Shown: piece by piece, positions 1-64,000 of the stretch
How the letters are laid out: every line of letters starts with the position of its first letter
Position numbering within the stretch: the stretch's first letter is position 1
DNA from: Pigmentiphaga humi
GTDB lineage: Bacteria; Pseudomonadota; Gammaproteobacteria; Burkholderiales; Burkholderiaceae_B
NCBI RefSeq assembly: GCF_900606115.1
Contig: NZ_UWPJ01000015.1
Location: 124,001 to 188,000 of the forward strand
Reading direction: 5' to 3'
Length of the DNA stretch: 64,000 nucleotides
Made by a program: the position numbers and the translations under genes
The notes under the pieces: generated by a model
Databases searched by the model: none
Told to the model about the DNA's origin: nothing
Seen by the model: the letters and a program-made list of their open reading frames with translations, nothing else

Positions 1-412
1 CCTTGATCGATTCGACGTCGTAGTAATGCTCGTCGTCGATGTCGTCGGTGGTGAAACGGCGGTCGTCGAGGTATTGGGGCGCGGGCACGGTCTTGCCGGC
101 GCGCCGGTGCCGGTAGAGCGCGGCGCGCGCCAGCATCAGCGTGGTGGCGGGCACGGTCATGGTCAGGAATACCGCGATCAGGATCTCGTGCAGCGCCGGG
201 CCGCCGTCGGTCGTGGAGAAATACAGCATCGAGGCCAGCAATATCGCCACCAGGCCCATGGTGGCCCCGAGCGTCGGCCCGTGCAGGCGCTGGTAGAAGC
301 TGTGGAAGCGCCACAGGCCCAGGCAGCCGATCAGCGTGAGCAGCCCGCCGCCCACGAGCAGCAGCGAAGTCAGGATTTCCGCCCAGATGGGCAGGGAGGC
401 GGCCTCGTTCAT
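1..412 (-). CDS. phaG: Multisubunit Na+(K+)/H+ antiporter subunit G (3' end cut by window edge)
   Basis: Small membrane subunit of the Mrp/Pha/Mnh cation/proton antiporter complex. The visible 137 codons begin MNEAASLPIWAEILTS and hold three hydrophobic segments within about the first 95 residues, including the family-typical LIGCLGLWRFHSFYQRLHGP stretch. A hydrophilic acidic tail rich in Asp, Glu and Tyr follows and runs off the left edge with no stop reached. The start ATG overlaps the phaF stop by 4 nt (ATGA), so it is the last visible gene of the operon. The C-terminal tail looks longer than usual for PhaG, but its end lies outside the window. Confidence 0.9.
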   Translation of the reverse strand, partial: MNEAASLPIWAEILTSLLLVGGGLLTLIGCLGLWRFHSFYQRLHGPTLGATMGLVAILLASMLYFSTTDGGPALHEILIAVFLTMTVPATTLMLARAALYRHRRAGKTVPAPQYLDDRRFTTDDIDDEHYYDVESIK

Positions 413-690
413 TCGATGACCTCGCCGCGCAACAGGAACTTGGCCAGGGCCACTGAGCTGACGAAGCCCAGCAGCGCGATGGTGACCGCCCCTTCGAAAT
501 ACTCGGTACTGCCCACGCGTATGCCGAGCACGAGCAGCATCAGCATGCCGCAGATGTACATGGTGTCGAGCGCCAGCACGCGGTCTTGCGCGGCGGGGCC
601 CTTGAGCAGGCGCAGCGTGGCCAGTAGCATGGCGACGGCGATGCACAGCAGCGCGAACAGGCTGGCCCAGGAAAGCAGCATGCCGTTCAT
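409..690 (-). CDS. phaF: Multisubunit Na+(K+)/H+ antiporter subunit F
   Basis: A 93-residue membrane protein, the usual size for MnhF/PhaF. It has three transmembrane helices (about residues 6-28, 38-58 and 65-85) and the family pattern LRLLKGPAAQDRVLALDT between the first two. It starts at an ATG overlapping the phaE stop by 4 nt and ends in a 4-nt overlap with phaG, which indicates translational coupling. It is an inner-membrane component of the antiporter complex. Family identity is clear; the ion transported (Na+ or K+) cannot be read from the sequence. Confidence 0.92.
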   Translation of the reverse strand: MNGMLLSWASLFALLCIAVAMLLATLRLLKGPAAQDRVLALDTMYICGMLMLLVLGIRVGSTEYFEGAVTIALLGFVSSVALAKFLLRGEVIE

Positions 691-1178
691 TCGAAAATCT
701 CCATCAGCGGCTTCTCGTAGCGATTCTTGAGAGTGTCTATCCAGCGCTGCTCGTCGTCCAGGTCCAGCACGTGGATGAGCAGGCAGCTGCGGTCGTCGGT
801 CAATTCCACGCATACCGTGCCGGGAATGGCGGTGATCACCACCGCCAGCGTGGTGATGCCGTGCGCATCGCGCATCGTCAGCGGCAGCTTGATGAAACCC
901 GAGTTGTGGCGGCGCGCCTTGGGGCCGAGGATGATGCGCGCGACCTCCAGGTTGGACATCAGGCTGTCCCGCAGAACCACGCCCAGCAGCCGCAGCGCGG
1001 CGCCGGGACGGGACACGGCGGCTTTGACCGGCCGCAGCGGCGCGGTCCAGCGCGGGACCGCGATGGCCAGCGCCGCGCCCAGCAGGATGTGGCCGGGCGA
1101 GAGCGTCTGATTGAGCAGCAGCCACATGGCCAGCAGGACCAGCGATGTCATGGGCCAGGGTAGGAGGCGTCGGATCAT
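687..1178 (-). CDS. phaE: Multisubunit Na+(K+)/H+ antiporter subunit E
   Basis: 163-residue MnhE/PhaE-type subunit. Two close N-terminal membrane segments (within residues 8-45, with the typical NQTLSPGHILLGAALAIAVP run) are followed by a cytoplasmic domain carrying the conserved ITTLAVVITAIPGTVCVEL region near residues 108-126. It overlaps phaD upstream and phaF downstream by 4 nt each. It is needed for assembly and function of Mrp-type complexes in studied homologues. Length and context match the family. Confidence 0.92.
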   Translation of the reverse strand: MIRRLLPWPMTSLVLLAMWLLLNQTLSPGHILLGAALAIAVPRWTAPLRPVKAAVSRPGAALRLLGVVLRDSLMSNLEVARIILGPKARRHNSGFIKLPLTMRDAHGITTLAVVITAIPGTVCVELTDDRSCLLIHVLDLDDEQRWIDTLKNRYEKPLMEIFE

Positions 1179-2824
1179 GGCTGGGCATCTCCACTGGGGC
1201 CGGCCCGGCGGGTGGACAGGACGCCCTGCACGTAGGCGTCCGGCTCGTGCAGCGCGCGGGCCGTATCGTTGAAATAGCGCATGGCGGGCTGGGCCTGGAC
1301 CATCAGCACGATGCCGGCCACCAGCATCGCGGCGATGGGGAAGACCTCGATCACGCGCAGGCGCGGCTGGGCGCGTCCGGCCGGCACCCAGAACGTCCGT
1401 ATGCCCACGCGCGTGAGCGATACGACGGTGGTCAGGCCCGACACGATGAGCAGCGCCAGCAGGATCCAGGCCTGCGCCGGTTCGGCGCCGCTGCCTCCCT
1501 GGGTCAGTCCGCCGGGATTCAGGACGGAGGTCAGCAGCGCGAACTTTGCGACGAAGCCGGACAGCGGCGGCAGGCCGGACAGCACCAGCGCGCAGGCGAT
1601 GAAGCTCAGGCCGAGGAAGGCCATCGCCGCCGGAATCACCACGCCGATGTCGGCGGAATTCGTCTCGTCTTCCTGGGCCGCGTTGCGGTCCAGGCCGAAA
1701 GCTTCCAGCGTGACCGCGAGCAGATCGGCACCGAAGGTGCGGCTGCGCTCCATCAGTTCCTGCAGCAGGAAGAAAGCGCCCAGCGCCAGCGTGGAGCTGA
1801 CCAGGTAGAACAGCGCCGCCGCGGTGATGCCGGGCTGGCCGAAGCCGATGGCCGACAGCAGCGTCCCCGATGAAATGATGACCGAGAACCCGGCCAGGCG
1901 TCCCAGGTTCTGCGAGGCGAGCATGCCCAGCGTGCCGAAAGTCAGCGTGGCCAGGCCGACATAGAGGATCCAGGGCTGGACGAAACCGCTCGATGCGCCG
2001 GCCGAACTGCCGAACATCAGCAGCGACAGCCGCAGGATCACGTAGACCCCCACCTTGGTCATGATGGCGAACAGCGCCGCGGCGGGCGGGCTGGCGGCGG
2101 CGTAGGAGGGCGGCAGCCAGAAGTTCAGGGGCCAGGCGCCCGCCTTGATCAGGAAGGCCACGCCCAGGATCGCCGCGCCGGCCTCCATCAGGCCGCGGTC
2201 CGCGGCCGCGACCTGGCCGATGCGCACCGCGATGTCGGCCATGTTCAGCGTGCCGGTGACGCCGTAGATCAGCGCGACGCCGATCAGGAACAGCGAGGAG
2301 CCGACCAGGTTCACGGCGATGTAGTGCAGCCCGGCCTTGACCCGCTGCGGACCGGAACCGTGCAGCAGCAGGCCGTAGGAAGCCGCCAGCAGGATCTCGA
2401 AGAACACGAACAGGTTGAACAGGTCGGCCGTCAGGAAGGCGCCGTTCAGGCCCATGAGCTGCAGCTGGAACAGCGAGTGGAAATGCACGCCCGCGCGGTG
2501 CCAGCGCGCCAGCGAGTACAGCAGCGCGCCCAGCGCCATGACCGAGGTCAGCACCAGCATGATGGCCGAGAGGCGGTCCAGCGCCAGGGCGATGCCGAAG
2601 GGCGCGGGCCAGTTGGCCGGCAGGTAGACCGCCACGCGCAGCTGGCCGTCGTCGGCCTGCAGCAGCAGCGCAACGGCCACCGCCAGCAGCGCCAGCGTGG
2701 CCAGCACGTTGACGACGGCCTTCTGGGTGGTGAGGCGTTCGCCCAGCAGCAGCATCAGGCCGCTGACCAGCATGGGCAGCACGATGGGCAGGATCATCAG
2801 GTGGTCGTGCCAGGATAGCATCAT
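1175..2824 (-). CDS. phaD: Multisubunit Na+(K+)/H+ antiporter subunit D (NuoN/NuoM-like)
   Basis: 549-residue polytopic membrane protein of the proton-antiporter (complex I ND2/4/5-like) superfamily. It carries the conserved loop LIKAGAWPLNFWLPPSYAAA near residue 225-245 with its membrane lysine, and roughly 14 hydrophobic segments. MnhD/PhaD is one of the two large ion-translocating subunits; the other is PhaA. It is longer than many MnhD proteins (about 500) because of a hydrophilic stretch around residues 370-395 (EAFGLDRNAAQEDETNSAD). It has ATGA overlaps with phaC and phaE. The protein acts in the inner membrane. Confidence 0.93.
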   Translation of the reverse strand: MMLSWHDHLMILPIVLPMLVSGLMLLLGERLTTQKAVVNVLATLALLAVAVALLLQADDGQLRVAVYLPANWPAPFGIALALDRLSAIMLVLTSVMALGALLYSLARWHRAGVHFHSLFQLQLMGLNGAFLTADLFNLFVFFEILLAASYGLLLHGSGPQRVKAGLHYIAVNLVGSSLFLIGVALIYGVTGTLNMADIAVRIGQVAAADRGLMEAGAAILGVAFLIKAGAWPLNFWLPPSYAAASPPAAALFAIMTKVGVYVILRLSLLMFGSSAGASSGFVQPWILYVGLATLTFGTLGMLASQNLGRLAGFSVIISSGTLLSAIGFGQPGITAAALFYLVSSTLALGAFFLLQELMERSRTFGADLLAVTLEAFGLDRNAAQEDETNSADIGVVIPAAMAFLGLSFIACALVLSGLPPLSGFVAKFALLTSVLNPGGLTQGGSGAEPAQAWILLALLIVSGLTTVVSLTRVGIRTFWVPAGRAQPRLRVIEVFPIAAMLVAGIVLMVQAQPAMRYFNDTARALHEPDAYVQGVLSTRRAGPSGDAQP

Positions 2825-3162
2825 TCGCCCTCCCGGCCGTCGACGTGATCGGTCCCGCTCAGGCCGCGCGAGGCCAGCAGCACCACCAGGAACAGGGCGG
2901 TCATGGCGAAGCCGATGACGATCGCCGTCAACACCAGCGCCTGCGGCAGCGGGTCGGCGTATTCGGCGACCTCGTTGATGCGGCCGGGACGCAGGATGGG
3001 CAACTGGTCGACCGACAGCCGCCCCATGGCGAAGATGAACAGGTTGACCGCGTAGGACATCAGCGAAATGCCCATGATCACCTGGAACGTGCGGGGGCGC
3101 AGCATCAACCAGATGCCGCAGCCGCCGAGCACGCCGATCGCCGCCGCGAGGATCAGCTCCAT
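2821..3162 (-). CDS. phaC: Multisubunit Na+(K+)/H+ antiporter subunit C (NuoK-like)
   Basis: 113-residue subunit homologous to NuoK of complex I. It has three transmembrane helices: about residues 3-20, 28-48, and 74-98, the last containing LPQALVLTAIVIGFAMTAL. The motif GIWLMLRPRTFQVIMGISL is typical of MnhC/PhaC. Its start overlaps the end of the phaA/B gene by 10 nt and its stop overlaps the phaD start by 4 nt. It is part of the six-cistron pha operon. Confidence 0.93.
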   Translation of the reverse strand: MELILAAAIGVLGGCGIWLMLRPRTFQVIMGISLMSYAVNLFIFAMGRLSVDQLPILRPGRINEVAEYADPLPQALVLTAIVIGFAMTALFLVVLLASRGLSGTDHVDGREGE

Positions 3163-6074
3163 TGCGAGCCTCCCCTGGACGTCTCGGCCTCGGTTTGCTG
3201 GATGGCCCGGTGGCTGCGGATGGACTGGTGGGCCAGTGCGGTAAGTATCAACATGGTGGCTCCGACGACCAGGCTGAACACCCCGAGATCGAACACGAAT
3301 GCGCTCGGGACGTGGATCTCGCCGATCAGCGGCAGGTCGAGGTGGGCGGTATGAGAAGTCAGGAAGGGATAGCCGAACAGCCAGGCGCCCATGCCGGTCA
3401 GCACGGCGAACAGCAGCCCCAGGCCGATCAGGCGCTGCGGCTGCAGTTTCAGCCGGGATTCGACCCAGGCCGTGCCGGCCACCATGTATTGCAGGATGAA
3501 GGCCACCGACAGCGTCAGGCCGGCGACGAAGCCGCCCCCGGGAAGGTTGTGGCCGCGCATGAACAGGAATATGGAGAACACCACGATCATCGGCAGCGCC
3601 AGCCGGATCAGCACCGAGGGCATGAGCATGTAGCCCACGGCGGGGTCGTCGCCGGCGCGCGCGGCGGAGACGGTCTTGCCCTGGTCGATCTGCTGGTGCG
3701 GCAGCGGGATGCTTTCCGGCGCGGGGCGGAAACGCCGCAGCAGCGCGTAGACGGTCAGCGCGACGATGCCCAGCACGCAGATCTCGCCCATGGTGTCGAA
3801 GCCGCGGAAATCGACCAGCAGCACGTTGACCACGTTGGTCCCGCCGCCTTCGGTCAGCGCCCGTTCCAGGAAGAAATTGGAGATGGTTTCAGGGTAGGGA
3901 CGGATCAGGATGGCGTAGGCCAGCAAGGCCATGCCTGCGCCGCCCACGACCGAGATCGCCAGGTCGCGCACGCGCCTGGCGCGGGCGAGCAGGGGCGTGC
4001 GCAGGCCTAGCTCGGCAGGCTCGCGCCGGCGCGGCAGCCAGCGCAGGCCGAGCAGCAGCAGGATGGTCGTGACCACCTCCACCAGCAACTGCGTGAGCGC
4101 CAGGTCGGGAGCGGAGAACCAGACGAAGGTAATGCAGGTGATCAGGCCCGCCCCGCCCATCATGATCAGCGATGCCAGCCGGTGGTACTTGGCCTGGTAG
4201 GCAGCGCCGATGGCGCAGGCGATGCCGATCAGCCAAAGGATGGCGAAGGTCGGATCGACCGGCGCGACCTGCTGCTGCGGCTGCGGCAGCAATACCGGGT
4301 AGCCGTAGAGCACGATGCCGGCGAACAGGATCGCCACGGCGATGACGCCCAGCAGCTGCGACTGCAGGCCGCGCGCGCCCAGGCTGTTGGTGAGCCGGTC
4401 CGCCAGCCCGATGGCGAAGGTCATGGAGCGCTCGAAAGCGCGCTTGCCGCTCAGGCGGTGGATCAGCGGCATGCGCTCGAGCGAGCTCAGGCGCAGCGTC
4501 TTCTGCAGGATCAGGTAGAGCGCCGAGCCGCCGATCAGGGCGACCAGGCTCATCACCAGCGGCAGGTTGAAGCCGTGCCAGATGGCCAGGCTGTAGCCGG
4601 GGACTTCCTCGCCCAGGACGGCGCGCACCGCGGTGGCGAGAAAAGGCGCGATGGTATAGCTCGGCGCGATGCCCACGGCCAGGCACAGGAAAGCCAGCAC
4701 CTCGGCGGGAAAGCGCATCCAGCGCGGCGCTTCGTGCGGCTCGCGCGGCAGATCGTGCGGCGGCGGGCCGAAGAATACGTCGTGCAGGAAGCGCCACGAA
4801 TAGGCCACGCTGAACGCCCCGGCCACCGTCGCCGCGATCGGCAGCGCATGGCTCATGCCCACGGCATGGCCGACCACGACCGCCTCGGTGAAGAACATTT
4901 CCTTGGAAATGAAGCCGTTGAGCAGCGGCACCCCGGCCATGGCGGCGCCCGCCACCATGGCCAGCGTGGCGGTAATCGGCATGACCCGCGCCAGCCCGCT
5001 CAGGCGCCGGATGTCGCGCGTGCCGCATTCGTGGTCGATGATGCCGGCGGCCATGAACAGCGAGGCCTTGAAGGTCGCATGGTTCATGGTGTGGAAGACC
5101 GCCGCCACCAGCGCGAGCGGGCTGCCCAGGCCGAGCAGCAGCGTGATCAGCCCGAGATGGCTGATGGTGGAATAGGCCAGCAGCCCTTTGAGGTCCTGCT
5201 GGAAGATGGCGGTATAGGCGCCCAGCAGCAGCGTGCACATGCCGGCCAGGCTGATGATCCAGAACCATTGCTCGGTGCCTGCCAGCACGGGCCAGAGCCG
5301 GGTCAGCAGGAACACGCCGGCCTTGACCATGGTGGCCGAGTGCAGATAGGCCGAGACCGGCGTAGGCGCGGCCATCGCGTGCGGCAGCCAGAAGTGGAAG
5401 GGGAACTGGGCGCTCTTGGTCAGCGCGCCGAGCGCAAGCAGCACCAGGGCGGTGGTGTAGAGCGGATGTTCGCGGATCACCCGCCCCGAGCCCAGGACGA
5501 CGTCCAGGTCGTAGCTGCCGACGATGTGGCCGAGCACCAGGACCCCCGCGAACAGGCACAAGCCTCCCGCGGCGGTGACGGTCAGCGCCATGCGCGCGCC
5601 GCGGCGCGCGTCGGGGCGATGGTGCCAATAGCCGATCAGCAGGAAGGAAATCAGGCTGGTCAGTTCCCAGAACAGCGCGAGCTGGATCAGGTTGCCCGAG
5701 AGCACGACGCCGAGCATGGCGCCCATGAAGGCGAGGAAAAAGGAAAAGAAGCGCGGGACCGGATCTTCCGGCGACATGTAATAGCGCGCGTACAGCACGA
5801 CCAGCAGGCCGATGCCGCTGACCATCAGGCTGAACACCCACGCCAGGCCGTCCATGCGCAGCACGAATTGCAGCCCCAGCGACGGCAGCCAGGGGATTTC
5901 GTAGCGGACCACGCCGCCGTACGAGACTTCAGGATAGAGCAGGGCGGCCTGTACCGTTCCCACCAATGCCACCAGCCCGGCCAGCCAGGCTTCGCGGTTG
6001 CGGGCATTGGCGGGCAGCAAGGCCGCCAACACACTGCCGGCGAATGGAAGCACGAGAAGAATCAGCAAGGACAT
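3153..6074 (-). CDS. phaA: Fused antiporter subunits A and B (PhaAB)
   Basis: 973-residue fusion, first gene of the antiporter operon. Residues 1 to about 780 are the NuoL-like MnhA module with conserved membrane charges E137 (FWELTS), K220 (GALTKSAQFPFHFWLPHA) and K251 (HSATMVKAG). About residues 600-780 form the extra membrane part seen in PhaA proteins. Residues about 815-960 match MnhB (MRGHNLPGGGFVAGL). A-B fusion is the normal Pha architecture, in contrast to the separate MnhA and MnhB of Firmicutes. A 279-bp gap upstream separates it from the divergent ABC-F gene. It likely contributes to pH and cation homeostasis. Confidence 0.94.
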   Translation of the reverse strand: MSLLILLVLPFAGSVLAALLPANARNREAWLAGLVALVGTVQAALLYPEVSYGGVVRYEIPWLPSLGLQFVLRMDGLAWVFSLMVSGIGLLVVLYARYYMSPEDPVPRFFSFFLAFMGAMLGVVLSGNLIQLALFWELTSLISFLLIGYWHHRPDARRGARMALTVTAAGGLCLFAGVLVLGHIVGSYDLDVVLGSGRVIREHPLYTTALVLLALGALTKSAQFPFHFWLPHAMAAPTPVSAYLHSATMVKAGVFLLTRLWPVLAGTEQWFWIISLAGMCTLLLGAYTAIFQQDLKGLLAYSTISHLGLITLLLGLGSPLALVAAVFHTMNHATFKASLFMAAGIIDHECGTRDIRRLSGLARVMPITATLAMVAGAAMAGVPLLNGFISKEMFFTEAVVVGHAVGMSHALPIAATVAGAFSVAYSWRFLHDVFFGPPPHDLPREPHEAPRWMRFPAEVLAFLCLAVGIAPSYTIAPFLATAVRAVLGEEVPGYSLAIWHGFNLPLVMSLVALIGGSALYLILQKTLRLSSLERMPLIHRLSGKRAFERSMTFAIGLADRLTNSLGARGLQSQLLGVIAVAILFAGIVLYGYPVLLPQPQQQVAPVDPTFAILWLIGIACAIGAAYQAKYHRLASLIMMGGAGLITCITFVWFSAPDLALTQLLVEVVTTILLLLGLRWLPRRREPAELGLRTPLLARARRVRDLAISVVGGAGMALLAYAILIRPYPETISNFFLERALTEGGGTNVVNVLLVDFRGFDTMGEICVLGIVALTVYALLRRFRPAPESIPLPHQQIDQGKTVSAARAGDDPAVGYMLMPSVLIRLALPMIVVFSIFLFMRGHNLPGGGFVAGLTLSVAFILQYMVAGTAWVESRLKLQPQRLIGLGLLFAVLTGMGAWLFGYPFLTSHTAHLDLPLIGEIHVPSAFVFDLGVFSLVVGATMLILTALAHQSIRSHRAIQQTEAETSRGGSQWS

Positions 6075-6353
6075 AGGCGGCGGCCGCTCTCTTTATTTCT
6101 TGTGGGGATGGGGAATGCTGGCGAGCATGCAAGAATCGCGCCGCGAGCCGCAGTGCCTGCTGGCGCGATCCTGCCCAATGGTAACAAACCACGCGCCCCG
6201 CACGGGGGCTATCTCGACGATCGCGGCTCCGGCCGGCGTTTATGTAACGCCCGGGGCTGTCCCGTCCGATGGCTGTTACACTATTAGGTTGATCTTTGCG
6301 CCCGGCCTTTCCAAGGCGGCGCCTTTTCCATTTCTAGCGAGTTTTCTGCTGCC

Positions 6354-7955
6354 GTGATATCCACAGCCAACCTCACCATCCAATTCGGCCCCAAGCCCCT
6401 TTTCGAGAACGTGTCGGTCAAGTTCGGCGAAGGCAACCGCTATGGCCTGATCGGAGCGAACGGCAGCGGCAAGTCCACGCTGATGAAGATCATCGGCGGC
6501 GATCTCGAACCCAGCGCCGGCAATGTCTCGCTCGAGCCCAACACCCGCCTGGGCAAGCTGCGCCAGGACCAGTTCGCCTACGAAGACCTGCGCGTGCTGG
6601 ACGTCGTGCTGATGGGCCACGCCGAGATGTGGCAGGCCATGAGCGAGCGCGACGCCATCTACGCCAATCCGGAAGCGACCGACGAAGACTACATGCGCGC
6701 GGCCGACCTGGAGGCCAAGTTCGCCGAATACGACGGCTACACCGCCGAGGCGCGCGCCGGCGAACTGCTGCTGGGCCTGGAGATTCCGGTCGAACAGCAC
6801 CAGCAGCCCATGCGCGAAGTCGCGCCGGGCTGGAAGCTGCGCGTGCTGCTGGCGCAGGCGCTGTTCTCCAATCCCGACGTGCTGCTGCTGGACGAGCCGA
6901 CCAACAACCTGGACATCAACACCATCCGCTGGCTGGAGACGGTGCTGAACCAGTATCAGTCGACGATGATCATCATCAGTCACGATCGCCACTTCCTGAA
7001 CCAGGTCTGCACCCACATGGCCGACCTGGATTATCGCGAGGTGCGCATCTACCCGGGCAACTACGACGACTACATGCTCGCGTCGGCCCAGGCGCGCGAG
7101 CGCCTGCTGAGCTCCAACGCCAAGGCCAAGGAGCGGATCACCGAGCTGCAGGACTTCGTGCGCCGCTTCTCGGCCAACAAGTCCAAGGCCCGCCAGGCCA
7201 CGTCGCGCCTCAAGCAGATCGACAAGCTCAAGGCCGACGCGGTCGAGGTCAAGCCCTCGTCGCGTCAGAACCCCTACATCCGCTTCGAGCTGGCCAAGGT
7301 CATGCACCGCCAGGCGGTCGAGATCGACGGCATCTCCAAGGCCTACGACAAGCCGGTCATCCCGAAGTACTCGGCCATGGTCGAGGCGGGCGAGAAGATC
7401 GCCATCATCGGCGCCAACGGCGCGGGCAAGACCACGCTGCTGCGGATGCTGGCAGGCGATCTGGCTCCCGACCAGGGCACCATCAAGTGGTCGGACAACG
7501 CCAACCTGGGCTATATGGCGCAGGACGTCTCGGACAACTTCGACAGCGACGAGAATCTGTTCGACTGGATGGGCCAATGGCGCCAGCCTGGCGACGACGA
7601 CCAGGCGCTGCGCTCGGTGCTGGGCCGGCTGCTGTTCTCCAGCGACGACATCGGCAAAGCGGTGCGCGTGCTGTCGGGCGGCGAGAAGAACCGCATGATG
7701 TTCGGCCGCCTGATGCTGAGCAAGCACAACGTGCTGCTGCTGGACGAGCCGACCAATCACCTGGACATGGAATCCATCGAATCGCTGCAGCTGGCGCTGG
7801 AGAAGTTCCAGGGCACGCTGTTCTTCGTCTCGCACGACCGCGAATTCGTGTCGGGCCTGGCCAGCCGGGTCATCGAGATCCTGCCGAGCGGCGAGATCAT
7901 CGACTACAAAGGCAGCTACGACGAGTATCTGGCGTCGCGCGGCATCGAAAACTGA
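6354..7955 (+). CDS. ybiT: ABC-F family ATPase, YbiT-like
   Basis: 533-residue ABC-F protein: two nucleotide-binding domains and no membrane segments. First Walker [10 protein letters not shown] is near residue 34-42, second GANGAGKTT near 353-361, the LSGGE signature of the second domain near 440, and two [16 protein letters not shown] Walker B motifs. The domains are joined by a charged linker around residues 245-310 ([20 protein letters not shown]). The length and closely matching motifs resemble E. coli YbiT (530 aa), a ribosome-associated translation factor rather than a transporter. The best start is a GTG that lines up with the YbiT N-terminus. The gene is monocistronic by appearance. 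Confidence 0.93.
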
Positions 7956-8030
7956 GGCCGGCGACGGCACGAAGTTTGCTCTGCCTGTTCGAGACCAGCG
8001 GGCGTTTCCGCTGCAAAGGGAGAAGACTCC

Positions 8031-8186
8031 ATGCCGGAATCCGTCTGTATCGCCAGTTCCGCCGTCACCGGCAGGCCCGCCTTCCAGGCACGCCTTTGTC
8101 CGGGCGCGCCGCAAAACGGTGCGCCCGCCACGCTGCCGCCCCTGCCTGGACCCGCCTGCTGCGGGCGCGGGCTTTCCCGGGCCTAG
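8031..8186 (+). CDS. Possible 51-residue leader peptide, coupled to the following gene
   Basis: A short open frame starts at ATG 8031 behind a good Shine-Dalgarno (GGGAGAAG, spacing about 6) and ends at TAG 8184-8186. The following BMP-family gene starts two bases later at 8189 and has no recognisable ribosome binding site of its own. That arrangement suggests translational coupling or a regulatory leader. The predicted peptide begins MPESVCIASSAVTG, has four cysteines including a CC pair close to the end, and resembles nothing I recognise. GC-rich DNA easily yields chance frames, so confidence is limited; the RBS and the 2-nt junction are the main arguments. Confidence 0.35.
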   Translation: MPESVCIASSAVTGRPAFQARLCPGAPQNGAPATLPPLPGPACCGRGLSRA

Positions 8187-8188
8187 CC

Positions 8189-9118
8189 ATGCGGATCAAG
8201 ATCTTGCTCTTCGGCTCTCCCGGCTACGGCAGTTTCAACGAGTGCGGGATGGCGGGCATCGACATGGCGCGGCGCATCTGTCCGGGCATCGAACCGGTAT
8301 GGATCGAGTCGGCGGGCCCGGCGTTGCGGACCGCGCGCCTGATCGACCTGTGCCATCGCGGCGCCGATCTCGTCATCGCTTACGGCACGCCGGGCGACTA
8401 TCCGGTGGCCGTTGCCGCCCCGCGTTTCCCCCATGTCCAGTTCGTGGTCGTGCAGGGATCCTACGTGGCCGAGAACGCGGCGGTCTACGCCGTACGCCAG
8501 GAGCACTCGGCCTTTCTCGCCGGCGTGCTGGCGGCGGCCGAGACGCGCACGGGCGGCCTGGGCCACCTGGCCGGCGTCAAGAGCGAGCCCGCGCTGAGGG
8601 CGCGCGCCGCCTATGTGGACGGAGCCAAGCGCCATGCTCCGGGCGTAGGCATGATGACCTCGTTCTGCGGGAGCCAGGATGATCCCGAAGTGGCCTTCGA
8701 CACCTGCGAAGCCATGCACCGCCGTGGGGTGGACATTTTCTTCGCCACCCTGGACGGCGGCCGCGAGGGGGCCACGTACGCCTGCAGGAAGTTCCGCATG
8801 CGGCAGATCGGCGCCGTACTCGACTGGACCGCGGAGGATCCCGGCGTGTTTCCGGCTTCGGCCATCGCCAATGCCGGCCGGTGCATCGTCGCGGCAGTGG
8901 AGGATTACGCGGGCGGCCGCCTGCGCCTGGACCACAGCCTTTGGTTCGGCGCCGAATCGCCGGAATACGTGCGGCTGGCGATGAGCCCCGGCGTGGGGCA
9001 CGCCGCGCGCGTGGCGGTAGAGGAGTGGACCCAGGCGCTGGCGCGCGGCGAAGTCGCGCTGCCGCAGACCTACGCCGGGCGGGAGTTCGAGCTGAGCGGG
9101 CTGATCAACCGGATTTGA
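8189..9118 (+). CDS. BMP/PnrA-family binding protein without signal peptide
   Basis: 309 residues, related to the BMP (basic membrane protein/PnrA/Med) group of periplasmic-binding folds, which elsewhere bind nucleosides or act as regulators. Visible features are FGSPGYGSFNECGMAG at the N-terminus, VVQGSYVAENAAVYAVRQEHSAFLAG around residues 88-113 (typical of BMP proteins), and a C-terminal half containing FFATLDGGREG and the AIANAGRCIVAAVEDY run. The start MRIKILLFGSPG leads straight into the first beta strand and no secretion signal is visible, so the protein is probably cytoplasmic. No ABC permease or ATPase genes are adjacent. The ligand is unknown. Confidence 0.72.
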   Translation: MRIKILLFGSPGYGSFNECGMAGIDMARRICPGIEPVWIESAGPALRTARLIDLCHRGADLVIAYGTPGDYPVAVAAPRFPHVQFVVVQGSYVAENAAVYAVRQEHSAFLAGVLAAAETRTGGLGHLAGVKSEPALRARAAYVDGAKRHAPGVGMMTSFCGSQDDPEVAFDTCEAMHRRGVDIFFATLDGGREGATYACRKFRMRQIGAVLDWTAEDPGVFPASAIANAGRCIVAAVEDYAGGRLRLDHSLWFGAESPEYVRLAMSPGVGHAARVAVEEWTQALARGEVALPQTYAGREFELSGLINRI

Positions 9119-9142
9119 TCCGGCCTTGCGCCGGCGGGTCCG

Positions 9143-10360
9143 TCAGGCCCGGCGCGGCTCGACCTGAGCGGAAACGCGTTTGGCCTTGGCGCGTGCCTCG
9201 TCCACCGTTTCCGCGGTCGCCAGCGCGACCCCCATGCGGCGCTTGGCAAAGGATTCGGGCTTGCCGAACAAACGCAGATCGGTGCCCGGCTCCGCCAGGG
9301 CCTGGGCTACGCCGTCGAACACCACCGCACCCGCTTCCATGCCGCCATAGATCACGCTGCTGGCGCCCGGCTGGCGCAGCGAGGCATCCACCGGAAGGCC
9401 CAGGAAAGCGCGCGCGTGCAACTCGAATTCGTTCTGCGCCTGGGTGATCATGGTCACCATGCCGGTGTCGTGCGGGCGCGGGCTGACTTCGGAGAACCAG
9501 ACCTGCTCGCCGGCCACGAACAACTCCACCCCGAAAATGCCGTAGCCGCCCAGCTCGGCGGTCACCTTGCCGGCGATCTCGCGGGCGCGTTCCAGCGCCT
9601 TGGGCGCCATCGGATGCGGCTGCCAGCTCTCGACGTAGTCGCCATCGACCTGGACGTGCCCGATGGGCGCGCAAAAGTCGGTGCGGTCCTGGCCGTCGGC
9701 GCCGCGCGAACGCACCGTGAGCAGCGTGATTTCGTAATCGAAGCGCACGAACCCTTCGACGATGACGCGGCCGGCGCCGACCCGGCCGCCCTCCTGGGCG
9801 TAGCGCCAGGCGCGTTCGACGTCCTGCGGGCCGTCCAGTCTGGATTGCCCTTTGCCCGACGAGGACATCACGGGTTTGACGATGCAGGGGTAGCCGATAT
9901 GGCTGTCTATGGCCGCGCGCAGCTCGTCCAGGCTGGCGGCGAAGCGGTAGGGCGAGGTCGGCAGGCCCAGGGTCTCGGCCGCCAGGCGGCGGATGCCTTC
10001 GCGGTTCATGGTCAGGAACGCCGCGCGGGCGGTGGGCGTGACGCGCGCCACGCCGGCAGCCTCCAGTTCCACGAGGAGGTCGGTGGCGATGGCCTCGATC
10101 TCCGGCACGACGATGTGCGGCCGTTCCTGCTCGATGACGGCCTTGAGCGCTTCCCGGTCGGTCATCGATACCGTGTGAGAGCGGTGCGCCAGTTGCTGGC
10201 CGGGTGCATGGTCGTAGCGGTCCACCGCGATCACCTCCACGCCCAGCCGCTGCAAGGCGATGATGACCTCCTTGCCGAGTTCGCCGGAACCCAGCAGCAT
10301 CACGCGGATCGCGGCCGGGGAAAGCGGGGTGCCGAAGGGCAGGAAAGTAGTGGCAGTCAT
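9143..10360 (-). CDS. purT: Formate-dependent phosphoribosylglycinamide formyltransferase
   Basis: 405-residue ATP-grasp enzyme converting GAR, formate and ATP to formyl-GAR in purine synthesis. The N-terminal nucleotide fold has GSGELGKE at 24-31, followed by [10 protein letters not shown]; the ATP-grasp core has SSSGKGQS at 166-173; metal-binding [15 protein letters not shown] lies in the last third. Length matches PurT (about 390-405). The chosen ATG gives the conventional N-terminus; an open frame extends further upstream without a better start. It converges on the BMP gene, 24 bp apart. Confidence 0.95.
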
Positions 10361-10573
10361 GGACGAAACTTCCGGGCGCGAAAACCTAGAATGATACCCA
10401 GCACTGAAATGTAGCGTGTGGAGGATTTGCAAACGACTGCCTTGCGCGCTTTGCGCTTTGCCGGAGCGCTCACATAATGGCTCGTCGTCCGATGGCCGGT
10501 TCCAGTCCCGCATGCCGTGCGGGGCCCGCGCCGGCGCCATACGGGCAGTCAGCCCGCAACCGTGGAGTTCACC

Positions 10574-10849
10574 ATGAAAAAACTGCTTGCCGCTTCGATG
10601 ACCGCATGCTTCCTTGCCGGCGCGCTTCCCGCGATCGCCGCCGAAAACTCCCAGCAGAGCCGGATGGCCACCTGCAACAAGGAAGCCGGCGACACCAAAG
10701 GCGAGGAACGCAAGGCGTTCATGAAAGAATGCCTGAGCACCAAGAAAAAGCTGACCCAGCAGGAAAAAATGACCGCCTGCAACAAGCAGGCCGCCGGCAA
10801 GAAGGGCGACGAGCGCAAGGCCTTCATGAGCCAATGCTTGAGAGGGTAG
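10574..10849 (+). CDS. PsiF-repeat secreted protein
   Basis: 91-residue precursor with a clear signal peptide ([21 protein letters not shown], cleavage expected after the following AA near residue 22-23). Two tandem PsiF repeats follow, each with the pattern M-x-x-C-N-K-x-A-(x)-K-G-(D/E)-E-R-K-A-F-M-x-x-C-L. Each repeat carries two cysteines, suggesting disulfides in the periplasm. In E. coli psiF is phosphate-starvation inducible; its molecular role is unknown. The stop codon is immediately followed by a copy of the GC-rich palindromic repeat. Confidence 0.85.
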
Positions 10850-10850
10850 G

Positions 10851-10930
10851 TGGGCCCCCCCTACGCGCTTACGCGCGCCCCCCAGGGGGCGGCACTGGCG
10901 GACCGGCGAAGCCGGATCCGCGGTGCCCTG
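10851..10930 (+). repeat. GC-rich palindromic intergenic repeat, copy 1
   Basis: About 80 bp beginning two bases after the psiF-like stop codon. The core is a C-run, then GCGCTTACGCGC, then CCCCCCAGGGGGCGGC, followed by a conserved tail ACTGGCGGACCGGCG and a GGATCCG-like end. The same core and tail recur at 59296-59370, inverted at 59458-59529, and as a core only at 45173-45213. Both the GCG(C)TTACGC(GC) part and the CCCCCC/GGGGGG part can pair, so the transcript would form stacked hairpins. Confidence 0.85.
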
Positions 10931-10988
10931 GATCGGGGAGGGTACCTCAGGTTGGGGCGAAGCGTTCTTTTGGCCGATGGTGCGGCGG

Positions 10989-12254
10989 CTAGGATTGGCC
11001 GCCCAGGCTGTATTCGAGGGTGGCCATGCTGGCGGGCATGTCTACCTTGGCGCCCAGGTCGCGCATGCTGGAGCCCAGGGCGTGCAGGGTGCGGAAGAGG
11101 TTGTGGGCGCGGCATTGCTCGCCCATCTGGCCGATGCGGACGATGGGCAGGCCGAAGGAGCCGGAGATCTCGACGCGGTAGCGGTCGGAGATGTGGGCGC
11201 AGAGTTCGGTGTTGGAGAGGCCGTCGGGAACGGTGATGCCGACCACGGAGTTGAGCCGCGAGGAGGGCGAGGTGAAGAGGCGCAGGCCCATGGCCTCGAT
11301 GCCGTTCTGCAGCGCGAAGGACGAGCGCGAGTGGCGCGCGAAGCGCACCGGCAGGGTTTCGGCGCAGACCAGGCGCAGTGCTTCGTGCAGGGCCAGCACG
11401 CCGGAGACCGGCGCGGTGTAGTGGTAGGAGCCCTTGTGCCAGAAATTCTCGGCGAGCTTGGCATCGAGCACCCAATGGGTATTGGGCGTCTGGCGCTGGC
11501 TGATGTATTCCCAGGCGGTATTGGAGAAGGCGATCAGCGATACGCCGGGGATCGACGAGAGGCCCTTCTGGCCCCCGGTGATGACGGCGTCGATCTGCCA
11601 ATCGTCCATCTGCAGCGGCATCGTGCTGAGCGTGCACACGGCGTCGACCACCACCAGGCAGCCGTGCCGCTTGGCCGCCTTGGCGATGGCGGGCAATTCA
11701 CGGTTGAACACGGTATTGGAGGTTTCGCCCTGGACAATGGTGAGGACGTCGGGTTTGTGCTGCTCGATCGCGCGTTCCACCGACTCGGCCGACGCCGCCC
11801 GGTGGCCGTCCACTTCGTAGACCACCACGTCGGCGCCGAGCCGCTTGGCCATCTCCGCCATGCGCGCGCTGAAAAAACCGTTGACCACGGCCAGCATCTT
11901 GCGGCCGGGCGACACCAGGTTGCAGATCGCCATTTCCATCGCGGCTGAACCGGGACCCGCCACGCCCAGCACCCACTCCGATTTGGTCTGGAAGACGTAG
12001 CCGGCCATTTGCTTGACCTGCGAGATGATGGTCGACATGGTCGAGCCCAGGTGGTTGATGACCACCGAATTGGCATGGGCGACGACGTCGGGAATGGGCA
12101 CGGGGCCGGCGCCCATCATCAGCAGCGGATCGTCCGGCAGGATATCGCTGAGCAGGCGCACGCGCGGCGGCTGCGAGAACACGAGGGAAGTCGATTCGGG
12201 CGAGGAGGCGGTGGCTACGGTTTCTTCGGCGGAGCGAAGCGAAGAGGTTGGCAT
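10989..12254 (-). CDS. Class V (Ser-pyruvate/Ala-glyoxylate type) aminotransferase
   Basis: 421-residue PLP enzyme of the alanine-glyoxylate/serine-pyruvate/2-aminoethylphosphonate group. Schiff-base lysine is K230 in [11 protein letters not shown]; the aspartate contacting the PLP pyridine nitrogen is D204 in [17 protein letters not shown] (100-108) forms the phosphate-binding loop. The N-terminal 45 residues are Ser/Thr-rich and unlike the usual family start ([12 protein letters not shown] begins the fold at about 47). Translation may therefore start later, though no internal ATG is better placed. It lies downstream of psd with a 217-bp gap. The substrate pair cannot be fixed from sequence. 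Confidence 0.85.
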
Positions 12255-12471
12255 GTTGGATGTGCGACGGATAAGAGAGGGTCGAGCGTTGTTACGCTAG
12301 CACGGGGCACCGGCATGGCCGCGCGGTCGGGACCGCAAGCGGATTCTCCGTCAGGTGGGGCCGGCCAGAAAGCCGGTCGGGCAGCGGGGCGGATGCGCCG
12401 GCGGCGGGGCGGCCGGCGGGGGAAGTCGCGTTGCAGGCGGACGCGCGCTCAACAGGCGCTCGTTGCCGTCA

Positions 12472-13332
12472 TTATAGATTCACTGCGCGTCCGAGTGCCT
12501 GGCCCATGCGCAACATGCTGCGGGGGCCGATGTCCGGCACCCAGTCGGCGCGGCCCGGGCCGAACAGCAGAACCACGGTGGAGCCCAGCAGGAACCGGCC
12601 CATCTCCGCGCCTTTGCCGAGCGCCACCGCGCCCGGTTCGTGGCGCGTCGCCACCACGCGCGAGCCGTGCGGCGCGACCGGGCCGCCCCATACGGTCTCC
12701 ATCGCGCCCACGATCATCGCGCCGACCAGCACGACCGCCATGGGGCCCGCGGCGGTGTCGAACAGGCAGGCCAGCCGTTCGTTGCGCGCGAACAGACGCG
12801 GCACTGAACGCGCCGTCAGCGGGTTGACGGAAAACAGCCGGCCGGGGATGTAGATGGTCTCCCGCAGTGTCCCGGCCATGGGCATGTGGACGCGATGATA
12901 GTCGCGCGGCGAGAGGTAGATGGTGGCGAAGCTGCCGTCCTGGAAAGGCTGCGCGCGTTCGGCGCCGCCGCCCAGCAGCTCCTCGGTGCTGAAGTCGTGG
13001 CCCTTGGCCTGGAATATCCGGCCGCCCCGGATCGCGCCCAACTGGCTGATCGCGCCGTCGGCCGGGCTCAGGATGGCGTCCGGGGCCGGATCGAGCGGCC
13101 TGGCGCCGGGTTTGAGGGCGCGGGTGAAAAACGCGTTGAAGTGCTCGTAGTCCGCTGCGTCCGGCCGCTCGGCTTCGCCCATGTCCACGCCGTACTGGCG
13201 GATGAAGCGGGTAATGGCCGCATTCTTGACGCTGGGAACGCGGCAGTGCGCCAGGCGGCCGAAAAAGCTGGAAATCAGTGCCTGGGGCGCCAGGTACTGG
13301 CTGGCGATGAATAGCTGGTCTTTGATGGACAT
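12472..13332 (-). CDS. psd: Phosphatidylserine decarboxylase
   Basis: 286-residue membrane-associated pyruvoyl enzyme making phosphatidylethanolamine. The self-cleavage motif LGST is at 249-252, giving a beta chain ending at G250 and an alpha chain starting from S251, which becomes the pyruvoyl group. Other family motifs are [15 protein letters not shown] (67-81), LSPADGAIS and [13 protein letters not shown]. Length matches proteobacterial Psd of the short E. coli-like class. It starts at ATG with [16 protein letters not shown], typical for betaproteobacteria. Confidence 0.96.
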
Positions 13333-13438
13333 GTGCGGGCCTCGCTCGGGGGAGGCGGTTTTCTCAGGGGCGCCTGGATATTACAGGCAAGGGGCGGCCG
13401 GGGCGAATCCCGGGGCCGACGGGCAGACTCCGCGCGCC

Positions 13439-14458
13439 TCAGGCGGGCGGGGCGGACGAGCCCCGCACCACCAGCTCCGGGCGCAGCACCACCGTGGACG
13501 TCGTGCCCGGCACGCCGCGCAGGCTGTCGAGCAGCAGGCGCGCAGCCCGGTAGCCCATCTCGTAGTGCAGGATGCGCACCGTGGTCAAGGCCGGGAAGAC
13601 GCGATCCATCAGCGGCATGTCGTTGTGGCCGACGACCGATACGTCGTCCGGTACGCACCTGCCCTGGGCCTGCAGCGCCTGGATGGCGCCGAGCGCGAGC
13701 AGGTCGTTGGCCGCGACCACGGCGCTGAAAGACGCGCCCGCGTCCAGCAGCCTCCGGGCGCCGTCCTCGCCGGCCTCGAACGAGTAGGCCGTGCACTCGG
13801 CATGTCCGGCCGCCTGCAGGCCGTGCGCGGCGAGCGCCTGTTCGAAGCCGGCCTTGCGCAGCGCGCCGGTGGACAGCCCGAGCGGGCCGGACAAATGGGC
13901 GATACGCCGGTGGCCCTGCGCCACCAGGTGATCGACCGCCAGCTTCATGCCCAGGATGTCGTCGCTGACCACGGAGGGCAGCAGGCCGTCCTCGTCGCGC
14001 CGGTTCACCAGGACGACCTTGGCCTGGTCCTGGCTGAGCCGCCGCACCAGCGGGTCGCGCAGGCTGGAGGTCGCGACGATCAGGCCTTCCACGCGCTGCG
14101 CCAGCATGCGGTCGGCGGCCTCGTCGGGCGATTGTTCATGGCCGGTGTCGGCCACCATCACGAAAAACCCCTCGGCCGCCAGCGCCTGCTCGATGCCGCG
14201 CAGGATGGGCGGGAACACGGGGTTGGTGATATCGGGCAGCAGCACGCCCACGGTGCCCGAGCGGCCGGTGCGCAGCGCAGACGCCGCACGATTGACACGG
14301 TAGTTCAGCGCGCGCGCGGCAGCTTCCACCCGGCGCACGACTTCGGGACTGATCATGTGGCGCCGCGCTGGGTCGAGCGCGCGCGACGCCGTGGTCTTGT
14401 GGACCTGGGCATGCAGGGCGATGTCGTCGAGGGTGGCGGCTGGGGAACGCTTGGGCAT
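13439..14458 (-). CDS. LacI-family transcriptional regulator of the adjacent catabolic operon
   Basis: 339 residues. N-terminal LacI helix-turn-helix at about 9-28 (TLDDIALHAQVHKTTASRAL) with the hinge region after RALNYRVNRAASALR, then a ribose-binding-protein-like effector domain (VGVLLPDITNPVF, DDVSVVGHNDMPLMDR). The start at MPKRSPAAT is preferred; upstream in-frame codons would add residues outside the domain. It diverges from the dioxygenase operon, and an 18-bp near-perfect palindrome lies at that operon's predicted start site (14539-14556). It is thus likely a repressor relieved by a pathway metabolite. Confidence 0.9.
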   Translation of the reverse strand: MPKRSPAATLDDIALHAQVHKTTASRALDPARRHMISPEVVRRVEAAARALNYRVNRAASALRTGRSGTVGVLLPDITNPVFPPILRGIEQALAAEGFFVMVADTGHEQSPDEAADRMLAQRVEGLIVATSSLRDPLVRRLSQDQAKVVLVNRRDEDGLLPSVVSDDILGMKLAVDHLVAQGHRRIAHLSGPLGLSTGALRKAGFEQALAAHGLQAAGHAECTAYSFEAGEDGARRLLDAGASFSAVVAANDLLALGAIQALQAQGRCVPDDVSVVGHNDMPLMDRVFPALTTVRILHYEMGYRAARLLLDSLRGVPGTTSTVVLRPELVVRGSSAPPA

Positions 14459-14509
14459 GGACCCAATGATATCGCCATGCGGCCAGGACGGCCTCGGGAA
14501 ATCTCGTAG

Positions 14510-14556
14510 TTGACATGGCACGTCTCGCCGTTAAACTTAATGCAATCGATAGCATT
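14510..14556 (+). promoter_or_regulatory. Promoter and LacI-type operator of the ring-cleavage operon
   Basis: TTGACA at 14510-14515 and a TAAACT -10 candidate at 14532-14537 (16-bp spacer) point toward the dioxygenase gene. Immediately downstream, AATGCAATCGATAGCATT (14539-14556) is an 18-bp palindrome with a central CG and 8 of 9 base pairs matching, the geometry of LacI/PurR-type operators. It would cover the transcription start, consistent with repression by the divergent LacI-family protein. A second TGCAATCGAT occurs at 14610-14619. Confidence 0.7.
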
Positions 14557-14569
14557 GCGGATAAGAACG

Positions 14570-15439
14570 ATGTTGCCAAGTACCCCGGAATCCCTATTGC
14601 CGATAGTCGTGCAATCGATGTCGAAAACGCCGGACGCGCGCCTGAAGGAATTGCTGACCAGCCTGGTGCGCCATCTACACGCCTTCGTGCTGGAAACCAG
14701 GCTTACCGAGGCGGAGTTCGAATACGCGCTCGGCTATGTCAACGCCATCGGACAGGCCACCTGCGATACCAAGAACGAGGCGGTGCTGGTCGCCGACCTG
14801 CTCGGCGTCTCGTCGCTGGTGGCCTTGCTCAACAATGCCGACAGCCATGGCGAATCCGACGCCGCGCTGCTCGGCCCGTTCTGGCGCGCCAATTCGCTGG
14901 CCATGCCGCCCGGGGCGTCCATCGCCAGCGCCGACACGCCCGGGCTGCCGCTGGAAGGCAGCGGCACCGTGCGCGATGCGGCCGGCCGGCCGCTGGCGGG
15001 CGTCACGGTGGACATCTGGCATGCCTCGCCCTGCGGCCTCTACGAGAACCAGGACCAGACTCAGCCCGACATGAACCTGCGCGGCCGCTTCCAGACCGAC
15101 GAGCAGGGCCGTTTCCAGTTCCGTTCGGTGCGGCCGGCGGGCTACCCGGTGCCGGTGGACGGGCCCGGCGGCGTGCTGCTGCGGGCCCAGGCCCGCCACG
15201 AATTCCGCCCGGCCCATCTGCACTTCATGTGCTCCAAGCCCGGCTACAAGGTGCTGATCACCCAGGTCTACGCCGATGACTCCGAGTACCTGCACAGCGA
15301 CCCGACCTTCGGCGTGACGCGGCGCCTGGTCGGCCAATACAAGGTGGAGCAGCGTCCCGGCGGCGCGGTCGCCGTGTTCGACCACGATTTCACGCTGCTC
15401 GAAGGCGAGATGGTCTTCCCCCATCCTCCGATTCCCTGA
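14570..15439 (+). CDS. Intradiol ring-cleavage dioxygenase (hydroxyquinol/catechol 1,2-dioxygenase family)
   Basis: 289 residues from ATG 14570. The N-terminal helical dimerisation domain (about 20-95, RLTEAEFEYALGYVNAIGQA) precedes the beta-sandwich catalytic domain. All four expected ferric iron ligands are present: Y158 (GLYENQD), Y192 (GYPVPVDGP), H216 and H218 (RPAHLHF). Length and N-terminal domain fit hydroxyquinol or catechol 1,2-dioxygenases better than the two-subunit protocatechuate enzymes. ATG 14618 (MSKTPDARLKELL) is an alternative start; neither has a strong Shine-Dalgarno. First gene of a LacI-controlled operon. The exact catechol or hydroxyquinol substrate is not determined. 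Confidence 0.88.
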   Translation: MLPSTPESLLPIVVQSMSKTPDARLKELLTSLVRHLHAFVLETRLTEAEFEYALGYVNAIGQATCDTKNEAVLVADLLGVSSLVALLNNADSHGESDAALLGPFWRANSLAMPPGASIASADTPGLPLEGSGTVRDAAGRPLAGVTVDIWHASPCGLYENQDQTQPDMNLRGRFQTDEQGRFQFRSVRPAGYPVPVDGPGGVLLRAQARHEFRPAHLHFMCSKPGYKVLITQVYADDSEYLHSDPTFGVTRRLVGQYKVEQRPGGAVAVFDHDFTLLEGEMVFPHPPIP

Positions 15440-15472
15440 CCCTTACCGATTTTGTTCGAAGGATATTCATCG

Positions 15473-16243
15473 ATGACCCAACCCACCTCTTTCGCGCCGC
15501 AGGACAGCCTGGCCGGCCGCGTCGCCGTGATCGCCGGCGGCACCGGGGCGATCGGCCTGGCGACCGCGCGCAGGCTGGCCGCGCTGGGCGCGCGCTGCGT
15601 GCTGCTGCACCGCGGCGATTCCGCCCGCGCCCGCGCGCTGCTGGCCGAACTTCCCGGCGCGGGCCATGCCGAAGTCACTGCTTCCATCACCGACAGCGGC
15701 ACGCTGCGCGCCGCCGCCGAGCAGGTGCGGGCCCAGTTCGGTACCTGCCACATCCTGGTCAATAGCGCGGGCACCACCAGGCCGGTGCCGGCGGGCGACC
15801 TGGAGGCGCTGACGGACGAACTGATCGACGACATCCTGCGCGTCAATTTCCGCGGGGTGTTCGCCACCATCCGAGCCTTCGCGCCGCTGCTCAAGGAAAG
15901 CGGCGACGGCCTGATCGTGACCGTCTCGTCCATCGCCGGCTTTACCGGCGTCGGCAGCAACCTCGCATACGTCGCGGCGAAGGCCGGCGTCGACATCGTC
16001 GGCGATGCGCTGGCCAAGGCGCTGGCGCCGCAAGTGCGGGTATTGTCGGTCAGCCCCGGCGTGGTCGAGTCGACCTTCGTGCCCGGACGCGGCGCCGATT
16101 TCAACGCCAAGACCGCGGCGACCACGCCGCTGGGCCGGATCGGCTCGCCCGACGACATCGCCGCGGCCATCCAGGCCTGCGCGACCACGTTGCGCTTTGC
16201 CACCGGCACGCGCCTGGTCGTGGACGGAGGACGCCACCTGTGA
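15473..16243 (+). CDS. Short-chain dehydrogenase/reductase
   Basis: 256-residue classical SDR. The NAD(P) motif is GGTGAIG around 22-28, NSAG at 97-100, and the catalytic set is S153, Y166 and K170 (YxxxK). Start ATG 15473 has AAGGA about 9 nt upstream; an in-frame TTG further upstream (15452) has no such site. It is 33 nt after the dioxygenase and its stop overlaps the next gene's GTG start. It probably oxidises or reduces an alcohol/keto intermediate in this operon's pathway; the substrate is unknown. Confidence 0.9.
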   Translation: MTQPTSFAPQDSLAGRVAVIAGGTGAIGLATARRLAALGARCVLLHRGDSARARALLAELPGAGHAEVTASITDSGTLRAAAEQVRAQFGTCHILVNSAGTTRPVPAGDLEALTDELIDDILRVNFRGVFATIRAFAPLLKESGDGLIVTVSSIAGFTGVGSNLAYVAAKAGVDIVGDALAKALAPQVRVLSVSPGVVESTFVPGRGADFNAKTAATTPLGRIGSPDDIAAAIQACATTLRFATGTRLVVDGGRHL

Positions 16244-17127
16244 GCCAGCCCACCGTCATCACCTGCGCCATTACCGGCAACCTGACCAAGCCGGAACAGA
16301 CGCCGCACCTGCCCATCACGCCGGAGCAGATCGCCCGTTCGGCGCTGGAGGCCGCGCGCGCCGGCGCGGCCCAGGTCCACATCCACGTGCGCGATCCGCA
16401 GACTGGCCGGCCTTCCATGGAGGTCGCGCTGTACGACGAGGTCATGCGCCGTATACGCGCCGAGAACCGCGAGGTCATCATCAACCTGACCACCGGCCCG
16501 GGCGGCCGCTTCGTGCCCAGCGCCGACGATCCGCGCGTGGCCGCACCGGGCACGACGCTGCTGCCCCCCGAAAAACGCGTGCAGCACATCGCGCAACTGC
16601 GGCCGGACGTCTGCTCGCTGGACTTGAACACCATGAACTCCGGCGGCGAGGTCGTGATCAACACACCGCGCAACGTACGCGTCATGGCCGGGATCATCCG
16701 CGAGGCCGGCGTGCGTCCTGAACTGGAGATCTTCGACAGCGGCGACATCCACCTGGCGCGCGACCTCATCGCCGACGGCACGCTGGAAGGGCCGGGCATG
16801 TGGACCTTCGTCAGCGGGGTGAAGTATGGCTTCGACGCCACGCCCGAGACCCTGTTGTACGCGCGCGGCCTGCTGCCCGCCGGGGCCTTCTGGTCGGCCT
16901 TCGGCATCGGCCGGCACGAGTTTCCCATGCTGGCCGCGGCCTTCGTTTCCGGCGGCCACGTGCGGGTCGGGCTGGAGGACAACATCTACCTGTCGCGCGG
17001 CGTGCTCGCGCCCAGCAATGCCGCGCTGGTCGAACGCGCGGCGCGCATCCTCCAGGACCTGGGCGGCACGGTCGCGACCGCATCCGAAGCAAGGGAAATG
17101 TTGGGACTCCCTTCCGCGCGCCCATAA
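16240..17127 (+). CDS. BKACE (DUF849) beta-keto acid cleavage enzyme
   Basis: 295-residue TIM-barrel enzyme of the 3-keto-5-aminohexanoate cleavage family. Members condense a beta-keto acid with acetyl-CoA to give acetoacetate and a new acyl-CoA. The zinc ligands are visible: H47 and H49 (VHIHVRD) and E246 (VGLEDN). Other family signatures are NLTTGPGG and the LDLNTMN strand. It starts at a GTG overlapping the SDR stop (GTGA) with GGAGG upstream. Within the operon it is the carbon-carbon bond cleaving step after ring opening; the keto acid used is not known. Confidence 0.9.
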   Translation: MSQPTVITCAITGNLTKPEQTPHLPITPEQIARSALEAARAGAAQVHIHVRDPQTGRPSMEVALYDEVMRRIRAENREVIINLTTGPGGRFVPSADDPRVAAPGTTLLPPEKRVQHIAQLRPDVCSLDLNTMNSGGEVVINTPRNVRVMAGIIREAGVRPELEIFDSGDIHLARDLIADGTLEGPGMWTFVSGVKYGFDATPETLLYARGLLPAGAFWSAFGIGRHEFPMLAAAFVSGGHVRVGLEDNIYLSRGVLAPSNAALVERAARILQDLGGTVATASEAREMLGLPSARP

Positions 17128-17149
17128 ACAGAAAGGAAACGCAGCAACC

Positions 17150-18169
17150 ATGTCTACAGTGATGCAGGAAGTCCAGGCGGGCAGCGCGGTGCGTGTGCTG
17201 GCCAAGGCGGAGTCGGCGGCGGCGCTGGCGCCGGCGATCGGGAAGGCGCCGCCGCCTTCGTTGGAAGCGGGACGCGCGCTGGTGCGCGTGGAGAGCGCAG
17301 CGGTCAATCCGAGTGACGTGAAGGCGGCGCTGGGCTTGATGCCTCAGGCCGTCTGGCCGCGCACGCCGGGCCGCGATTTCGCGGGCACGGTGGTGGCCGG
17401 ACCGCAGGAGTGGGTGGGCCGGCGCGTCTGGGGCTCGGGCGGCGACCTGGGCATCACGCGCGACGGTTCGCATGCCACCTGGCTCAGCCTGCCGCAGGCC
17501 GCCCTGCAAGAGATGCCGGAAAAACTGGGTTTCGATGAAGCGGGATCGATCGGCGTCCCGTTCGTGACCGCGTACGAAGGCTACCGGCGCAGCGGCATGC
17601 CCCGGCCGGGCCAGGTGGTCGCCGTCATGGGCGCCAACGGCAAGGTCGGGCAGGCCGCCGTGCAGCTCGCCGCCCAGGCCGGCGCCCGGGTGATCGCAGT
17701 ACAGCGGCGCCCCGGACCGTATGCGGGCCATGCCTGCGCGCCCGTGGAGGTGATCGACGCCAGCCGCGAGGACGTCGCGGCAAGGCTGCGCGAACTGACC
17801 GGCGGGCGCGGCGTGGACCTGGTCTACAACACCGTGGGCAGTCCGTACTTCCAGGCCGCCAACCAGGCCATGGCCAAGCGCGCCACGCAGATATTCATCT
17901 CCACCGTCGAGCGGCCGGTGCCGTTCGACATCTTCACCTTCTACCGCGGCATGCACACCTATGTGGGCGTGGATTCGCTGGCCATGGATTGCATCGAGGC
18001 CGCGGCTCACCTGCGCGAACTGCGCGCGGGTTTCGAGCAGGGCGCGCTGCGCGCCTTTCCCATCGAAAAAGAGGCGGTCTATCCCTTGTCCGACGCCCTG
18101 GCCGCCTACCGGGCGGTGATCGGCGGAACCGACCTGCGCGTGGTGCTGCGGCCGCAGGAGGCCTCATGA
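17150..18169 (+). CDS. Zinc-less MDR oxidoreductase (quinone oxidoreductase-like)
   Basis: 339-residue medium-chain dehydrogenase/reductase. GroES-like N-terminus (VESAAVNPSDVKAALG, 48-63) and nucleotide-binding loop GANGKVGQAAVQLA at 161-174. The zinc-ligand Cys/His pattern of alcohol dehydrogenases is absent, so it belongs to the quinone reductase/enoyl reductase branch. The start ATG has GAAAGGAAAC upstream. The stop overlaps the cupin ATG (ATGA). In a hydroxyquinol-type route a reductase acts on the ring-opened product, but that assignment is inference. Confidence 0.87.
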   Translation: MSTVMQEVQAGSAVRVLAKAESAAALAPAIGKAPPPSLEAGRALVRVESAAVNPSDVKAALGLMPQAVWPRTPGRDFAGTVVAGPQEWVGRRVWGSGGDLGITRDGSHATWLSLPQAALQEMPEKLGFDEAGSIGVPFVTAYEGYRRSGMPRPGQVVAVMGANGKVGQAAVQLAAQAGARVIAVQRRPGPYAGHACAPVEVIDASREDVAARLRELTGGRGVDLVYNTVGSPYFQAANQAMAKRATQIFISTVERPVPFDIFTFYRGMHTYVGVDSLAMDCIEAAAHLRELRAGFEQGALRAFPIEKEAVYPLSDALAAYRAVIGGTDLRVVLRPQEAS

Positions 18170-18528
18170 ACGTGACCCGTTTCGAACAGGCGCCGGTATA
18201 CGAGGCCCCCAACCACTTCGACATGCGCTGCGTGCGCCTCCAGGGGCGCGAGGCAGGGCCGGCCGAGCAGCTCTGGCTGGGCGTTTCCACGATAGAACCG
18301 GGCGGCCATACCTCGCTGGATGCCTCGCCGATGGAGAAGCACTACGTCGTGCTCGACGGCGAACTGACCGTCGTGGCCGAACTGGACGGCCGGCGCGAGG
18401 AGTCCACGCTGCGCCGCCTGGATTCGTGCCGCCTCGCTCCCGGCGAGAAGCGGCAACTGGTCAACCGCGGCGCCCAGCGGGCGTCCGTCCTGCTGGCCAT
18501 GCCTTTCGCGCCGCCGGCTCCGCGTTGA
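18166..18528 (+). CDS. Small single-domain cupin protein
   Basis: 120 residues with one beta-barrel cupin domain. Motif 1 is degenerate, with pieces of the pattern in PGGHTSLDASPMEKHYVVLDG (about 42-62): H45 and H57 plus E55 could bind a metal. Motif 2 contains APGEKRQLVN. It is coupled to the MDR gene by a 4-nt overlap. Proteins of this type near catabolic genes are often isomerases, lyases or sensors; no specific reaction can be assigned here. Confidence 0.8.
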   Translation: MNVTRFEQAPVYEAPNHFDMRCVRLQGREAGPAEQLWLGVSTIEPGGHTSLDASPMEKHYVVLDGELTVVAELDGRREESTLRRLDSCRLAPGEKRQLVNRGAQRASVLLAMPFAPPAPR

Positions 18529-18583
18529 GGCTGCCGCCGCGCTGCCCTTGTTCCATCCGATAAATAACGAGAGGAGACACACC

Positions 18584-19576
18584 ATGAACATCCATCGCCA
18601 GCCCCGCCGCGCTGTCCTGCGCGCCATTGCCGCCGCCGGCCTGTTCGCCGGGGCCAGCCTCGCGCACGCCCAGGGCGACTGGCCCCAGGCCGGCCCGATC
18701 CGCTTCATCGTCCCGTTCACCGCGGGCAGCGGCACCGACGTGGTCGCGCGCTCGCTCGCCGACAAGCTCGGCCCCATCCTGGGCGCCCAGATCGTGGTCG
18801 AGAACAAGCCCGGGGCGGGCGGCACGCTGGGTGCCGCCCAGGTGGCCAAGTCGCAGCCCGACGGCTACACCTTGCTGATCCACAGCTCGGGCCACCTGGT
18901 CAACCCGGCGATCTATCCCAACCTGTCGTACGACACGCTCAAGGATTTCGAAGGCATCACGCCGCTGGCGAGCCTGCCCAACGTGCTGGTGGTCTCGCCC
19001 TCGGCCGGCTACAAGAACTTGGCGGACCTCGTGGACAAGGCCAAGGCACAGCCGGGCAAGCTGTTCTACGCGTCGGCGGGCAATGGCTCGGCGACCCACA
19101 TGAATGCCGAGCAATTCCGCGTCGCCGCCAATATCGAGGCGGTGCACGTGCCGTTCCGCGGCACGCCCGAGGCCATCACCGAAACCATTGCCGGCCGCAC
19201 CACGTGGTTCTTCGCGCCGCTGGTCTCGGCCCTGCCCATGATCAAGGACGGCAAGCTGCAGGCGCTGGCCGTGGGCACCGCCAGCCGCGCGGCCGCACTG
19301 CCCGACGTACCCTCGATGAGCGACTCCGGCCTGCCGGCCGCCGCCTATACCTTCTGGGTGGGATTGTTCGCGCCGGCCAAGACGCCGCAGCCGGTCCTGG
19401 ACAAAATCCATGCGGGCGTCATGAAGGTGCTGGAGATGCCGGACATCAAGACGCGCCTGGGGGGCCTGGGTGCGACGCCGATGCCGATGGCGCAAAAAGA
19501 CTTCCAGAAGTACCTGCAGGACGAAACGCGCTCGTCCGCGCAATTGGTGAAGGCGGCGGGCATACGCATCGAGTGA
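18584..19576 (+). CDS. Bug-family (TTT) periplasmic solute receptor
   Basis: 330-residue extracytoplasmic binding protein of the Bug/TctC family. Signal peptide about residues 1-28 (RRAVLRAIAAAGLFAGASLAHA, ending AHA). Mature family landmarks are IRFIVPFTAGSGTDVVARSLADKL, GAGGTLGAAQVAKSQPDGYTLL, and the HVPFRGTPEAITETIAG ligand loop. ATG 18584 is preceded by GAGAGGAGAC. Last gene of the LacI-regulated operon and followed by a strong terminator. It likely delivers the operon's substrate, although no TctA/TctB membrane subunits are present in the window. Confidence 0.93.
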   Translation: MNIHRQPRRAVLRAIAAAGLFAGASLAHAQGDWPQAGPIRFIVPFTAGSGTDVVARSLADKLGPILGAQIVVENKPGAGGTLGAAQVAKSQPDGYTLLIHSSGHLVNPAIYPNLSYDTLKDFEGITPLASLPNVLVVSPSAGYKNLADLVDKAKAQPGKLFYASAGNGSATHMNAEQFRVAANIEAVHVPFRGTPEAITETIAGRTTWFFAPLVSALPMIKDGKLQALAVGTASRAAALPDVPSMSDSGLPAAAYTFWVGLFAPAKTPQPVLDKIHAGVMKVLEMPDIKTRLGGLGATPMPMAQKDFQKYLQDETRSSAQLVKAAGIRIE

Positions 19577-19590
19577 GGCGCCGGATGCGG

Positions 19591-19616
19591 GAACGGCCGC
19601 ATCGGCGGCCGTTCTT
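19591..19616 (+). terminator. Intrinsic terminator after the catabolic operon
   Basis: Perfect 10-bp stem GAACGGCCGC (19591-19600) and GCGGCCGTTC (19605-19614) around the tetraloop ATCG, followed by TTCTTC. It lies between two convergent genes and, being symmetric, may act on both strands. Confidence 0.85.
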
Positions 19617-19667
19617 CATACATGCGTCGCGCCGGGCCATTGCGGCTCGGCGCGCCTGCCGGGATGC

Positions 19668-20630
19668 TCAGTCGAGCATGGGCAGGTTGGCCTCCTTGGC
19701 CAGCTTGCGCAGCGACTCCTGGCCGTCGATCATGAACTTGGCGAAGTCCTTGCCCACGATCATGTTGAGCTGAGAGCCCATCTGGTCGAATTGCTCGGCC
19801 ATCCCGGGCTTGGACAGTTCGGTCTTCAGCACGTCGGTGATCTTGGCGATGACCTCGGGCGGGGTGTTGGCGGGAGCGAACAGGCCGAGCCAGGTCGAAA
19901 ATTGCAGCTTGGGATAACCCAGTTCCACCGTGGTCGGCACGTCGGGCAGGGTGGGCCAGCGCTTGGAACCCATCACCGCCAGCGGATGCACGCGGCCGGC
20001 CTTGGCGTTGGGGGCAACGCTGCCCGGAGAGTCGAACATGGCCTGGACCTGGCCGCCGATCAGGTCGTTCATGGCCGGCGCCGCGCCGCGATAGGGCACG
20101 TGCAGCATCGTCGCACCCACGCCGTTGGCGAACAGTTCGCCGGCCAGGTGATAGCCGGTGCCGTTGCCGGACGAGGCATAGCTGGTGCCGGGATGCGCCT
20201 TCGCGTAGGCGATGAATTCCTTGAGGTCCTTGACCGGCAGCGAGCTTGTGGTCACCACCACGTGCGGCGACACGGTCACCGTCATGATGGGGGTGAAGTC
20301 CTTGTTGGCGTCATAAGGCACGTTCTTGCGCAGCACCGGCGCCACCAGGTGGGTGGACGACGAGGTCAGCAGCAGCGTGTAGCCGTCGGCCGGGGCATTG
20401 GCCACGAAAGAGGTGCCGATCGCGCCGCCCGCGCCCGTCTTGTTCTCGACGACGGCGGGCTGGCCCAGGTTCTGCTGCAGCTTTTGCGCGAGCAGGCGGG
20501 CCACCGTGTCGGTGTTGGTCCCGGGAGGGAAGGGGTTGATGATGCGGATGGGGCGCTCGGGATACGCCGCGTGCGCGGAAGACAGGGCCATGGTGCCCAG
20601 GATGAGGGCAGCCGCGAGAGTTCGATACAT
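19668..20630 (-). CDS. Bug-family (TTT) periplasmic solute receptor
   Basis: 320-residue TctC/Bug protein. Signal peptide MYRTLAAALILGTMALSSAHA is cleaved after residue 21, leading into YPERPIRIINPFPPGTNTDTVARLL. It has the conserved NKTGAGGAIGTSFVANAPADGYTLLL and HVPYRGAAPAMNDLIGG regions. It is convergent with the catabolic operon and apparently monocistronic. No tctA/tctB partner is nearby and no enzyme gene shares its strand. The ligand is unknown. Confidence 0.93.
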   Translation of the reverse strand: MYRTLAAALILGTMALSSAHAAYPERPIRIINPFPPGTNTDTVARLLAQKLQQNLGQPAVVENKTGAGGAIGTSFVANAPADGYTLLLTSSSTHLVAPVLRKNVPYDANKDFTPIMTVTVSPHVVVTTSSLPVKDLKEFIAYAKAHPGTSYASSGNGTGYHLAGELFANGVGATMLHVPYRGAAPAMNDLIGGQVQAMFDSPGSVAPNAKAGRVHPLAVMGSKRWPTLPDVPTTVELGYPKLQFSTWLGLFAPANTPPEVIAKITDVLKTELSKPGMAEQFDQMGSQLNMIVGKDFAKFMIDGQESLRKLAKEANLPMLD

Positions 20631-20695
20631 AGGTGAAACAACCTTGAGAGGAGAAGGAAAAACCGTATTTTTGTCATTGCCGCGATGGTGGCGCG

Positions 20696-20701
20696 ATTAT
20701 A
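20696..20701 (-). promoter_or_regulatory. Candidate -10 element for the Bug receptor gene
   Basis: A perfect TATAAT (minus strand) lies about 66 bp upstream of the receptor start. No good -35 is found at 17 bp, so it is only a candidate. Confidence 0.4.
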
Positions 20702-20864
20702 GAAAATCCGGCCAGATGGCGTGTTGCGGCTCATCCTCAGAAATCTCCACGCGGCGCGGAAAGCTGTTTTCCGCGGGGCAGGCCCGCACGGCGATGCGCT
20801 ATGCTTGCCATCATCATGGCCGCACGGCCGGTGCGCTTTCGCGCATGACTTCCGGGAGAAGAAC

Positions 20865-21476
20865 TTGAAACGCCTGATCACCGTCTTTCTCGCCATGCTC
20901 GCGCTCAGCCTGTCCGGTTGCGGCTACAACAACATCCAGAGCGCCGACGAACAGGTCAAGGCCAGTTGGTCGGAAGTGCTGAACCAGTACCAGCGCCGCG
21001 CCGACCTCATTCCCAACCTGGTCAACACCGTCAAAGGCTACGCCAGCCACGAGCAGGACACGCTGATCGCGGTCACCAACGCCCGTGCGCAGGCAACCGG
21101 CATCAACGCCACCCCGGAATTGGTCAACGACCCCGAAGCCTTCGCCAGGTTCGACGCCGCGCAGCAGCAGTTGAGCGGCGCGCTGTCGCGGCTGATGGTG
21201 GTGGTGGAACGCTATCCGGATCTCAAGGCCAACGAGAACTTCCGCGACCTCCAGGCGCAGCTCGAAGGCACCGAGAACCGTATTACCGTCGCCCGCAACC
21301 GCTACATCAAGGCGGTGCAGGACTACAACGTGATCGTGCGCTCGTTCCCGAGCAACCTCACCGCCAAGGTGTTCGGCTACCCGCCCAAGGCCAACTTCTC
21401 CGTGGCCAACGAAAGCGCCATCTCCACGCCGCCGACGGTCGATTTCGGCAACAACAAGCCCGCGGGCGCTCGCTGA
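20865..21476 (+). CDS. lemA: LemA-family lipoprotein
   Basis: 203 residues starting at a TTG with GGGAGAAG 7 nt upstream; no in-frame ATG fits. The N-terminus is a lipoprotein signal with lipobox LSGC (C19). The LemA helical domain follows: VKASWSEVLNQYQRRADLIPNLVNTVKGYA (broken here by no gap) spans about 31-60, with further helices to about 180. LemA proteins are membrane-anchored and of uncertain function, usually paired with TPM-domain proteins, as here. The stop and the next ATG overlap by one base (TGATG). Confidence 0.93.
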   Translation: MKRLITVFLAMLALSLSGCGYNNIQSADEQVKASWSEVLNQYQRRADLIPNLVNTVKGYASHEQDTLIAVTNARAQATGINATPELVNDPEAFARFDAAQQQLSGALSRLMVVVERYPDLKANENFRDLQAQLEGTENRITVARNRYIKAVQDYNVIVRSFPSNLTAKVFGYPPKANFSVANESAISTPPTVDFGNNKPAGAR

Positions 21477-22327
21477 TGGCCAGCGGACGCGCATCCGGCC
21501 GCCTGGCGCGCTGCGTGTCCGCCTGGCTGGGCGGGCTGTTCCTGGCGCTGGCGGCGCAGGCCTGGGCGGCCAGCGACGGGCTGGTCGCGGTGCCGCCTTT
21601 CCAGGGGCTGGTCACCGATCTCACGGGCACGCTGACCGCCCCGCAGCAGGCCGGCCTGGAGCAGAAACTGCGCGCCTTCGAGGAACGCAAGGGCAGCCAG
21701 GTGGCCGTGCTGGTGGTACCCACCACCAAGCCCGAGAGCGTCGAACAATACGCCCTGCGGGTGGCCGAAACGTGGAAAGCGGGACGCAAGAACATCGATG
21801 ACGGTGTGCTGTTCCTGGTGGCCAAGGACGACCGGCGCATGCGGATCGAAGTAGGCTACGGCCTGGAGGGCGTGCTCACCGATGCCGCTTCGCGCCGCAT
21901 CCTGGACGAGATCGTTACGCCGCGGTTCGAGGCGGGCGACTATTACGGCGGCATCGAGCAGGGCGCCGACCGCATCGTCCGCCTGATCGACGGCGAACCC
22001 TTGCCCGAACCCGCGCGCCGCGCAGCCGGCAGCAGAGGGGAAGACAATGAAGGCCTTTTCGCCGTGCTGCTCATCATCGTGGTCGCGGGCGGCAGCCTGC
22101 TGCGTCGCATGCTGGGCAGGCTGCCGGGCGCGCTGGTCACGGGAGGCGTGGTCGGCGGCGTCGCCTGGCTGCTTTCCGGCACGCTGGCGATCGCCGCGGT
22201 AGGCGCGGCGCTGGCCTTTTTCTTCACGCTGGCCGGCGGCGGCCTGCTGGGGCTGGCGGGCGGAGGATCCATTCGCGGTGGGCGCCGCGGCGGTTTTGGC
22301 GGCGGCGGCGCGTCCGGACGGTGGTGA
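21476..22327 (+). CDS. TPM-domain membrane protein (YgcG family)
   Basis: 283 residues: signal peptide to about residue 31 (SAWLGGLFLALAAQAWAAS), TPM domain about 45-175 (GLVTDLTGTLT, GVLFLVAKDDRRMRIEVGYG), two or three hydrophobic segments about 195-265, and a Gly/Arg-rich C-terminus. Homologues form pairs with LemA and have been linked to envelope stress or photosystem repair in other organisms; the role here is unknown. Translationally coupled to lemA and to the next TPM gene. Confidence 0.92.
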   Translation: MASGRASGRLARCVSAWLGGLFLALAAQAWAASDGLVAVPPFQGLVTDLTGTLTAPQQAGLEQKLRAFEERKGSQVAVLVVPTTKPESVEQYALRVAETWKAGRKNIDDGVLFLVAKDDRRMRIEVGYGLEGVLTDAASRRILDEIVTPRFEAGDYYGGIEQGADRIVRLIDGEPLPEPARRAAGSRGEDNEGLFAVLLIIVVAGGSLLRRMLGRLPGALVTGGVVGGVAWLLSGTLAIAAVGAALAFFFTLAGGGLLGLAGGGSIRGGRRGGFGGGGASGRW

Positions 22328-22329
22328 AG

Positions 22330-22824
22330 ATGGCGTTCAAACGATACCTCAGACATCTGTTCACGACCCGAGGCACCGTCGCGCGGGCTTTTCCGCCGGC
22401 CACGCTCGAAGCCATCGAGCAGGCCATCCGTTCGCTGGAAGCCAGCCACGATGGCGAGATCTGCTTCATCGCCGAAGGCGGGCTCGATTTCGGGCTGCTC
22501 TGGCGGCAGCAGTCGCCCCGCGAGCGGGCGCTCGAATTGTTCACGCTGCAACGGATCTGGGATACCGAACACAACAACGGCATCCTGCTCTATGTGCAAA
22601 TGGCCGACCATGCTGTCGAGATCGTCTGCGACCGCGGCATCCATGCCTGCACCGACGCCGGGCAATGGGAATCCATCTGCCATGCCGTCGAGGCATCGTT
22701 CCGGCGCGGCCGCTACGAACAAGGCGTGCTCAACGGCATCGCGGCGCTGGCCCAGACGCTGGCCCGCCACTATCCGGGCCGGCCGCGCAGCAACCAGCTG
22801 CCGGACAAGCCGCGACTGATCTAG
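22330..22824 (+). CDS. Soluble TPM-domain protein
   Basis: 164 residues with a TPM fold but no signal peptide or membrane span. GEICFIAEGGLDFGLLW, RIWDTEHNNGILLYVQMADH and EIVCDRGIHA are the recognisable stretches. ATG 22330 lies 2 nt after the previous stop; GTG 22324 overlapping that stop is an alternative start. Third member of the lemA operon. LemA-TPM operons with a second cytoplasmic TPM protein are a recurrent proteobacterial arrangement; its function is not known. Confidence 0.87.
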   Translation: MAFKRYLRHLFTTRGTVARAFPPATLEAIEQAIRSLEASHDGEICFIAEGGLDFGLLWRQQSPRERALELFTLQRIWDTEHNNGILLYVQMADHAVEIVCDRGIHACTDAGQWESICHAVEASFRRGRYEQGVLNGIAALAQTLARHYPGRPRSNQLPDKPRLI

Positions 22825-22834
22825 GCACGCCCGC

Positions 22835-22870
22835 GGCCCCGGCCGAACTGCTCGCCGGGGCCTGCCTTCT
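22835..22870 (+). terminator. Intrinsic terminator between lemA operon and usp
   Basis: Perfect 9-bp stem GGCCCCGGC (22835-22843) and GCCGGGGCC (22854-22862) around a 10-nt loop, followed by TGCCTTCTT. It sits between convergent genes. Confidence 0.75.
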
Positions 22871-23710
22871 TCAGTGGGCGAACAGCACCGGCACCGTCAT
22901 GCTTTCCATGATGGTGCGGGTCGTGCCGCCCAGCATGGCTTGCTGCAGGCGGCTATGGCCGTACGCGCCCATGACGATCAAGTCGCAGTCGTGGTCCGCG
23001 GCGGCGTTCAGGATGCAATTCCCGATACCGATGCCGCTGCTGTCGCGGGTGATTTCCTGCGGGATCGGGTAGCGCTTGCTTGCGCAATAGGCCAGGAAGT
23101 CCGCCCGCCTGGTCTGCGCGATTGCTTCGGGTTCATTGGGCGGATCGATGCGCAGCGCGACCATGTCGGTGGCTTCTTGCAGCAGCGGCGCGGCATCGGC
23201 CAGCGCCCGGGCGGATTCGCGCTGGCCATCCCAGCAGACCAGCGCGCGCCGGCCTATCGTGACCAGCTCGCCGACGGACGGCAGCATCAGCATCGGCCGG
23301 CCCGCGCCGAGCATGACCGAGGCCAGCAGCGAAGGCATCTGGGTGGGGCCGGGCTCATCGCCGTTCGGCTGGCTCGTGACGAGCACGTCGCAATAGCGGA
23401 CCTGCTCGCACAGGATTTCCTCGGGCAGTCCTTCGCCCGAACGCCACTGGACGGCTACGCCGGTTTCCCCGGCGACCTCGCGCAGCATGGCTTCGCTGGC
23501 GACGAGGTCTTCCCGCTGCTTTTGGCGCAGCAGGTCGTTGACGTCGTCGGAAACGAAGAAGCCCTTGTAGACATAAGGAGGAGGACGGCGGAAGCTGGCG
23601 TGGATGCCGACCAGCGTGGCATCGTGCGCGGCTGCGAGCAGGGCGGCGGCGCGAACGCGTCGCCTGCAGGCCTTGTCCAGATCCAGGTGAACTGCGATGC
23701 GTCCCAGCAT
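22871..23710 (-). CDS. Universal stress protein, tandem UspA type
   Basis: 279 residues. Only the second half carries the ATP-binding signature, GAYGHSRLQQAMLGGTT near 250-266 (G-2x-G-9x-G-S/T pattern); the first half is a divergent Usp fold starting MLGRIAVHLDLD. An excellent Shine-Dalgarno (AGGAGG) precedes the ATG. The upstream FNR-type palindrome positioned for activation suggests induction at low oxygen, as for many betaproteobacterial usp genes. The exact stress role is not known. Confidence 0.92.
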   Translation of the reverse strand: MLGRIAVHLDLDKACRRRVRAAALLAAAHDATLVGIHASFRRPPPYVYKGFFVSDDVNDLLRQKQREDLVASEAMLREVAGETGVAVQWRSGEGLPEEILCEQVRYCDVLVTSQPNGDEPGPTQMPSLLASVMLGAGRPMLMLPSVGELVTIGRRALVCWDGQRESARALADAAPLLQEATDMVALRIDPPNEPEAIAQTRRADFLAYCASKRYPIPQEITRDSSGIGIGNCILNAAADHDCDLIVMGAYGHSRLQQAMLGGTTRTIMESMTVPVLFAH

Positions 23711-23756
23711 ATGCGCCTCCTGTCAGGTGAATGGCTATGGCAGCCCGGGATGTCCC

Positions 23757-23798
23757 ATGGTAGTCCCGACGGCCGCCCGCGGGTTTGATCTGGCTCAA
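23757..23798 (-). promoter_or_regulatory. FNR/ANR-type class II promoter of the usp gene
   Basis: TTGAT-CTGG-CTCAA (23785-23798) matches the FNR consensus TTGAT-N4-ATCAA at 9 of 10 positions and sits inside a perfect GTTTGA/TCAAAC palindrome. If its centre (23791.5) is at -41.5, the start site is about 23750 and the -10 falls exactly on TACCAT (23762-23757, minus strand). That leaves a 40-nt leader before the usp ATG. Confidence 0.7.
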
Positions 23799-23944
23799 AC
23801 AGACGGCAGAGATACCGCTTCGGCCAGTGCACTCCTATGGTGCGCCTGTCCGCGGCACTTGGAAAGGTCCGGACCGGCATCCGGCCGACCGCGGGACGAT
23901 GCGGGCAGTCCCGCTCCTGGTCCGGAGGCGGCAGGGCAGAAGGT

Positions 23945-25210
23945 TCAGGACGCCGTGTCGCGGCGGGTCTGGATCACTGCATTGGCAAGGGCCAGCGCCA
24001 GCAATACCGCCACCATGCCGATGAACAGGCCCCAGCCTGCCAGGTCCAGCGCATAGCCGACCCCCATGCCGATCAGGGCCGAGCCGCAGTAATAGCCGAA
24101 CAGGTACAGCGAGGTCGCCTGGGCGCGGCCCTGGCGCGCCAGTCGCGCGACCCAGGTGCTGCAGATGGAGTGGGCGCCGAAGAAGCCGAAGGTCAGGATG
24201 GCCATGCCAAGCACCACCAGCCACAGGCTGGCGGACAGCGTCAGCAGCGTACCGGCCAGTTGCAGCAGCACGCCTGCCGTCATGACGCGGCCGCGCCCGT
24301 GGCGCGCGGCCAGATCGCCCATCCAGGCCGAACTGAATATACCCGCCAGGTAGACGATGGATACCATGCCGACGACGGCGTGGCCAAGAAAGAACGGGGC
24401 GCCCAGCAGGCGAAAACCGATGTAGTTGTAGACCGCCACGAACCCGCCCATGATCAGGAAGCCCTGGGCGAACAGGCGCAGCATGGCGGGATTGCAGAGA
24501 TGGATGCGGAAATTGCCGAGCGCACCACGCACATTCAGCGGACGAGGCTGGAAATTGCGCGACGGGGGCAGCATTCTCCAGAACAGCGCCGTCCCGGCAA
24601 AGCCGATCAGCCCGATGGTCAGCGCGGCGCCCTGCCAGCCATGGTATTCGGCGATGACGCCCGCGAGCAGGCGGCCGGACATGCCGCCGATGGCAGAACC
24701 GCCGATATAGAGCCCCATCGCCAGGCCCGCGGCGCGCGGCTCGATTTCCTCGCCTACGTAGGCCATGGCCACCGCCGGCAGGCCGCTGAGCGTGACGCCC
24801 ATCAGCGTGCGCATGACCAGCAGCGACGGCCATTGCGGGAACAGCACCATGGCCGTGGTCAGGGCGGCGGAGCTCAGCAGCGAGGCCGCCATCAGCGGCC
24901 GCCGGCCCAGGCGCTCGGACACCATGCTGACCGCCAGCATGGCTACCGCCAGGACGGCGGTGGTCAGCGATATCGCCAGGCTGCTGCCGGCCGGCGACAG
25001 ACCGAAATCCTCGGCGAACAAGGGCAGCAAGGGCTGGACGAAATACAGCAGCGAGAAAGTCGAGAATCCCGATGCGAACAACGCCACCACGGCGCGCCAG
25101 AATGCGGGAGTGCCGCGGCCGATCTGCCGGGGCGTTGCCGCCGCGCGGGCCGCGGCGGGCGGTAAAGCGGAGGCGGGCGCGGAATCGGGAGGCGGGACGG
25201 CAGGAGGCAT
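23945..25210 (-). CDS. MFS transporter, YnfM-like
   Basis: 421 residues, 12 predicted membrane helices. After a 35-residue Pro/Ala-rich N-terminus the fold starts with FWRAVVALFASGFSTFSLLY. The loop 2-3 motif is ERLGRRPLM; the loop 8-9 equivalent is GDLAARHGRGRVM. It resembles the YnfM/arabinose-efflux branch of proton-driven exporters. The gap to usp is 234 bp and contains usp's FNR promoter, so the two are probably transcribed separately. The substrate is unknown. Confidence 0.88.
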   Translation of the reverse strand: MPPAVPPPDSAPASALPPAAARAAATPRQIGRGTPAFWRAVVALFASGFSTFSLLYFVQPLLPLFAEDFGLSPAGSSLAISLTTAVLAVAMLAVSMVSERLGRRPLMAASLLSSAALTTAMVLFPQWPSLLVMRTLMGVTLSGLPAVAMAYVGEEIEPRAAGLAMGLYIGGSAIGGMSGRLLAGVIAEYHGWQGAALTIGLIGFAGTALFWRMLPPSRNFQPRPLNVRGALGNFRIHLCNPAMLRLFAQGFLIMGGFVAVYNYIGFRLLGAPFFLGHAVVGMVSIVYLAGIFSSAWMGDLAARHGRGRVMTAGVLLQLAGTLLTLSASLWLVVLGMAILTFGFFGAHSICSTWVARLARQGRAQATSLYLFGYYCGSALIGMGVGYALDLAGWGLFIGMVAVLLALALANAVIQTRRDTAS

Positions 25211-25309
25211 GGCCAGAACTCGGTATCGAAGACGCCAATTTAATACATGCCCGCCATGGCGGCCGGCCTCGGGTTGCCCGCGCCTGGCCGCCTGCGGGGG
25301 GCCATCTGC

Positions 25310-26410
25310 TTACCGGCCGGGACTCGGATCCGGGCAGCCGTCCAGCAGGCGCGCCGCCTTGGACGATAAAGCCGCACCGGCGCGGTGGTAGCCAACCACG
25401 CTCGCCACGCTGGCATGGCCCGTCATCGCCATGATCTCGCCCAGCGCCAATCCCTGGCGGCCGGCCTCGGTCACGAATCCCGAACGCAGGCTGTGAGCGC
25501 CGTAGTCGCCCTCCAGACCAGCCTGCGCCGCCCGCTTGCGCACGATGTGCCGGACCGACTCGGGTCCCAGCCCCTCGGCAACGACGCCGCCGCGCCGCAC
25601 CCGCCGGAAAATCGGGCCTTCCTGGATGCCCGCGGCGGCGAGCCAGGCATCCAGTGCCTGCGCAGCCCGCCCGACGATGGGCTTGTGGTTGTCGGCGCGT
25701 TCGGCGCCTTGCTGGTTGGTCTTGGAATGGCCGAGCGTGTAGAGGAAACCGTCGCCGCTGCGGCGCGTATTTTCCATCGTGGCGCGTACGACTTCCGAGC
25801 GCCGGCGTCCGCCGCTGGCCCAGGCGAAGAGCAGCAGGGCGCGGTCGCGCAAACCGGTGAGCGTGTCGTCGCAAGTGGCCAGCAAGCGCTCCAGCGGCTC
25901 GCGCGTGAGCGCGTCCTTGCGGGCAGGCTGCTCGCCACGGCGGGCATAGGCGCTGCGCACCCGCGACAGTACGGTCTGCACGGCCTGCGTGCGGCACGGA
26001 TTGGGCAGCCCTCGTAGCTCGTGCGCTTCCGACAGCACCGCCAGCCGGTGGCGCACGGTGGCAAGCTTGAAAGAGCCCGCCGCGCGCTTGACCCGCGCAG
26101 CGACCAGCGCGGCATCGACGTCGGGCGGCAGGTCATAGGCAATGCCGGAAGGCGCCGCATGGCCGACGTGATCGGCGATGAACTGCAAAACCGCCGCCGC
26201 AGGCAAGGGCAGGACCAGCGGCGCCCCCAGCCGCAGCGCGTGCCATGCCGCCCAATACCGGATGGCGGCCCGGTAGGACGCCTGCGTATGCCGGGAACTG
26301 CCTTCACGCAGCAAGGCGCGGATGGAGTCCGCGCTCGCGCCGGAAATGTCCACGGCTTCCCCTGGCAGGACGGCGGAATCGGGAGCGTCGCCAAACGGCA
26401 CGATTTTCAT
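25310..26410 (-). CDS. Tyrosine-type site-specific recombinase/integrase
   Basis: 366 residues. The N-terminal SAM-like DNA-binding region (about 30-130, RHTQASYRAAIRYWAAWH) precedes a complete catalytic domain: the R202-R204 cluster in SGGRRRSE, K230 (GHSK), H306 and R309 (HSLRSG), H332 (TGHAS) and nucleophile Y341. All expected catalytic residues are present, so it looks active. It diverges from a KfrA-like gene across an AT-rich region; no phage, transposon or conjugation gene lies nearby. That makes it an orphan recombinase of unknown target. Confidence 0.92.
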   Translation of the reverse strand: MKIVPFGDAPDSAVLPGEAVDISGASADSIRALLREGSSRHTQASYRAAIRYWAAWHALRLGAPLVLPLPAAAVLQFIADHVGHAAPSGIAYDLPPDVDAALVAARVKRAAGSFKLATVRHRLAVLSEAHELRGLPNPCRTQAVQTVLSRVRSAYARRGEQPARKDALTREPLERLLATCDDTLTGLRDRALLLFAWASGGRRRSEVVRATMENTRRSGDGFLYTLGHSKTNQQGAERADNHKPIVGRAAQALDAWLAAAGIQEGPIFRRVRRGGVVAEGLGPESVRHIVRKRAAQAGLEGDYGAHSLRSGFVTEAGRQGLALGEIMAMTGHASVASVVGYHRAGAALSSKAARLLDGCPDPSPGR

Positions 26411-26600
26411 AGCTTTCTATCCATGAAATTGACTACGAGAGTCTTTTATGTATCATATATTATGTATTACGTAGTAAATATTACGCATATATGAAATTAC
26501 ATCGGATAACTTTTAATTATCCAATGTAATTTGCCAACAACCCGGCCGCATTGGAAAAAACCGTCGCGTGGCTTGGTCAGCGGGAGCCCAGGAGAAGTGG
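26411..26600. promoter_or_regulatory. AT-rich palindromic region between integrase and KfrA-like genes
   Basis: This 190-bp divergent region is far more AT-rich than anything else nearby. It contains AAATTACATCGGATAA (26494-26509) and TTATCCAATGTAATTT (26517-26532), 16-bp arms with one mismatch around CTTTTAA. There are also two ATTACG copies 14 bp apart (26466 and 26480) and several TATGTAT/CATATAT runs. It is a probable operator/promoter region and a candidate recombinase or KfrA binding site. Confidence 0.65.
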
Positions 26601-27647
26601 ATGGCTGTGGGAATACAGGAAATCGACGTGTGGACGGCTGCGGACTCGCTGCTCCGGAAGGGCGAACAGCCGACCATAGAGCGCGTGCGGCTGCACCTGG
26701 GCCGGGGGTCGCCGAATACGGTCGGCCCACATTTGAAGGCCTGGTTCCGTTCACTAGGGGAGCGGCTGGCTGGGCAGCCGGGCGCATCGCAGCCGCCGGG
26801 ACCGGTGGCCGAGGCGGCAAACCAGCTCTGGCGCGTCGCCATGGACGCCGCGCGCGGCCACGCCGAGGCCGTGCTCGCAAGCGAGCGGGCCCGGCTCCAG
26901 GACTGGGCTGCTGAGCTGGATGCCCGAGCCCGGGAAGTGGAACAGGAGGCGGACAGGCAAGCGGCCCGCGCGGCGGGACTCGAGTCAGCGCTGCAAGGGG
27001 CGCAGGCCCAGGCCAGAAGCGCCGAAGAGCGGCTGCGTGGCCTGGAAGCGCAGTTGGGCGAGCGCGAAACCCGGCTGGAGTCCTTGCGCGGCCAGGTCGC
27101 GGCCCAACAGAAGGCATGGCAGGACCAGGCCGGCGAACTCGAGCGCATGCGCCGGACCCACGACGCCGCGCTGCTGCAGTCGCAGGAACGCCATGCGGCG
27201 CACGAACGGCGCTGGCTCGGCGAACTGGACGGCTTGCGCCAGGCGCTGAAGAAGTCGCAGGAAGACCAGGCGCATCTGCGCGAGGAAGCCGAACGCGAGC
27301 GCGAGCGGCAGCGCCTGGCCCGCGACGCATGGCAGGAGGAAAAACTCGCCTACGAACGCGCCGCCGCAGCGGCGGGCCATGCGCTGGAAACCGCCAGGGT
27401 CCAGCGCGAAGCCAGCGCCGAGGCGCAGGCGCGCACGCAGGCGGATATCGAACGGCAAGGGCGGGACTGGCGCGCACGGCACGAGGAATGGCTGGCGCAA
27501 GGCGCGGCCAAGGACAGGCAGATCGAGGCTTTGACCCGGGCGTTGCAGGAACAGGCCGGGCGGGACGGCGCGGGCGAGACCGGCAGGAGGCGGGCGAAAT
27601 CGCCTGGCAAATCGGCGGCGCGGGACCCGGGAAAGGGCGGCGCCTGA
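26601..27647 (+). CDS. KfrA-like DNA-binding coiled-coil protein
   Basis: 348 residues from ATG 26601 (AGGAGAAG upstream). The N-terminal KfrA-type winged-helix region (about 3-60: VWTAADSLLRKGEQPTIERV, GRGSPNTVGPHLKAW) binds DNA in plasmid homologues. A very long alpha-helical coiled coil rich in Ala, Gln, Glu and Arg runs from about 75 to 320, and the tail is basic (RRRAKSPGKSAARDPGKGG). Plasmid KfrA proteins autoregulate and affect partitioning; chromosomal copies beside a divergent integrase have no known job that I can name. Confidence 0.87.
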   Translation: MAVGIQEIDVWTAADSLLRKGEQPTIERVRLHLGRGSPNTVGPHLKAWFRSLGERLAGQPGASQPPGPVAEAANQLWRVAMDAARGHAEAVLASERARLQDWAAELDARAREVEQEADRQAARAAGLESALQGAQAQARSAEERLRGLEAQLGERETRLESLRGQVAAQQKAWQDQAGELERMRRTHDAALLQSQERHAAHERRWLGELDGLRQALKKSQEDQAHLREEAERERERQRLARDAWQEEKLAYERAAAAAGHALETARVQREASAEAQARTQADIERQGRDWRARHEEWLAQGAAKDRQIEALTRALQEQAGRDGAGETGRRRAKSPGKSAARDPGKGGA

Positions 27648-27687
27648 GCCCGGAGGCGGCTATGCGAGGCGCTGGGCCGCCCGGCTC

Positions 27688-28455
27688 TCAGTCGTGATCG
27701 TCCGCGCGGCTTTCCACGCGCACGACGATGGCCACGCAAAGAATCACCATGGCGGCCATGGCGAACCAGGTGAGCGCATAGGACAGGTGGTTGTTGGGAA
27801 AATCGAGCACGGTCAGCCCGGGAACCGGGGCCACGGCGGGATCCGGCGCGGCGGCCCCGGTCTTTTCCGCATCGATGAAGTAGGGCGCCGCCTCGGCCAG
27901 TCCGCGCTTGGCGGCGATGGCCTGGGTGTCGCGCGAGTACCAGAGATCCTGGGACGGATCGTTGTGGCGGAAGAAGCGGAAATCCGGCTCGGACATCCGC
28001 AGCAGGCCCGGCACCACGGCCTCGCCGGCCGGCTCTGCCTTGTCCTGGCGCTTGCGCCAGGCGGGAAGCACGAAGCCCCGGTTGATCAGCACCGTGCCGC
28101 CGCCGCGCATCTGCATGGGCGTCATGACCCAGTACCCGCTGCCGTAATCGGTCGCGGCCTGGACCAGGGTTTCCTGGTCGTAGCGCAGTATGCCGGTAGC
28201 GGCGACGTTGCGGTATTCGTCGCCGTCGCGGCTCAGCGACGGCCATTGCGCGGGGCCGGGAGCCTCTGTGGCGGGCCGGTGGACGCGCTGCTCGACCTGC
28301 GAGATCAGCTCCAGCTTCCAGGCGCGGCGCTGCATCTGCCAGACGCCCAGCGAGCAGAATCCCGCGACCAGGATGGCCGCCAACGCGATCAGGAAGAAAA
28401 ACCTCGCCGCATTGCGCGGCCTGGAGGGTACTTGCTTGGCGGAAGAAGGGTTCAA
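27688..28455 (-). CDS. SURF1-family oxidase assembly protein
   Basis: 255 residues from a TTG that overlaps the cyoD stop codon (CCTTGAAC). No ATG or GTG is available between cyoD and the first helix; the in-frame ATG further up lies deep inside cyoD. N-terminal membrane helix about 20-40 (FFFLIALAAILVAGFCSLGVWQM), periplasmic domain with ILRYDQETLVQAA and VLINRGFVLP, C-terminal helix about 227-247. SURF1 aids haem insertion into terminal oxidases; position at the end of cyoABCD suggests it serves this quinol oxidase. Confidence 0.85.
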   Translation of the reverse strand: MNPSSAKQVPSRPRNAARFFFLIALAAILVAGFCSLGVWQMQRRAWKLELISQVEQRVHRPATEAPGPAQWPSLSRDGDEYRNVAATGILRYDQETLVQAATDYGSGYWVMTPMQMRGGGTVLINRGFVLPAWRKRQDKAEPAGEAVVPGLLRMSEPDFRFFRHNDPSQDLWYSRDTQAIAAKRGLAEAAPYFIDAEKTGAAAPDPAVAPVPGLTVLDFPNNHLSYALTWFAMAAMVILCVAIVVRVESRADDHD

Positions 28456-28841
28456 GGCCTGTTTCGCATGTCGACCGGCGACATGGGCATCATGTTGTGA
28501 TCCAGGTGGTACATGATCCAGATGGAGCCGCTGAGCGTGATGACCACCAGCACCAGCGTGAACACGATGGCAAGCACGTTCCACCCTTCCTCGGCCCGGA
28601 AGTCGAGGTGCAGAAAGTATACGACATGCACCACGATCTGGACGGCGGCGATGGCCAGGATCACCAGGCTGGTGATGCGGGAGCTGGAGAAGGCTTCGCC
28701 CATGACGATGATGAAGGGAATGGCGGTCAGGATGACCGCGAAGATGAAGCCCAGCAGGTAGCCGTGCAGCGAAGCATGGGCCAGGGGATCGTCTTCCCCG
28801 TGGTGCTGGCCGTGGTGGTTGGAGACGCTCGGCGAACTCAT
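28452..28841 (-). CDS. cyoD: Cytochrome bo3 ubiquinol oxidase subunit IV
   Basis: 129 residues, three transmembrane helices (about 26-48, 54-76, 88-110). The N-terminus is His-rich and cytoplasmic ([11 protein letters not shown]), followed by [20 protein letters not shown], typical of CyoD. It overlaps cyoC by 4 nt and the surf1 start by 4 nt. Accessory subunit that stabilises the catalytic core. Confidence 0.95.
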
Positions 28842-29467
28842 GACAGGACCCCCATCAGGTAGACCACGGTAAAGACGCCGATCCAGATCACGTCGAGGAA
28901 GTGCCAGAACATCGACAGGCACATCAACCGGCGCTTGTTCGCGATGGTCAGGCCGTGCATGCCGATCTGCGCCATCAGCACCGCCAGCCAGACGATGCCG
29001 AAAGTCACGTGCAGTCCGTGCGTGCCGACCAGCGTGAAAAACGACGACAGGAACGCGCTGCGCTGGGGGCCGGCGCCCTCGTGGATCAGGTGGGCGAATT
29101 CATAGAGTTCCAGCGCCAGGAAGCCCGCGCCTAGCAGGCCGGTGACGGCCAGCCATCCCTGCACCGATCCGGTCCGACCCTTGCGGCCTTGCAGCAGCGC
29201 GAATCCGTAAGTGATCGAAGAAAACAGCAGCAGCGCGGTGTTGACCGCCACCAGGGGCAGGTCGAACAGGTCTGCGCCGGTCGGGCCGCCGTCGTAGCTG
29301 CGGCCCAGGACCCCATACGTGGCGAACAGGCACGCGAAGACGAGGCAATCGCTCATCAGGTACACCCAGAAACCGAGCAGGGTGCCGTTCTTCACATGGT
29401 GTTCGCTCGCGAGGTAGAACTGCCGACCGGCGTCGGCTTGCACGGTGGAGGCGGAGAGTTCAGGCAT
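28838..29467 (-). CDS. cyoC: Cytochrome bo3 ubiquinol oxidase subunit III
   Basis: 209 residues with five membrane helices, matching CyoC (E. coli 204 aa). Motifs include [40 protein letters not shown] and [13 protein letters not shown]. The start at ATG 29467 overlaps the cyoB stop by 8 nt; open sequence upstream belongs to cyoB in another frame. Confidence 0.95.
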
Positions 29468-31463
29468 GGCTGGCCAGCAGTTGGGTGCGTTCGGCTTCGC
29501 AGCGGGCGACGGTGTCGGCCGGCACGTAGTAGTCGCGGTGGTAGTTGAAGGCATGGACGATGGTGACGGCGATCAGCGCGGCGAAGGCCAGGCCGGCCAG
29601 CAGCCACATGTACCAGATCAGCGCGAAGCCCAGCACCAGCGAGATGCCGCCGAGCACGATGCCGGCCCAGGTGTTGGCGGGCATGTGGATGGGAATGAAG
29701 CCGCCCTGCGGCCGGACGTAGCCCAGCTGCTTCATGTGCCACCAGGCATCGCGGTCGTGCACGACCGGGGTGAAGGCGAAGTTGTAGACCGGCGGCGGCG
29801 ACGAGGTCGACCACTCGAGGTTGCGGCCGTCCCATGGGTCGCCGGTGGTGTCGCGCAGCGACTCGCGCCTGCGGAAGCTCACGACCAGCTGGATCAGGAA
29901 GCAGGCGATGCCGGCGGCGATCAGCAGGGCGCCCACGGCGGCGAGCTGGAACCAGATCTGCAGGGAGGGGTCCTGGAAGTGGCTCATCCGGCGCGTGACG
30001 CCCAGCAGCCCGAGCACGTAGAGCGGCATGAACGCGAGGTAGAAGCCGACCAGCCAGAGCCAGAACGACCATTTGCCCCAGAACGGATCCAGCCGGTATC
30101 CGAAAGCCTTGGGGAACCAGTAGGTGATGCCGGCCAGCAGGCCGAACAGCACGCCGCCGATGATGACGTTGTGGAAGTGCGCGACCAGGAACAGGCTGTT
30201 GTGCAGCGCGAAGTCGGCGGGCGGCACGGCCAGCAGCACGCCGGTCATGCCGCCGATAACGAAGGTCACCATGAAGCCGACCGTCCACAGCATCGGCACC
30301 TCGAAGCGGATGCGCCCGCGGTACATGGTGAACAGCCAGTTGAACACCTTCGCTCCCGTCGGGATCGAGATGATCATCGTGGTGATGCCGAAGAAGGAGT
30401 TGACGCTGGCCCCCGATCCCATCGTGAAGAAATGGTGCAGCCAGACGAGGTAGGACAGCACGGTAATGACGACCGTGGCATAGACCATGGAGGCATAGCC
30501 GAACAGCCGCTTGCGGCAGAAGGTCGGCACGACCTCGGAGAAGATGCCGAAGGCGGGCAGCACGAGGATGTAGACCTCGGGGTGGCCCCAGATCCAGATC
30601 AGATTGATGTACATCATCGCGTTGCCGCCGCCGTCCGCCGTGAAGAAGTTGGTGCCGAGGTAGCGGTCGAGCGACAGCAGCGCCAGCACCGCGGTCAGCA
30701 CCGGGAAGGCGGCGATGATCAGGATGTTGGTGCAAAGCGAGGTCCAGGTGAAGATCGGCATGCGCATCATGTGCATGCCCGGGGCGCGCATCTTGACGAT
30801 GGTAACGAGCAGGTTGATGCCGGACAGCAGCGTGCCCACCCCGGCTATCTGCAATGCCCAGATGTAGTAGTCCACCCCCACGTCGGGACTGTGCAGGATG
30901 CCCGAAAGCGGCGGGTAGGCCAGCCAGCCCGTGCGGGCGAACTCGCCGACGAACAGCGACATCATGACCAGCACCGCGCCCGCGGTGGTCATCCAGAAGC
31001 TGAAGTTGTTCAGGAAAGGAAAGGCGACGTCGCGCGCGCCGATCTGCAGCGGCACGATGTAGTTCATCAGGCCGGTGACCAGGGGCATGGCCACGAAGAA
31101 GATCATGATCACGCCGTGCGCGGTGAAGATCTGATCGTAGTGGTGCGGCGGCAGATAGCCCAGGTTGTCGCCGAAGGCGATGGCCTGCTGCGCCCGCATC
31201 ATCAGCGCGTCGGCAAAGCCGCGCAGCAGCATGATCAATCCCAGCACCACGTACATGATCCCGATCTTCTTGTGGTCGATGCTGGTGAACCATTCGCGCC
31301 ACAGATAGCCCCACAGGCGGTAATAGGTGAGGACGCCGACCAGGGCGAGCCCGCCCAGCAGGACCGCGATGAACGTGATCAGGAGGATGGGCTCGTGGTA
31401 CGGGATGGCTTCCCAGCTCAGGCGTCCGAACAAGAGGCTGTCGGTGGCGAGATGATCGGGCAT
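29460..31463 (-). CDS. cyoB: Cytochrome bo3 ubiquinol oxidase subunit I (catalytic)
   Basis: 667 residues, haem-copper oxidase subunit I. Ligands align with E. coli CyoB at a +10 offset: H116 (low-spin haem, FTAHGV), H294 and Y298 (WGHPEVY, CuB and cross-linked Tyr), H343/H344 (WLHHFF), H429 and H431 (VAHFHNV). ATG 31463 has AGGA about 7 nt upstream; a TTG 15 nt earlier is less suitable. It oxidises ubiquinol, reduces O2 to water and pumps protons in the inner membrane. Confidence 0.97.
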
Positions 31464-31506
31464 TTGGCGTTCCTGCAAGATTCGTCGGGCGTGGACTCGG
31501 GCGGCG

Positions 31507-32475
31507 CTACATGGGCCGGACGGCCAGGGGCGGCGGCGGTTCGAGCGACGCCTGCCGGGGGCCGCGGCAGAACAGGTCGGCCATGTCCCGCGAGCAATTG
31601 CTGCCCGGCTGCACGCAGCGGTTCACGATCGCGTCGTACAAGCCCGGGTCCACCGAGCCGTAGCGCTCCACCGGGACGGCCGCGCTGGGCTGTTCGAGCT
31701 GCAGATAGGCGGCGCGGTCCAGCGTCTTGCCCGCGGCCTTGCCGGCCTGGACCCATTCGTCGAAGCCGGCCTGCGACAAGCCATGGAACTTGAAGCGCAT
31801 CTGCGAGAAGCCCGCGCCGCTGTAGTTGGCCGAGAAGCCTTCGTAGACGCCTGGATGGTTGATGACGGCATGCAGGCGCGTCTGCATGCCGGGCATGGCA
31901 TAGATCTGCCCGGCCAGCGCGGGGATGAAGAAGGAGTTCATGACTGCGGACGAAGTGATCTTGAACTCGATGGGGCGGTCGACCGGAGCCGCCATGTCGT
32001 TGACTGTGGCGATGCCCTGCTCGGGATAGAGGAATAGCCACTTCCAGTCCAGTGCGACCACCTGCACCTCCAGCGGCCGGGTGTCGGCGGGTACGAGGCG
32101 CTTGGCGTCGAGACGGCTCAGCGGGCGGTACGGATCGAGCTGGTGGGTGCTGACCCAGGTCAGGGCGCTCAGCGCGATGATGATGAGCAGGGGCGCCGAC
32201 CATATCAGCAGTTCGAGGATGGTCGAGTGGTCCCAGTCGGGAGAGTAGGGCGCGTCGGCGTTGCTTTCGCGGTAGCGCCACGCGAACCACAGCGTGGCGG
32301 CGATGACGGGCACGATGATCAGCATCATCAGGCCGGTCGACACGAGAATGATGTCGCGCAGCTGCCAGGCTACGTCGCCGGAAGGCGAAAGCAGCACGGC
32401 ATTGCAGCCGCCGAGTGCGCCCAGCGGGGGAAGGATCAGCGCTCCCCGCAGCTTCCTGAAGAACGGCACGGACAT
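31507..32475 (-). CDS. cyoA: Cytochrome bo3 ubiquinol oxidase subunit II
   Basis: 322-residue lipoprotein: lipobox LGGC with C24, then two membrane helices (about 40-65 and 85-107) and a periplasmic cupredoxin domain. The CuA-binding cysteines of cytochrome c oxidases are absent where [20 protein letters not shown] and [16 protein letters not shown] stand, so it is a quinol oxidase subunit. First gene of cyoABCD-surf1, with a GGGGGG Shine-Dalgarno. The C-terminus ([18 protein letters not shown]) has three cysteines. Confidence 0.96.
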
Positions 32476-32799
32476 GCAGCCCCCCTAGTGGGTTGTTCGC
32501 GCCAGGCGCCATAGGCCCTGGCGCGATACCGATATTCGAAACCCTACCCTGGAAGATCCGGAAAATCTAGAGTAAAAAATGAAAGCGCGCGCCGGGCTGC
32601 CTGTGCCAGGCGGGCGGACCCGTATCGGTCCGCGCGTCGCCGTGCCCATATCCACATCGAGTGGAACTGGCGTATCCTGATTCCCGGCACAGACGCCGGC
32701 GCCCGGCGTCGCAGGTTGGCAGCGCTCCCTTCGGAAGGGGCGCAAGTCCTCGCAGACAGTGGTTTTTCGCGGTCATACTTCAACGGAGCGAGCCATCCC
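32476..32799. other. Divergent intergenic region between cyoA and an MFS gene
   Basis: 324 bp without a supported gene, holding the divergent promoters. Near cyoA is a perfect 9-bp hairpin, CGCGCCAGG (32498-32506) and CCTGGCGCG (32517-32525), in the cyoA leader 22 bp before its ATG. A smaller inverted repeat CGGACC/GGTCCG is at 32615-32632. The segment 32553-32590 is comparatively AT-rich. No convincing -35/-10 pair or FNR box was seen. Confidence 0.55.
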
Positions 32800-34107
32800 A
32801 TGTCCAGCACCGTGCGGCAATACCCCCCAGGATCCGCCCACGAGGCCGGCCACTCCGACGTCGCCCCGGGAGAGATCGCGGTCGGCGTGGTCATCGGCCG
32901 CGCATCCGAGTATTTCGATTTCTTCGTCTTCGGCATCGCCTGCGTCGTCGTTTTCCCGCAGGTGTTCTTTCCTTTCGAATCTCCTCTGAACGGCACGCTC
33001 TGGTCGTTCGTGATCTTCTCCTTCGCCTTCATCTGCCGGCCCTTCGGGACGGCGATCTTCATGGCGGTGCAGCGCCGCTGGGGCAGGGGGGCCAAGCTGA
33101 CGATGGCCTTGTTCATGCTGGGCACCGCCACTGCCGGCATGGCGTTCCTGCCTAGCTATGAAACGCTCGGTCCGGCGGCCATCCTGCTGCTGGCGATCTT
33201 CCGCTGCCTGCAAGGCATCGCGCTGGGCGGCTCATGGGACGGCCTGCCGTCGCTGCTCTCGCTCAACGCGCCGGCCGACCGGCGCGGCTGGTATGCAATG
33301 CTCGGACAACTCGGCGCGCCGGTCGGCTTCATGCTGGCCGGCGCGATTTTCCTGTACCTGCTCAGCACGCTCGCCAGCGAAGACCTGGTGGAATGGGGGT
33401 GGCGCTATCCGTTCTTCGTGGCCTTCGCCATCAACGTGGTGGCGCTGTTCGCGCGTTTGCGGCTGGTGCTGACGGAGGAGTACACCCGTCTGCTCGAAGA
33501 GCGCGAGCTGGCGCCGATCCGCGTCTCGGAAGTCATCGACGAACAGGCCTACAACGTCTTCATCGGCGCGTTCGCCGCGCTTGCCAGCTATGCCTTGTTT
33601 CATCTCGTGACCATCTTTCCGCTTTCGTGGATCAACCTGCACGGCGAACGTCCGCTCGCCAGCGTGCTGACCGTGCAGATCATCGGTGCGGCCCTCAGCT
33701 TCGTCGCCACTATCGCATCCGGCTGGGTTGCCGATCATTTCGGACGGCGCAATACGCTGGCCGCACTCGCCGGGCTGATCGGCCTGTTCGCGCTCTCCGC
33801 GCCATGGCTGCTGGGCGGCGGCACGGCGGGAGAAAACCTCTTCATTCTGTGCGGATTCGTGCTGCTGGGCCTGTCGTACGGCCAGGCCTCGGGCACCGTC
33901 ACATCGAATTTCTCGATGTATTTCCGCTATACCGGCGCGGCGCTCACGGCCGACATCGCCTGGCTGTTCGGCGCGGCATTCGCGCCGCTGGTGGCCCTGG
34001 GGCTGTCGATGAAATTCGGCCTGATCGCCTCCAGCCTCTATCTGATCTCCGGCGCCGTGTGCACCCTGGTCGCCCTGAAGATCAACCGGCTCATCGAGAC
34101 GAACTGA
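32800..34107 (+). CDS. MFS permease, metabolite:H+ symporter (MHS/ShiA-like)
   Basis: 435 residues, 12 helices. MHS-family start (IGRASEYFDFFVFGIACVVV) and characteristic FRCLQGIALGGSWDGL in helix 4. Loop 2-3 motif RRWGRG; second-half equivalent ADHFGRRNT. ATG 32800 has GGAG 11 nt upstream; longer in-frame extension would add a hydrophilic lead unlike the family. Such permeases import organic acids such as citrate, shikimate or ketoglutarate; the substrate is unassigned. Confidence 0.87.
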   Translation: MSSTVRQYPPGSAHEAGHSDVAPGEIAVGVVIGRASEYFDFFVFGIACVVVFPQVFFPFESPLNGTLWSFVIFSFAFICRPFGTAIFMAVQRRWGRGAKLTMALFMLGTATAGMAFLPSYETLGPAAILLLAIFRCLQGIALGGSWDGLPSLLSLNAPADRRGWYAMLGQLGAPVGFMLAGAIFLYLLSTLASEDLVEWGWRYPFFVAFAINVVALFARLRLVLTEEYTRLLEERELAPIRVSEVIDEQAYNVFIGAFAALASYALFHLVTIFPLSWINLHGERPLASVLTVQIIGAALSFVATIASGWVADHFGRRNTLAALAGLIGLFALSAPWLLGGGTAGENLFILCGFVLLGLSYGQASGTVTSNFSMYFRYTGAALTADIAWLFGAAFAPLVALGLSMKFGLIASSLYLISGAVCTLVALKINRLIETN

Positions 34108-34193
34108 GCCGCCTGCCGCGGCGCGCAAGGCGCCGGGGCGGGCATGGCACTTGCTGGCCAACGCACCATTGGAAGCCGCAATGGAGCGCAAGC

Positions 34194-34400
34194 ATGGCCC
34201 CCAACGACAAGACTCCGCCCCCGCCCGAGCCCGATTACGACGCCGCCGCCGAGCGCAGCGGCGAATTGGGCGCCGACAAGCCTCCCTACAAAGACAAACC
34301 CATCGGCGCGCGCCGCGAGGCGGACCGCCGGCCGAATCCTGCCGGTCCGGAGTTCGAGGAAGGGGGGCAGTATCCGGGAAAACGGCCGCAGGACATCTGA
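34194..34400 (+). CDS. Small hydrophilic protein, 68 residues
   Basis: ATG 34194 with GGAG 7 nt upstream. The product is Pro-, Lys- and Asp-rich (MAPNDKTPPPPEPDYDAAAE at the start; PNPAGPEFEEGGQYPGKRP near the end), almost certainly disordered, with no signal peptide or known domain. It sits between the MFS permease and a glycine-zipper membrane protein in the same direction. I do not recognise it; composition and a good RBS support it being real. Confidence 0.6.
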   Translation: MAPNDKTPPPPEPDYDAAAERSGELGADKPPYKDKPIGARREADRRPNPAGPEFEEGGQYPGKRPQDI

Positions 34401-34464
34401 GCCTCGAGCGCACTGGCCGCCGATTGCGGAGGGCGGCCGCCGAAACAATGAAAAGGAGATCGCC

Positions 34465-35058
34465 ATGTCATTGATCGTCGCAGCACGTTTCGACACGTTC
34501 GACCGCGCCGGCCAGGCCGCCGACAGGCTCATGCGGCAGGGGTTTCTGGAGACCGACCTCGATACGTTCTATGTGGGGCCGGCGGGGCAGCACGACCGCT
34601 ATCCGATAGGCGGGGACCAGCCCACCGATCCCGACGCCAAGAGCGGCGCTTCGGGCGCGGTTGCGGGATCGGCGCTGTTCGGCCTGGTGTTCGCGCTAGT
34701 GGGCGGATGGATCGCCGGGCAGTTCGGCCCGGGGCTGTATCTCGTTCTGCTGGGCGCGGCCGTGGGCGCCTATATCGGCGCGTTCATCGGCGCGCTGAGC
34801 CTGATCGGGCGACGCCACCAGCGCCGCACAGGCCCCGGTTGGCAGGACAATCCGGAACAGCGCCGCGCGGGAGTGATGCTGGCGGTGCGCGTTCAGCCGG
34901 GCCAGGAAGAACCGGCGCGCCGCATTCTGCAGGAAACGGGCGGCATGAGCCTGGAGCGGGCCAACGGACGTTGGGTGGATGGGAAGTGGGAGGACTTCGA
35001 TCCGCTGGCGCCGCCGCATCGCATTGCCGAAGCGAGCCCTGCTGTCGGCAAGACTTAG
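34465..35058 (+). CDS. Conserved-looking membrane protein with glycine-zipper segment
   Basis: 197 residues, strong RBS (AAGGAGAT). The N-terminal soluble part (SLIVAARFDTFDRAGQAADR) looks like a ferredoxin-like sensor or ligand fold. A central Gly/Ala-rich membrane hairpin spans about 65-115 (GAVAGSALFGLVFALVGGWI), and a soluble C-terminal part with LAVRVQPGQEEPARRILQET repeats the first fold. The overall pattern resembles stress-related glycine-zipper proteins; no function is assigned. Followed by a strong terminator. Confidence 0.75.
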   Translation: MSLIVAARFDTFDRAGQAADRLMRQGFLETDLDTFYVGPAGQHDRYPIGGDQPTDPDAKSGASGAVAGSALFGLVFALVGGWIAGQFGPGLYLVLLGAAVGAYIGAFIGALSLIGRRHQRRTGPGWQDNPEQRRAGVMLAVRVQPGQEEPARRILQETGGMSLERANGRWVDGKWEDFDPLAPPHRIAEASPAVGKT

Positions 35059-35072
35059 TTATCGCCCATATC

Positions 35073-35101
35073 CGGCCGATTTGCATCGGCCGTCCTTTTT
35101 C
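35073..35101 (+). terminator. Intrinsic terminator
   Basis: Perfect 8-bp stem CGGCCGAT (35073-35080) and ATCGGCCG (35085-35092), loop TTGC, followed by TCCTTTTTCC. It ends the transcript of the small protein and glycine-zipper genes and isolates the ubiD promoter. Confidence 0.85.
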
Positions 35102-35162
35102 CTCTCAGTCGAAATACCTGATCTCATGGACCAGGATTATCCCGTATGGTCCATATCCAGGC

Positions 35163-35228
35163 TTGACATCGGCTTGGTGCGCCTCCTAATATGTTCTTTC
35201 AAAAGAAATGTTGTTTCTTTAAAAGAAA
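35163..35228 (+). promoter_or_regulatory. ubiD-like gene promoter with two tandem palindromic operators
   Basis: TTGACA (35163-35168), 18-bp spacer, TAATAT (35187-35192). Directly after it stand TTCTTT-CA-AAAGAA (35194-35207) and TTTCTTT-A-AAAGAAA (35214-35228), two near-identical palindromes centred about 20 bp (two helical turns) apart across the expected start site. This layout fits cooperative repression. Upstream, ATGGACCA (35126-35133) and TGGTCCAT (35147-35154) form another inverted repeat. Confidence 0.7.
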
Positions 35229-35247
35229 AACCAAGAGGCGAATGAGG

Positions 35248-36693
35248 ATGACTGGCAACATGGAGCCGAAGCACGGATTTGACCATTCCGACGATCAATC
35301 TTTCCGTTCATTTTTGCGTGCGCTGGAAGAACAGGGCGAACTGATCCGGTTCGCCAAGCCTGTCGATCCGGTGCGCAACATGGCAGCGGTGGAATGGAAA
35401 ACCTATAACGAACTGGGCAAGTCCAGCCTGTTTACTTCGATCGAGGGGCATCCTGGTTGGACAGCGTGCAGCCAGATCGTGGCCGACCGCCGCAAATGGG
35501 CCATCGGGCTAGGTATCGAAGAAGACCGGCTGCTCGATGAAATCCACGCGCGCATCGGCAAGCCTGTGCGCGCCGTGCAGGTTGGGGCGGCCCAGGCTCC
35601 CGTCAAGGAGATCAAACTGATCGGCAAGGATGCCGACCTGAACGATCTTCCGGCGATGAAGGTGTCCGAACGCGATGGAGGCCGTTTCATCGCTTCCGGC
35701 ATTGCCTTCGTGAAAGATCCGGACACCGGAATCGGCAACATGTCTCTGCACCGGCAACAGATCATGGGGCGTGACAAGACCGGCTTCGTCATGCTTCCCC
35801 GCCATGCTCGGCGCATCTACGACAAGTACTCGGCACGCGGCGAGGCGACCCCGGTAGCCATGGTGATCGGGGTCCATCCGGCCATTTGGTTCTCGGCCGG
35901 GTTTACCACCGGTTTCGGGCTCGACGAGCTGGATTTGGCAGGAGGTCTTCTGCAGCGGCCGGTGCGCACGGTCAAGTGCGAGACTATCGATGTCGATGTG
36001 CCGGCAGATGCGGAGATCGTGCTGGAAGGAGAGCTCGTACCGCACAATCATCTGGAACCCGAGGGGCCATTCGGCGAGGTCACGGGTACTTATGCCGATC
36101 CAGGCGAGGCCCACGTATTCCGGCTCAAAGCCATCACGCGCCGCCGGGATCCCATCTACTACGCGCTCCATTGCGGCTTTCCCGCCACCGATACCCAATC
36201 GACCACCGGCCTGGGCATCGAAGTGGCCTTGGCCGAGCACCTGCGCAAGGTCGACGGTGGACTGGATCTTCTGGACATCCGCTGCCTGACCGTCTCCGGC
36301 CTGATGATGGTGGTATTGAAGATGCGTCCCCGGGTGGAAGGCCAGGCGCGGATCGCCTTGATGGCGGCGCTTTCCGGTCCGTATCAGCAGCCCAAGGTCG
36401 CAGTAGCCGTGGACGACGACATCGACGCGTCCGACCTGCGCCAGATCATCTGGTCCATTACCACCCGGGTGCATGCGGAACGCGACGTGATCATGATTCC
36501 CGGCGCCAAAGTGTTCGGGCTGGACAACATTTCGCCGGTGGTGCCGGGCGTGGAAGCATTCCAGCGCGTAGGCACCAAATGGATGATTGACGCCACCAAG
36601 CCGGCAGTGACCATGCCGGCCCAGCGCGCCCGGTTCGACATGGCCCTGCCGCCCAACTACAGCAGCGTGGATTTGCGCGATTTCCTGCCCTGA
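35248..36693 (+). CDS. UbiD-family (prenyl-FMN dependent) decarboxylase
   Basis: 481 residues. UbiD catalytic region: E272 and E277 in EGPFGE, spaced as in characterised UbiD/Fdc enzymes, with an arginine near residue 169 (LHRQQIMG). Start ATG 35248 has AAGAGG 9 nt upstream; ATG 35242 is too close to it. The enzyme reversibly decarboxylates aromatic or alpha,beta-unsaturated acids using prenylated FMN. No ubiX/pad1-like gene is in the window. The next gene is a Bug receptor, suggesting uptake and decarboxylation of an aromatic acid. Confidence 0.9.
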   Translation: MTGNMEPKHGFDHSDDQSFRSFLRALEEQGELIRFAKPVDPVRNMAAVEWKTYNELGKSSLFTSIEGHPGWTACSQIVADRRKWAIGLGIEEDRLLDEIHARIGKPVRAVQVGAAQAPVKEIKLIGKDADLNDLPAMKVSERDGGRFIASGIAFVKDPDTGIGNMSLHRQQIMGRDKTGFVMLPRHARRIYDKYSARGEATPVAMVIGVHPAIWFSAGFTTGFGLDELDLAGGLLQRPVRTVKCETIDVDVPADAEIVLEGELVPHNHLEPEGPFGEVTGTYADPGEAHVFRLKAITRRRDPIYYALHCGFPATDTQSTTGLGIEVALAEHLRKVDGGLDLLDIRCLTVSGLMMVVLKMRPRVEGQARIALMAALSGPYQQPKVAVAVDDDIDASDLRQIIWSITTRVHAERDVIMIPGAKVFGLDNISPVVPGVEAFQRVGTKWMIDATKPAVTMPAQRARFDMALPPNYSSVDLRDFLP

Positions 36694-36767
36694 GCCGGAC
36701 TGGCTGTCTTTTTCCCGGCGCAGTCCTGGGCCTGTGCCTATTCCCTACGCATTTATTGAGGCTCATC

Positions 36768-37745
36768 ATGATCATGAAGAAGCTGCTGGCGGCGTTCGCC
36801 GGTACGATCCTGTTGTCGACGCTGGCGCCAGCGGCACTCGCTGCCGATAGCTACCCCGCCAAGCCAGTGCGGCTGGTTGTAGGCTATTCGCCAGGAGGGC
36901 CGTTCGATGTCATCGCGCGGGTTCTGGGCGAAAAGCTGAGCAACATGTGGGGCCAGCCCGTCACTGTGGACAATCGAGTAGGAGCGGGCGGCAACATCGC
37001 CTCCGAAGCGGTGGCCCGCGCGCCGGCCGATGGCTATACCTTGCTACTGGCTGCCAACAGCCACGTCTTCAACGGCAGCTTGTACAACAACCTGCCTTAC
37101 GACCCCATCAAGGACTTCACACCCATCTCCCAGGTGATGTACTACCCCTTGGTGCTGGTGGTGAATCCCAATCTGCCGATGAAGTCGCTCAAGGATTTCG
37201 TCGACTACGCCAAGGCGCACCCAGGCAAGGTCATGTTCGGGTCGGCGGGCAATGGAACCCCCACCCATCTGGCAGGGGAGCTGTTCAAGCGTGTAGCCGG
37301 CATCGACATCGTGCACGTGCCGTACAAAGGGGCGGGGCCCGCTACCAACGATGTGCTGGGGGGCCACATCGAGGCCATTTTCAACAATCCGGTGTCGGCA
37401 TTGCCCATGGTCAAGTCCGGCCAGCTGCGCGCATTGGCTACCACGGGCTTGCAGCGCCTGCCGAACGCGCCTGACGCGCCAACGGTGGCCGAGTCGGGCT
37501 ATCCGGGATTCGAGGCCGGTACCTGGGGGGCGGTCATGGGGCCCGCGGGATTGCCGCCCGGGATTGTCGCCAAGATCGAAACCGACCTGTTGAAGGTATT
37601 GAGCATGCCGGACGTGCGCAAGCGCATAGAAGGATTGGGTGTGCAGCCGACCGGCACAACCGCCCAGCAGTTGAGCCAGATCATGCATACCGATCACGAC
37701 AAGTGGGACAAGGTGATCCGGGCTGCAGACATTCGGTTGGACTGA
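36768..37745 (+). CDS. Bug-family (TTT) periplasmic solute receptor
   Basis: 325 residues from MIMKKLLAAFAGTILL (GAGG 7 nt upstream); signal peptide ends near residue 26 (APAALAADSYP). Family landmarks: VRLVVGYSPGGPFDVIARVLG, GAGGNIASEAVARAPADGYTLLLAAN, HVPYKGAGPATNDVLGGH. 75 nt after the UbiD-like gene on the same strand, so probably co-transcribed and likely binds that enzyme's substrate. No TctA/TctB genes accompany it. Confidence 0.93.
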   Translation: MIMKKLLAAFAGTILLSTLAPAALAADSYPAKPVRLVVGYSPGGPFDVIARVLGEKLSNMWGQPVTVDNRVGAGGNIASEAVARAPADGYTLLLAANSHVFNGSLYNNLPYDPIKDFTPISQVMYYPLVLVVNPNLPMKSLKDFVDYAKAHPGKVMFGSAGNGTPTHLAGELFKRVAGIDIVHVPYKGAGPATNDVLGGHIEAIFNNPVSALPMVKSGQLRALATTGLQRLPNAPDAPTVAESGYPGFEAGTWGAVMGPAGLPPGIVAKIETDLLKVLSMPDVRKRIEGLGVQPTGTTAQQLSQIMHTDHDKWDKVIRAADIRLD

Positions 37746-37806
37746 GGACAGCGTTGCGGCGCGTTTCGAAACCTTCGGGCCGGGCCGGCCAGGTCGCTGG
37801 CCCCGC

Positions 37807-39264
37807 TCATACCGGTCCGGATCCGTCGGCGCCGCCGCCGGGCAAGGGCGGGGCGATCGCTTCCAGCGGCTTGCGCTCGGCGTCCACCCCGTGGCGCAGC
37901 GCGCCCAGGCCGGCAGCCGCCATCAGGACTGCCGCCACGGCGTAGCCTGCGGCGACGGCGGCGTGGCTGCCGGTGCCGATCAGCTCGCCGAAAAGGGCCG
38001 GGCCGACGAATCCGCCCAGCGCGGTCCCCGCCGCGTAGAACACCGCGATCGCCACCGCCCGCATTTCCAGCGGAAAGATCTCGCTTACCGTCAAATAGGC
38101 CGAACTGGCCGCCGCCGAGGCCACGAAAAACACGGCCGACCAGCACCAGGCCTGGCTGCGCGCGTCCAGCCAGCCTTGCGCGAAGGCCCAGCCCGTCAGC
38201 GCCAGCCCCAGTCCCGCCGAAACATAGGTGAACGCGATCATGCGGCGGCGGCCGATGCGGTCGAACAGCGGGCCCAGCAGCAGGGGGCCCAGCACGTTGG
38301 CGAGCGCGAATGGAAAGACGTAGAGGCCGACGCGGCTGTCGGCCACGCCGTGAAAGCGCGTCAGCACCAGCGAATAAGTGAAGAAGATCGCGTTGTAGAA
38401 AAAGGCCTGGGACACCATCAGGGCCAGGGCGACGGCGCTGCGCTTGCGATAGGCGCGCAGCAGGATGCGCGCAACCTGGAGCAAGGAAGGCGCGCGTCCC
38501 GCCACCGGCGACGCGCCCTGGACGGCGGGCAGGGCGCCATGGCGCCGGACCGCCTCGGCCTCGATCGCGCGGACGATGCGTTCGGCCTCGTCCAGGCGGC
38601 CGTGCGCGGCCAGCCAACGGGGGCTCTCGGGAACGTGGCGCCTGACCAGCAGAATGGCTGCGGCCAGCGCGCCTCCGGCCAGAAAGGCCGCCCGCCATCC
38701 CCACACCGGCCCGAGCACGCGCTCGTCCAGCAACAGCAGGCTGAGTCCCGCTCCCAACGCCGCACCCAGCCAGAAGCTGCCGTTGATGGCCAGATTGACC
38801 CGTCCGCGCAGGCGGGCGGGAATCAATTCGTCGATCGCGGAATTGATCGCCGCGTACTCGCCGCCTATGCCCAGGCCCGTCACAAAACGGCAGGCGGCGA
38901 AAAAAGCGTAGCCGGGCGCGAAGGCCGTGGCCAGGCTGCCGGCCATGTAGATCGCCAGCGTGATGAGGAACAGCCGCCTGCGTCCCAGCCGGTCGGTCAT
39001 CCGGCCGAAGCCCAGCGCGCCCAGCACCGCGCCGGCGATGTACAAGGAGCCGGACCAGCCGATCTGCGCGGCGCTCAGGGCCAGCGTGTCGCCGCGTTCC
39101 AGCACGCCGCCCACGCTGCCCACCAGCGTCACTTCCAGGCCGTCCAGCACCCAGGCGACGCCCAGCGCGACGGCCACGCGTGTGTGCCAGGGCGACCAGG
39201 GCAGCCTGTCGAGGCGGTTGGGCAGGTCGGTCTGCATTGCGGCTGCTTCGGAGGGCATCGTCAT
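37807..39264 (-). CDS. MFS transporter, sugar/aromatic-acid porter-like
   Basis: 485 residues with 12 helices. Helix 1 has ALGVAWVLDGLEVTLVGSVGG, with the conserved Asp and Glu (D in LDGLE). Motifs DRLGRRRLFL (loop 2-3), CRFVTGLGIGGEY (helix 4), PESPRWL (after helix 6) and DRIGRRRMI (loop 8-9) mark the sugar-porter/SV2-like branch of MFS. Convergent with the Bug receptor. An AT-rich palindrome lies 75-90 bp upstream of its start. The substrate is not determinable. Confidence 0.88.
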   Translation of the reverse strand: MTMPSEAAAMQTDLPNRLDRLPWSPWHTRVAVALGVAWVLDGLEVTLVGSVGGVLERGDTLALSAAQIGWSGSLYIAGAVLGALGFGRMTDRLGRRRLFLITLAIYMAGSLATAFAPGYAFFAACRFVTGLGIGGEYAAINSAIDELIPARLRGRVNLAINGSFWLGAALGAGLSLLLLDERVLGPVWGWRAAFLAGGALAAAILLVRRHVPESPRWLAAHGRLDEAERIVRAIEAEAVRRHGALPAVQGASPVAGRAPSLLQVARILLRAYRKRSAVALALMVSQAFFYNAIFFTYSLVLTRFHGVADSRVGLYVFPFALANVLGPLLLGPLFDRIGRRRMIAFTYVSAGLGLALTGWAFAQGWLDARSQAWCWSAVFFVASAAASSAYLTVSEIFPLEMRAVAIAVFYAAGTALGGFVGPALFGELIGTGSHAAVAAGYAVAAVLMAAAGLGALRHGVDAERKPLEAIAPPLPGGGADGSGPV

Positions 39265-39337
39265 TCGCCGTTCCTTCCATGGGTAGGCCCATGCCTAAGC
39301 AAGCAATGTGCCGTGGGCGCCCACATTTGATACTTTA

Positions 39338-39353
39338 CATAATATACATTATG
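39338..39353. promoter_or_regulatory. AT-rich palindrome upstream of the MFS gene
   Basis: CATAAT-ATAC-ATTATG: perfect 6-bp arms in an AT-rich patch (about 39326-39365) that stands out from its GC-rich surroundings. It is placed to act as an operator for the minus-strand MFS gene at 39264; the regulator is unknown. Confidence 0.5.
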
Positions 39354-39421
39354 CGTATATTGAAGCCGGAGAAAGGAGGCGCCTTACTCGCGTAAAAAAC
39401 GGCGTTTCCCCACTCGTCCAT

Positions 39422-41500
39422 TCACACCGCCAGCCCGCTGATCCTCCGCACCCGTCTCGCCACGGCCTGTTCCAGCGTGCCGGGCGCGCTTTCGATCAGC
39501 GTGAACCAGTTTCTTGCGCGCGTGATTCCGGTATAGACCAATTCGCGCGTCAGAATGGGACTGGCCGTGTCCGGCAGCAGCAAGGCCGTGTGCGCGAACT
39601 CCGAGCCCTGGGACTTGTGCACGGTCATCGCGTAGACGGTGTCGACGGCATTGAGGCGGCTCGGCAGCGCGAAACGCACGCCGGGCGCGCCGTCGCTGCG
39701 CAAGAACGCGACGCGCAGCATGGGGTCGCCGCCGTCGGGCTGCGGCACGCGCAATGCGATGCCGATGTCGCCGTTCATCAGCCCCAGTCCGTAGTCGTTG
39801 CGGGTCACCAGCACCGGGCGGCCTTCGTACCAGCCCTGGTCCTGGCCGATCAGGCCGCGCGCCAGCAGCGCGCGCGCGATGCGGGCATTCATGCCTTCCA
39901 CGCCGAGGTCGCCCTTGCGGACCGCGCACAGCAGGCGAAAGGCGTCGAACGCCGCCAGCACGGCGCCGGCCCAGGCGTCCCAGGCGGGATCGCCCGCCGG
40001 CGTGCCGGGCTGAGGACGTTCGGTCTGCATGATTTGCAGATAATAGGCATAGCCGACCGGCCGCGCGGCTCCCGGCGCGGCATGGCCGTCGAGCAGCAGG
40101 CGGTCCAGCGCCTGGGCGCGGGGGCTGTAGGCGGCGTAGACATCCGGCTCGGCACGGCCGCCCTCCTCGGCCAGCACGGCGCGCACCGCCTGCGGATCGC
40201 CGGCATTGACCGCGCGCGCCAGCCGGCCGATGCCGCTGCCCGCGCCGAAGCGCCGCGAGTGACGCAGCATGACGGTCTGCTGGGCCATGGCGTGCCGTGC
40301 CGGATCGCCCGGCAGCAGCCCCGCGCCGTCCAAGGATTCGCCGCTCACGGACTCCAGCCAATGCCGCGTGTCGGGGCTGTAGCGGCCCTCCTCCGCGTCG
40401 CGGCACAAATCGCCGAGCACGGCGCCCGCCTCGACCGAAGCAAGCTGGTCTTTGTCGCCCAGCAGCACCAGCCGGGCCCGCGGCGGCAAGGCCGCCACCA
40501 GGCTGGCCATCATTTCGACGTCTATCATCGAGGCTTCGTCCACCACCACCATGTCCGCCAGCAGCGGATTGCCGGCGTGGTAACGGAAGTGGCGCGTGTC
40601 CGGGCGGCTGCCCAGCAAGCGGTGCAAGGTCGATACGCCGGTGGGGATGGCGGCGCGGACCTCCTCGGCAAGCGGCAGTCGGCCGACTTGTTCGGCAATG
40701 GAGGCGGACAGGCGCGCCGCCGCCTTGCCGGTCGGCGCGGACAACAGGATGCGCAGCGGCCGCCCTTGCGCGCACGCGCTCATTTGCAGCAGCGCCAGCA
40801 GCCGGACGACCGTGGTGGTCTTGCCGGTGCCCGGACCGCCCGTAATGATGGCGATACGGCCGCGCGCCGCCAGCGCGCAGGCCAGCTTCTGCCAATCGGG
40901 CCGCGGCGCATCCGGGCCAGTATCGAACAGGCGGGCCAGCGCGGCGGGCAGATCCGGGGGCGCATCGTCCGGCTGGCGCAGGCGTTCGCGCAGCGCCGCG
41001 GCAATGCGCTGTTCGAAGTCCCAATAGCGGCGCAGGTACAGGCGGTCCGCATCGAGCACCAGCGGCCGGCCGTCGTCGCGCCGGCCCGCCGCGGCAGCAT
41101 CCACCACCAGCGGGCTGGCCGCCGCCAGCGCATCGCGCCAGGCCTGCGCGCTCAGGCCGGCCAGCAGATCCGAGGGCAGCAGCAGTCCGGCGGTGGCTTC
41201 GCCTTCGGGCGGCAGAGACAGAGCCTCGTCCGGCCGCTCCAGCGTCAACGCCAGGTCCAGGCAGACGTGGCCGTGGCCCAGTTGATGGCTGGCCAGCGCG
41301 GCCGCGACCGCCACCAGCGGCCCGGTGTTGGGCTGGCACTCGTACAGGAAGCCGACGAAGGCGCGGTCCAGACGCCGCAGCCAGCCGTGTTCGACCCAGG
41401 CATCCAGTACCGCCAGCAGCGCGCGCGGATCGCGCAGGTGCGGCGAGCCCGCCGCGGGTTCGTCGAAAGGCAGCTCGTAGTTGGCGGGGGCGTCGGTCAC
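39422..41500 (-). CDS. recD: Exodeoxyribonuclease V alpha subunit (RecD)
   Basis: 692 residues from a GTG overlapping the recB stop (GTGA). SF1 helicase: Walker A GGPGTGKTTT at 221-230, VVVDEASMID Walker B near 325, LLGDKDQL motif III, TVHKSQGSEF motif V and YTGITRARN motif VI at the C-terminus. The N-terminal RecB-contacting domain occupies the first about 120 residues. RecD is the fast 5'-3' motor of RecBCD in double-strand break repair. Somewhat longer than E. coli RecD (608 aa). Confidence 0.95.
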   Translation of the reverse strand: MTDAPANYELPFDEPAAGSPHLRDPRALLAVLDAWVEHGWLRRLDRAFVGFLYECQPNTGPLVAVAAALASHQLGHGHVCLDLALTLERPDEALSLPPEGEATAGLLLPSDLLAGLSAQAWRDALAAASPLVVDAAAAGRRDDGRPLVLDADRLYLRRYWDFEQRIAAALRERLRQPDDAPPDLPAALARLFDTGPDAPRPDWQKLACALAARGRIAIITGGPGTGKTTTVVRLLALLQMSACAQGRPLRILLSAPTGKAAARLSASIAEQVGRLPLAEEVRAAIPTGVSTLHRLLGSRPDTRHFRYHAGNPLLADMVVVDEASMIDVEMMASLVAALPPRARLVLLGDKDQLASVEAGAVLGDLCRDAEEGRYSPDTRHWLESVSGESLDGAGLLPGDPARHAMAQQTVMLRHSRRFGAGSGIGRLARAVNAGDPQAVRAVLAEEGGRAEPDVYAAYSPRAQALDRLLLDGHAAPGAARPVGYAYYLQIMQTERPQPGTPAGDPAWDAWAGAVLAAFDAFRLLCAVRKGDLGVEGMNARIARALLARGLIGQDQGWYEGRPVLVTRNDYGLGLMNGDIGIALRVPQPDGGDPMLRVAFLRSDGAPGVRFALPSRLNAVDTVYAMTVHKSQGSEFAHTALLLPDTASPILTRELVYTGITRARNWFTLIESAPGTLEQAVARRVRRISGLAV

Positions 41501-44500
41501 TGGTGCTGCCCCATGAAGAGCGCGTCCAAGGCTTCGATCAGCGCGCGCGGCGGGCAGTCGAAGGCCACGCCGCAGGTCGGCGCGCGCGTGCCGCGCAGGA
41601 ACAGGTAGACCGCGCCGCCCACGTGGCGATCGTAGTCGTAATCGGGCAGGCGCGCCGCCAACTGGCGATGCAGGGCCAGCAGATAGAGCACGTATTGCAG
41701 GTCGTAGCGCTTGGCGAGGATCTCCGCCTGCATGGCCTGGGCCGTGTACGACGCATCGGCCGGCCCCAGCCAGTTGGATTTGTAGTCGGCCACGTAATAG
41801 CGTCCCTCGTGTTCGAACACCAGGTCCATGAAACCCTTGAACATGCCGTTGAGCGTGTCCGCCTCCAGCGGCGGACGCGGCATGCCGGGCTGGACGTATT
41901 GCCGGACCAGCGCGTCGATGCGGCCGACGTCCACGTTGCGGCTGGGAAACCAGAACTCCATCTCGACCTGGTAGGCGGCGAGATCGGCGAAGCGGAAGGA
42001 CCGCCCTGCTCCCAGCGGCAGGCGTTCCTGCAGCGTGGCGGCGAACCAGCGCGTCAGCGGCGTGATCCAGGCCTGCAGGCCGCGGCGGTTGCAGCGCCGC
42101 GCGACGGCATCGGCCAGCCGCTCCGTATCGGCGGCGGCTTGCGCAAAACCTTCGGCGCCGGCCCATTCGAAGAGCCCATGCAGAAAGGTGCCGGGCGCGG
42201 GGCCGCGCGGAAAACGATGCATGCCCGTGCCGCTCGCTGCCGGCACAGGCTGCGCCGCATTGAGGGAAAGCACGTCGTCGTCGAACAGCTTCTGGCCGTC
42301 CGGGCTTTCCGGACTCAGGTCGCCGTGCCGCTCCGCTGCGCTGCCCACCTCCTCGCCGCCCGTCAGGCTGGCGATGCGCAGGGCACTGTAGGAAGCGATC
42401 CACCACGGTTCGCCGGTGGCGGCGGAACGGGTACGGTAAACCGGCGCGCGCGCGCCGGCCGGCGCCGACGCCAGGCGGATGTCGCCGGGCTCCGGCGCGG
42501 GCGCCAGGCGCAGGCAGCCGCCGTCCGGATCGAGAGCGGCCAGGACCTCGCCCAGTTGCGCGCTGGCGGCCAGCGGCTCGCCGCCGCCCGCCAGGTAGCC
42601 CAGCGCGCAGCGGTGCCAGGCCGACTCCTGCGCCAGGCCGCGCCGGAGGTCGGCCACGCCCAGCCAGCAGGCGTGGCGAGCGCGGGTCAGCGCCACGTAC
42701 AGCAGGCGCAGGTCTTCGGCCAGACGCTCGCGGTCGGCCAGGAGTTCTTCGTGCTCGTCGGGCGCGATGCTCACCACTAGCCGGCCCTGCGCATCGTGAT
42801 AGCGCAGCGGCGGCTTGTTCCTGTCGGCCGGGCGGAACGAGCAGGCGAAGGGCAGGAAGACCAGCGGATATTCCAGCCCCTTGGACTTGTGCACCGTCAC
42901 GACCTTGAGCAGCTCGGCATCGCTTTCCAGCCGCAGCGTCTGCGCTTCGTTGGCCTGGCTGTCCTGCCCGAGATGCCCCGCCAGGTGGCGGATCAGCGCC
43001 TGCTCGCCGTCCAGCTCGCCCGAGGCCTGCTGCATCAGCTCGGCCAGGTGCAGCAGGTTGGTCAGCACCCGTTCGCCGTCGGCGCGCCGGGCCAGCGCGG
43101 CCGGCAGGCCGAAGTCGTCCATGAAGCGCCGCAGCATGGGCAGCACCCCCTGGCGCCGCCAGATCTCGCGGTAGCCGCGAAAGCGCAGCACCCAGGATTC
43201 CCACAGGCGCTCGTCGCGGTTCAGCGCGTCGAGCTCGTCCAGCGGCAGCGCCAGCACGGCGCTGGCCAGCGCCGCCCGCAGCTTCCTGTCGTCGTCCGGC
43301 TCGGCGCAGGCCTTGAGCCAGCGCAGCAGGTCGCCGGCCTCGGCGCCGTCGAATACCGAATCCTTGTCGGACAGATAGACGCTGCGCACGCCGCGGCCGG
43401 CCAGCTCGGCGCGGATGGCCTGGGCCTCGCCCATGTCGCGGACCAGCACCGCGATGTCGGCGGGGGCGAGCGGACGCAGCACGCCCTCTTCCAGGAAACC
43501 GGCCTCGCCGCGCCTGCCCTGCTCCAGCAGCCGCACGATCTCGCCGGCGCACGCTGCGGCCATCGCGGCGCGATAGGCGCCGCCCGCCATGGGCTTGTCC
43601 TGTTCGGCCAGCCAGAAGGTCAGCGCCGGGCACGGCACGCCGTCGGCCACCAGGGTTTCGCGCTTGCCGCGCGCGCGCACCGGCACGAACGGCAGAGGGT
43701 TGTCGCCGCCTTGCCGGAACAGGAAGGCGCCCTGCCCGGCGGGACGCGCCTCGGCCGCCTCGAACAGCCGGTTGACCGCCGCCACCATGCCGGCGGTGGA
43801 GCGGTAATTCGTGTCCAGGCTGTGATGGCGGCCGGCCGTGGCCGCGCGCGCCCGCAGGTAGGTGTGGATGTCGGCGCCGCGGAAAGCGTAGATGGCCTGC
43901 TTCGGGTCGCCGATCATCAGCAGCGCGCAATCGTCCCGGTTCTCCGCGACCCGGTAGATCTGGTCGAAAATGCGGTACTGGATGGGGTCGGTGTCCTGGA
44001 ACTCGTCGATCAGCGCCACCGGAAACTGCGCGCGCACGAGCTGTGCCAGCCGCTCGCCGTTCTCGCCGCCCAGCGCGGCATCCAGCCGCACCAGCATGTC
44101 GTCGAAGCCCATTTCGGCGCGGCGGCGCTTTTCCGCATCGAAGCGCCGGCCTATCCAGCGCGCCGCGTGGGCCAGCATGGCGGAATCGGGAGCCGGCAGC
44201 GCGGCCAGCCGCGCGGGCAAGTCCACCATGGCGTGCAGCGCCGGATGGTCGATGAGGTGCCCCGGATCGCACACCTCGGCCATGAACGCCGGCGTCAAGC
44301 GCTGGAAGCCCGTGCCGAGGTCCAGGGCGGCCTGGCCGGGGTCGGCGGCCCAGGCGGCCAGCTTGTCGAACCAGGGCTGGTACCAGCGCGGCTGGAATTT
44401 GCGCGCGTTGACCCGCTTGGCCGCGCAGGCCGCGTCGCACAGGCTGCGCAGTGCTTCGCTCCAGGCCGGCCAAGGCGCCTTGATCCTGGCGAGTTCGGCG

Positions 44501-45216
44501 TCGCGGGCGGCGAGCGACGCCTGCAGGATGGCCGCCAGCGAAGTCTCGCCCTGCTCGTCGGCCGCGTGCGCGAGCAAGGGCGCGACCCGGCGGCGCAAGG
44601 CGTCGGGCGTGCCCCAGTTCGCATCCACCCAGTCCAGCGCCGAACCTTCCAGCCCGTAGCAGTGCTGGCGCCAATAGTCGCGCACGACCTCGGCCAGGAG
44701 GCCGCTATGGTCGGTTTCCAGGGTCTGGGTGAACAGGCTGCCGCTATCGAAAGCGTGCTCGCGCAGCATGCGCTGGCACCAGCCGTGGATGGTGGAAACC
44801 GCGGCCTCGTCCATCCACTGCGCGGCGACGTCCAGCTTGTGCGCGCACTCCGCCCAGCGTGTTTCGTCGATGTCGCGCCTGAGCGCCCCGATCAGTTCGT
44901 CGGGCGCATCGGCCTCGCCGCGGAAGAAACGCGCGGCCTGGGCCAGACGCGTGCGGATGCGGTCGCGCAGTTCCTGGGTCGCGGCGTCGGTGAACGTCAC
45001 CACCAGGATCTCGGGCGGCAGCAGTTCGCGTCCGAAGCCGGCGTGCTCGCCGCCGTGTCCCAGCACCAGCCGGACGAACAGCGCCGAGATCGTGAAAGTC
45101 TTGCCCGTGCCGGCGCTGGCCTCGATCAGCCGGCTGCCGCGCAGCGGCAGGTCCAGGGCGAGATTGCGGGGCGCGCCCCCCGGGGGGCGCTCGTAAGGGC
45201 TTAGGGGGGAGCTCAT
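41497..45216 (-). CDS. recB: Exodeoxyribonuclease V beta subunit (RecB)
   Basis: 1239 residues. UvrD-type helicase with Walker A ASAGTGKT (33-40) and VKVVTVHKSKGLEYP-like motif V near 805-820 (read as VVTVHKSKGLEYP). The C-terminal nuclease domain has D1131, D1144 and K1146 (ADYKSNW) for metal and catalysis. Its first about 16 codons (SSPLSPYERPPGGAPR) are encoded by a copy of the chromosomal GC-rich palindromic repeat. ATGA overlap with recC, GTGA overlap with recD. Confidence 0.96.
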   Translation of the reverse strand: MSSPLSPYERPPGGAPRNLALDLPLRGSRLIEASAGTGKTFTISALFVRLVLGHGGEHAGFGRELLPPEILVVTFTDAATQELRDRIRTRLAQAARFFRGEADAPDELIGALRRDIDETRWAECAHKLDVAAQWMDEAAVSTIHGWCQRMLREHAFDSGSLFTQTLETDHSGLLAEVVRDYWRQHCYGLEGSALDWVDANWGTPDALRRRVAPLLAHAADEQGETSLAAILQASLAARDAELARIKAPWPAWSEALRSLCDAACAAKRVNARKFQPRWYQPWFDKLAAWAADPGQAALDLGTGFQRLTPAFMAEVCDPGHLIDHPALHAMVDLPARLAALPAPDSAMLAHAARWIGRRFDAEKRRRAEMGFDDMLVRLDAALGGENGERLAQLVRAQFPVALIDEFQDTDPIQYRIFDQIYRVAENRDDCALLMIGDPKQAIYAFRGADIHTYLRARAATAGRHHSLDTNYRSTAGMVAAVNRLFEAAEARPAGQGAFLFRQGGDNPLPFVPVRARGKRETLVADGVPCPALTFWLAEQDKPMAGGAYRAAMAAACAGEIVRLLEQGRRGEAGFLEEGVLRPLAPADIAVLVRDMGEAQAIRAELAGRGVRSVYLSDKDSVFDGAEAGDLLRWLKACAEPDDDRKLRAALASAVLALPLDELDALNRDERLWESWVLRFRGYREIWRRQGVLPMLRRFMDDFGLPAALARRADGERVLTNLLHLAELMQQASGELDGEQALIRHLAGHLGQDSQANEAQTLRLESDAELLKVVTVHKSKGLEYPLVFLPFACSFRPADRNKPPLRYHDAQGRLVVSIAPDEHEELLADRERLAEDLRLLYVALTRARHACWLGVADLRRGLAQESAWHRCALGYLAGGGEPLAASAQLGEVLAALDPDGGCLRLAPAPEPGDIRLASAPAGARAPVYRTRSAATGEPWWIASYSALRIASLTGGEEVGSAAERHGDLSPESPDGQKLFDDDVLSLNAAQPVPAASGTGMHRFPRGPAPGTFLHGLFEWAGAEGFAQAAADTERLADAVARRCNRRGLQAWITPLTRWFAATLQERLPLGAGRSFRFADLAAYQVEMEFWFPSRNVDVGRIDALVRQYVQPGMPRPPLEADTLNGMFKGFMDLVFEHEGRYYVADYKSNWLGPADASYTAQAMQAEILAKRYDLQYVLYLLALHRQLAARLPDYDYDRHVGGAVYLFLRGTRAPTCGVAFDCPPRALIEALDALFMGQHQ
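45173..45213 (-). repeat. GC-rich palindromic repeat, copy 2, inside the recB 5' end
   Basis: On the minus strand this reads C-run, CTAAGCCCTTACGAGCG, then CCCCCCGGGGGGCG, closely matching the core of the copies at 10851, 59296 and 59458 but lacking their ACTGGCGGACCGGCG tail. It is wholly translated as the N-terminus of RecB. Confidence 0.75.
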
Positions 45217-48200
45217 ACCTTGCTCCGGGCGCGGCCGGCCGGGCGGTTTTCCATCACGGTTTCCACCAGCGGCAGGTACAGGGTCTCGGCCCAGGCGGCG
45301 AAACCGCCGTCCGCCCACAAGGCGTCGAAATCCGGGTACTGGCGCGCCAGGTAGGGATCGCGGCTGTTTTCGCCGGCGGCGGCCTGGGTGCCTTCGAAGG
45401 TCTTGCGGGCCTGCGCGCGCGCGGCCTCGCGGTCGGGCAGCTCGGCCAGCCACGCGAACGCCGACCGCACCGCCACCGGCGGTGGTTCGCGCATGCCGGC
45501 GTCCCAGGCGTCGAGCAAGGCGCCCAGCCAGGATCGCGCCACTTCAGGCCGGATCGGCGGCAGGCGCAGGTCGCCGTCCGTCGCGGCCAGCGCCGTGGTG
45601 AGGTCCAGGCCCATCGCATTGCCGGCCAGGTGCGCCACCCAGGGGCGGACCAGCCGATGCCACTTCGGCTGGCGCTGGTCGAGGCCCAGGGCGTTGGGCA
45701 CCGCTTCGAGCAGCAAGTGGGCACCGTCCGCGTTGCGCCGCAATCCCGCCAGCCAGCCTGCCAGTTCGATGCCGCCGTGGCGCAGCGCCACGGCTTGCGG
45801 CATGGACAAGACCTCGGGCCAGCCGGCACGCAGCGCGCGATGGCGCGCCAGCAATTCCGGCAGGGGCGCGAGCAGCGCCTCGCCCAGCAACCGGCCGAAG
45901 CCCGCCAGCGGCAGCCGCCCGCCGCGGGCCAGCGCGCCGGCTTCTTCGCGCAGGCGGGAAAGCGCCTCCTGTTCGTCGCCGGCATCCAGCGCGGCGGCCA
46001 GCAGCGCCTCGCTCAGCTGGTAGCGGGCCAGGCCGTCCAGCGCGAAGGGTTCTTCGTCTTCGGCGACCGGATCCGCCTCGTCGAAATAGACCTTGAGCCG
46101 CTGGTTGAAGAAGGCGCGCAGCGGATTGCGCGCAAACCCCTGCAAAGAGGCCAGGTCGAGCGCCGCCGCCGAAGGTGGAGGCGGCAGCGGCGGATCGGAT
46201 GGGGGAGCGGCCGGCGGCGCGTGCACGGCAGCCCATTCGCGGGCGTAGGTGAACCAGGGGCCGTCGGCGGACTGGAAATAGCGCTGGCTGAAAGGCTGCA
46301 GCGGATGGACCGTGGTCAGCGCGCGCAGCAGGCCCTGGCCGTCGTCGTCGCCCGCCAGGCGCCATCCGGCGGCGATGTGATCGCGCAGTTGCGCCACCAG
46401 CACCGACGGCGGCCGCTCGGCATTGTCGCGTACGCTGCGCCCCACCCAGCTCACCAGCAGCGCGTCGCGCGCCGACAGCAGCGCTTCCAGCAGCAGGTAG
46501 CGGTCGTCTTCCCGGCGTGAACGGTCGCCGGGCCGGTAGTCGCCGCGCATCAGGTCGAAATCCGGCGGGGCCTGGATGCGCGGATAGTCGCCGTCGTTCA
46601 TGCCGAGCAGGCACACCACGCGGAAGGGAATCGCCCGCATGGGCATCAGCGTGCAGAAATTGACCGATCCGGCCAGGAAGCGCTGGTTGAGCCGGCCCCG
46701 GTCCAGGCCTTCGAGCCAAGCCTCGCGCACGACCACCAGCGGCAGCGGCTCGCTCAGCCCCGCCCGCTCGCACGACTCCAGCCAGTCTTCGAGCAATTGT
46801 TCGAGACTGCCCAGCGCGGCCTCCTCGCGTTCGGTGGCCGGCGCGAAGAACGCCGCCATCAGCCCGCGCAGGCGCTCCCCCCACTCCTGCGGCGATGCGG
46901 GCCGGGCGAGCGCCGCGCGCGCCTTCTCCAGGCTGTGCAGCAGCGCGTCCAGCGCGCCGACCAGCGAGGCCTCCAGACCGCCGACTTCGTCATAGGGCTC
47001 GATTCCCTGGAACGGCGCGGCCTGGCCCGCCGCGTAGCCCAGCAGCATGCGCCGCAGCCCGAAGCGCCAGGTATTCTGCTCCATTCCCTCGGGCAGCCCC
47101 AGGCTGGCGCGCTGCCCGCCATCCACGCCCCAGCGCACGCCCGCTCCCTGCATCCAGCGATGCAGCTGCGGCAGGTCGGCCTCGCGCAGGCCGAAGCGCT
47201 GGCGCACCGCGGGCACGTCGAGCAGATCGAGGATCTCGCTGGCGGCGAAACGGCTCTCCGGCAGGCGCAGCAGGTGCTCGGCGGCGATCAGCAGCGGCTC
47301 CCGGCCGCGCTGTCCCTGGTCGGCCAGCGTGAACGGGATGCGGCGCGGATCCCTGGCGTCCAGCTGCCCGAACACCGCGCGGATGTGCGGCGCGTAGACG
47401 TCGATGTCCGGCACCATGACGATCACGTCGCGCGGACGCAGGCCGGGATCGGCGTCGAAACGCGCCAGCAACTGGTCGTGCAGGATCTCGACTTCGCGCT
47501 GCGGACTGTGCGCCAGGTGAAAGCGCACCGAATCGTCGTGCGCGGGATCCACGGGCTCCCATTGCCGGCGGGTTTCTTCCAGCGTGCGCAGGTTCAGGAT
47601 GTCGTCCTGGAGCTGCGCCAGCAGATGATCGGCCCGCGGCTCGCTGAACAGGTCGATGCGCCGGTCGGTGATGGAAGCGAAATGCTCCTGGTAGCGCTCG
47701 GGAATGTCGTAGGTGTCGAGCAGATGGATGTAGTCCCTGCCCTGCTTGCCCCAGGCGGCCAGCAGCGGATGGCCGAAGGCGTGCAGCGCCTCGCCGTCGG
47801 CGGGAACCGGCAGGCCCGGCTTGCGCTGCTGGCGCCGGTACCGGTGGCGCAGCAGGTCCTGGTCGGCGACGATGTCGGTCCAGTGATGCTGGCAGGGATT
47901 GTGCACGCACAGCAGCACCTGGCAGAACTTGGACAGCGCGGCCAGCGCTTCCAGCGCCTGCGCCGGCAGCGAGGAAATGCCGAACACGATCACCCGGCGC
48001 GGCAGGCCGGAAGGCGCTTCGTCCAACTGCGCCAGCCGGGACAGAAAGCGCCGGTGCACCCGCGCCCGCCCCTGGATCAGCCCGTCGTCGCCCAGGTCCG
48101 CGAGCACCGCGCGCCACAGCTCGGCCTGCCAGCGTTCCTGCGGCTCCAGCGGCACCTCGCCGCGCCGGGAGGTACGCAGCACGTCGCGCCCCTGCTCCCA

Positions 48201-48701
48201 ATCGGTCAGCCAATCGGCGCGGTACACCTGGTACTGGTCATAGAGGTCGGCCAGGCGCAGCGCCAATTGGTGGCGCTTGCGCATGCCGTCGTCGTCGGCC
48301 AGGAAGCGGCGCAGCGGCAGAAAGGCCTCTTGCGCCAGCAGGTCCGGCAACAGCCTCAGCAGGCGCCAGGCGAGCTCGCCCCGTTCCAGGGCGGAAGTCT
48401 CGGGCAGGCGGTCGCGCCCCAGCACGGACCGATAGGCTTGCCAGAGGAAGCGCGCCGGCAACTGCACGTCGAGCGCGGCGGCGATGCCGCAGCCCTGCTC
48501 GGCGCCCGGCACGCGCGGATCCTCGGCCAGCGCGAACTTGAGCCACTGCGCGATGCCGTTGCTCTGCACCAGTATGGTTTCGTTCTCCAGCGGCGCGAGC
48601 GGATAGCGCTGCATCCACGAAACAGCCAGGCCGCGCAGGTCTTCCAGGCGATTGCCATGGACCACCATGAAGCCGGGCGTCAGCGGAGAGGAACGGGGCA
48701 T
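45213..48701 (-). CDS. recC: Exodeoxyribonuclease V gamma subunit (RecC)
   Basis: 1162 residues. Family start VVHGNRLEDLRGLAVSWM and ENETILVQSNGIAQWLKFAL, an inactive-helicase body with VMVPDIDVYAPHIRAVFGQL and LLGMNDGDYPR, and a PD-(D/E)XK-like C-terminal domain. RecC recognises Chi and splits the DNA strands. The start could be ATG 48701 or the internal ATG 48668 (MVVHGNRL), which matches the E. coli N-terminus more closely. First gene of recC-recB-recD; no ptrA lies between recC and recB. Confidence 0.95.
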   Translation of the reverse strand: MPRSSPLTPGFMVVHGNRLEDLRGLAVSWMQRYPLAPLENETILVQSNGIAQWLKFALAEDPRVPGAEQGCGIAAALDVQLPARFLWQAYRSVLGRDRLPETSALERGELAWRLLRLLPDLLAQEAFLPLRRFLADDDGMRKRHQLALRLADLYDQYQVYRADWLTDWEQGRDVLRTSRRGEVPLEPQERWQAELWRAVLADLGDDGLIQGRARVHRRFLSRLAQLDEAPSGLPRRVIVFGISSLPAQALEALAALSKFCQVLLCVHNPCQHHWTDIVADQDLLRHRYRRQQRKPGLPVPADGEALHAFGHPLLAAWGKQGRDYIHLLDTYDIPERYQEHFASITDRRIDLFSEPRADHLLAQLQDDILNLRTLEETRRQWEPVDPAHDDSVRFHLAHSPQREVEILHDQLLARFDADPGLRPRDVIVMVPDIDVYAPHIRAVFGQLDARDPRRIPFTLADQGQRGREPLLIAAEHLLRLPESRFAASEILDLLDVPAVRQRFGLREADLPQLHRWMQGAGVRWGVDGGQRASLGLPEGMEQNTWRFGLRRMLLGYAAGQAAPFQGIEPYDEVGGLEASLVGALDALLHSLEKARAALARPASPQEWGERLRGLMAAFFAPATEREEAALGSLEQLLEDWLESCERAGLSEPLPLVVVREAWLEGLDRGRLNQRFLAGSVNFCTLMPMRAIPFRVVCLLGMNDGDYPRIQAPPDFDLMRGDYRPGDRSRREDDRYLLLEALLSARDALLVSWVGRSVRDNAERPPSVLVAQLRDHIAAGWRLAGDDDGQGLLRALTTVHPLQPFSQRYFQSADGPWFTYAREWAAVHAPPAAPPSDPPLPPPPSAAALDLASLQGFARNPLRAFFNQRLKVYFDEADPVAEDEEPFALDGLARYQLSEALLAAALDAGDEQEALSRLREEAGALARGGRLPLAGFGRLLGEALLAPLPELLARHRALRAGWPEVLSMPQAVALRHGGIELAGWLAGLRRNADGAHLLLEAVPNALGLDQRQPKWHRLVRPWVAHLAGNAMGLDLTTALAATDGDLRLPPIRPEVARSWLGALLDAWDAGMREPPPVAVRSAFAWLAELPDREAARAQARKTFEGTQAAAGENSRDPYLARQYPDFDALWADGGFAAWAETLYLPLVETVMENRPAGRARSKV

Positions 48702-48711
48702 GGGCGCGTGC

Positions 48712-49389
48712 TCAGCGGCGCATGCGGCGCTGGCGCTCCAGGTTCAGCCGTTCGACCAGGTCGTTCGCCAGCACGGTATTACCCGCCTCGCGCCCCACGT
48801 CGGCGGCGTTCTTGCCCTGGGCGTTGCGCGCGTAGCCGTCCGCGCCCTCGTCCAGCAGCAGCTTGACGGTGGGGCCGCGGTCATAGCGCATCGCCATCAT
48901 CAGCGGCGTCGTCTGGTCCGGCGATTCGGCATCGATGTAGGCATGGTGTTCGATCAGCAGGCTCACCGCGTCGTTGTGCCCCATCGTCGCGGCGTAGTGC
49001 AGGGCCGTCCAGCCCGGCTGGTTCACTTCCGCTCCGCGTTCGATGAGCTTCTCCATGCGCGCGGTCTCGCCGAGTATGGCCAGGTACATCAGCGGCGTCT
49101 CGCCCAGCAGGTTCTTGCGGTTGACGTCGATGCGCGGGTCCGCCAGCAGCACGTCGTAGACCTCCCAGGCCTGCTCCTTGATGGCTTCCACCAAGGGCGG
49201 GTTGCTCGCCGCGTTGGGGGCATTGGGATCGATGCCGCGAACCAGCAGCGACTTGACCGACTTGGCCCGGTCGTTGCGGAGGTCCACCCAGAAATCGTCG
49301 GCCGTATCGGCATGGGCCGACGCCATCGCCAGGCAGCATCCAAGCGCCGCGAGCGTTTGCAGTCCGATTGTTTTCATACGGGTACGCAT
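48712..49389 (-). CDS. Secreted ankyrin-repeat protein
   Basis: 225 residues from ATG 49389 (GAGG 9 nt upstream; ATG 49404 overlaps that site). Signal peptide to about residue 27 (LAALGCCLAMASAHA). Four or more ankyrin repeats fill 35-205: NPPLVEAIKEQAWEVYDVLL, GETPLMYLAILGETARMEKL, GWTALHYAATMGHNDAVSLL, TTPLMMAMRYDRGPTVKLLL. A periplasmic protein-binding role is likely; the partner is unknown. It lies between tatD and recC with a 10-bp gap to recC. Confidence 0.88.
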   Translation of the reverse strand: MRTRMKTIGLQTLAALGCCLAMASAHADTADDFWVDLRNDRAKSVKSLLVRGIDPNAPNAASNPPLVEAIKEQAWEVYDVLLADPRIDVNRKNLLGETPLMYLAILGETARMEKLIERGAEVNQPGWTALHYAATMGHNDAVSLLIEHHAYIDAESPDQTTPLMMAMRYDRGPTVKLLLDEGADGYARNAQGKNAADVGREAGNTVLANDLVERLNLERQRRMRR

Positions 49390-49460
49390 CTGCGCATGCC
49401 TCATTGCATTGGGAAATAGAACTGTGCCGCCGGGTAGGCCACTCGGCGGCGAATCAAGCT

Positions 49461-49493
49461 GAGTTAAAGCTATTTATAACTTCAACTTAACTC
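49461..49493. repeat. Inverted repeat at the tatD 3' end
   Basis: GAGTTAA (49461-49467) and TTAACTC (49487-49493) are perfect 7-bp arms around an AT-rich centre; the right arm overlaps the tatD stop codon. There is no clear T-tract, so it may be a weak terminator or nothing. Confidence 0.35.
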
Positions 49494-50257
49494 TTTATAT
49501 CTTTGAAAAGATTGAAAAAATTCTCTGTCGATGCGCTTTCGATCGCAGCGACTGGAACCCCTCGGAGTTCGGCGATTTTCTCCGCCACGTGGATCACCTT
49601 GGACGGATCGTTGAGCTTGCCGCGATACGGCACCGGCGCCAGGTAGGGCGAGTCGGTCTCGATCAGCAGCCGCTCCAGGGGAACGTTGCGCGCCACCTCC
49701 TGCAAGTCGCGCGCGCTCTTGAAAGTGACGATGCCGGAAAAGGAAATGTGGAAATTCATCGCGATCGCCGCATCGGCCACCTGCTGCGATTCGGTAAAGC
49801 AGTGCATCACCCCGCCGACCTCGGCCGCGCCCTCCTCCTGCATGATGCGCAGGGTATCGTCCGAAGCCGAACGCGTGTGGATGATCAGCGGCTTGCCGGT
49901 CGCGCGGGCCGCCCGGATATGGCGGCGGAACCGCTCGCGCTGCCATTCCAGGTCGCCGGTCAGGCGGTAGTAGTCCAGGCCGGTCTCGCCGATGGCGACG
50001 ACTTTGGGCGTGGCGGCCATCTCGACCAGTTGCTCGACCGAGGGATCGGGCGTGTCTTCGTAGTCGGGATGCACCCCGACCGAGGCCCACAGGTTGTCGT
50101 GCTGTGCCACCAGTTCCACCAGGCCCGGCCAGTCCGGCAGGTTGACGCTGACGCACAGCGCGCAGCCCACGCCATTCGTGCGCATGCGCGCGAGCACGTC
50201 CGGCAGCTGCGCGGCCAGTTCGGGAAAATCCAGGTGACAGTGCGAATCGACAAACAT
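49487..50257 (-). CDS. tatD: TatD-family metal-dependent hydrolase/DNase
   Basis: 256-residue TIM-barrel hydrolase. Metal ligands: H6 and H8 (DSHCHLD), E in GETGLDYYR near 92, H in IHTRSA near 127, H in MHCFTES near 153 and D in IETDSPYLAP near 203. ATG 50257 (MFVDSHCHL) is the family-typical start, though no strong Shine-Dalgarno precedes it. Last gene of the mltG-tmk-holB-tatD cluster, 48 bp after holB. Its 3' end is unusually AT-rich. Confidence 0.93.
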   Translation of the reverse strand: MFVDSHCHLDFPELAAQLPDVLARMRTNGVGCALCVSVNLPDWPGLVELVAQHDNLWASVGVHPDYEDTPDPSVEQLVEMAATPKVVAIGETGLDYYRLTGDLEWQRERFRRHIRAARATGKPLIIHTRSASDDTLRIMQEEGAAEVGGVMHCFTESQQVADAAIAMNFHISFSGIVTFKSARDLQEVARNVPLERLLIETDSPYLAPVPYRGKLNDPSKVIHVAEKIAELRGVPVAAIESASTENFFNLFKDIKS

Positions 50258-50305
50258 GGCAGGTGTACGACGTATCAAATAACGGTAATCGAGGCACGGC
50301 AGCCG

Positions 50306-51385
50306 TCAGGCGGCCGTCTTGCGCGGAGCGGCGCATGCGCCGCAGACCTGGTTCAGCACGTCCTGGGCGAACAGTCGCGGGCTCAGCGGGTGGTCGGCGA
50401 TCATGCGCTGCCGGCCGAGCCAGCGCGCCAGCTCGCCTATCCGCGACCGGCCTGCGCGCGCTCCGATCTTGGCGGTCGCGGCCGCCAGGTCGGGGAAATA
50501 GCGGGCGGCCGTACCGGCCTGCGCCAGCGCAATGTCGGCCGCCAGGCGCTGCAGCGCATCCATCCATGCCGCAGGCGGCGTCTTGTCCAGGGCATCGACC
50601 AATTGGCCGACGTCGGGCGCCTTGCCCTGTGCCAGCGCCGATGCCAGTGTATCGAGCCAGGCCGCCCGCGGCGGCAGGCCCGCTTCGGCATGTCGCCAGG
50701 CGACGACCGGCGCTCCGCCCGACGCGGCCAGGTGCGCGGCGGCATCGGCCACGCCCTGCTGCTGCAGCCAGGCCAGCGCCGGGCCGGTCGCGGGCGCCCC
50801 CAGCGGCAGCCGGCGGCAACGCGATACCAGCGTCGGCAGCAGCCTGTCGGGCGCGTCCGATACCAGCAGGAACACCGTATGCGCCGGCGGTTCCTCCAGG
50901 ATCTTGAGCAGGCCGTTGGCCGAGATCACGTTGAGGGCCTCGGCCGGGTACAGCAGCACCACTCGCAAGCCGCCGCGGTGCGTGCCGGTATTGGCCCACG
51001 ATTCGATGGCGCGGATCTGCTCGATGCGGATCTCGCGCGAAGGCGCGCGTTTGGAGCCGGCCTTGGCGGTGTCGGCCTCGCCGCCCTCGCCGTCGCCCTC
51101 GGCGTCCTCGGCCTGCCCTTCAGCCAGCGCGACCGCCTCGGGGCGGATCCGCCGGAAATCCGGGTGGTTGCCGGACGCATACCAGGTACAAGCCGGGCAA
51201 CCGCCGCAGGCCATGCCGCCCTCGGGCCGCTCGCACAACAGACTGGCGGCCGCCGCGCGCGCGAACTCGACCTTGCCTATGCCGGCCAGGCCATGGATCA
51301 GCCAGGCATGAGCGAAGCGCCGCCGCTGCTCCTCGCCCAGCCAGGCGCGCGCCGCCTCTTCATGCCAGGGATAGAAACGCGGCAT
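50306..51385 (-). CDS. holB: DNA polymerase III delta' subunit
   Basis: 359-residue AAA+ clamp-loader subunit. P-loop-like HGLAGIGKVEFA near 31-42 and zinc-binding cysteines C51, C60, C63, C66 (CGGCPAC), then the sensor-region LLKILEEPPAHTVFLLVSD and PTLVSRCR (SRC motif). An acidic insertion (about 88-112, EGQAEDAEGDGEGGEAD) between zinc domain and core is unusual in length. The start overlaps the tmk stop (TGATG). Confidence 0.93.
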   Translation of the reverse strand: MPRFYPWHEEAARAWLGEEQRRRFAHAWLIHGLAGIGKVEFARAAAASLLCERPEGGMACGGCPACTWYASGNHPDFRRIRPEAVALAEGQAEDAEGDGEGGEADTAKAGSKRAPSREIRIEQIRAIESWANTGTHRGGLRVVLLYPAEALNVISANGLLKILEEPPAHTVFLLVSDAPDRLLPTLVSRCRRLPLGAPATGPALAWLQQQGVADAAAHLAASGGAPVVAWRHAEAGLPPRAAWLDTLASALAQGKAPDVGQLVDALDKTPPAAWMDALQRLAADIALAQAGTAARYFPDLAAATAKIGARAGRSRIGELARWLGRQRMIADHPLSPRLFAQDVLNQVCGACAAPRKTAA

Positions 51386-52026
51386 CACGACCGCTCTCCC
51401 GCCCCGGCCACGCAAGCGTGCAGCAGTCCGGCCAGTTCGGTCCGGATCGCCTCGATCGAACGGGTGGAATCGATCAGGTGGAAACGCGCCGGATCGGCCT
51501 GCACCCGGGCATGATAGGCCGCGCGCGTGCGCTCGAAGAAGGCGTCGTCTTCGCGCTCGAAGCGGTCGAGCACGCGGGTGCGCCCCAGGCGTTCGCGCGC
51601 CACTTCCAGCGGGACGTCGAACAGGCAGGTCAGATCGGGCTGCAGGCCGCCGTGGACCCACTGCTCCAGCACCGCGATGCGCTCGGCCGGCAGGCCGCGT
51701 CCGCCGCCCTGATAGGCATAGGTCGCATCGGTAAAGCGGTCGCACACGACCCACCTGCCCGCGGCCAGCGCGGGCTCGATGACGGTGCGGATGTGCTCGC
51801 TGCGCCCCGCGAACATCAGCAGGCATTCGGTCTCCAGCCGCATCGGTTCGGACAGCAGCAGGTCGCGCAGCCGTTCACCCAGCGGCGTGCCGCCGGGCTC
51901 GCGCGTCTGCACCACCTCCAGGCCCAGGCTGCGCAGCTCGGCGACCAGCCAGTCCAGGTGGGTGCTCTTGCCGGCGCCGTCCACGCCTTCCAGGGTGATG
52001 AAGCGGCCGCGTACAGGCGCGCTCAT
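51385..52026 (-). CDS. tmk: Thymidylate kinase
   Basis: 213 residues. P-loop [10 protein letters not shown] at 13-22, [14 protein letters not shown] (DR/E-binding loop), [19 protein letters not shown] (DRx motif) and [12 protein letters not shown]. It phosphorylates dTMP to dTDP for DNA synthesis. Start ATG overlaps the mltG stop by 4 nt. In the common mltG-tmk-holB order. Confidence 0.96.
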
Positions 52027-53141
52027 GGCTGGGACTCCGCGGAAGGCATGGCGCCCTCGAGAGGCACGTCGGCCGGCGCGGCGTCCACCGGGCCGGGCGG
52101 CGGCGCCGCGGGCGGGCTCGTCTGGCCGCGGCCGAGCTGGTAGCGGCCGACGTTGCGGTTGTGGGTATCCAGCGTTTCGGAGAAAGCGCTGGTGCCGTTG
52201 CCGCGCGAGACGAAGTAAAGAAACTTGTGGGGCTCGGGCTGCACCGCCGCCAGCAGCGAAGCGCGTCCGGGGCTGGAGATGGGCGTGGGCGGCAAGCCGC
52301 GCCGGGTGTAGGTATTCCACGGCGTGTCCGCGCGCAGGTCGCGCCGCCGCAGATTGCCGTCGAACACTTCGCCCAGCCCGTAGATCACGGTCGGGTCGGT
52401 CTGCAGCGGCATGCCCAGCCTCAGCCGGTTGATGAACACGCCTGCGATGCGTTCCCGATCGGTATGCAAACCGGTTTCCTTTTCGATGATGGAGGCCAGG
52501 ATCAGCGCCTCGTAGGGCGAACCCAGCGGCAGGCTCTCATGGCGCCGGCCCCAGACGTCGGCCAGTTCGCGCTGCTGGGCGCGGTGGGCGCGGCGCAGGA
52601 TGTCGATGTCGCTGGACCCCACGGCGAACAGGTAGGTATCGGGAAAGAACAGCCCCTCGGGATGGCTGGTGGAGGCGCCGACCATCGCGGCGACGGCGGC
52701 GTCGTCCAGGCCGTCCAGCGTCTGGCGGACGTCCGGGTGGCGGCGCAGCGCGGCCCGGATCTGGCGGAAATTCCAGCCTTCGATGAAGGTGATCTCGCGC
52801 TGCGTGACGTCGCCGCGCGCCAGTCGCGTCAGCAGCGTCCACAGCGATTCGCCGCGCACCACCTCGTAGCCTCCCGCCTTGATCCGGCGCTCCGTGCCGG
52901 TGATGCGCGCATAGGCGATCAGGACCTCGGGCGGCACGTCGATGCCGGCCTCGCGGATCCGAAGGGCGATGCCGCGCATGGTCGTGCCTTCGTCGATGAC
53001 GAAATCGACCTTGTCGGACGGCAGCGAAAGCGGCATGCGCAGGTAGGCGACGGCGGCGCCTATGCCTGCCAGCGCCAGCAGCATCAGTGCGATGAACGAT
53101 ACCGCCAGCGTGCGCTTGAGGGAAAAATGTCGTTTGGGCAT
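52023..53141 (-). CDS. mltG: Endolytic murein transglycosylase
   Basis: 372 residues: one N-terminal membrane helix (about 11-33), LysM-like region, then the YceG catalytic domain with catalytic glutamate E220 in SIIEKET, and family stretches [12 protein letters not shown] and [14 protein letters not shown]. The C-terminus from about 335 is Pro/Ala-rich and likely disordered. It cleaves nascent glycan strands, setting their length. First gene of its cluster, divergent from ygfZ with only 44 bp between. Confidence 0.95.
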
Positions 53142-53149
53142 GGGCTGCC

Positions 53150-53155
53150 TATAAT
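53150..53155 (+). promoter_or_regulatory. Candidate -10 element for ygfZ
   Basis: Perfect TATAAT in the 44-bp divergent gap between mltG and ygfZ, about 30 bp before the ygfZ ATG. No matching -35 at normal spacing is obvious. Confidence 0.4.
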
Positions 53156-53185
53156 ACTTCGATCGACTTCATCGACTACTCCAAG

Positions 53186-54205
53186 ATGTCCGTCCAAGAG
53201 ATTTTATCCGCCGGGACCGCTTCCCAGGCGCCTGCCGGCATGGTGCCGCTGGATCATTTGACCGTGATCGAGGCCAAGGGTGCCGACGCCGCCGATTTCC
53301 TGCAAAGCCAGCTGACCCAGGACGTCGCCAAGCTCGATCCGGACCATGCATGCCTGGCCGGCTATTGCACGGCCAAGGGGCGCATGCTGGCCAGCGCGCT
53401 GCTGTGGCGCGCGCGGCCCGATCCGGCCGACCCGGTCCCGCGGCTGCTGCTGGTGGTCGACGCCGGCCTGGCGGCCGCGCTGCAGAAGCGCCTGTCCATG
53501 TTCGTGCTGCGCGCCAAGGTCAAGCTTGCGGTCACCCCGCTGAAAGTGGCCGGGGCCTGGGGCGGCGCCGAAACGCTGCAATCCGCCGCTGGCGGTCCCC
53601 TGCCCACGACGGACTGGGTCCGCGCCGACCTCCCCAGCGGCAGTTGGATCGCCGCACCCCGCGCCGATGCCGGGCCGGCGCGCTGGTGGTGGATAGGCGA
53701 CGATGGCCAACTGGCCGCGCTGACGCAGGCCGCCGGCATCGCCCACGGCGGCGCCGATGCCTGGCGCGCCGCCGACATCGCCGCCGGCATTCCCTGGATC
53801 ACCGCCGCCACGCAAGACCTGTTCGTGCCGCAGATGGTCAATTTCGAGCTCATAGGCGGCGTCAGCTTCACCAAGGGCTGCTACCCCGGCCAGGAAGTGG
53901 TCGCGCGCAGCCACTACCTGGGCAAGGTCAAGCGGCGAACCTTCCATGGCCGGCTCGCGCAGGCCGACGCGCAGGCCGACGCGCAGGCGCTGGTCGCTGC
54001 CGACGTGTTCCAGGAGGGCGACGAGCAGCCCTGCGGCCGCATCGTCAACGCCGCTCCCGACGGCGACGGCGTCGCCATTCTCTACGAAAGCACGCTGGCC
54101 GCCGGCCAGGGCGAGCTGCCGCTGCATGCGGGCTCGCCCATCGGCCCGGTCATCGCCCCGCAGGCCCTGCCCTATGCGCTGGCCGGCAACAACGCGCAAG
54201 GCTGA
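53186..54205 (+). CDS. ygfZ: YgfZ-type folate-binding protein (Fe-S/tRNA modification)
   Basis: 339 residues of the GcvT-like family. The signature KGCYPGQE is at 230-237 with its conserved cysteine (C232). N-terminal LTVIEAKGADAADFLQSQLTQDV is typical. YgfZ proteins assist iron-sulfur cluster enzymes such as MiaB using tetrahydrofolate. A repeated ADAQADAQA occurs near 260. Followed 14 bp later by a DUF4936-like gene. Confidence 0.93.
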   Translation: MSVQEILSAGTASQAPAGMVPLDHLTVIEAKGADAADFLQSQLTQDVAKLDPDHACLAGYCTAKGRMLASALLWRARPDPADPVPRLLLVVDAGLAAALQKRLSMFVLRAKVKLAVTPLKVAGAWGGAETLQSAAGGPLPTTDWVRADLPSGSWIAAPRADAGPARWWWIGDDGQLAALTQAAGIAHGGADAWRAADIAAGIPWITAATQDLFVPQMVNFELIGGVSFTKGCYPGQEVVARSHYLGKVKRRTFHGRLAQADAQADAQALVAADVFQEGDEQPCGRIVNAAPDGDGVAILYESTLAAGQGELPLHAGSPIGPVIAPQALPYALAGNNAQG

Positions 54206-54219
54206 ACAGGACACCCGGC

Positions 54220-54543
54220 ATGGATCATCTCTACGTTTACTACAAGCTGGCGCAGGCCGACCTCGCCCGGGCGCTGGCCCCCGCGCGCCAGGTGCTGGCC
54301 GCCGGCCGGCCCCATGCCCGGCGCACGCAGCTGCTGGCCCGCCCCGGCGCGAGCGACGGCGTGGCGACCTGGATGGAGGTCTACGAAGGCGTCGCCGATA
54401 CCGCCGCGCTGGAAGCGGCGCTGGCGCAAGCCGCCGAGGCCAGCGGCCTGGCGCCGCTGCTGCGCGGACCCCGGCGCACCGAGGCCTTCGCCGACCTGCC
54501 CGTGGACCCGGCGGACCTGGGCGCCGCTGCTTCATGTGCCTGA
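54220..54543 (+). CDS. DUF4936-like small protein
   Basis: 107 residues starting MDHLYVYYKLAQADLARALA. Short alpha/beta protein with TWMEVYEGVADTAALEAALA; no signal peptide or membrane helix. It looks like the DUF4936 family seen after ygfZ in betaproteobacteria. It overlaps the next gene by 10 nt. Function is unknown. Confidence 0.78.
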   Translation: MDHLYVYYKLAQADLARALAPARQVLAAGRPHARRTQLLARPGASDGVATWMEVYEGVADTAALEAALAQAAEASGLAPLLRGPRRTEAFADLPVDPADLGAAASCA

Positions 54544-55349
54544 TTGCTTTCGCCTGGGATCCGCTCGGCGAAACGCCGCTGCTGGTGGCTGCCAACCGCG
54601 ATGAGTTCTACGCCCGCCCGACCGCGCCCGCCGATTGGTGGACCGATCATCCCGATCTCTGGGGCGGACGCGACCTGGCGGCAGGCGGCACCTGGATGGG
54701 CGTGACCCGCCAGGGCCGCTTCGCCGCCATCACCAACTATCGCGAAGCCGGGAGCCACGACCCGCGGGCCCCCTCGCGCGGGCATCTGGTGGCCGAATTC
54801 CTGCTGGGCGAGGACGCTCCCGCCGGCTACCTGCGCGGCGTGGCCGGCCTGGCCGGCCCGTTCAACGGCTTCAACCTGATCGTGGGCGATTTGTTCGGCC
54901 CCGCGCCGTCCCTCTGGTATTTCTCGCACCGCCGCGGCTACCCCGCCGACGCGCCCAAGGCGCTTTCGCCGGGCGTCTACGGCCTATCGAACGCGGTGCT
55001 GGATACGCCCTGGCCCAAGGTCGTGCGAACCACCGCGGCGCTGGCCACGCTGAAAGCCACCGAAGCGCGCCCGGCGGCCTATCTGCAGATGCTTGCGGAC
55101 ACGACCGAAGCCGAGGACGCGCTGCTGCCCAGCACCGGCATCCCGCTGGAACGCGAGCGCGCCCTGTCCGCCGCCTTCATCATTACGCCGGACTACGGCA
55201 CACGTTCCCAGACGGTGCTGGCGGTCACGCGCGGGGGCCGCGTCCAGGCGGCAGAACGGAGCTTCGACGACGCCCGGCAGGCGCGCCACCTGGTGTCGGC
55301 CACGCTGCGTCAGGTCGATTTCGAAGTCCCGAACACCGCGCGCAGGTAG
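54534..55349 (+). CDS. NRDE-family protein (TANGO2-like)
   Basis: 271 residues starting with the family hallmark MCLIAFAWDP and AANRDEFYARPTAPADWW (the NRDE motif, residues about 20-23 being N-R-D-E). The Cys2 after Met resembles an N-terminal nucleophile hydrolase arrangement. Later: GTWMGVTRQGRFAAITNYRE and GVYGLSNAVLDTPWPKV. Eukaryotic TANGO2 has been tied to haem or lipid trafficking; the bacterial role is unclear. Its 3' end overlaps the convergent hydrolase gene by 40 bp. Confidence 0.9.
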   Translation: MCLIAFAWDPLGETPLLVAANRDEFYARPTAPADWWTDHPDLWGGRDLAAGGTWMGVTRQGRFAAITNYREAGSHDPRAPSRGHLVAEFLLGEDAPAGYLRGVAGLAGPFNGFNLIVGDLFGPAPSLWYFSHRRGYPADAPKALSPGVYGLSNAVLDTPWPKVVRTTAALATLKATEARPAAYLQMLADTTEAEDALLPSTGIPLERERALSAAFIITPDYGTRSQTVLAVTRGGRVQAAERSFDDARQARHLVSATLRQVDFEVPNTARR

Positions 55350-56278
55350 TCCACGGTCTCGTGCTGCGCGTGCCGCGCCACGCGCAGCGCCCCGCCCATG
55401 TTGTAGAAGCCGTGCGTGGTTCCCTGGTAGAGGCGGCAAGTCACCGGCACGCCCGCAGCCCGCAGCTTGTCGCCATAGGCCCGCCCCTCGTCCACCAGCG
55501 GATCGCACTCCGCCAGTTGCAGCAGCACAGGAGCCGCGCCGGCGAACTCGGGAGCGTCCAGGGGGGCGAAACGCCAGTCCAGCCGGTCGGCGTCGTCGCG
55601 CAGGTAGAGGTTGAAGAACCACTGTATGGTCCGGGCGTCGAGCAGGTAGCCCGCGGCGTAGGTCTCGTGCGAGGGCGTGTCCTGCCAGGCGCACGTGCCC
55701 GGATAGAGCAGCACCTGGGCGGCCAGCGGCAGGCGGTCGTCGCGGGCGCGCAGGGCCGCCTGCGCGGTCAGGGTGCCGCCCGCGCTGTCGCCCATGCCGG
55801 CGATGCGAGCCGGATCGACGCCCAGCATCGCATGCTTGTCGAAAGCCCAGCGCCAGGCGCCGTAGACGTCGTCGGCCGCGGTCGGGAACCTGTATTCGGG
55901 CGCAAGCCGGTAGCCGATGGACAGCACCTTGCAGCGGGCGCCGTTGGCCAGCATGCGGCAGACCGCATCGTAGCCTTCCACGCTTCCGACCGTGAACCCG
56001 CCGCCATGGGCGAAGACCAGCAAGGGAGCCGGCTCGGGCGCATCCATGCCGGTATACAGACGCGCGCCGATCCGTCCAGCCCCCACCGGGATCTCGAGAT
56101 CGCGCACCTGCGCGACCTCGGCCGCGGCGATCTCCAGCACCTTGCTGGCTTTTTCGTGGAACAGGCGAGCAGCCTGCGGGGGGTGTTGCCAATACGGCGG
56201 CCGGTTCGCCCGGCGGATGCGCGCAACCAGGTCGGCCACCTGGGGATCCAGGGGCCGGGGATGCTCCAGCCTAGCCAT
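55310..56278 (-). CDS. Alpha/beta hydrolase of the HSL (carboxylesterase) family
   Basis: 322 residues. Oxyanion motif HGGG at 91-94, nucleophile S165 in GDSAG (163-167), acid D259 (ECDPLVD) and base H289 (THGFY): a complete HSL-type catalytic triad. No signal peptide. The start overlaps the PaaI gene's end by 8 nt. It probably hydrolyses short or medium acyl esters; physiological substrate unknown. Confidence 0.92.
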   Translation of the reverse strand: MARLEHPRPLDPQVADLVARIRRANRPPYWQHPPQAARLFHEKASKVLEIAAAEVAQVRDLEIPVGAGRIGARLYTGMDAPEPAPLLVFAHGGGFTVGSVEGYDAVCRMLANGARCKVLSIGYRLAPEYRFPTAADDVYGAWRWAFDKHAMLGVDPARIAGMGDSAGGTLTAQAALRARDDRLPLAAQVLLYPGTCAWQDTPSHETYAAGYLLDARTIQWFFNLYLRDDADRLDWRFAPLDAPEFAGAAPVLLQLAECDPLVDEGRAYGDKLRAAGVPVTCRLYQGTTHGFYNMGGALRVARHAQHETVDYLRAVFGTSKST

Positions 56279-56699
56279 CCACGCCCTGTTCGCTGCGCTT
56301 TTTGATGTATTTGAACGTTCCGCTGGAACGCGCCACCAGCTCGCCTGCCTCGTCGCGCACCTCGCCCTCGCAAAAGGCCATGGTGGTGGAGCGGTGATAG
56401 CACTTGCCGGTGGCGAACAGCGTGTCGCTCTGCCCGGGGCGCACGAAGCTGGTGGTCATGTCCACGGTGGCGCTGCCGCGCAGCTCGGGGTGCAGCGAAC
56501 GCGCGGCAGTCGCCATGGCCGCATCGAGCAGCGTCATCAGCACGCCGCCGTGGCACACCTGCCAGCTGTTCCGGTGTTCGGGCAGGATCGCCATGCGAAC
56601 CTCGGAGACGCCGCCTTCGGCCTTGACCAGGCGGGCGCCCAGCCATTCCAGGAACGGAATCGACACGCCGGTGACGGTCTGGGGAGTGTCTGCCGGCAT
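56271..56699 (-). CDS. PaaI/hotdog-fold thioesterase
   Basis: 142 residues, hotdog fold. Key segment CHGGVLMTLLDAAMATAARS (49-68) holds the conserved H-G-G and the catalytic Asp (D59), then VDMTTSFVRPGQ strand. Hydrolyses acyl-CoA thioesters in characterised relatives. It sits between a Dabb-domain gene (4 bp away) and the HSL hydrolase, probably one transcript. Confidence 0.9.
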   Translation of the reverse strand: MPADTPQTVTGVSIPFLEWLGARLVKAEGGVSEVRMAILPEHRNSWQVCHGGVLMTLLDAAMATAARSLHPELRGSATVDMTTSFVRPGQSDTLFATGKCYHRSTTMAFCEGEVRDEAGELVARSSGTFKYIKKRSEQGVDG

Positions 56700-56703
56700 G
56701 GGA

Positions 56704-57015
56704 TTACCTCGCCGGCAGTTCGTAGTCCATGCACTGGCGCTCGGTGCGCACGGCCGACATCAGCGGCTTGCTCGCCACGTGCCGCGGATGCACCTGATAC
56801 GCTTCGAGCGCCTCGCGGCTCTCGAACAGCGAATTGAGAACCACGTCGTAAGTGGCCTCGCAGCCCTCGCTGGCCAGCCCGATCTCGAACTCCAGCATGC
56901 CTGGCACGCAGTCGCGGCAGTCCTCCAGCAACTGCCTGACCTTCTGCATATTGGCCTGGCGATCGGCGCCTTCGGCGTGTTCCTTGAGTTTCCACATGAC
57001 GATATGGCGGATCAT
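56704..57015 (-). CDS. Dabb (stress-responsive alpha/beta barrel) protein
   Basis: 103 residues starting MIRHIVMWKLKEHAEG, the standard Dabb-domain beginning, with DVVLNSLFESREALEAYQVH and HPRHVASK (conserved His residues). Dimeric ferredoxin-like fold; some members are dehydratases or cyclases. GAGG-type RBS upstream. Second gene of the doxX-dabb-paaI-hydrolase group. Confidence 0.9.
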   Translation of the reverse strand: MIRHIVMWKLKEHAEGADRQANMQKVRQLLEDCRDCVPGMLEFEIGLASEGCEATYDVVLNSLFESREALEAYQVHPRHVASKPLMSAVRTERQCMDYELPAR

Positions 57016-57056
57016 GAGGGACGAGTCCTCCGGTAAGGGTTCGGGAATGGATGCGG

Positions 57057-57467
57057 TCAGCGGCGGGCGGTGCGCTGCCCCAGGATGGCAGCCAGGATCA
57101 GCCCGCCGATCACGGTGATGTGTTCGAGCACGACCAGCATTTCATGCATGCCTTCCTGGCCGGACATGGTCCAGAAGGGATGCGCGATGGGAATGGTCAG
57201 CAGCGTGAACACGGCCAGCGCGCCTGCGCCCAGCCAGGCGCCGCGATTGACGATGATCAGCAGCGAGCCGCCGAGCTGGACGATGATGGTCAGGGCGTTG
57301 AACAGCCAGCCCGGCTCGAGGCCGAAATGGCTCATCTCGGCCACGCCTCCCGCGAAATCCGTGAGCTTGACCAGCCCGCTGGACCAGAACATGAAAGTCA
57401 GGACTAGGCGCCCGAGCAACAGCAGCGCGCGTGATTCGAGCATGGCTTTTATGGGTGCGGGGGTCAT
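57057..57467 (-). CDS. DoxX-family membrane protein
   Basis: 136 residues with four hydrophobic segments (about 15-32, 55-75, 80-98, 110-130) and the DoxX pattern GRLVLTFMFWSSGLVKLTDF. Start ATG 57467 (MTPAPIKAML) is preferred to in-frame upstream codons. DoxX proteins associate with oxidoreductases or oxidative-stress responses, without a settled function. First gene of the group leading to the esterase. Confidence 0.87.
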   Translation of the reverse strand: MTPAPIKAMLESRALLLLGRLVLTFMFWSSGLVKLTDFAGGVAEMSHFGLEPGWLFNALTIIVQLGGSLLIIVNRGAWLGAGALAVFTLLTIPIAHPFWTMSGQEGMHEMLVVLEHITVIGGLILAAILGQRTARR

Positions 57468-57579
57468 GGTGTCATCCGTCCGGGATAGAAGGAATTGCGC
57501 CTGCCGGCCCCACGGGCACGGCATCGGGCGCGCCCATCATACTGGAAGTCGCCGCGTTCCGGATGGCCGCGGCGAACCC

Positions 57580-58587
57580 TCAGAACACCAGCCGGCCCAC
57601 CCACCAGGCGCCGGCGGCGACCAGCGCCGAAGCGGGGATCGTCAGGATCCAGGCCCACACGATATTGCCTGCCAGGCCCCAGCGCACCGCATTGAACTTG
57701 CGGCTGGACCCCACGCCGACGATGGCGCCGGTGATGGTATGCGTGGTCGAGACCGGAATGCCCAGCGCCGCGGCCAGGAACAGCGTCATCGCGCCGCCGG
57801 TTTCCGCACAGAACCCGCCCACCGGCTTGAGCTTGGTGATGCGCTGGCCCATGGTCTTGACGATGCGCCAGCCGCCGAACATGGTGCCCAGCGCGATCGC
57901 CGTGTAGCAGCTCACGACTACCCACATCGGGACGTGATCCTGCGCGCCCGGCACGTTGGCCGCGATCAGCAGCAGCCAGATGATGCCGATGGTCTTTTGC
58001 GCATCGTTGCCGCCGTGCCCCAGACTGTACAGGCCGGCCGACACCAGCTGCAGGCGGCGGAACCACTTGTCGACCTTGAGCGGACGGGTGCGGAAGAACA
58101 GCCACGACACGATCAGCATCATTGCCCCGCCCAGCACGAAGCCCAGCACGGGAGAGACGACGATGAAGGCGATGATGGTGAGGATTTCACGCGTCATCAG
58201 CGCGCCCGGGCCGCCCGCGGCCAGCCCCGCGCCGACGATGCCGCCGATCAGCGCGTGCGACGACGAAGACGGAATGCCGAAATACCAGGTGATGACGTTC
58301 CAGGCGATAGCGCCGACCAGCGCGCCGAAGATGACGTAGTGATCCACGAACGTGGGATCGACGATCCCCTTGCCTATCGTGGCGGCCACCTTGAGATGGA
58401 AGATGAAAATGGCGACGAAATTAAAAAACGCGGCGAAAACGACCGCGTGATGAGGCTTGAGTACTCCCGTGGAAACCACGGTGGCAATGGAATTGGCTGC
58501 GTCGTGGAACCCATTCATGAAATCGAAAATGAGTGCCAGCACGACCAGGATGCAAAGCGTGACCAGACTGATCTGAAGCGTGTCCAT
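57580..58587 (-). CDS. pit: Inorganic phosphate transporter (Pit type)
   Basis: 335 residues, about 10 membrane helices, with the two inverted PiT signatures: FDFMNGFHDAANSIATVVST near 22-41 and GLYSLGHGGNDAQKTIGIIW near 190-209. Low-affinity metal-phosphate/H+ symporter of the short form lacking the large central loop of PitA. Located 12 bp after the DUF47 gene, an established regulatory partner. Confidence 0.94.
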   Translation of the reverse strand: MDTLQISLVTLCILVVLALIFDFMNGFHDAANSIATVVSTGVLKPHHAVVFAAFFNFVAIFIFHLKVAATIGKGIVDPTFVDHYVIFGALVGAIAWNVITWYFGIPSSSSHALIGGIVGAGLAAGGPGALMTREILTIIAFIVVSPVLGFVLGGAMMLIVSWLFFRTRPLKVDKWFRRLQLVSAGLYSLGHGGNDAQKTIGIIWLLLIAANVPGAQDHVPMWVVVSCYTAIALGTMFGGWRIVKTMGQRITKLKPVGGFCAETGGAMTLFLAAALGIPVSTTHTITGAIVGVGSSRKFNAVRWGLAGNIVWAWILTIPASALVAAGAWWVGRLVF

Positions 58588-58599
58588 GAAATGTCCCGA

Positions 58600-59226
58600 C
58601 TAGGCGTTTTCCAGCACGATGCCTTCGATCAGGTTGGCAACGTCCTCGCACTTGTCGGTGACTTCTTCCAGCAGCTCGTAGACCGCCTTCATCTTGATCA
58701 ACTGGCGGGTATCCGACTCGTCCCGGAACAGCCGGCCCATGCCGCGGCGCATCACGCGGTCGGCATCGGATTCGAGGCGGTCGATCTCCTCGCAGATTTT
58801 CATGATGCTGGCCGTATCGTCCAGGTTGTGCAGCAGGCCCACCACCATGTGGAGGCGATCGCAGCATTGCACGCCGATGTCGGCAAGCGCCCGCGCATCC
58901 GCCGTCACTACCCGGACGTCGTAGAGGCCGACGCACTGGGCGGCATCCTCCATCAGGTCCAGGATGTCGTCCATCGTCGTGATCAGCTGGTGGATCTGGT
59001 CGCGGTCCAGCGGCGTGATGAACGTCTTGTGCAGCATGTCGACGGTATCGTGGGTGATCTTGTCCGCCTTTTTCTCGAGCGTCTCGACGTTCAAGATACG
59101 CTGATCCACCTGCGACAGGTCGCCCATCAGCGCGGCAAGCTCGCGCGCGCCTTGCCGGCACAAGTCGGCATGGGCCGCGAACATGTCGAAAAAGCGCCCT
59201 TCCTTAGGCATCAAGCGTGCAAACAT
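58600..59226 (-). CDS. DUF47/PhoU-like Pit accessory regulator
   Basis: 208 residues, all-helical PhoU-like fold. Family segments: MPKEGRFFDMFAAHADLCRQ, LEKKADKITHDTVDMLHKTF, TTMDDILDLMEDA. Start ATG 59226 is behind GAGAGGA; an upstream in-frame ATG has no site. DUF47 proteins are encoded next to pit and restrain or control phosphate uptake in studied species. Confidence 0.93.
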   Translation of the reverse strand: MFARLMPKEGRFFDMFAAHADLCRQGARELAALMGDLSQVDQRILNVETLEKKADKITHDTVDMLHKTFITPLDRDQIHQLITTMDDILDLMEDAAQCVGLYDVRVVTADARALADIGVQCCDRLHMVVGLLHNLDDTASIMKICEEIDRLESDADRVMRRGMGRLFRDESDTRQLIKMKAVYELLEEVTDKCEDVANLIEGIVLENA

Positions 59227-59528
59227 CGCGTCCTCTCGATACGCCATATGACAAACACATGACGCGTTAAAAACCGCGCGAAGTGTAGCATGAGGGGGAG
59301 GCCCCCCTGTACGCCCTTACGGGCGCCCCCCAGGGGGCGGCACTGGCGGACCGGCGGAGCCCGATCCGCTGTGTCCGTCGTTAGGACACGTGCGGATGTG
59401 GGCACAAGGCAAGAACGCGTTGCCTCGATCCGAGACGCCCTTCCCAGACCCAGGATGCGGTGGATCCGGCTCTGCCGGTCCACGCGCATCGCCCCCTGGG
59501 GGGCGCCCGTAAGGGCGTACGGGGGGGC
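59227..59528. other. Hairpin-rich intergenic region between dnaB and the DUF47 gene
   Basis: 302 bp with no supported gene. It holds two head-to-head copies of the GC-rich repeat (59296-59370 and 59458-59529). Between them lie two small perfect hairpins with 7-nt loops: GTGTCC/GGACAC (59371-59389) and AGGCAA/TTGCCT (59407-59425). Any transcript would fold into a chain of stems; it may end dnaB transcription. The DUF47/pit promoter must also lie near 59230-59295, though none is clear. Confidence 0.7.
59296..59370 (+). repeat. GC-rich palindromic repeat, copy 3
   Basis: Core GTACGCCCTTACGGGCG then CCCCCCAGGGGGCGGC, followed by ACTGGCGGACCGGCG and GCCCGATCCG. It agrees with copy 1 through the full core and tail. 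Confidence 0.85.
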
Positions 59529-59529
59529 C
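59458..59529 (-). repeat. GC-rich palindromic repeat, copy 4 (inverted)
   Basis: Read on the minus strand it starts at the last base of the dnaB stop codon: GTACGCCCTTACGGGCG, CCCCCCAGGGGGCGAT, then GGACCGGCAGAGCCGGATCC. It is inverted relative to copy 3, about 87 bp away. Confidence 0.85.
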
Positions 59530-60920
59530 TAATACTCGCTGTCGACGAAGGCGTTGCCGGAGAAGTTGGCGAATTTGGTATACATGCCCTGCCAGGTGAG
59601 GCGGATGGTGCCGATGGGGCCGTTGCGCTGCTTGCCGATGATGATTTCGGCGGTGCCTTTGTCCGGGGTGTCGGGATTGTAGACCTCGTCCCGGTACAGG
59701 AAGATGATGACGTCCGCGTCCTGTTCGATGGCGCCGGATTCCCGCAGGTCGCTCATGACGGGGCGTTTGTTGGGCCGCTGCTCGAGGCCGCGGTTGAGCT
59801 GGGAGAGCGCGATCAGCGGGCAGTTCAGTTCCTTGGCCAGCCCCTTCATCGAGCGGCTGATCTCGGACAGTTCCGATGCGCGGTTTTCGTTGTTGCCGCT
59901 GCCGTTGCCCGACATCAGCTGCAGGTAATCGATGATGATCAGGCCCAGCTGGCCGCATTGCCGGGCCAGGCGGCGGGCGCGCGAGCGCAGTTCCATGGGG
60001 CTGAGCGCGGGCGTCTCGTCGATGTAGAGCTGGGTGTCCTGCATCTTCTGGATGGCATGCGTCAGCTTGGGCCAGTCCTCGTCGAGCAGCTTGCCGGTGC
60101 GCAGGCGCTGCTGGTCCAGGCGTCCGACCGAGCCCAGCACCCGCATGGCGAGCTGCGAGGCGCCCATTTCCATCGAGAAGATCGCCACGGGCAGCCCCTC
60201 CTCCACCGCGACGTGTTCGCCGATGTTGACGGAGAAAGCGGTCTTGCCCATGGAGGGGCGGCCGGCCACGACGACCATGTCGCCGGGCTGCAGGCCGGAC
60301 GTCATCTTGTCCAGGTCGGTAAAGCCGGTGGGCACGCCGGTGACGTCGGAAGTGCTGTCGCGGTGATAGAGCTCGTCGATACGCTCGACCACCTGGGTCA
60401 GCAGCGGCTGCAGTTCCTGGAAGCCGGCGGTGCCGCGCGCGCCTTCTTCGGCGATCTGGAATATCTTGGACTCGGCCTCGTCCAGCAGTTGCCGGGTGTC
60501 CTTGCCCTGCGGGTTGAAGGCTGCCGACGAAATGTCGTCGGCCACCGTCACCAGTTTGCGCAGCACGGCGCGGTCGCGCACGATCTCGGCGTAGCGGCGG
60601 ATGTTGGCCGCCGACGGCGTATTCTGCGCCAGCGAGTTCAGGTAGGCCAGTCCGCCCACCTCCTCGGCCTTGCCTGCCACCTGCAGGGCTTCGTAGGTCG
60701 TCACCACGTCCGCCGGGCGCGCCAGGCCGATGAGCTTGGCCATCTGCTGCCAGATCATCCGGTGATCGTAGCGGTAGAAATCGTCTTCCTTGAGGATGTC
60801 CGCGATGCGGTCCCAGGCGGCATTGTCGAGCAGCAGGCCGCCCAGCACCGACTGCTCGGCTTCCACCGAGTGAGGAGGCACGCGCAGGGATTCGAGCTGG
60901 GGATCGACGGGCGAATTCAT
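59529..60920 (-). CDS. dnaB: Replicative DNA helicase
   Basis: 463 residues: N-terminal helical domain (VPPHSVEAEQSVLGGLLLDN at 14-33), linker, RecA-like motor with Walker A GRPSMGKTAF (220-229), Walker B LIIIDYLQLM near 320 and the DLRESGAIEQDADV region. Start ATG 60920 (MNSPVDPQ) has no Shine-Dalgarno, but it is the family-typical start. No intein. Downstream of the rplI terminator, so it needs its own promoter. Confidence 0.96.
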   Translation of the reverse strand: MNSPVDPQLESLRVPPHSVEAEQSVLGGLLLDNAAWDRIADILKEDDFYRYDHRMIWQQMAKLIGLARPADVVTTYEALQVAGKAEEVGGLAYLNSLAQNTPSAANIRRYAEIVRDRAVLRKLVTVADDISSAAFNPQGKDTRQLLDEAESKIFQIAEEGARGTAGFQELQPLLTQVVERIDELYHRDSTSDVTGVPTGFTDLDKMTSGLQPGDMVVVAGRPSMGKTAFSVNIGEHVAVEEGLPVAIFSMEMGASQLAMRVLGSVGRLDQQRLRTGKLLDEDWPKLTHAIQKMQDTQLYIDETPALSPMELRSRARRLARQCGQLGLIIIDYLQLMSGNGSGNNENRASELSEISRSMKGLAKELNCPLIALSQLNRGLEQRPNKRPVMSDLRESGAIEQDADVIIFLYRDEVYNPDTPDKGTAEIIIGKQRNGPIGTIRLTWQGMYTKFANFSGNAFVDSEY

Positions 60921-61015
60921 AGTACGGACAAAGAGGAGATGGAACGGCCGGCCGGCGCGCGGGCCGGTGACAGTGTAGCCCTTTGACAAGGGGCGTGCGG
61001 TTGCCTGCCGCGGCG

Positions 61016-61056
61016 AAAAAACAAACCCCTCATTTCCACGAAATGAGGGGTTTGTT
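61016..61056 (-). terminator. Strong intrinsic terminator of the rpsF-rplI operon
   Basis: Perfect 17-bp stem: arms 61020-61036 (AACAAACCCCTCATTTC) and 61040-61056, loop of 3 nt, followed on the minus strand by a run of T residues (61021-61016). It lies 80 bp beyond the rplI stop. Confidence 0.95.
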
Positions 61057-61135
61057 CAGCCTGGACGGGCACCGCTCGTACGCCGTTGCCGCCGGCCGTT
61101 GCGGCCTGGCGGCGGATGGCGCCACGGATGGGCGA

Positions 61136-61591
61136 TCAGGCGGTTTCGCCGACCACGACGATCGTGATGTTGGCCACGACGTCGGTGTGCAGGGCGACTT
61201 CCAGCGGGAATTCGCCGATGGTCTTGAGCGGACCGTTGGGCAGGCGGACCATGCCCTTTTCGACGGAGTCGAAACCGGCGCCCTTCAGCGCGGCGGCGAC
61301 GTCGAAATTGGTCACGGAGCCGAACAGGCGGCCATCCACACCCGCCTTCTGGGTGACGGACACCGACTGGCCTTCCAGGCGCTCGGCCACGGCTTGCGCG
61401 GCGGCCAGCTTGTCGGCCTGGACCTTCTCGAGCTCGGCGCGGCGGGCTTCGAATTCCTTGAGCGCGGCGTCGGTGGCGCGCTTGGCCATTTTCTGCGGGA
61501 TCAGGAAGTTACGGGCATAGCCGTTCTTCACACGGACGACGTCGCCCAGGTTGCCCAGGTTGGCGACTTTTTCGAGCAAGATGATTTGCAT
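61136..61591 (-). CDS. rplI: 50S ribosomal protein L9
   Basis: 151 residues. N-terminal RNA-binding domain [19 protein letters not shown] and [20 protein letters not shown], central long helix, C-terminal domain with [12 protein letters not shown] and [11 protein letters not shown]. Standard length (E. coli 149). Last gene of rpsF-priB-rpsR-rplI, 19 bp after rpsR. Confidence 0.98.
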
Positions 61592-61610
61592 GATTGGACT
61601 CTCCCGGCAA

Positions 61611-61883
61611 TCAATTGTGGTTGTCGGTGTAGGCCAAGAGCGCCAGGAAGCGGGCGCGCTTGATTGCCGTATCGAGTTGGCGCTGGTAGTGCGCCTTGGT
61701 GCCGGTCAGGCGGGCAGGAATGATCTTGCCGTTTTCCTGGATGAAGTCGCGCAGGACCTCGATATCCTTGTAGTCGATCTGGTCAACGCCAGCTGCCGTG
61801 AAGCGGCAGAACTTGCGCCGCTTGAACAGCGGATTCTGTTGACCGAACTTCTTTTTTTCCTTGCGTTTGCCGAATGCGGCCAT
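61611..61883 (-). CDS. rpsR: 30S ribosomal protein S18
   Basis: 90 residues. Core [40 protein letters not shown] and [12 protein letters not shown]; basic N-terminus. Partner of S6 in the 30S platform and in leader binding. The single Cys in the KFCRF segment is not part of a zinc ribbon. Confidence 0.98.
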
Positions 61884-61911
61884 GATGTACCTCTTGGGTA
61901 TTCAATCCGTT

Positions 61912-62247
61912 TCACATCTGGGAGCTGCCCTGCCCGCCCTCCGCGGCGTCCTCGCGGGCGAGGATGGCGGCTTGCTGGATGTGCAGTCTCAGTCTGCTTG
62001 AACCTTTCCGGGTCGGAGCCAGGAACCCTTCGATCCTGAGCGGCTTGCCCAGCGCTTCGCGCTCGAGCCTGCCGGCCAGGTCGCCGATGGCCACCGCATT
62101 GACGAGCAATTCGATCCGGCGGGGCTTGCCGCCTTCGATCTGCTCGGATTCATGGACAAGCGTCAGTTCCAGCACCGGGATACCGGCGGGGGTGTACCTG
62201 ATCGGCTTGCACTCGACCGCCTCGGCGGTCAGCAGAACCCTGTTCAA
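61912..62247 (-). CDS. priB: Primosomal replication protein N (PriB)
   Basis: 111-residue OB-fold single-strand DNA binding protein between rpsF and rpsR, its standard place. From TTG 62247 the product starts MNRVLLTAEAVECKPIRYTP, lining up with PriB N-termini; GTG 62274 would add nine residues (MCGVLDGTA). Family pattern GIPVLELTLVHES follows. Takes part in replication restart with PriA. Start choice is the main uncertainty. Confidence 0.85.
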   Translation of the reverse strand: MNRVLLTAEAVECKPIRYTPAGIPVLELTLVHESEQIEGGKPRRIELLVNAVAIGDLAGRLEREALGKPLRIEGFLAPTRKGSSRLRLHIQQAAILAREDAAEGGQGSSQM

Positions 62248-62337
62248 TGCCGTGCCGTCCAGGACACCGCACACGCCCTGCGGGCGGTCTGCGATGCGGG
62301 TGGTCGGCTACGACCTCTCATGCCATTCCAGCCGGGC

Positions 62338-62709
62338 TCAGGCCTCGGCTTGGGTGGTTTCGGTGGAAACCTTGCGGGCCTCCTCGCGCTCGACGATCTT
62401 CATCATCGGCGACGGGGCGGTCTCGGCCTTCTTCATCTTGACGACGAGATGGCGCAGCACGGCATCGTTATAGCGGAAAGCGTGCTCGAGCTCGTCCAGC
62501 GTGGGCTGGCCGCACTCGATGTTCATGCACACGTAGTGAGCCTTGACGAGCTTCTGGATCGGGTACGCCAGTTGACGACGGCCCCAGTCTTCCAGACGGT
62601 GAATCGTGCCGCTCTGGCTGGTGATCAGCGACTTGTAACGGTCGACCATGGCCGGAACCTGCTCGCTCTGGTCCGGGTGAACGATGAAAACTACTTCGTA
62701 GTGACGCAT
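62338..62709 (-). CDS. rpsF: 30S ribosomal protein S6
   Basis: 123 residues: [61 protein letters not shown]-terminal tail of about 25 residues is acidic/Ala-rich ([18 protein letters not shown]). Good Shine-Dalgarno AAGGAG. First gene of the operon, behind a leader hairpin. Confidence 0.98.
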
Positions 62710-62733
62710 CTAAGCTCCTTATGGATGGTCCCC

Positions 62734-62768
62734 GGGGTTTGCGGTGCAAGCATCGCGCAGCAAACCCC
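62734..62768 (-). promoter_or_regulatory. rpsF leader hairpin, candidate S6:S18 autoregulatory element
   Basis: Minus-strand RNA: perfect 9-bp stem GGGGUUUGC (62768-62760) with GCAAACCCC (62742-62734), enclosing a small UGC/GCA-closed hairpin followed by an unpaired ACC next to the stem's G, giving the CCG that known S6:S18 leaders expose in a bulge. It stands 25 nt before the rpsF start. Confidence 0.6.
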
Positions 62769-62859
62769 TGTGTAGGCGCAAGTCCGCTCGGGCGTCTAGA
62801 GTCGGACAAGGGATGAAACCTGGCTAGGCAAAAAATGCCCGCCAAAAATCAAGCTTTTG

Positions 62860-62888
62860 ATTATCGCCCGGGAAAACGGAAAAATCAA
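62860..62888 (-). promoter_or_regulatory. Sigma-70 promoter of the rpsF operon
   Basis: On the minus strand: TTGATT (62888-62883), 17-bp spacer, GATAAT (62865-62860). Predicted start near 62853 gives a leader of about 144 nt carrying the rpsF hairpin. Confidence 0.75.
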
Positions 62889-62913
62889 CCGCCCGTGGTC
62901 GCCGAGCCTATCT

Positions 62914-62923
62914 GGGGGGGGGG
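62914..62923 (+). repeat. Homopolymeric G10 tract
   Basis: Ten consecutive G (C10 on the minus strand) between the asparaginase stop (62932) and the -35 of the rpsF promoter (62888). The longest mononucleotide run noticed in the window and a possible slippage site. Confidence 0.85.
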
Positions 62924-62931
62924 CCGCCCCG

Positions 62932-63903
62932 TCAGTGCGTGTCGAACAGCGACTGCAGGGCCGCCGGCTCGCGGCAGCCGGAACCCAGCGCCAGCATCGC
63001 CAGCACGCGCGCTTTCCATGGAGACAGCGTGCCCCCGCCCACCATGCCGTGGACGGCCGGCGCGCATCCGCTGCCCGTGCGCGTAGTGCACACGACCACC
63101 ACGCCGGCGGCCTGCAATTCGGCGAGCGCCGCGAGCGCGGTAGCGCCCGCCGAGCCGCTGCCCGGCCCGGCCCAGACCAGGCCCTGGGCGCCGCAGGCTC
63201 CGGCCGCGCGGATCAGGTCCGCCGAAATGCCGGCATAGCCCGCCAGGATCTCCACCGGAAGCAGCGGCGTCCCGGCGGTAAAGCGGGTGGCCGAGGTGTG
63301 CAGCCGCTCGGGCCGCGCCAGCCAGACGATCCTGCCGTCCTGCACCAGGCCCAGCGGCCCGGCATCGGGCGAGGCGAAGGCATCGGGCCGCGAGGCATTG
63401 ATCTTGGCCACGCCGCGCGCGCCGAATATCCGATGGTTCATCACCACCATCACGCCGCGGCCCGAAGCGCCCAGGCAGGCCGCGACCGCGGCGGCGTCGA
63501 GCAGGTTCATCGGCCCGTCGGCCGACAGCGACGTGGCCGGGCGCATCGCCCCCACCAGCACGACCGGCTTGGTCGTCTGGAGCACGAGGTGCAGGTAGTA
63601 GGCGGTTTCCTCGAGCGTGTCGGTGCCGTGCGTAACGATCACGCCGTCGACCGCCGGATCGTCCAGCACTTCCTGCAGGCGCGCCGCGAGCGCCTGCCAG
63701 AACGCCGGCGTGGCGTCCTTGCTGTCGATCGACGCGAACTGCTCGAGGGTGAATTCCGCCACCTCGTCCAGTCCGGGCACCGAGGCGTGCAGCGCCGCCG
63801 CGTCGAGCACGCCCGCCCGGTATTCCATGCTGGCCTGGGGACGTGTGCCGGCACCGGCGATGGTGCCGCCGGTGGCGACGAGATGCAGGCGGGGATTCGG
63901 CAT
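62932..63903 (-). CDS. L-asparaginase (type I/II family)
   Basis: 323 residues from ATG 63903. First catalytic motif ATGGTIAG with T14; second THGTDTLEE with T94 and D95. Family region LVGAMRPATSLSADGPMNLLDA. No signal peptide from this start, so a cytoplasmic enzyme is likelier than the secreted type. It hydrolyses asparagine to aspartate and ammonia. An upstream extension would add residues without a secretion signal. Probably monocistronic. Confidence 0.9.
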   Translation of the reverse strand: MPNPRLHLVATGGTIAGAGTRPQASMEYRAGVLDAAALHASVPGLDEVAEFTLEQFASIDSKDATPAFWQALAARLQEVLDDPAVDGVIVTHGTDTLEETAYYLHLVLQTTKPVVLVGAMRPATSLSADGPMNLLDAAAVAACLGASGRGVMVVMNHRIFGARGVAKINASRPDAFASPDAGPLGLVQDGRIVWLARPERLHTSATRFTAGTPLLPVEILAGYAGISADLIRAAGACGAQGLVWAGPGSGSAGATALAALAELQAAGVVVVCTTRTGSGCAPAVHGMVGGGTLSPWKARVLAMLALGSGCREPAALQSLFDTH

Positions 63904-64000
63904 GAAAAGCTCTGCGGCAATGAGACCGCGCCATGATACCTCCGGGCCGGTCGCGGCCATGCGACAGACTCGACGGATTTCGAAACAAGTATCTTGCGCA

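Follow-up and report, generated by a model that had tools for sequence, protein, structure and literature searches.

A divergent pair of genes, encoding a tyrosine recombinase and a KfrA-like protein, together with the composite site between them, appears to form an rst-type resolution module without a transposon at the chromosome terminus of Pigmentiphaga humi. We take it to be most likely an accessory dimer-resolution system that would work beside XerCD/dif, a reading of moderate confidence that is inferred without activity, binding or phenotype data. The stretch of DNA analyzed, referred to as the window, comprises 64,000 nucleotides (contig NZ_UWPJ01000015.1, positions 124,001 to 188,000). 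The comparisons reported here establish the gene content, the anatomy of the site, and the conservation, location and polarity of the module.

The recombinase gene (25310 to 26410, minus strand) was defined by its open reading frame, Pfam match, catalytic residues and a profile match to Cre. It encodes a Cre-like tyrosine recombinase of 366 amino acids with a putative TnpS-like role, which matches Phage_integrase in Pfam with an E value of 2.4e-13. The initial annotation had called this recombinase catalytically complete, and this held: R, K, H-x-x-R, H and Y are all present. These residues are invariant in the 59 aligned recombinases, the window copy included, as scored from the alignment and not from motif patterns, which missed residues or matched by chance in some rows. 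TnpS of Tn4651, placed in the same alignment, keeps K, H, R and Y but shows W in place of the second H, and its first motif contains one R. When a profile was built from the recombinase together with five named relatives, the best-matching solved structures were Cre chains (a Cre derivative at 1.6e-15 and Cre at 2.2e-15), with archaeal Xer chains ranking behind (5.9e-4 and 8.4e-4). The XerC/XerD equivalog test was failed by the recombinase, with 39.1 and 32.9 bits versus cut-offs of 335 and 330. The predicted structure is poor (mean pLDDT of 63.3), and the fold matches to Cre obtained with this low-confidence model, which have TM-scores below 0.45 and rmsd mostly above 10, were weighed only jointly with the sequence profile result.

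The partner gene (26601 to 27647, plus strand; defined by its open reading frame and Pfam) encodes a KfrA_N coiled-coil DNA-binding protein of 348 amino acids with a putative TnpT-like role. Its match to KfrA_N (E value of 1.3e-24) is the only one in the window genome at a cut-off of E 0.001, and KfrA_N was found in 118 of 268 family genomes. The motif AGGAGA lies immediately 5' of the ATG at 26601; a longer frame starting from the GTG at 26568 is a possible alternative.

The gap between the divergent genes (26411 to 26600) is 190 bp long and AT-rich, with a GC content of 0.38 across 26400 to 26599 versus approximately 0.7 on either side. It contains a core-like recombination site (26494 to 26532, no strand assigned), in which two 16-bp arms (26494 to 26509 and 26517 to 26532) enclose an asymmetric 7-bp center, CTTTTAA (26510 to 26516). 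The arms are 94% complementary (15/16) and 7 nt apart, and the inverted repeat holds GATAA-N7-TTATC. The arrangement first proposed, a recombinase and a KfrA-like protein diverging from an AT-rich region of 190 bp that holds a 16/16 inverted repeat, was thus confirmed. Of 47 stretches (window counted), 39 carry the exact core on the side of the recombinase start that faces kfrA, and plasmid L051 carries it with one mismatch. No core was seen in 7 of the 47 (L058, L062, L064, L068, L080, L092 and L053), five of which belong to genus g10; in these five the core was later located beside kfrA, 19 to 63 kb from the recombinase. The 7-bp center is often common to close relatives and is different in the plasmid copies read. 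As a separate observation, two Achromobacter plasmids carry an extra gene between kfrA and the recombinase (L050:6932-7738 and L051:6931-7737), for which there was no Pfam match.

A second conserved element (26448 to 26488, no strand assigned) stands in fixed register with the core and is shared by relatives at roughly 17 to 57 bp upstream of it. We presume that this accessory element is the KfrA binding site, although binding is inferred. In an ungapped alignment anchored on the core, made with 48 of 51 relatives (mutual identity below 80%), the element reached 24.4 bits over positions −70 to −17, versus 5.0 on average and at most 7.2 for 500 shifted-register controls. These controls break register and not ancestry, so part of the signal reflects descent; the core served as the alignment anchor, so that its own score is no test. 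The inverted repeat is beyond chance, because the exact core recurs across the stretches in register with this second element.

One alternative is that the core is an attachment site that captures circular cargo between the recombinase and kfrA. In its favor, 0.7 to 63 kb of DNA lies between the recombinase and the core or kfrA in some Achromobacter and in the five g10 genomes (in some relatives the recombinase gene is 19 to 63 kb away from kfrA and the core), and passenger genes between tnpS and tnpT have been described for TnXocp1 and its relatives (PMC4619425). However, in the six Achromobacter stretches with DNA between the two genes there is one intact core, which remains beside kfrA, and not two flanking the insert, and most loci are without an insert. 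Integration and excision is therefore a very unlikely function of the site.

Both genes are under purifying selection, on the basis of uncorrected pN/pS values of 0.15 to 0.29 for the recombinase (five groups) versus 0.28 to 0.35 for kfrA (four groups), which makes the recombinase the more constrained of the two. Decay among relatives is rare, yet present: the recombinase of G121 is a fragment with two stops, and that of G122 (G122:C11, L167) is split by approximately 8 kb of inserted DNA, its N-terminal piece still adjoining kfrA and the core. The five neighboring proteins scanned were a universal stress protein (Usp), an MFS transporter, SURF1 and cytochrome oxidase subunits IV and III, with no transposase among them. 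The SURF1/cytochrome oxidase cluster (window 27688 to 31478) adjoins the pair, and hence lies near dif, in the window and in L060 and L065 of another genus. Among the 10 other genomes of the window's genus, SURF1 is present in only 3, roughly 0.27 to 0.32 Mb from dif, and for this reason the sister species could not be used as an empty-site comparison.

Some other candidate explanations were rejected. An inversion switch was rejected for the window genome, which holds only one exact core and no second, inverted site; mismatched core matches, with 9 forward and 12 reverse, are close to the control values of 7 and 10. Anti-phage defense found no meaningful model match (none for the recombinase; 0.26 or weaker for KfrA). 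A mobile island is unsupported, since the window lacks tRNA genes and the GC content shows no step around the gene pair; the search did not directly cover island borders or Tn3-type terminal repeats.

The initial annotation had read the pair as a self-contained two-gene system and not a degraded element with cargo. This is supported, since the catalytic residues are invariant, the composite site is conserved, selection is purifying, and the pair's recombinase is present in 41 of 43 genomes of Achromobacter (genus g2; in one of the 41 as fragments). The same check of conservation found it in only 1 of 11 genomes of the window's own genus, so that sporadic occurrence with decay, which had been named as grounds for refutation, is met in part: occurrence in the genus is sporadic, and decay is rare. 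As for the four functions offered, dimer resolution fits, perhaps with terminus organization, while inversion fails in the window genome and defense is left without a meaningful match. The chromosomal dif had been missed altogether.

This dif, the target of XerCD, lies at 39332 to 39355 (minus strand), in the same window as the gene pair and 13 kb from it, and is identical over its 24 bases to that of B. pertussis (PMC2731167). It is used here as a positional reference and is not part of the pair. On the 212-kb contig, all 33 GGGNAGGG octamers precede dif (33/33), and the CCCTNCCC octamers (n = 15) are divided into 5 before and 10 after it. Octamers of this kind act as KOPS in E. coli. The window spans the replication terminus, and the direction of these KOPS-like octamers switches on the contig. 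The cumulative GC skew peaks at contig position 186,922, away from dif (163,332), and forms a plateau between the two; the placement of the terminus rests on dif and the octamer switch, not on GC skew.

The position of the pair relative to dif follows a strict rule. For the 67 recombinase copies on a dif-bearing contig, the distance to dif ranges from 1.2 to 174.7 kb, with a median of 46 kb, and every placed copy (67/67, from 11 lineages and 19 gene neighborhoods) is transcribed away from dif. Sixty of the 67 are on the strand of dif, and the other 7 are on the opposite strand in mirror-image placement. The kfrA gene points toward dif in 69 of 69 cases (63 of the first type, G001, and 5 of a second type described below). 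The requirement for a shared contig biases fragmented genomes toward short distances, which makes the single-contig genomes the fair set; all 17 of these obey both proximity and polarity. The lineages are related and not independent, so simple probabilities overstate the case for polarity, and the coordinates behind the 67/67 and 69/69 counts were entered by hand.

The placed copies come from 62 of the 72 family genomes with a clear recombinase (76 with a recombinase minus the weak or partial G074, G121, G172 and G258) and from 3 of 10 genomes outside the family. Within the family, placement failed where recombinase and dif are on separate contigs (G019, G021, G031, G039, G059, G063, G113 and G126), in G111, where dif was not found, and in G038, whose recombinase is in fragments and which was left out of the dif search. 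Outside the family, unplaced genomes are G315, with copies on a 0.3-Mb plasmid without a dif match, G397, G466 and G996, also without a dif match, and G343, G572 and G991, with dif-like matches on other contigs. G127 and G212 have several dif-like matches, and the one on the recombinase's contig was used; the G122 copy is the split gene.

Five weaker tyrosine recombinase matches served as a control (G015, G047, G049, G074 and a third one in G023), and these lie approximately 1.9, 2.5, 1.85, 0.27 and 0.17 Mb from dif. Proximity to dif is not general for tyrosine recombinases, yet one of the five controls falls within the 175-kb range. The polarity rule is obeyed by G817 (1.2 kb) and G925 (77 kb), which are probably of Xanthomonadales type, a group inferred from kinship to a Xanthomonas plasmid copy in the recombinase tree. 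It is also obeyed by G358, which groups with a named Delftia locus and in which dif, called at 3 mismatches to the Rhodoferax site, follows the stop codon of kfrA by approximately 58 bp, at a distance of 1.1 kb to the core. Two Achromobacter genomes (G017:C1 and G023:C1) were observed to have two recombinase copies on opposite sides of dif, each directed away from it.

A second recombinase family is also paired with KfrA. At 14 of the 17 more distant KfrA loci read (L168, L169, L171-L175, L181-L186 and L188), the divergent tyrosine recombinase is unrelated to that of the window beyond general motifs (BLASTP E value of 0.016). These loci have their own inverted-repeat core, which differs by eye from that of the window (about ATTTGACATTA-N6-TAATGTCAAAT), and carry a similar TATTACGT-type box. 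Five could be placed, at 1.3 to 22.9 kb from dif, and all five recombinases are directed away from it. None of the 14 genomes is among the 76 with the first family; the second-family loci were picked from weaker KfrA matches, and thus this is no blind test of mutual exclusion. In G183 (L185), kfrA lies at the octamer switch, and no dif-like site was found in the 200 kb read around the switch (L220-L229). It is conceivable that the second-type pair stands in for dif in this genome.

The spread of the pair indicates exchange between genomes. The 50 loci fall into 21 contexts when at least two shared flanking genes are required and into 14 with at least one; the window context is common to two loci of genus g8 (L060 and L065). 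The recombinase tree (60 rows) does not track genera, with g8 in three groups and plasmid copies nested inside, and TnpS and several other rows are on very long branches, so that their placement is unsure. In Achromobacter G016, G040 and G042 the recombinase is from another clade and at another locus, still 7 to 52 kb from dif. With dif placed in 19 of the 21 contexts (all except L059 and L164), the polarity rule survives changes of neighborhood, recombinase lineage and recombinase family, and is not mere synteny. At a cut-off of E 1e-40, and with the window's own genome counted, the recombinase is present in 11 of 399 genomes drawn from the order and in 7 of 369 from the class. Given the single recombinase-bearing genome among the 11 of the window's genus, and the absence of a KfrA_N match in 7 of those 11, the pair is dispensable; it is also horizontally exchanged, and the same pair is found on large plasmids. 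The system is thus useful or self-maintaining, and not essential.

This distribution raises the possibility of hitch-hiking, in which plasmids or elements with the pair enter at or near dif via XerCD, decay, and leave a functionless pair behind. The presence of the pair on large plasmids, the nesting of those copies in the chromosomal tree, the patchy distribution, and the decayed copies in G121 and G122 all speak for it. Insertion at dif would, however, fix the strand, whereas strand and side switch together in the 7 mirror-image cases, and only the rule of transcription away from dif is kept. Long-term conservation in Achromobacter with conserved neighbors and the purifying selection also argue against this explanation, which we regard as unlikely.

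A further alternative is that KfrA is the functional product and acts as a terminus organizer, anchoring or condensing the terminus, with the recombinase as a passenger or as a regulator of KfrA. It is supported by the fact that kfrA and the core remain together where the recombinase gene is displaced, by the filaments and partition-linked roles of KfrA reported for plasmids, and by G001, whose KfrA_N gene is 82 kb from dif and has neither recombinase family in the surrounding 20 kb that were read. Against it, the recombinase is more constrained than kfrA, its catalytic residues do not vary, and the arms and center of the core are conserved. We likewise consider an organizer role alone unlikely.

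In the dimer-resolution reading that we prefer, the Cre-like recombinase would bind both arms and swap strands across the asymmetric 7-bp center. KfrA, bound to the neighboring element, would bridge two site copies or impose a shape on them, and would favor crossovers between sites that lie in direct repeat on the same molecule. Regulation of the two divergent genes by KfrA is also possible. One site per chromosome would then yield monomers from dimeric chromosomes, or from chromosome cointegrates, beside XerCD/dif. The terminus position and fixed polarity would suit action where sister chromosomes separate last, and the trigger could be a motor or a fork that comes from the direction of the origin. 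Binding, crossover, the product (dimer or cointegrate resolution), directional triggering and any link to FtsK are all inferred, and the fixed polarity is merely suggestive of a possible activation by FtsK. Several findings speak against dimer resolution: the pair is dispensable, XerCD/dif is present in the same genomes, the recombinase gene is displaced from kfrA and the core in some relatives, and the core can be up to approximately 175 kb from dif. Such a distance exceeds what an FtsK-dependent dif is generally held to tolerate.

A bolder and more tentative reading is that recombination systems assisted by KfrA arose at least twice, with tyrosine recombinases unrelated to each other, and provide the chromosomes of Burkholderiales and Xanthomonadales with a second terminus machinery that is sensitive to direction. 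Its site would have to face along the origin-to-terminus axis, being driven by FtsK or the replication fork, and the machinery would cooperate with XerCD/dif or be able to replace it. Xer acting at dif is generally held to resolve chromosome dimers. A non-Xer recombinase that is retained near dif with its helper and composite site, in a single polarity in several lineages and in two families, would imply that XerCD does not process the terminus alone. It would also make testable whether site orientation on the origin-to-terminus axis matters, assign a candidate chromosomal role to KfrA, a protein known chiefly from plasmids, and show a route from plasmid or transposon resolution systems to chromosomal ones.

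In the open-licence literature searched (titles, abstract openings and passages), we found no description of a terminus-resident KfrA/recombinase pair with polarity relative to dif, and this strict polarity is, within that literature, apparently undescribed. The closest system is that of Tn4651 and its relatives in the Tn3 family. In Tn4651, the tyrosine recombinase TnpS and its helper TnpT, described as being without apparent homology to other proteins (PMC7157771), diverge around rst, which consists of a TnpT accessory site and a TnpS core (PMC4619425). We observed that TnpT of pWW0 matches KfrA_N at 2.6e-26; it was identified from position and arrangement, as the record names neither gene. 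Over 266 amino acids, Tn4651 TnpS and the window recombinase share 29% identity, and TnpT matches the window KfrA protein in pairwise BLASTP with an E value of 3e-5 over 131 amino acids. In both systems, the genes of a tyrosine recombinase and of a KfrA_N coiled-coil helper diverge from a core and accessory site, and the window meets the sequence features of TnpS/TnpT/rst, namely a complete recombinase, a divergent TnpT-type helper and a core with an accessory site, the binding being inferred. Some relatives of the window pair have genes between the recombinase and kfrA, like the passengers between tnpS and tnpT in TnXocp1 and its relatives. In our reading of the sequences, the accessory element is on the recombinase side of the core in the window, whereas it is on the tnpT side in Tn4651. 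The window pair is also chromosomal, beside dif and of fixed polarity, and it is not filed as a member of the TnpS/TnpT/rst group, although it would work in the same way, because that group belongs to Tn3-family transposons with tnpA and terminal repeats, and there is no transposase among the five neighbors scanned.

Cre of phage P1 is the source of the nearest structures by profile and also acts as a single recombinase. Its site, loxP, has two arms around a short asymmetric center, as does the window core. The center in the window is, however, 7 bp long and not 8 bp, and an accessory element and a dedicated helper are present. KfrA of IncP and IncU plasmids shares the KfrA_N head and the long helical tail with the window protein; neither of two KfrA papers searched contains the terms recombinase, resolv- or TnpT. 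XerS/dif-SL and XerH/difH also link a recombinase gene to its own terminus site, but they are described as the Xer system of their chromosome, whereas the window genome also has dif and the partner is KfrA. Enterobacterial replicons above 250 kb are reported to have a XerCD site in all cases, from which it was concluded that FtsK control is used (PMC11724359), and a second, non-Xer terminus system is unexpected for this reason. Like XerCD/dif, the window pair is a terminus tyrosine recombination system with one short site per chromosome, and its site meets the XerCD/dif criterion of terminus location. It differs in being a single recombinase with its own helper and a site unlike dif, and the two systems coexist in the same genome.
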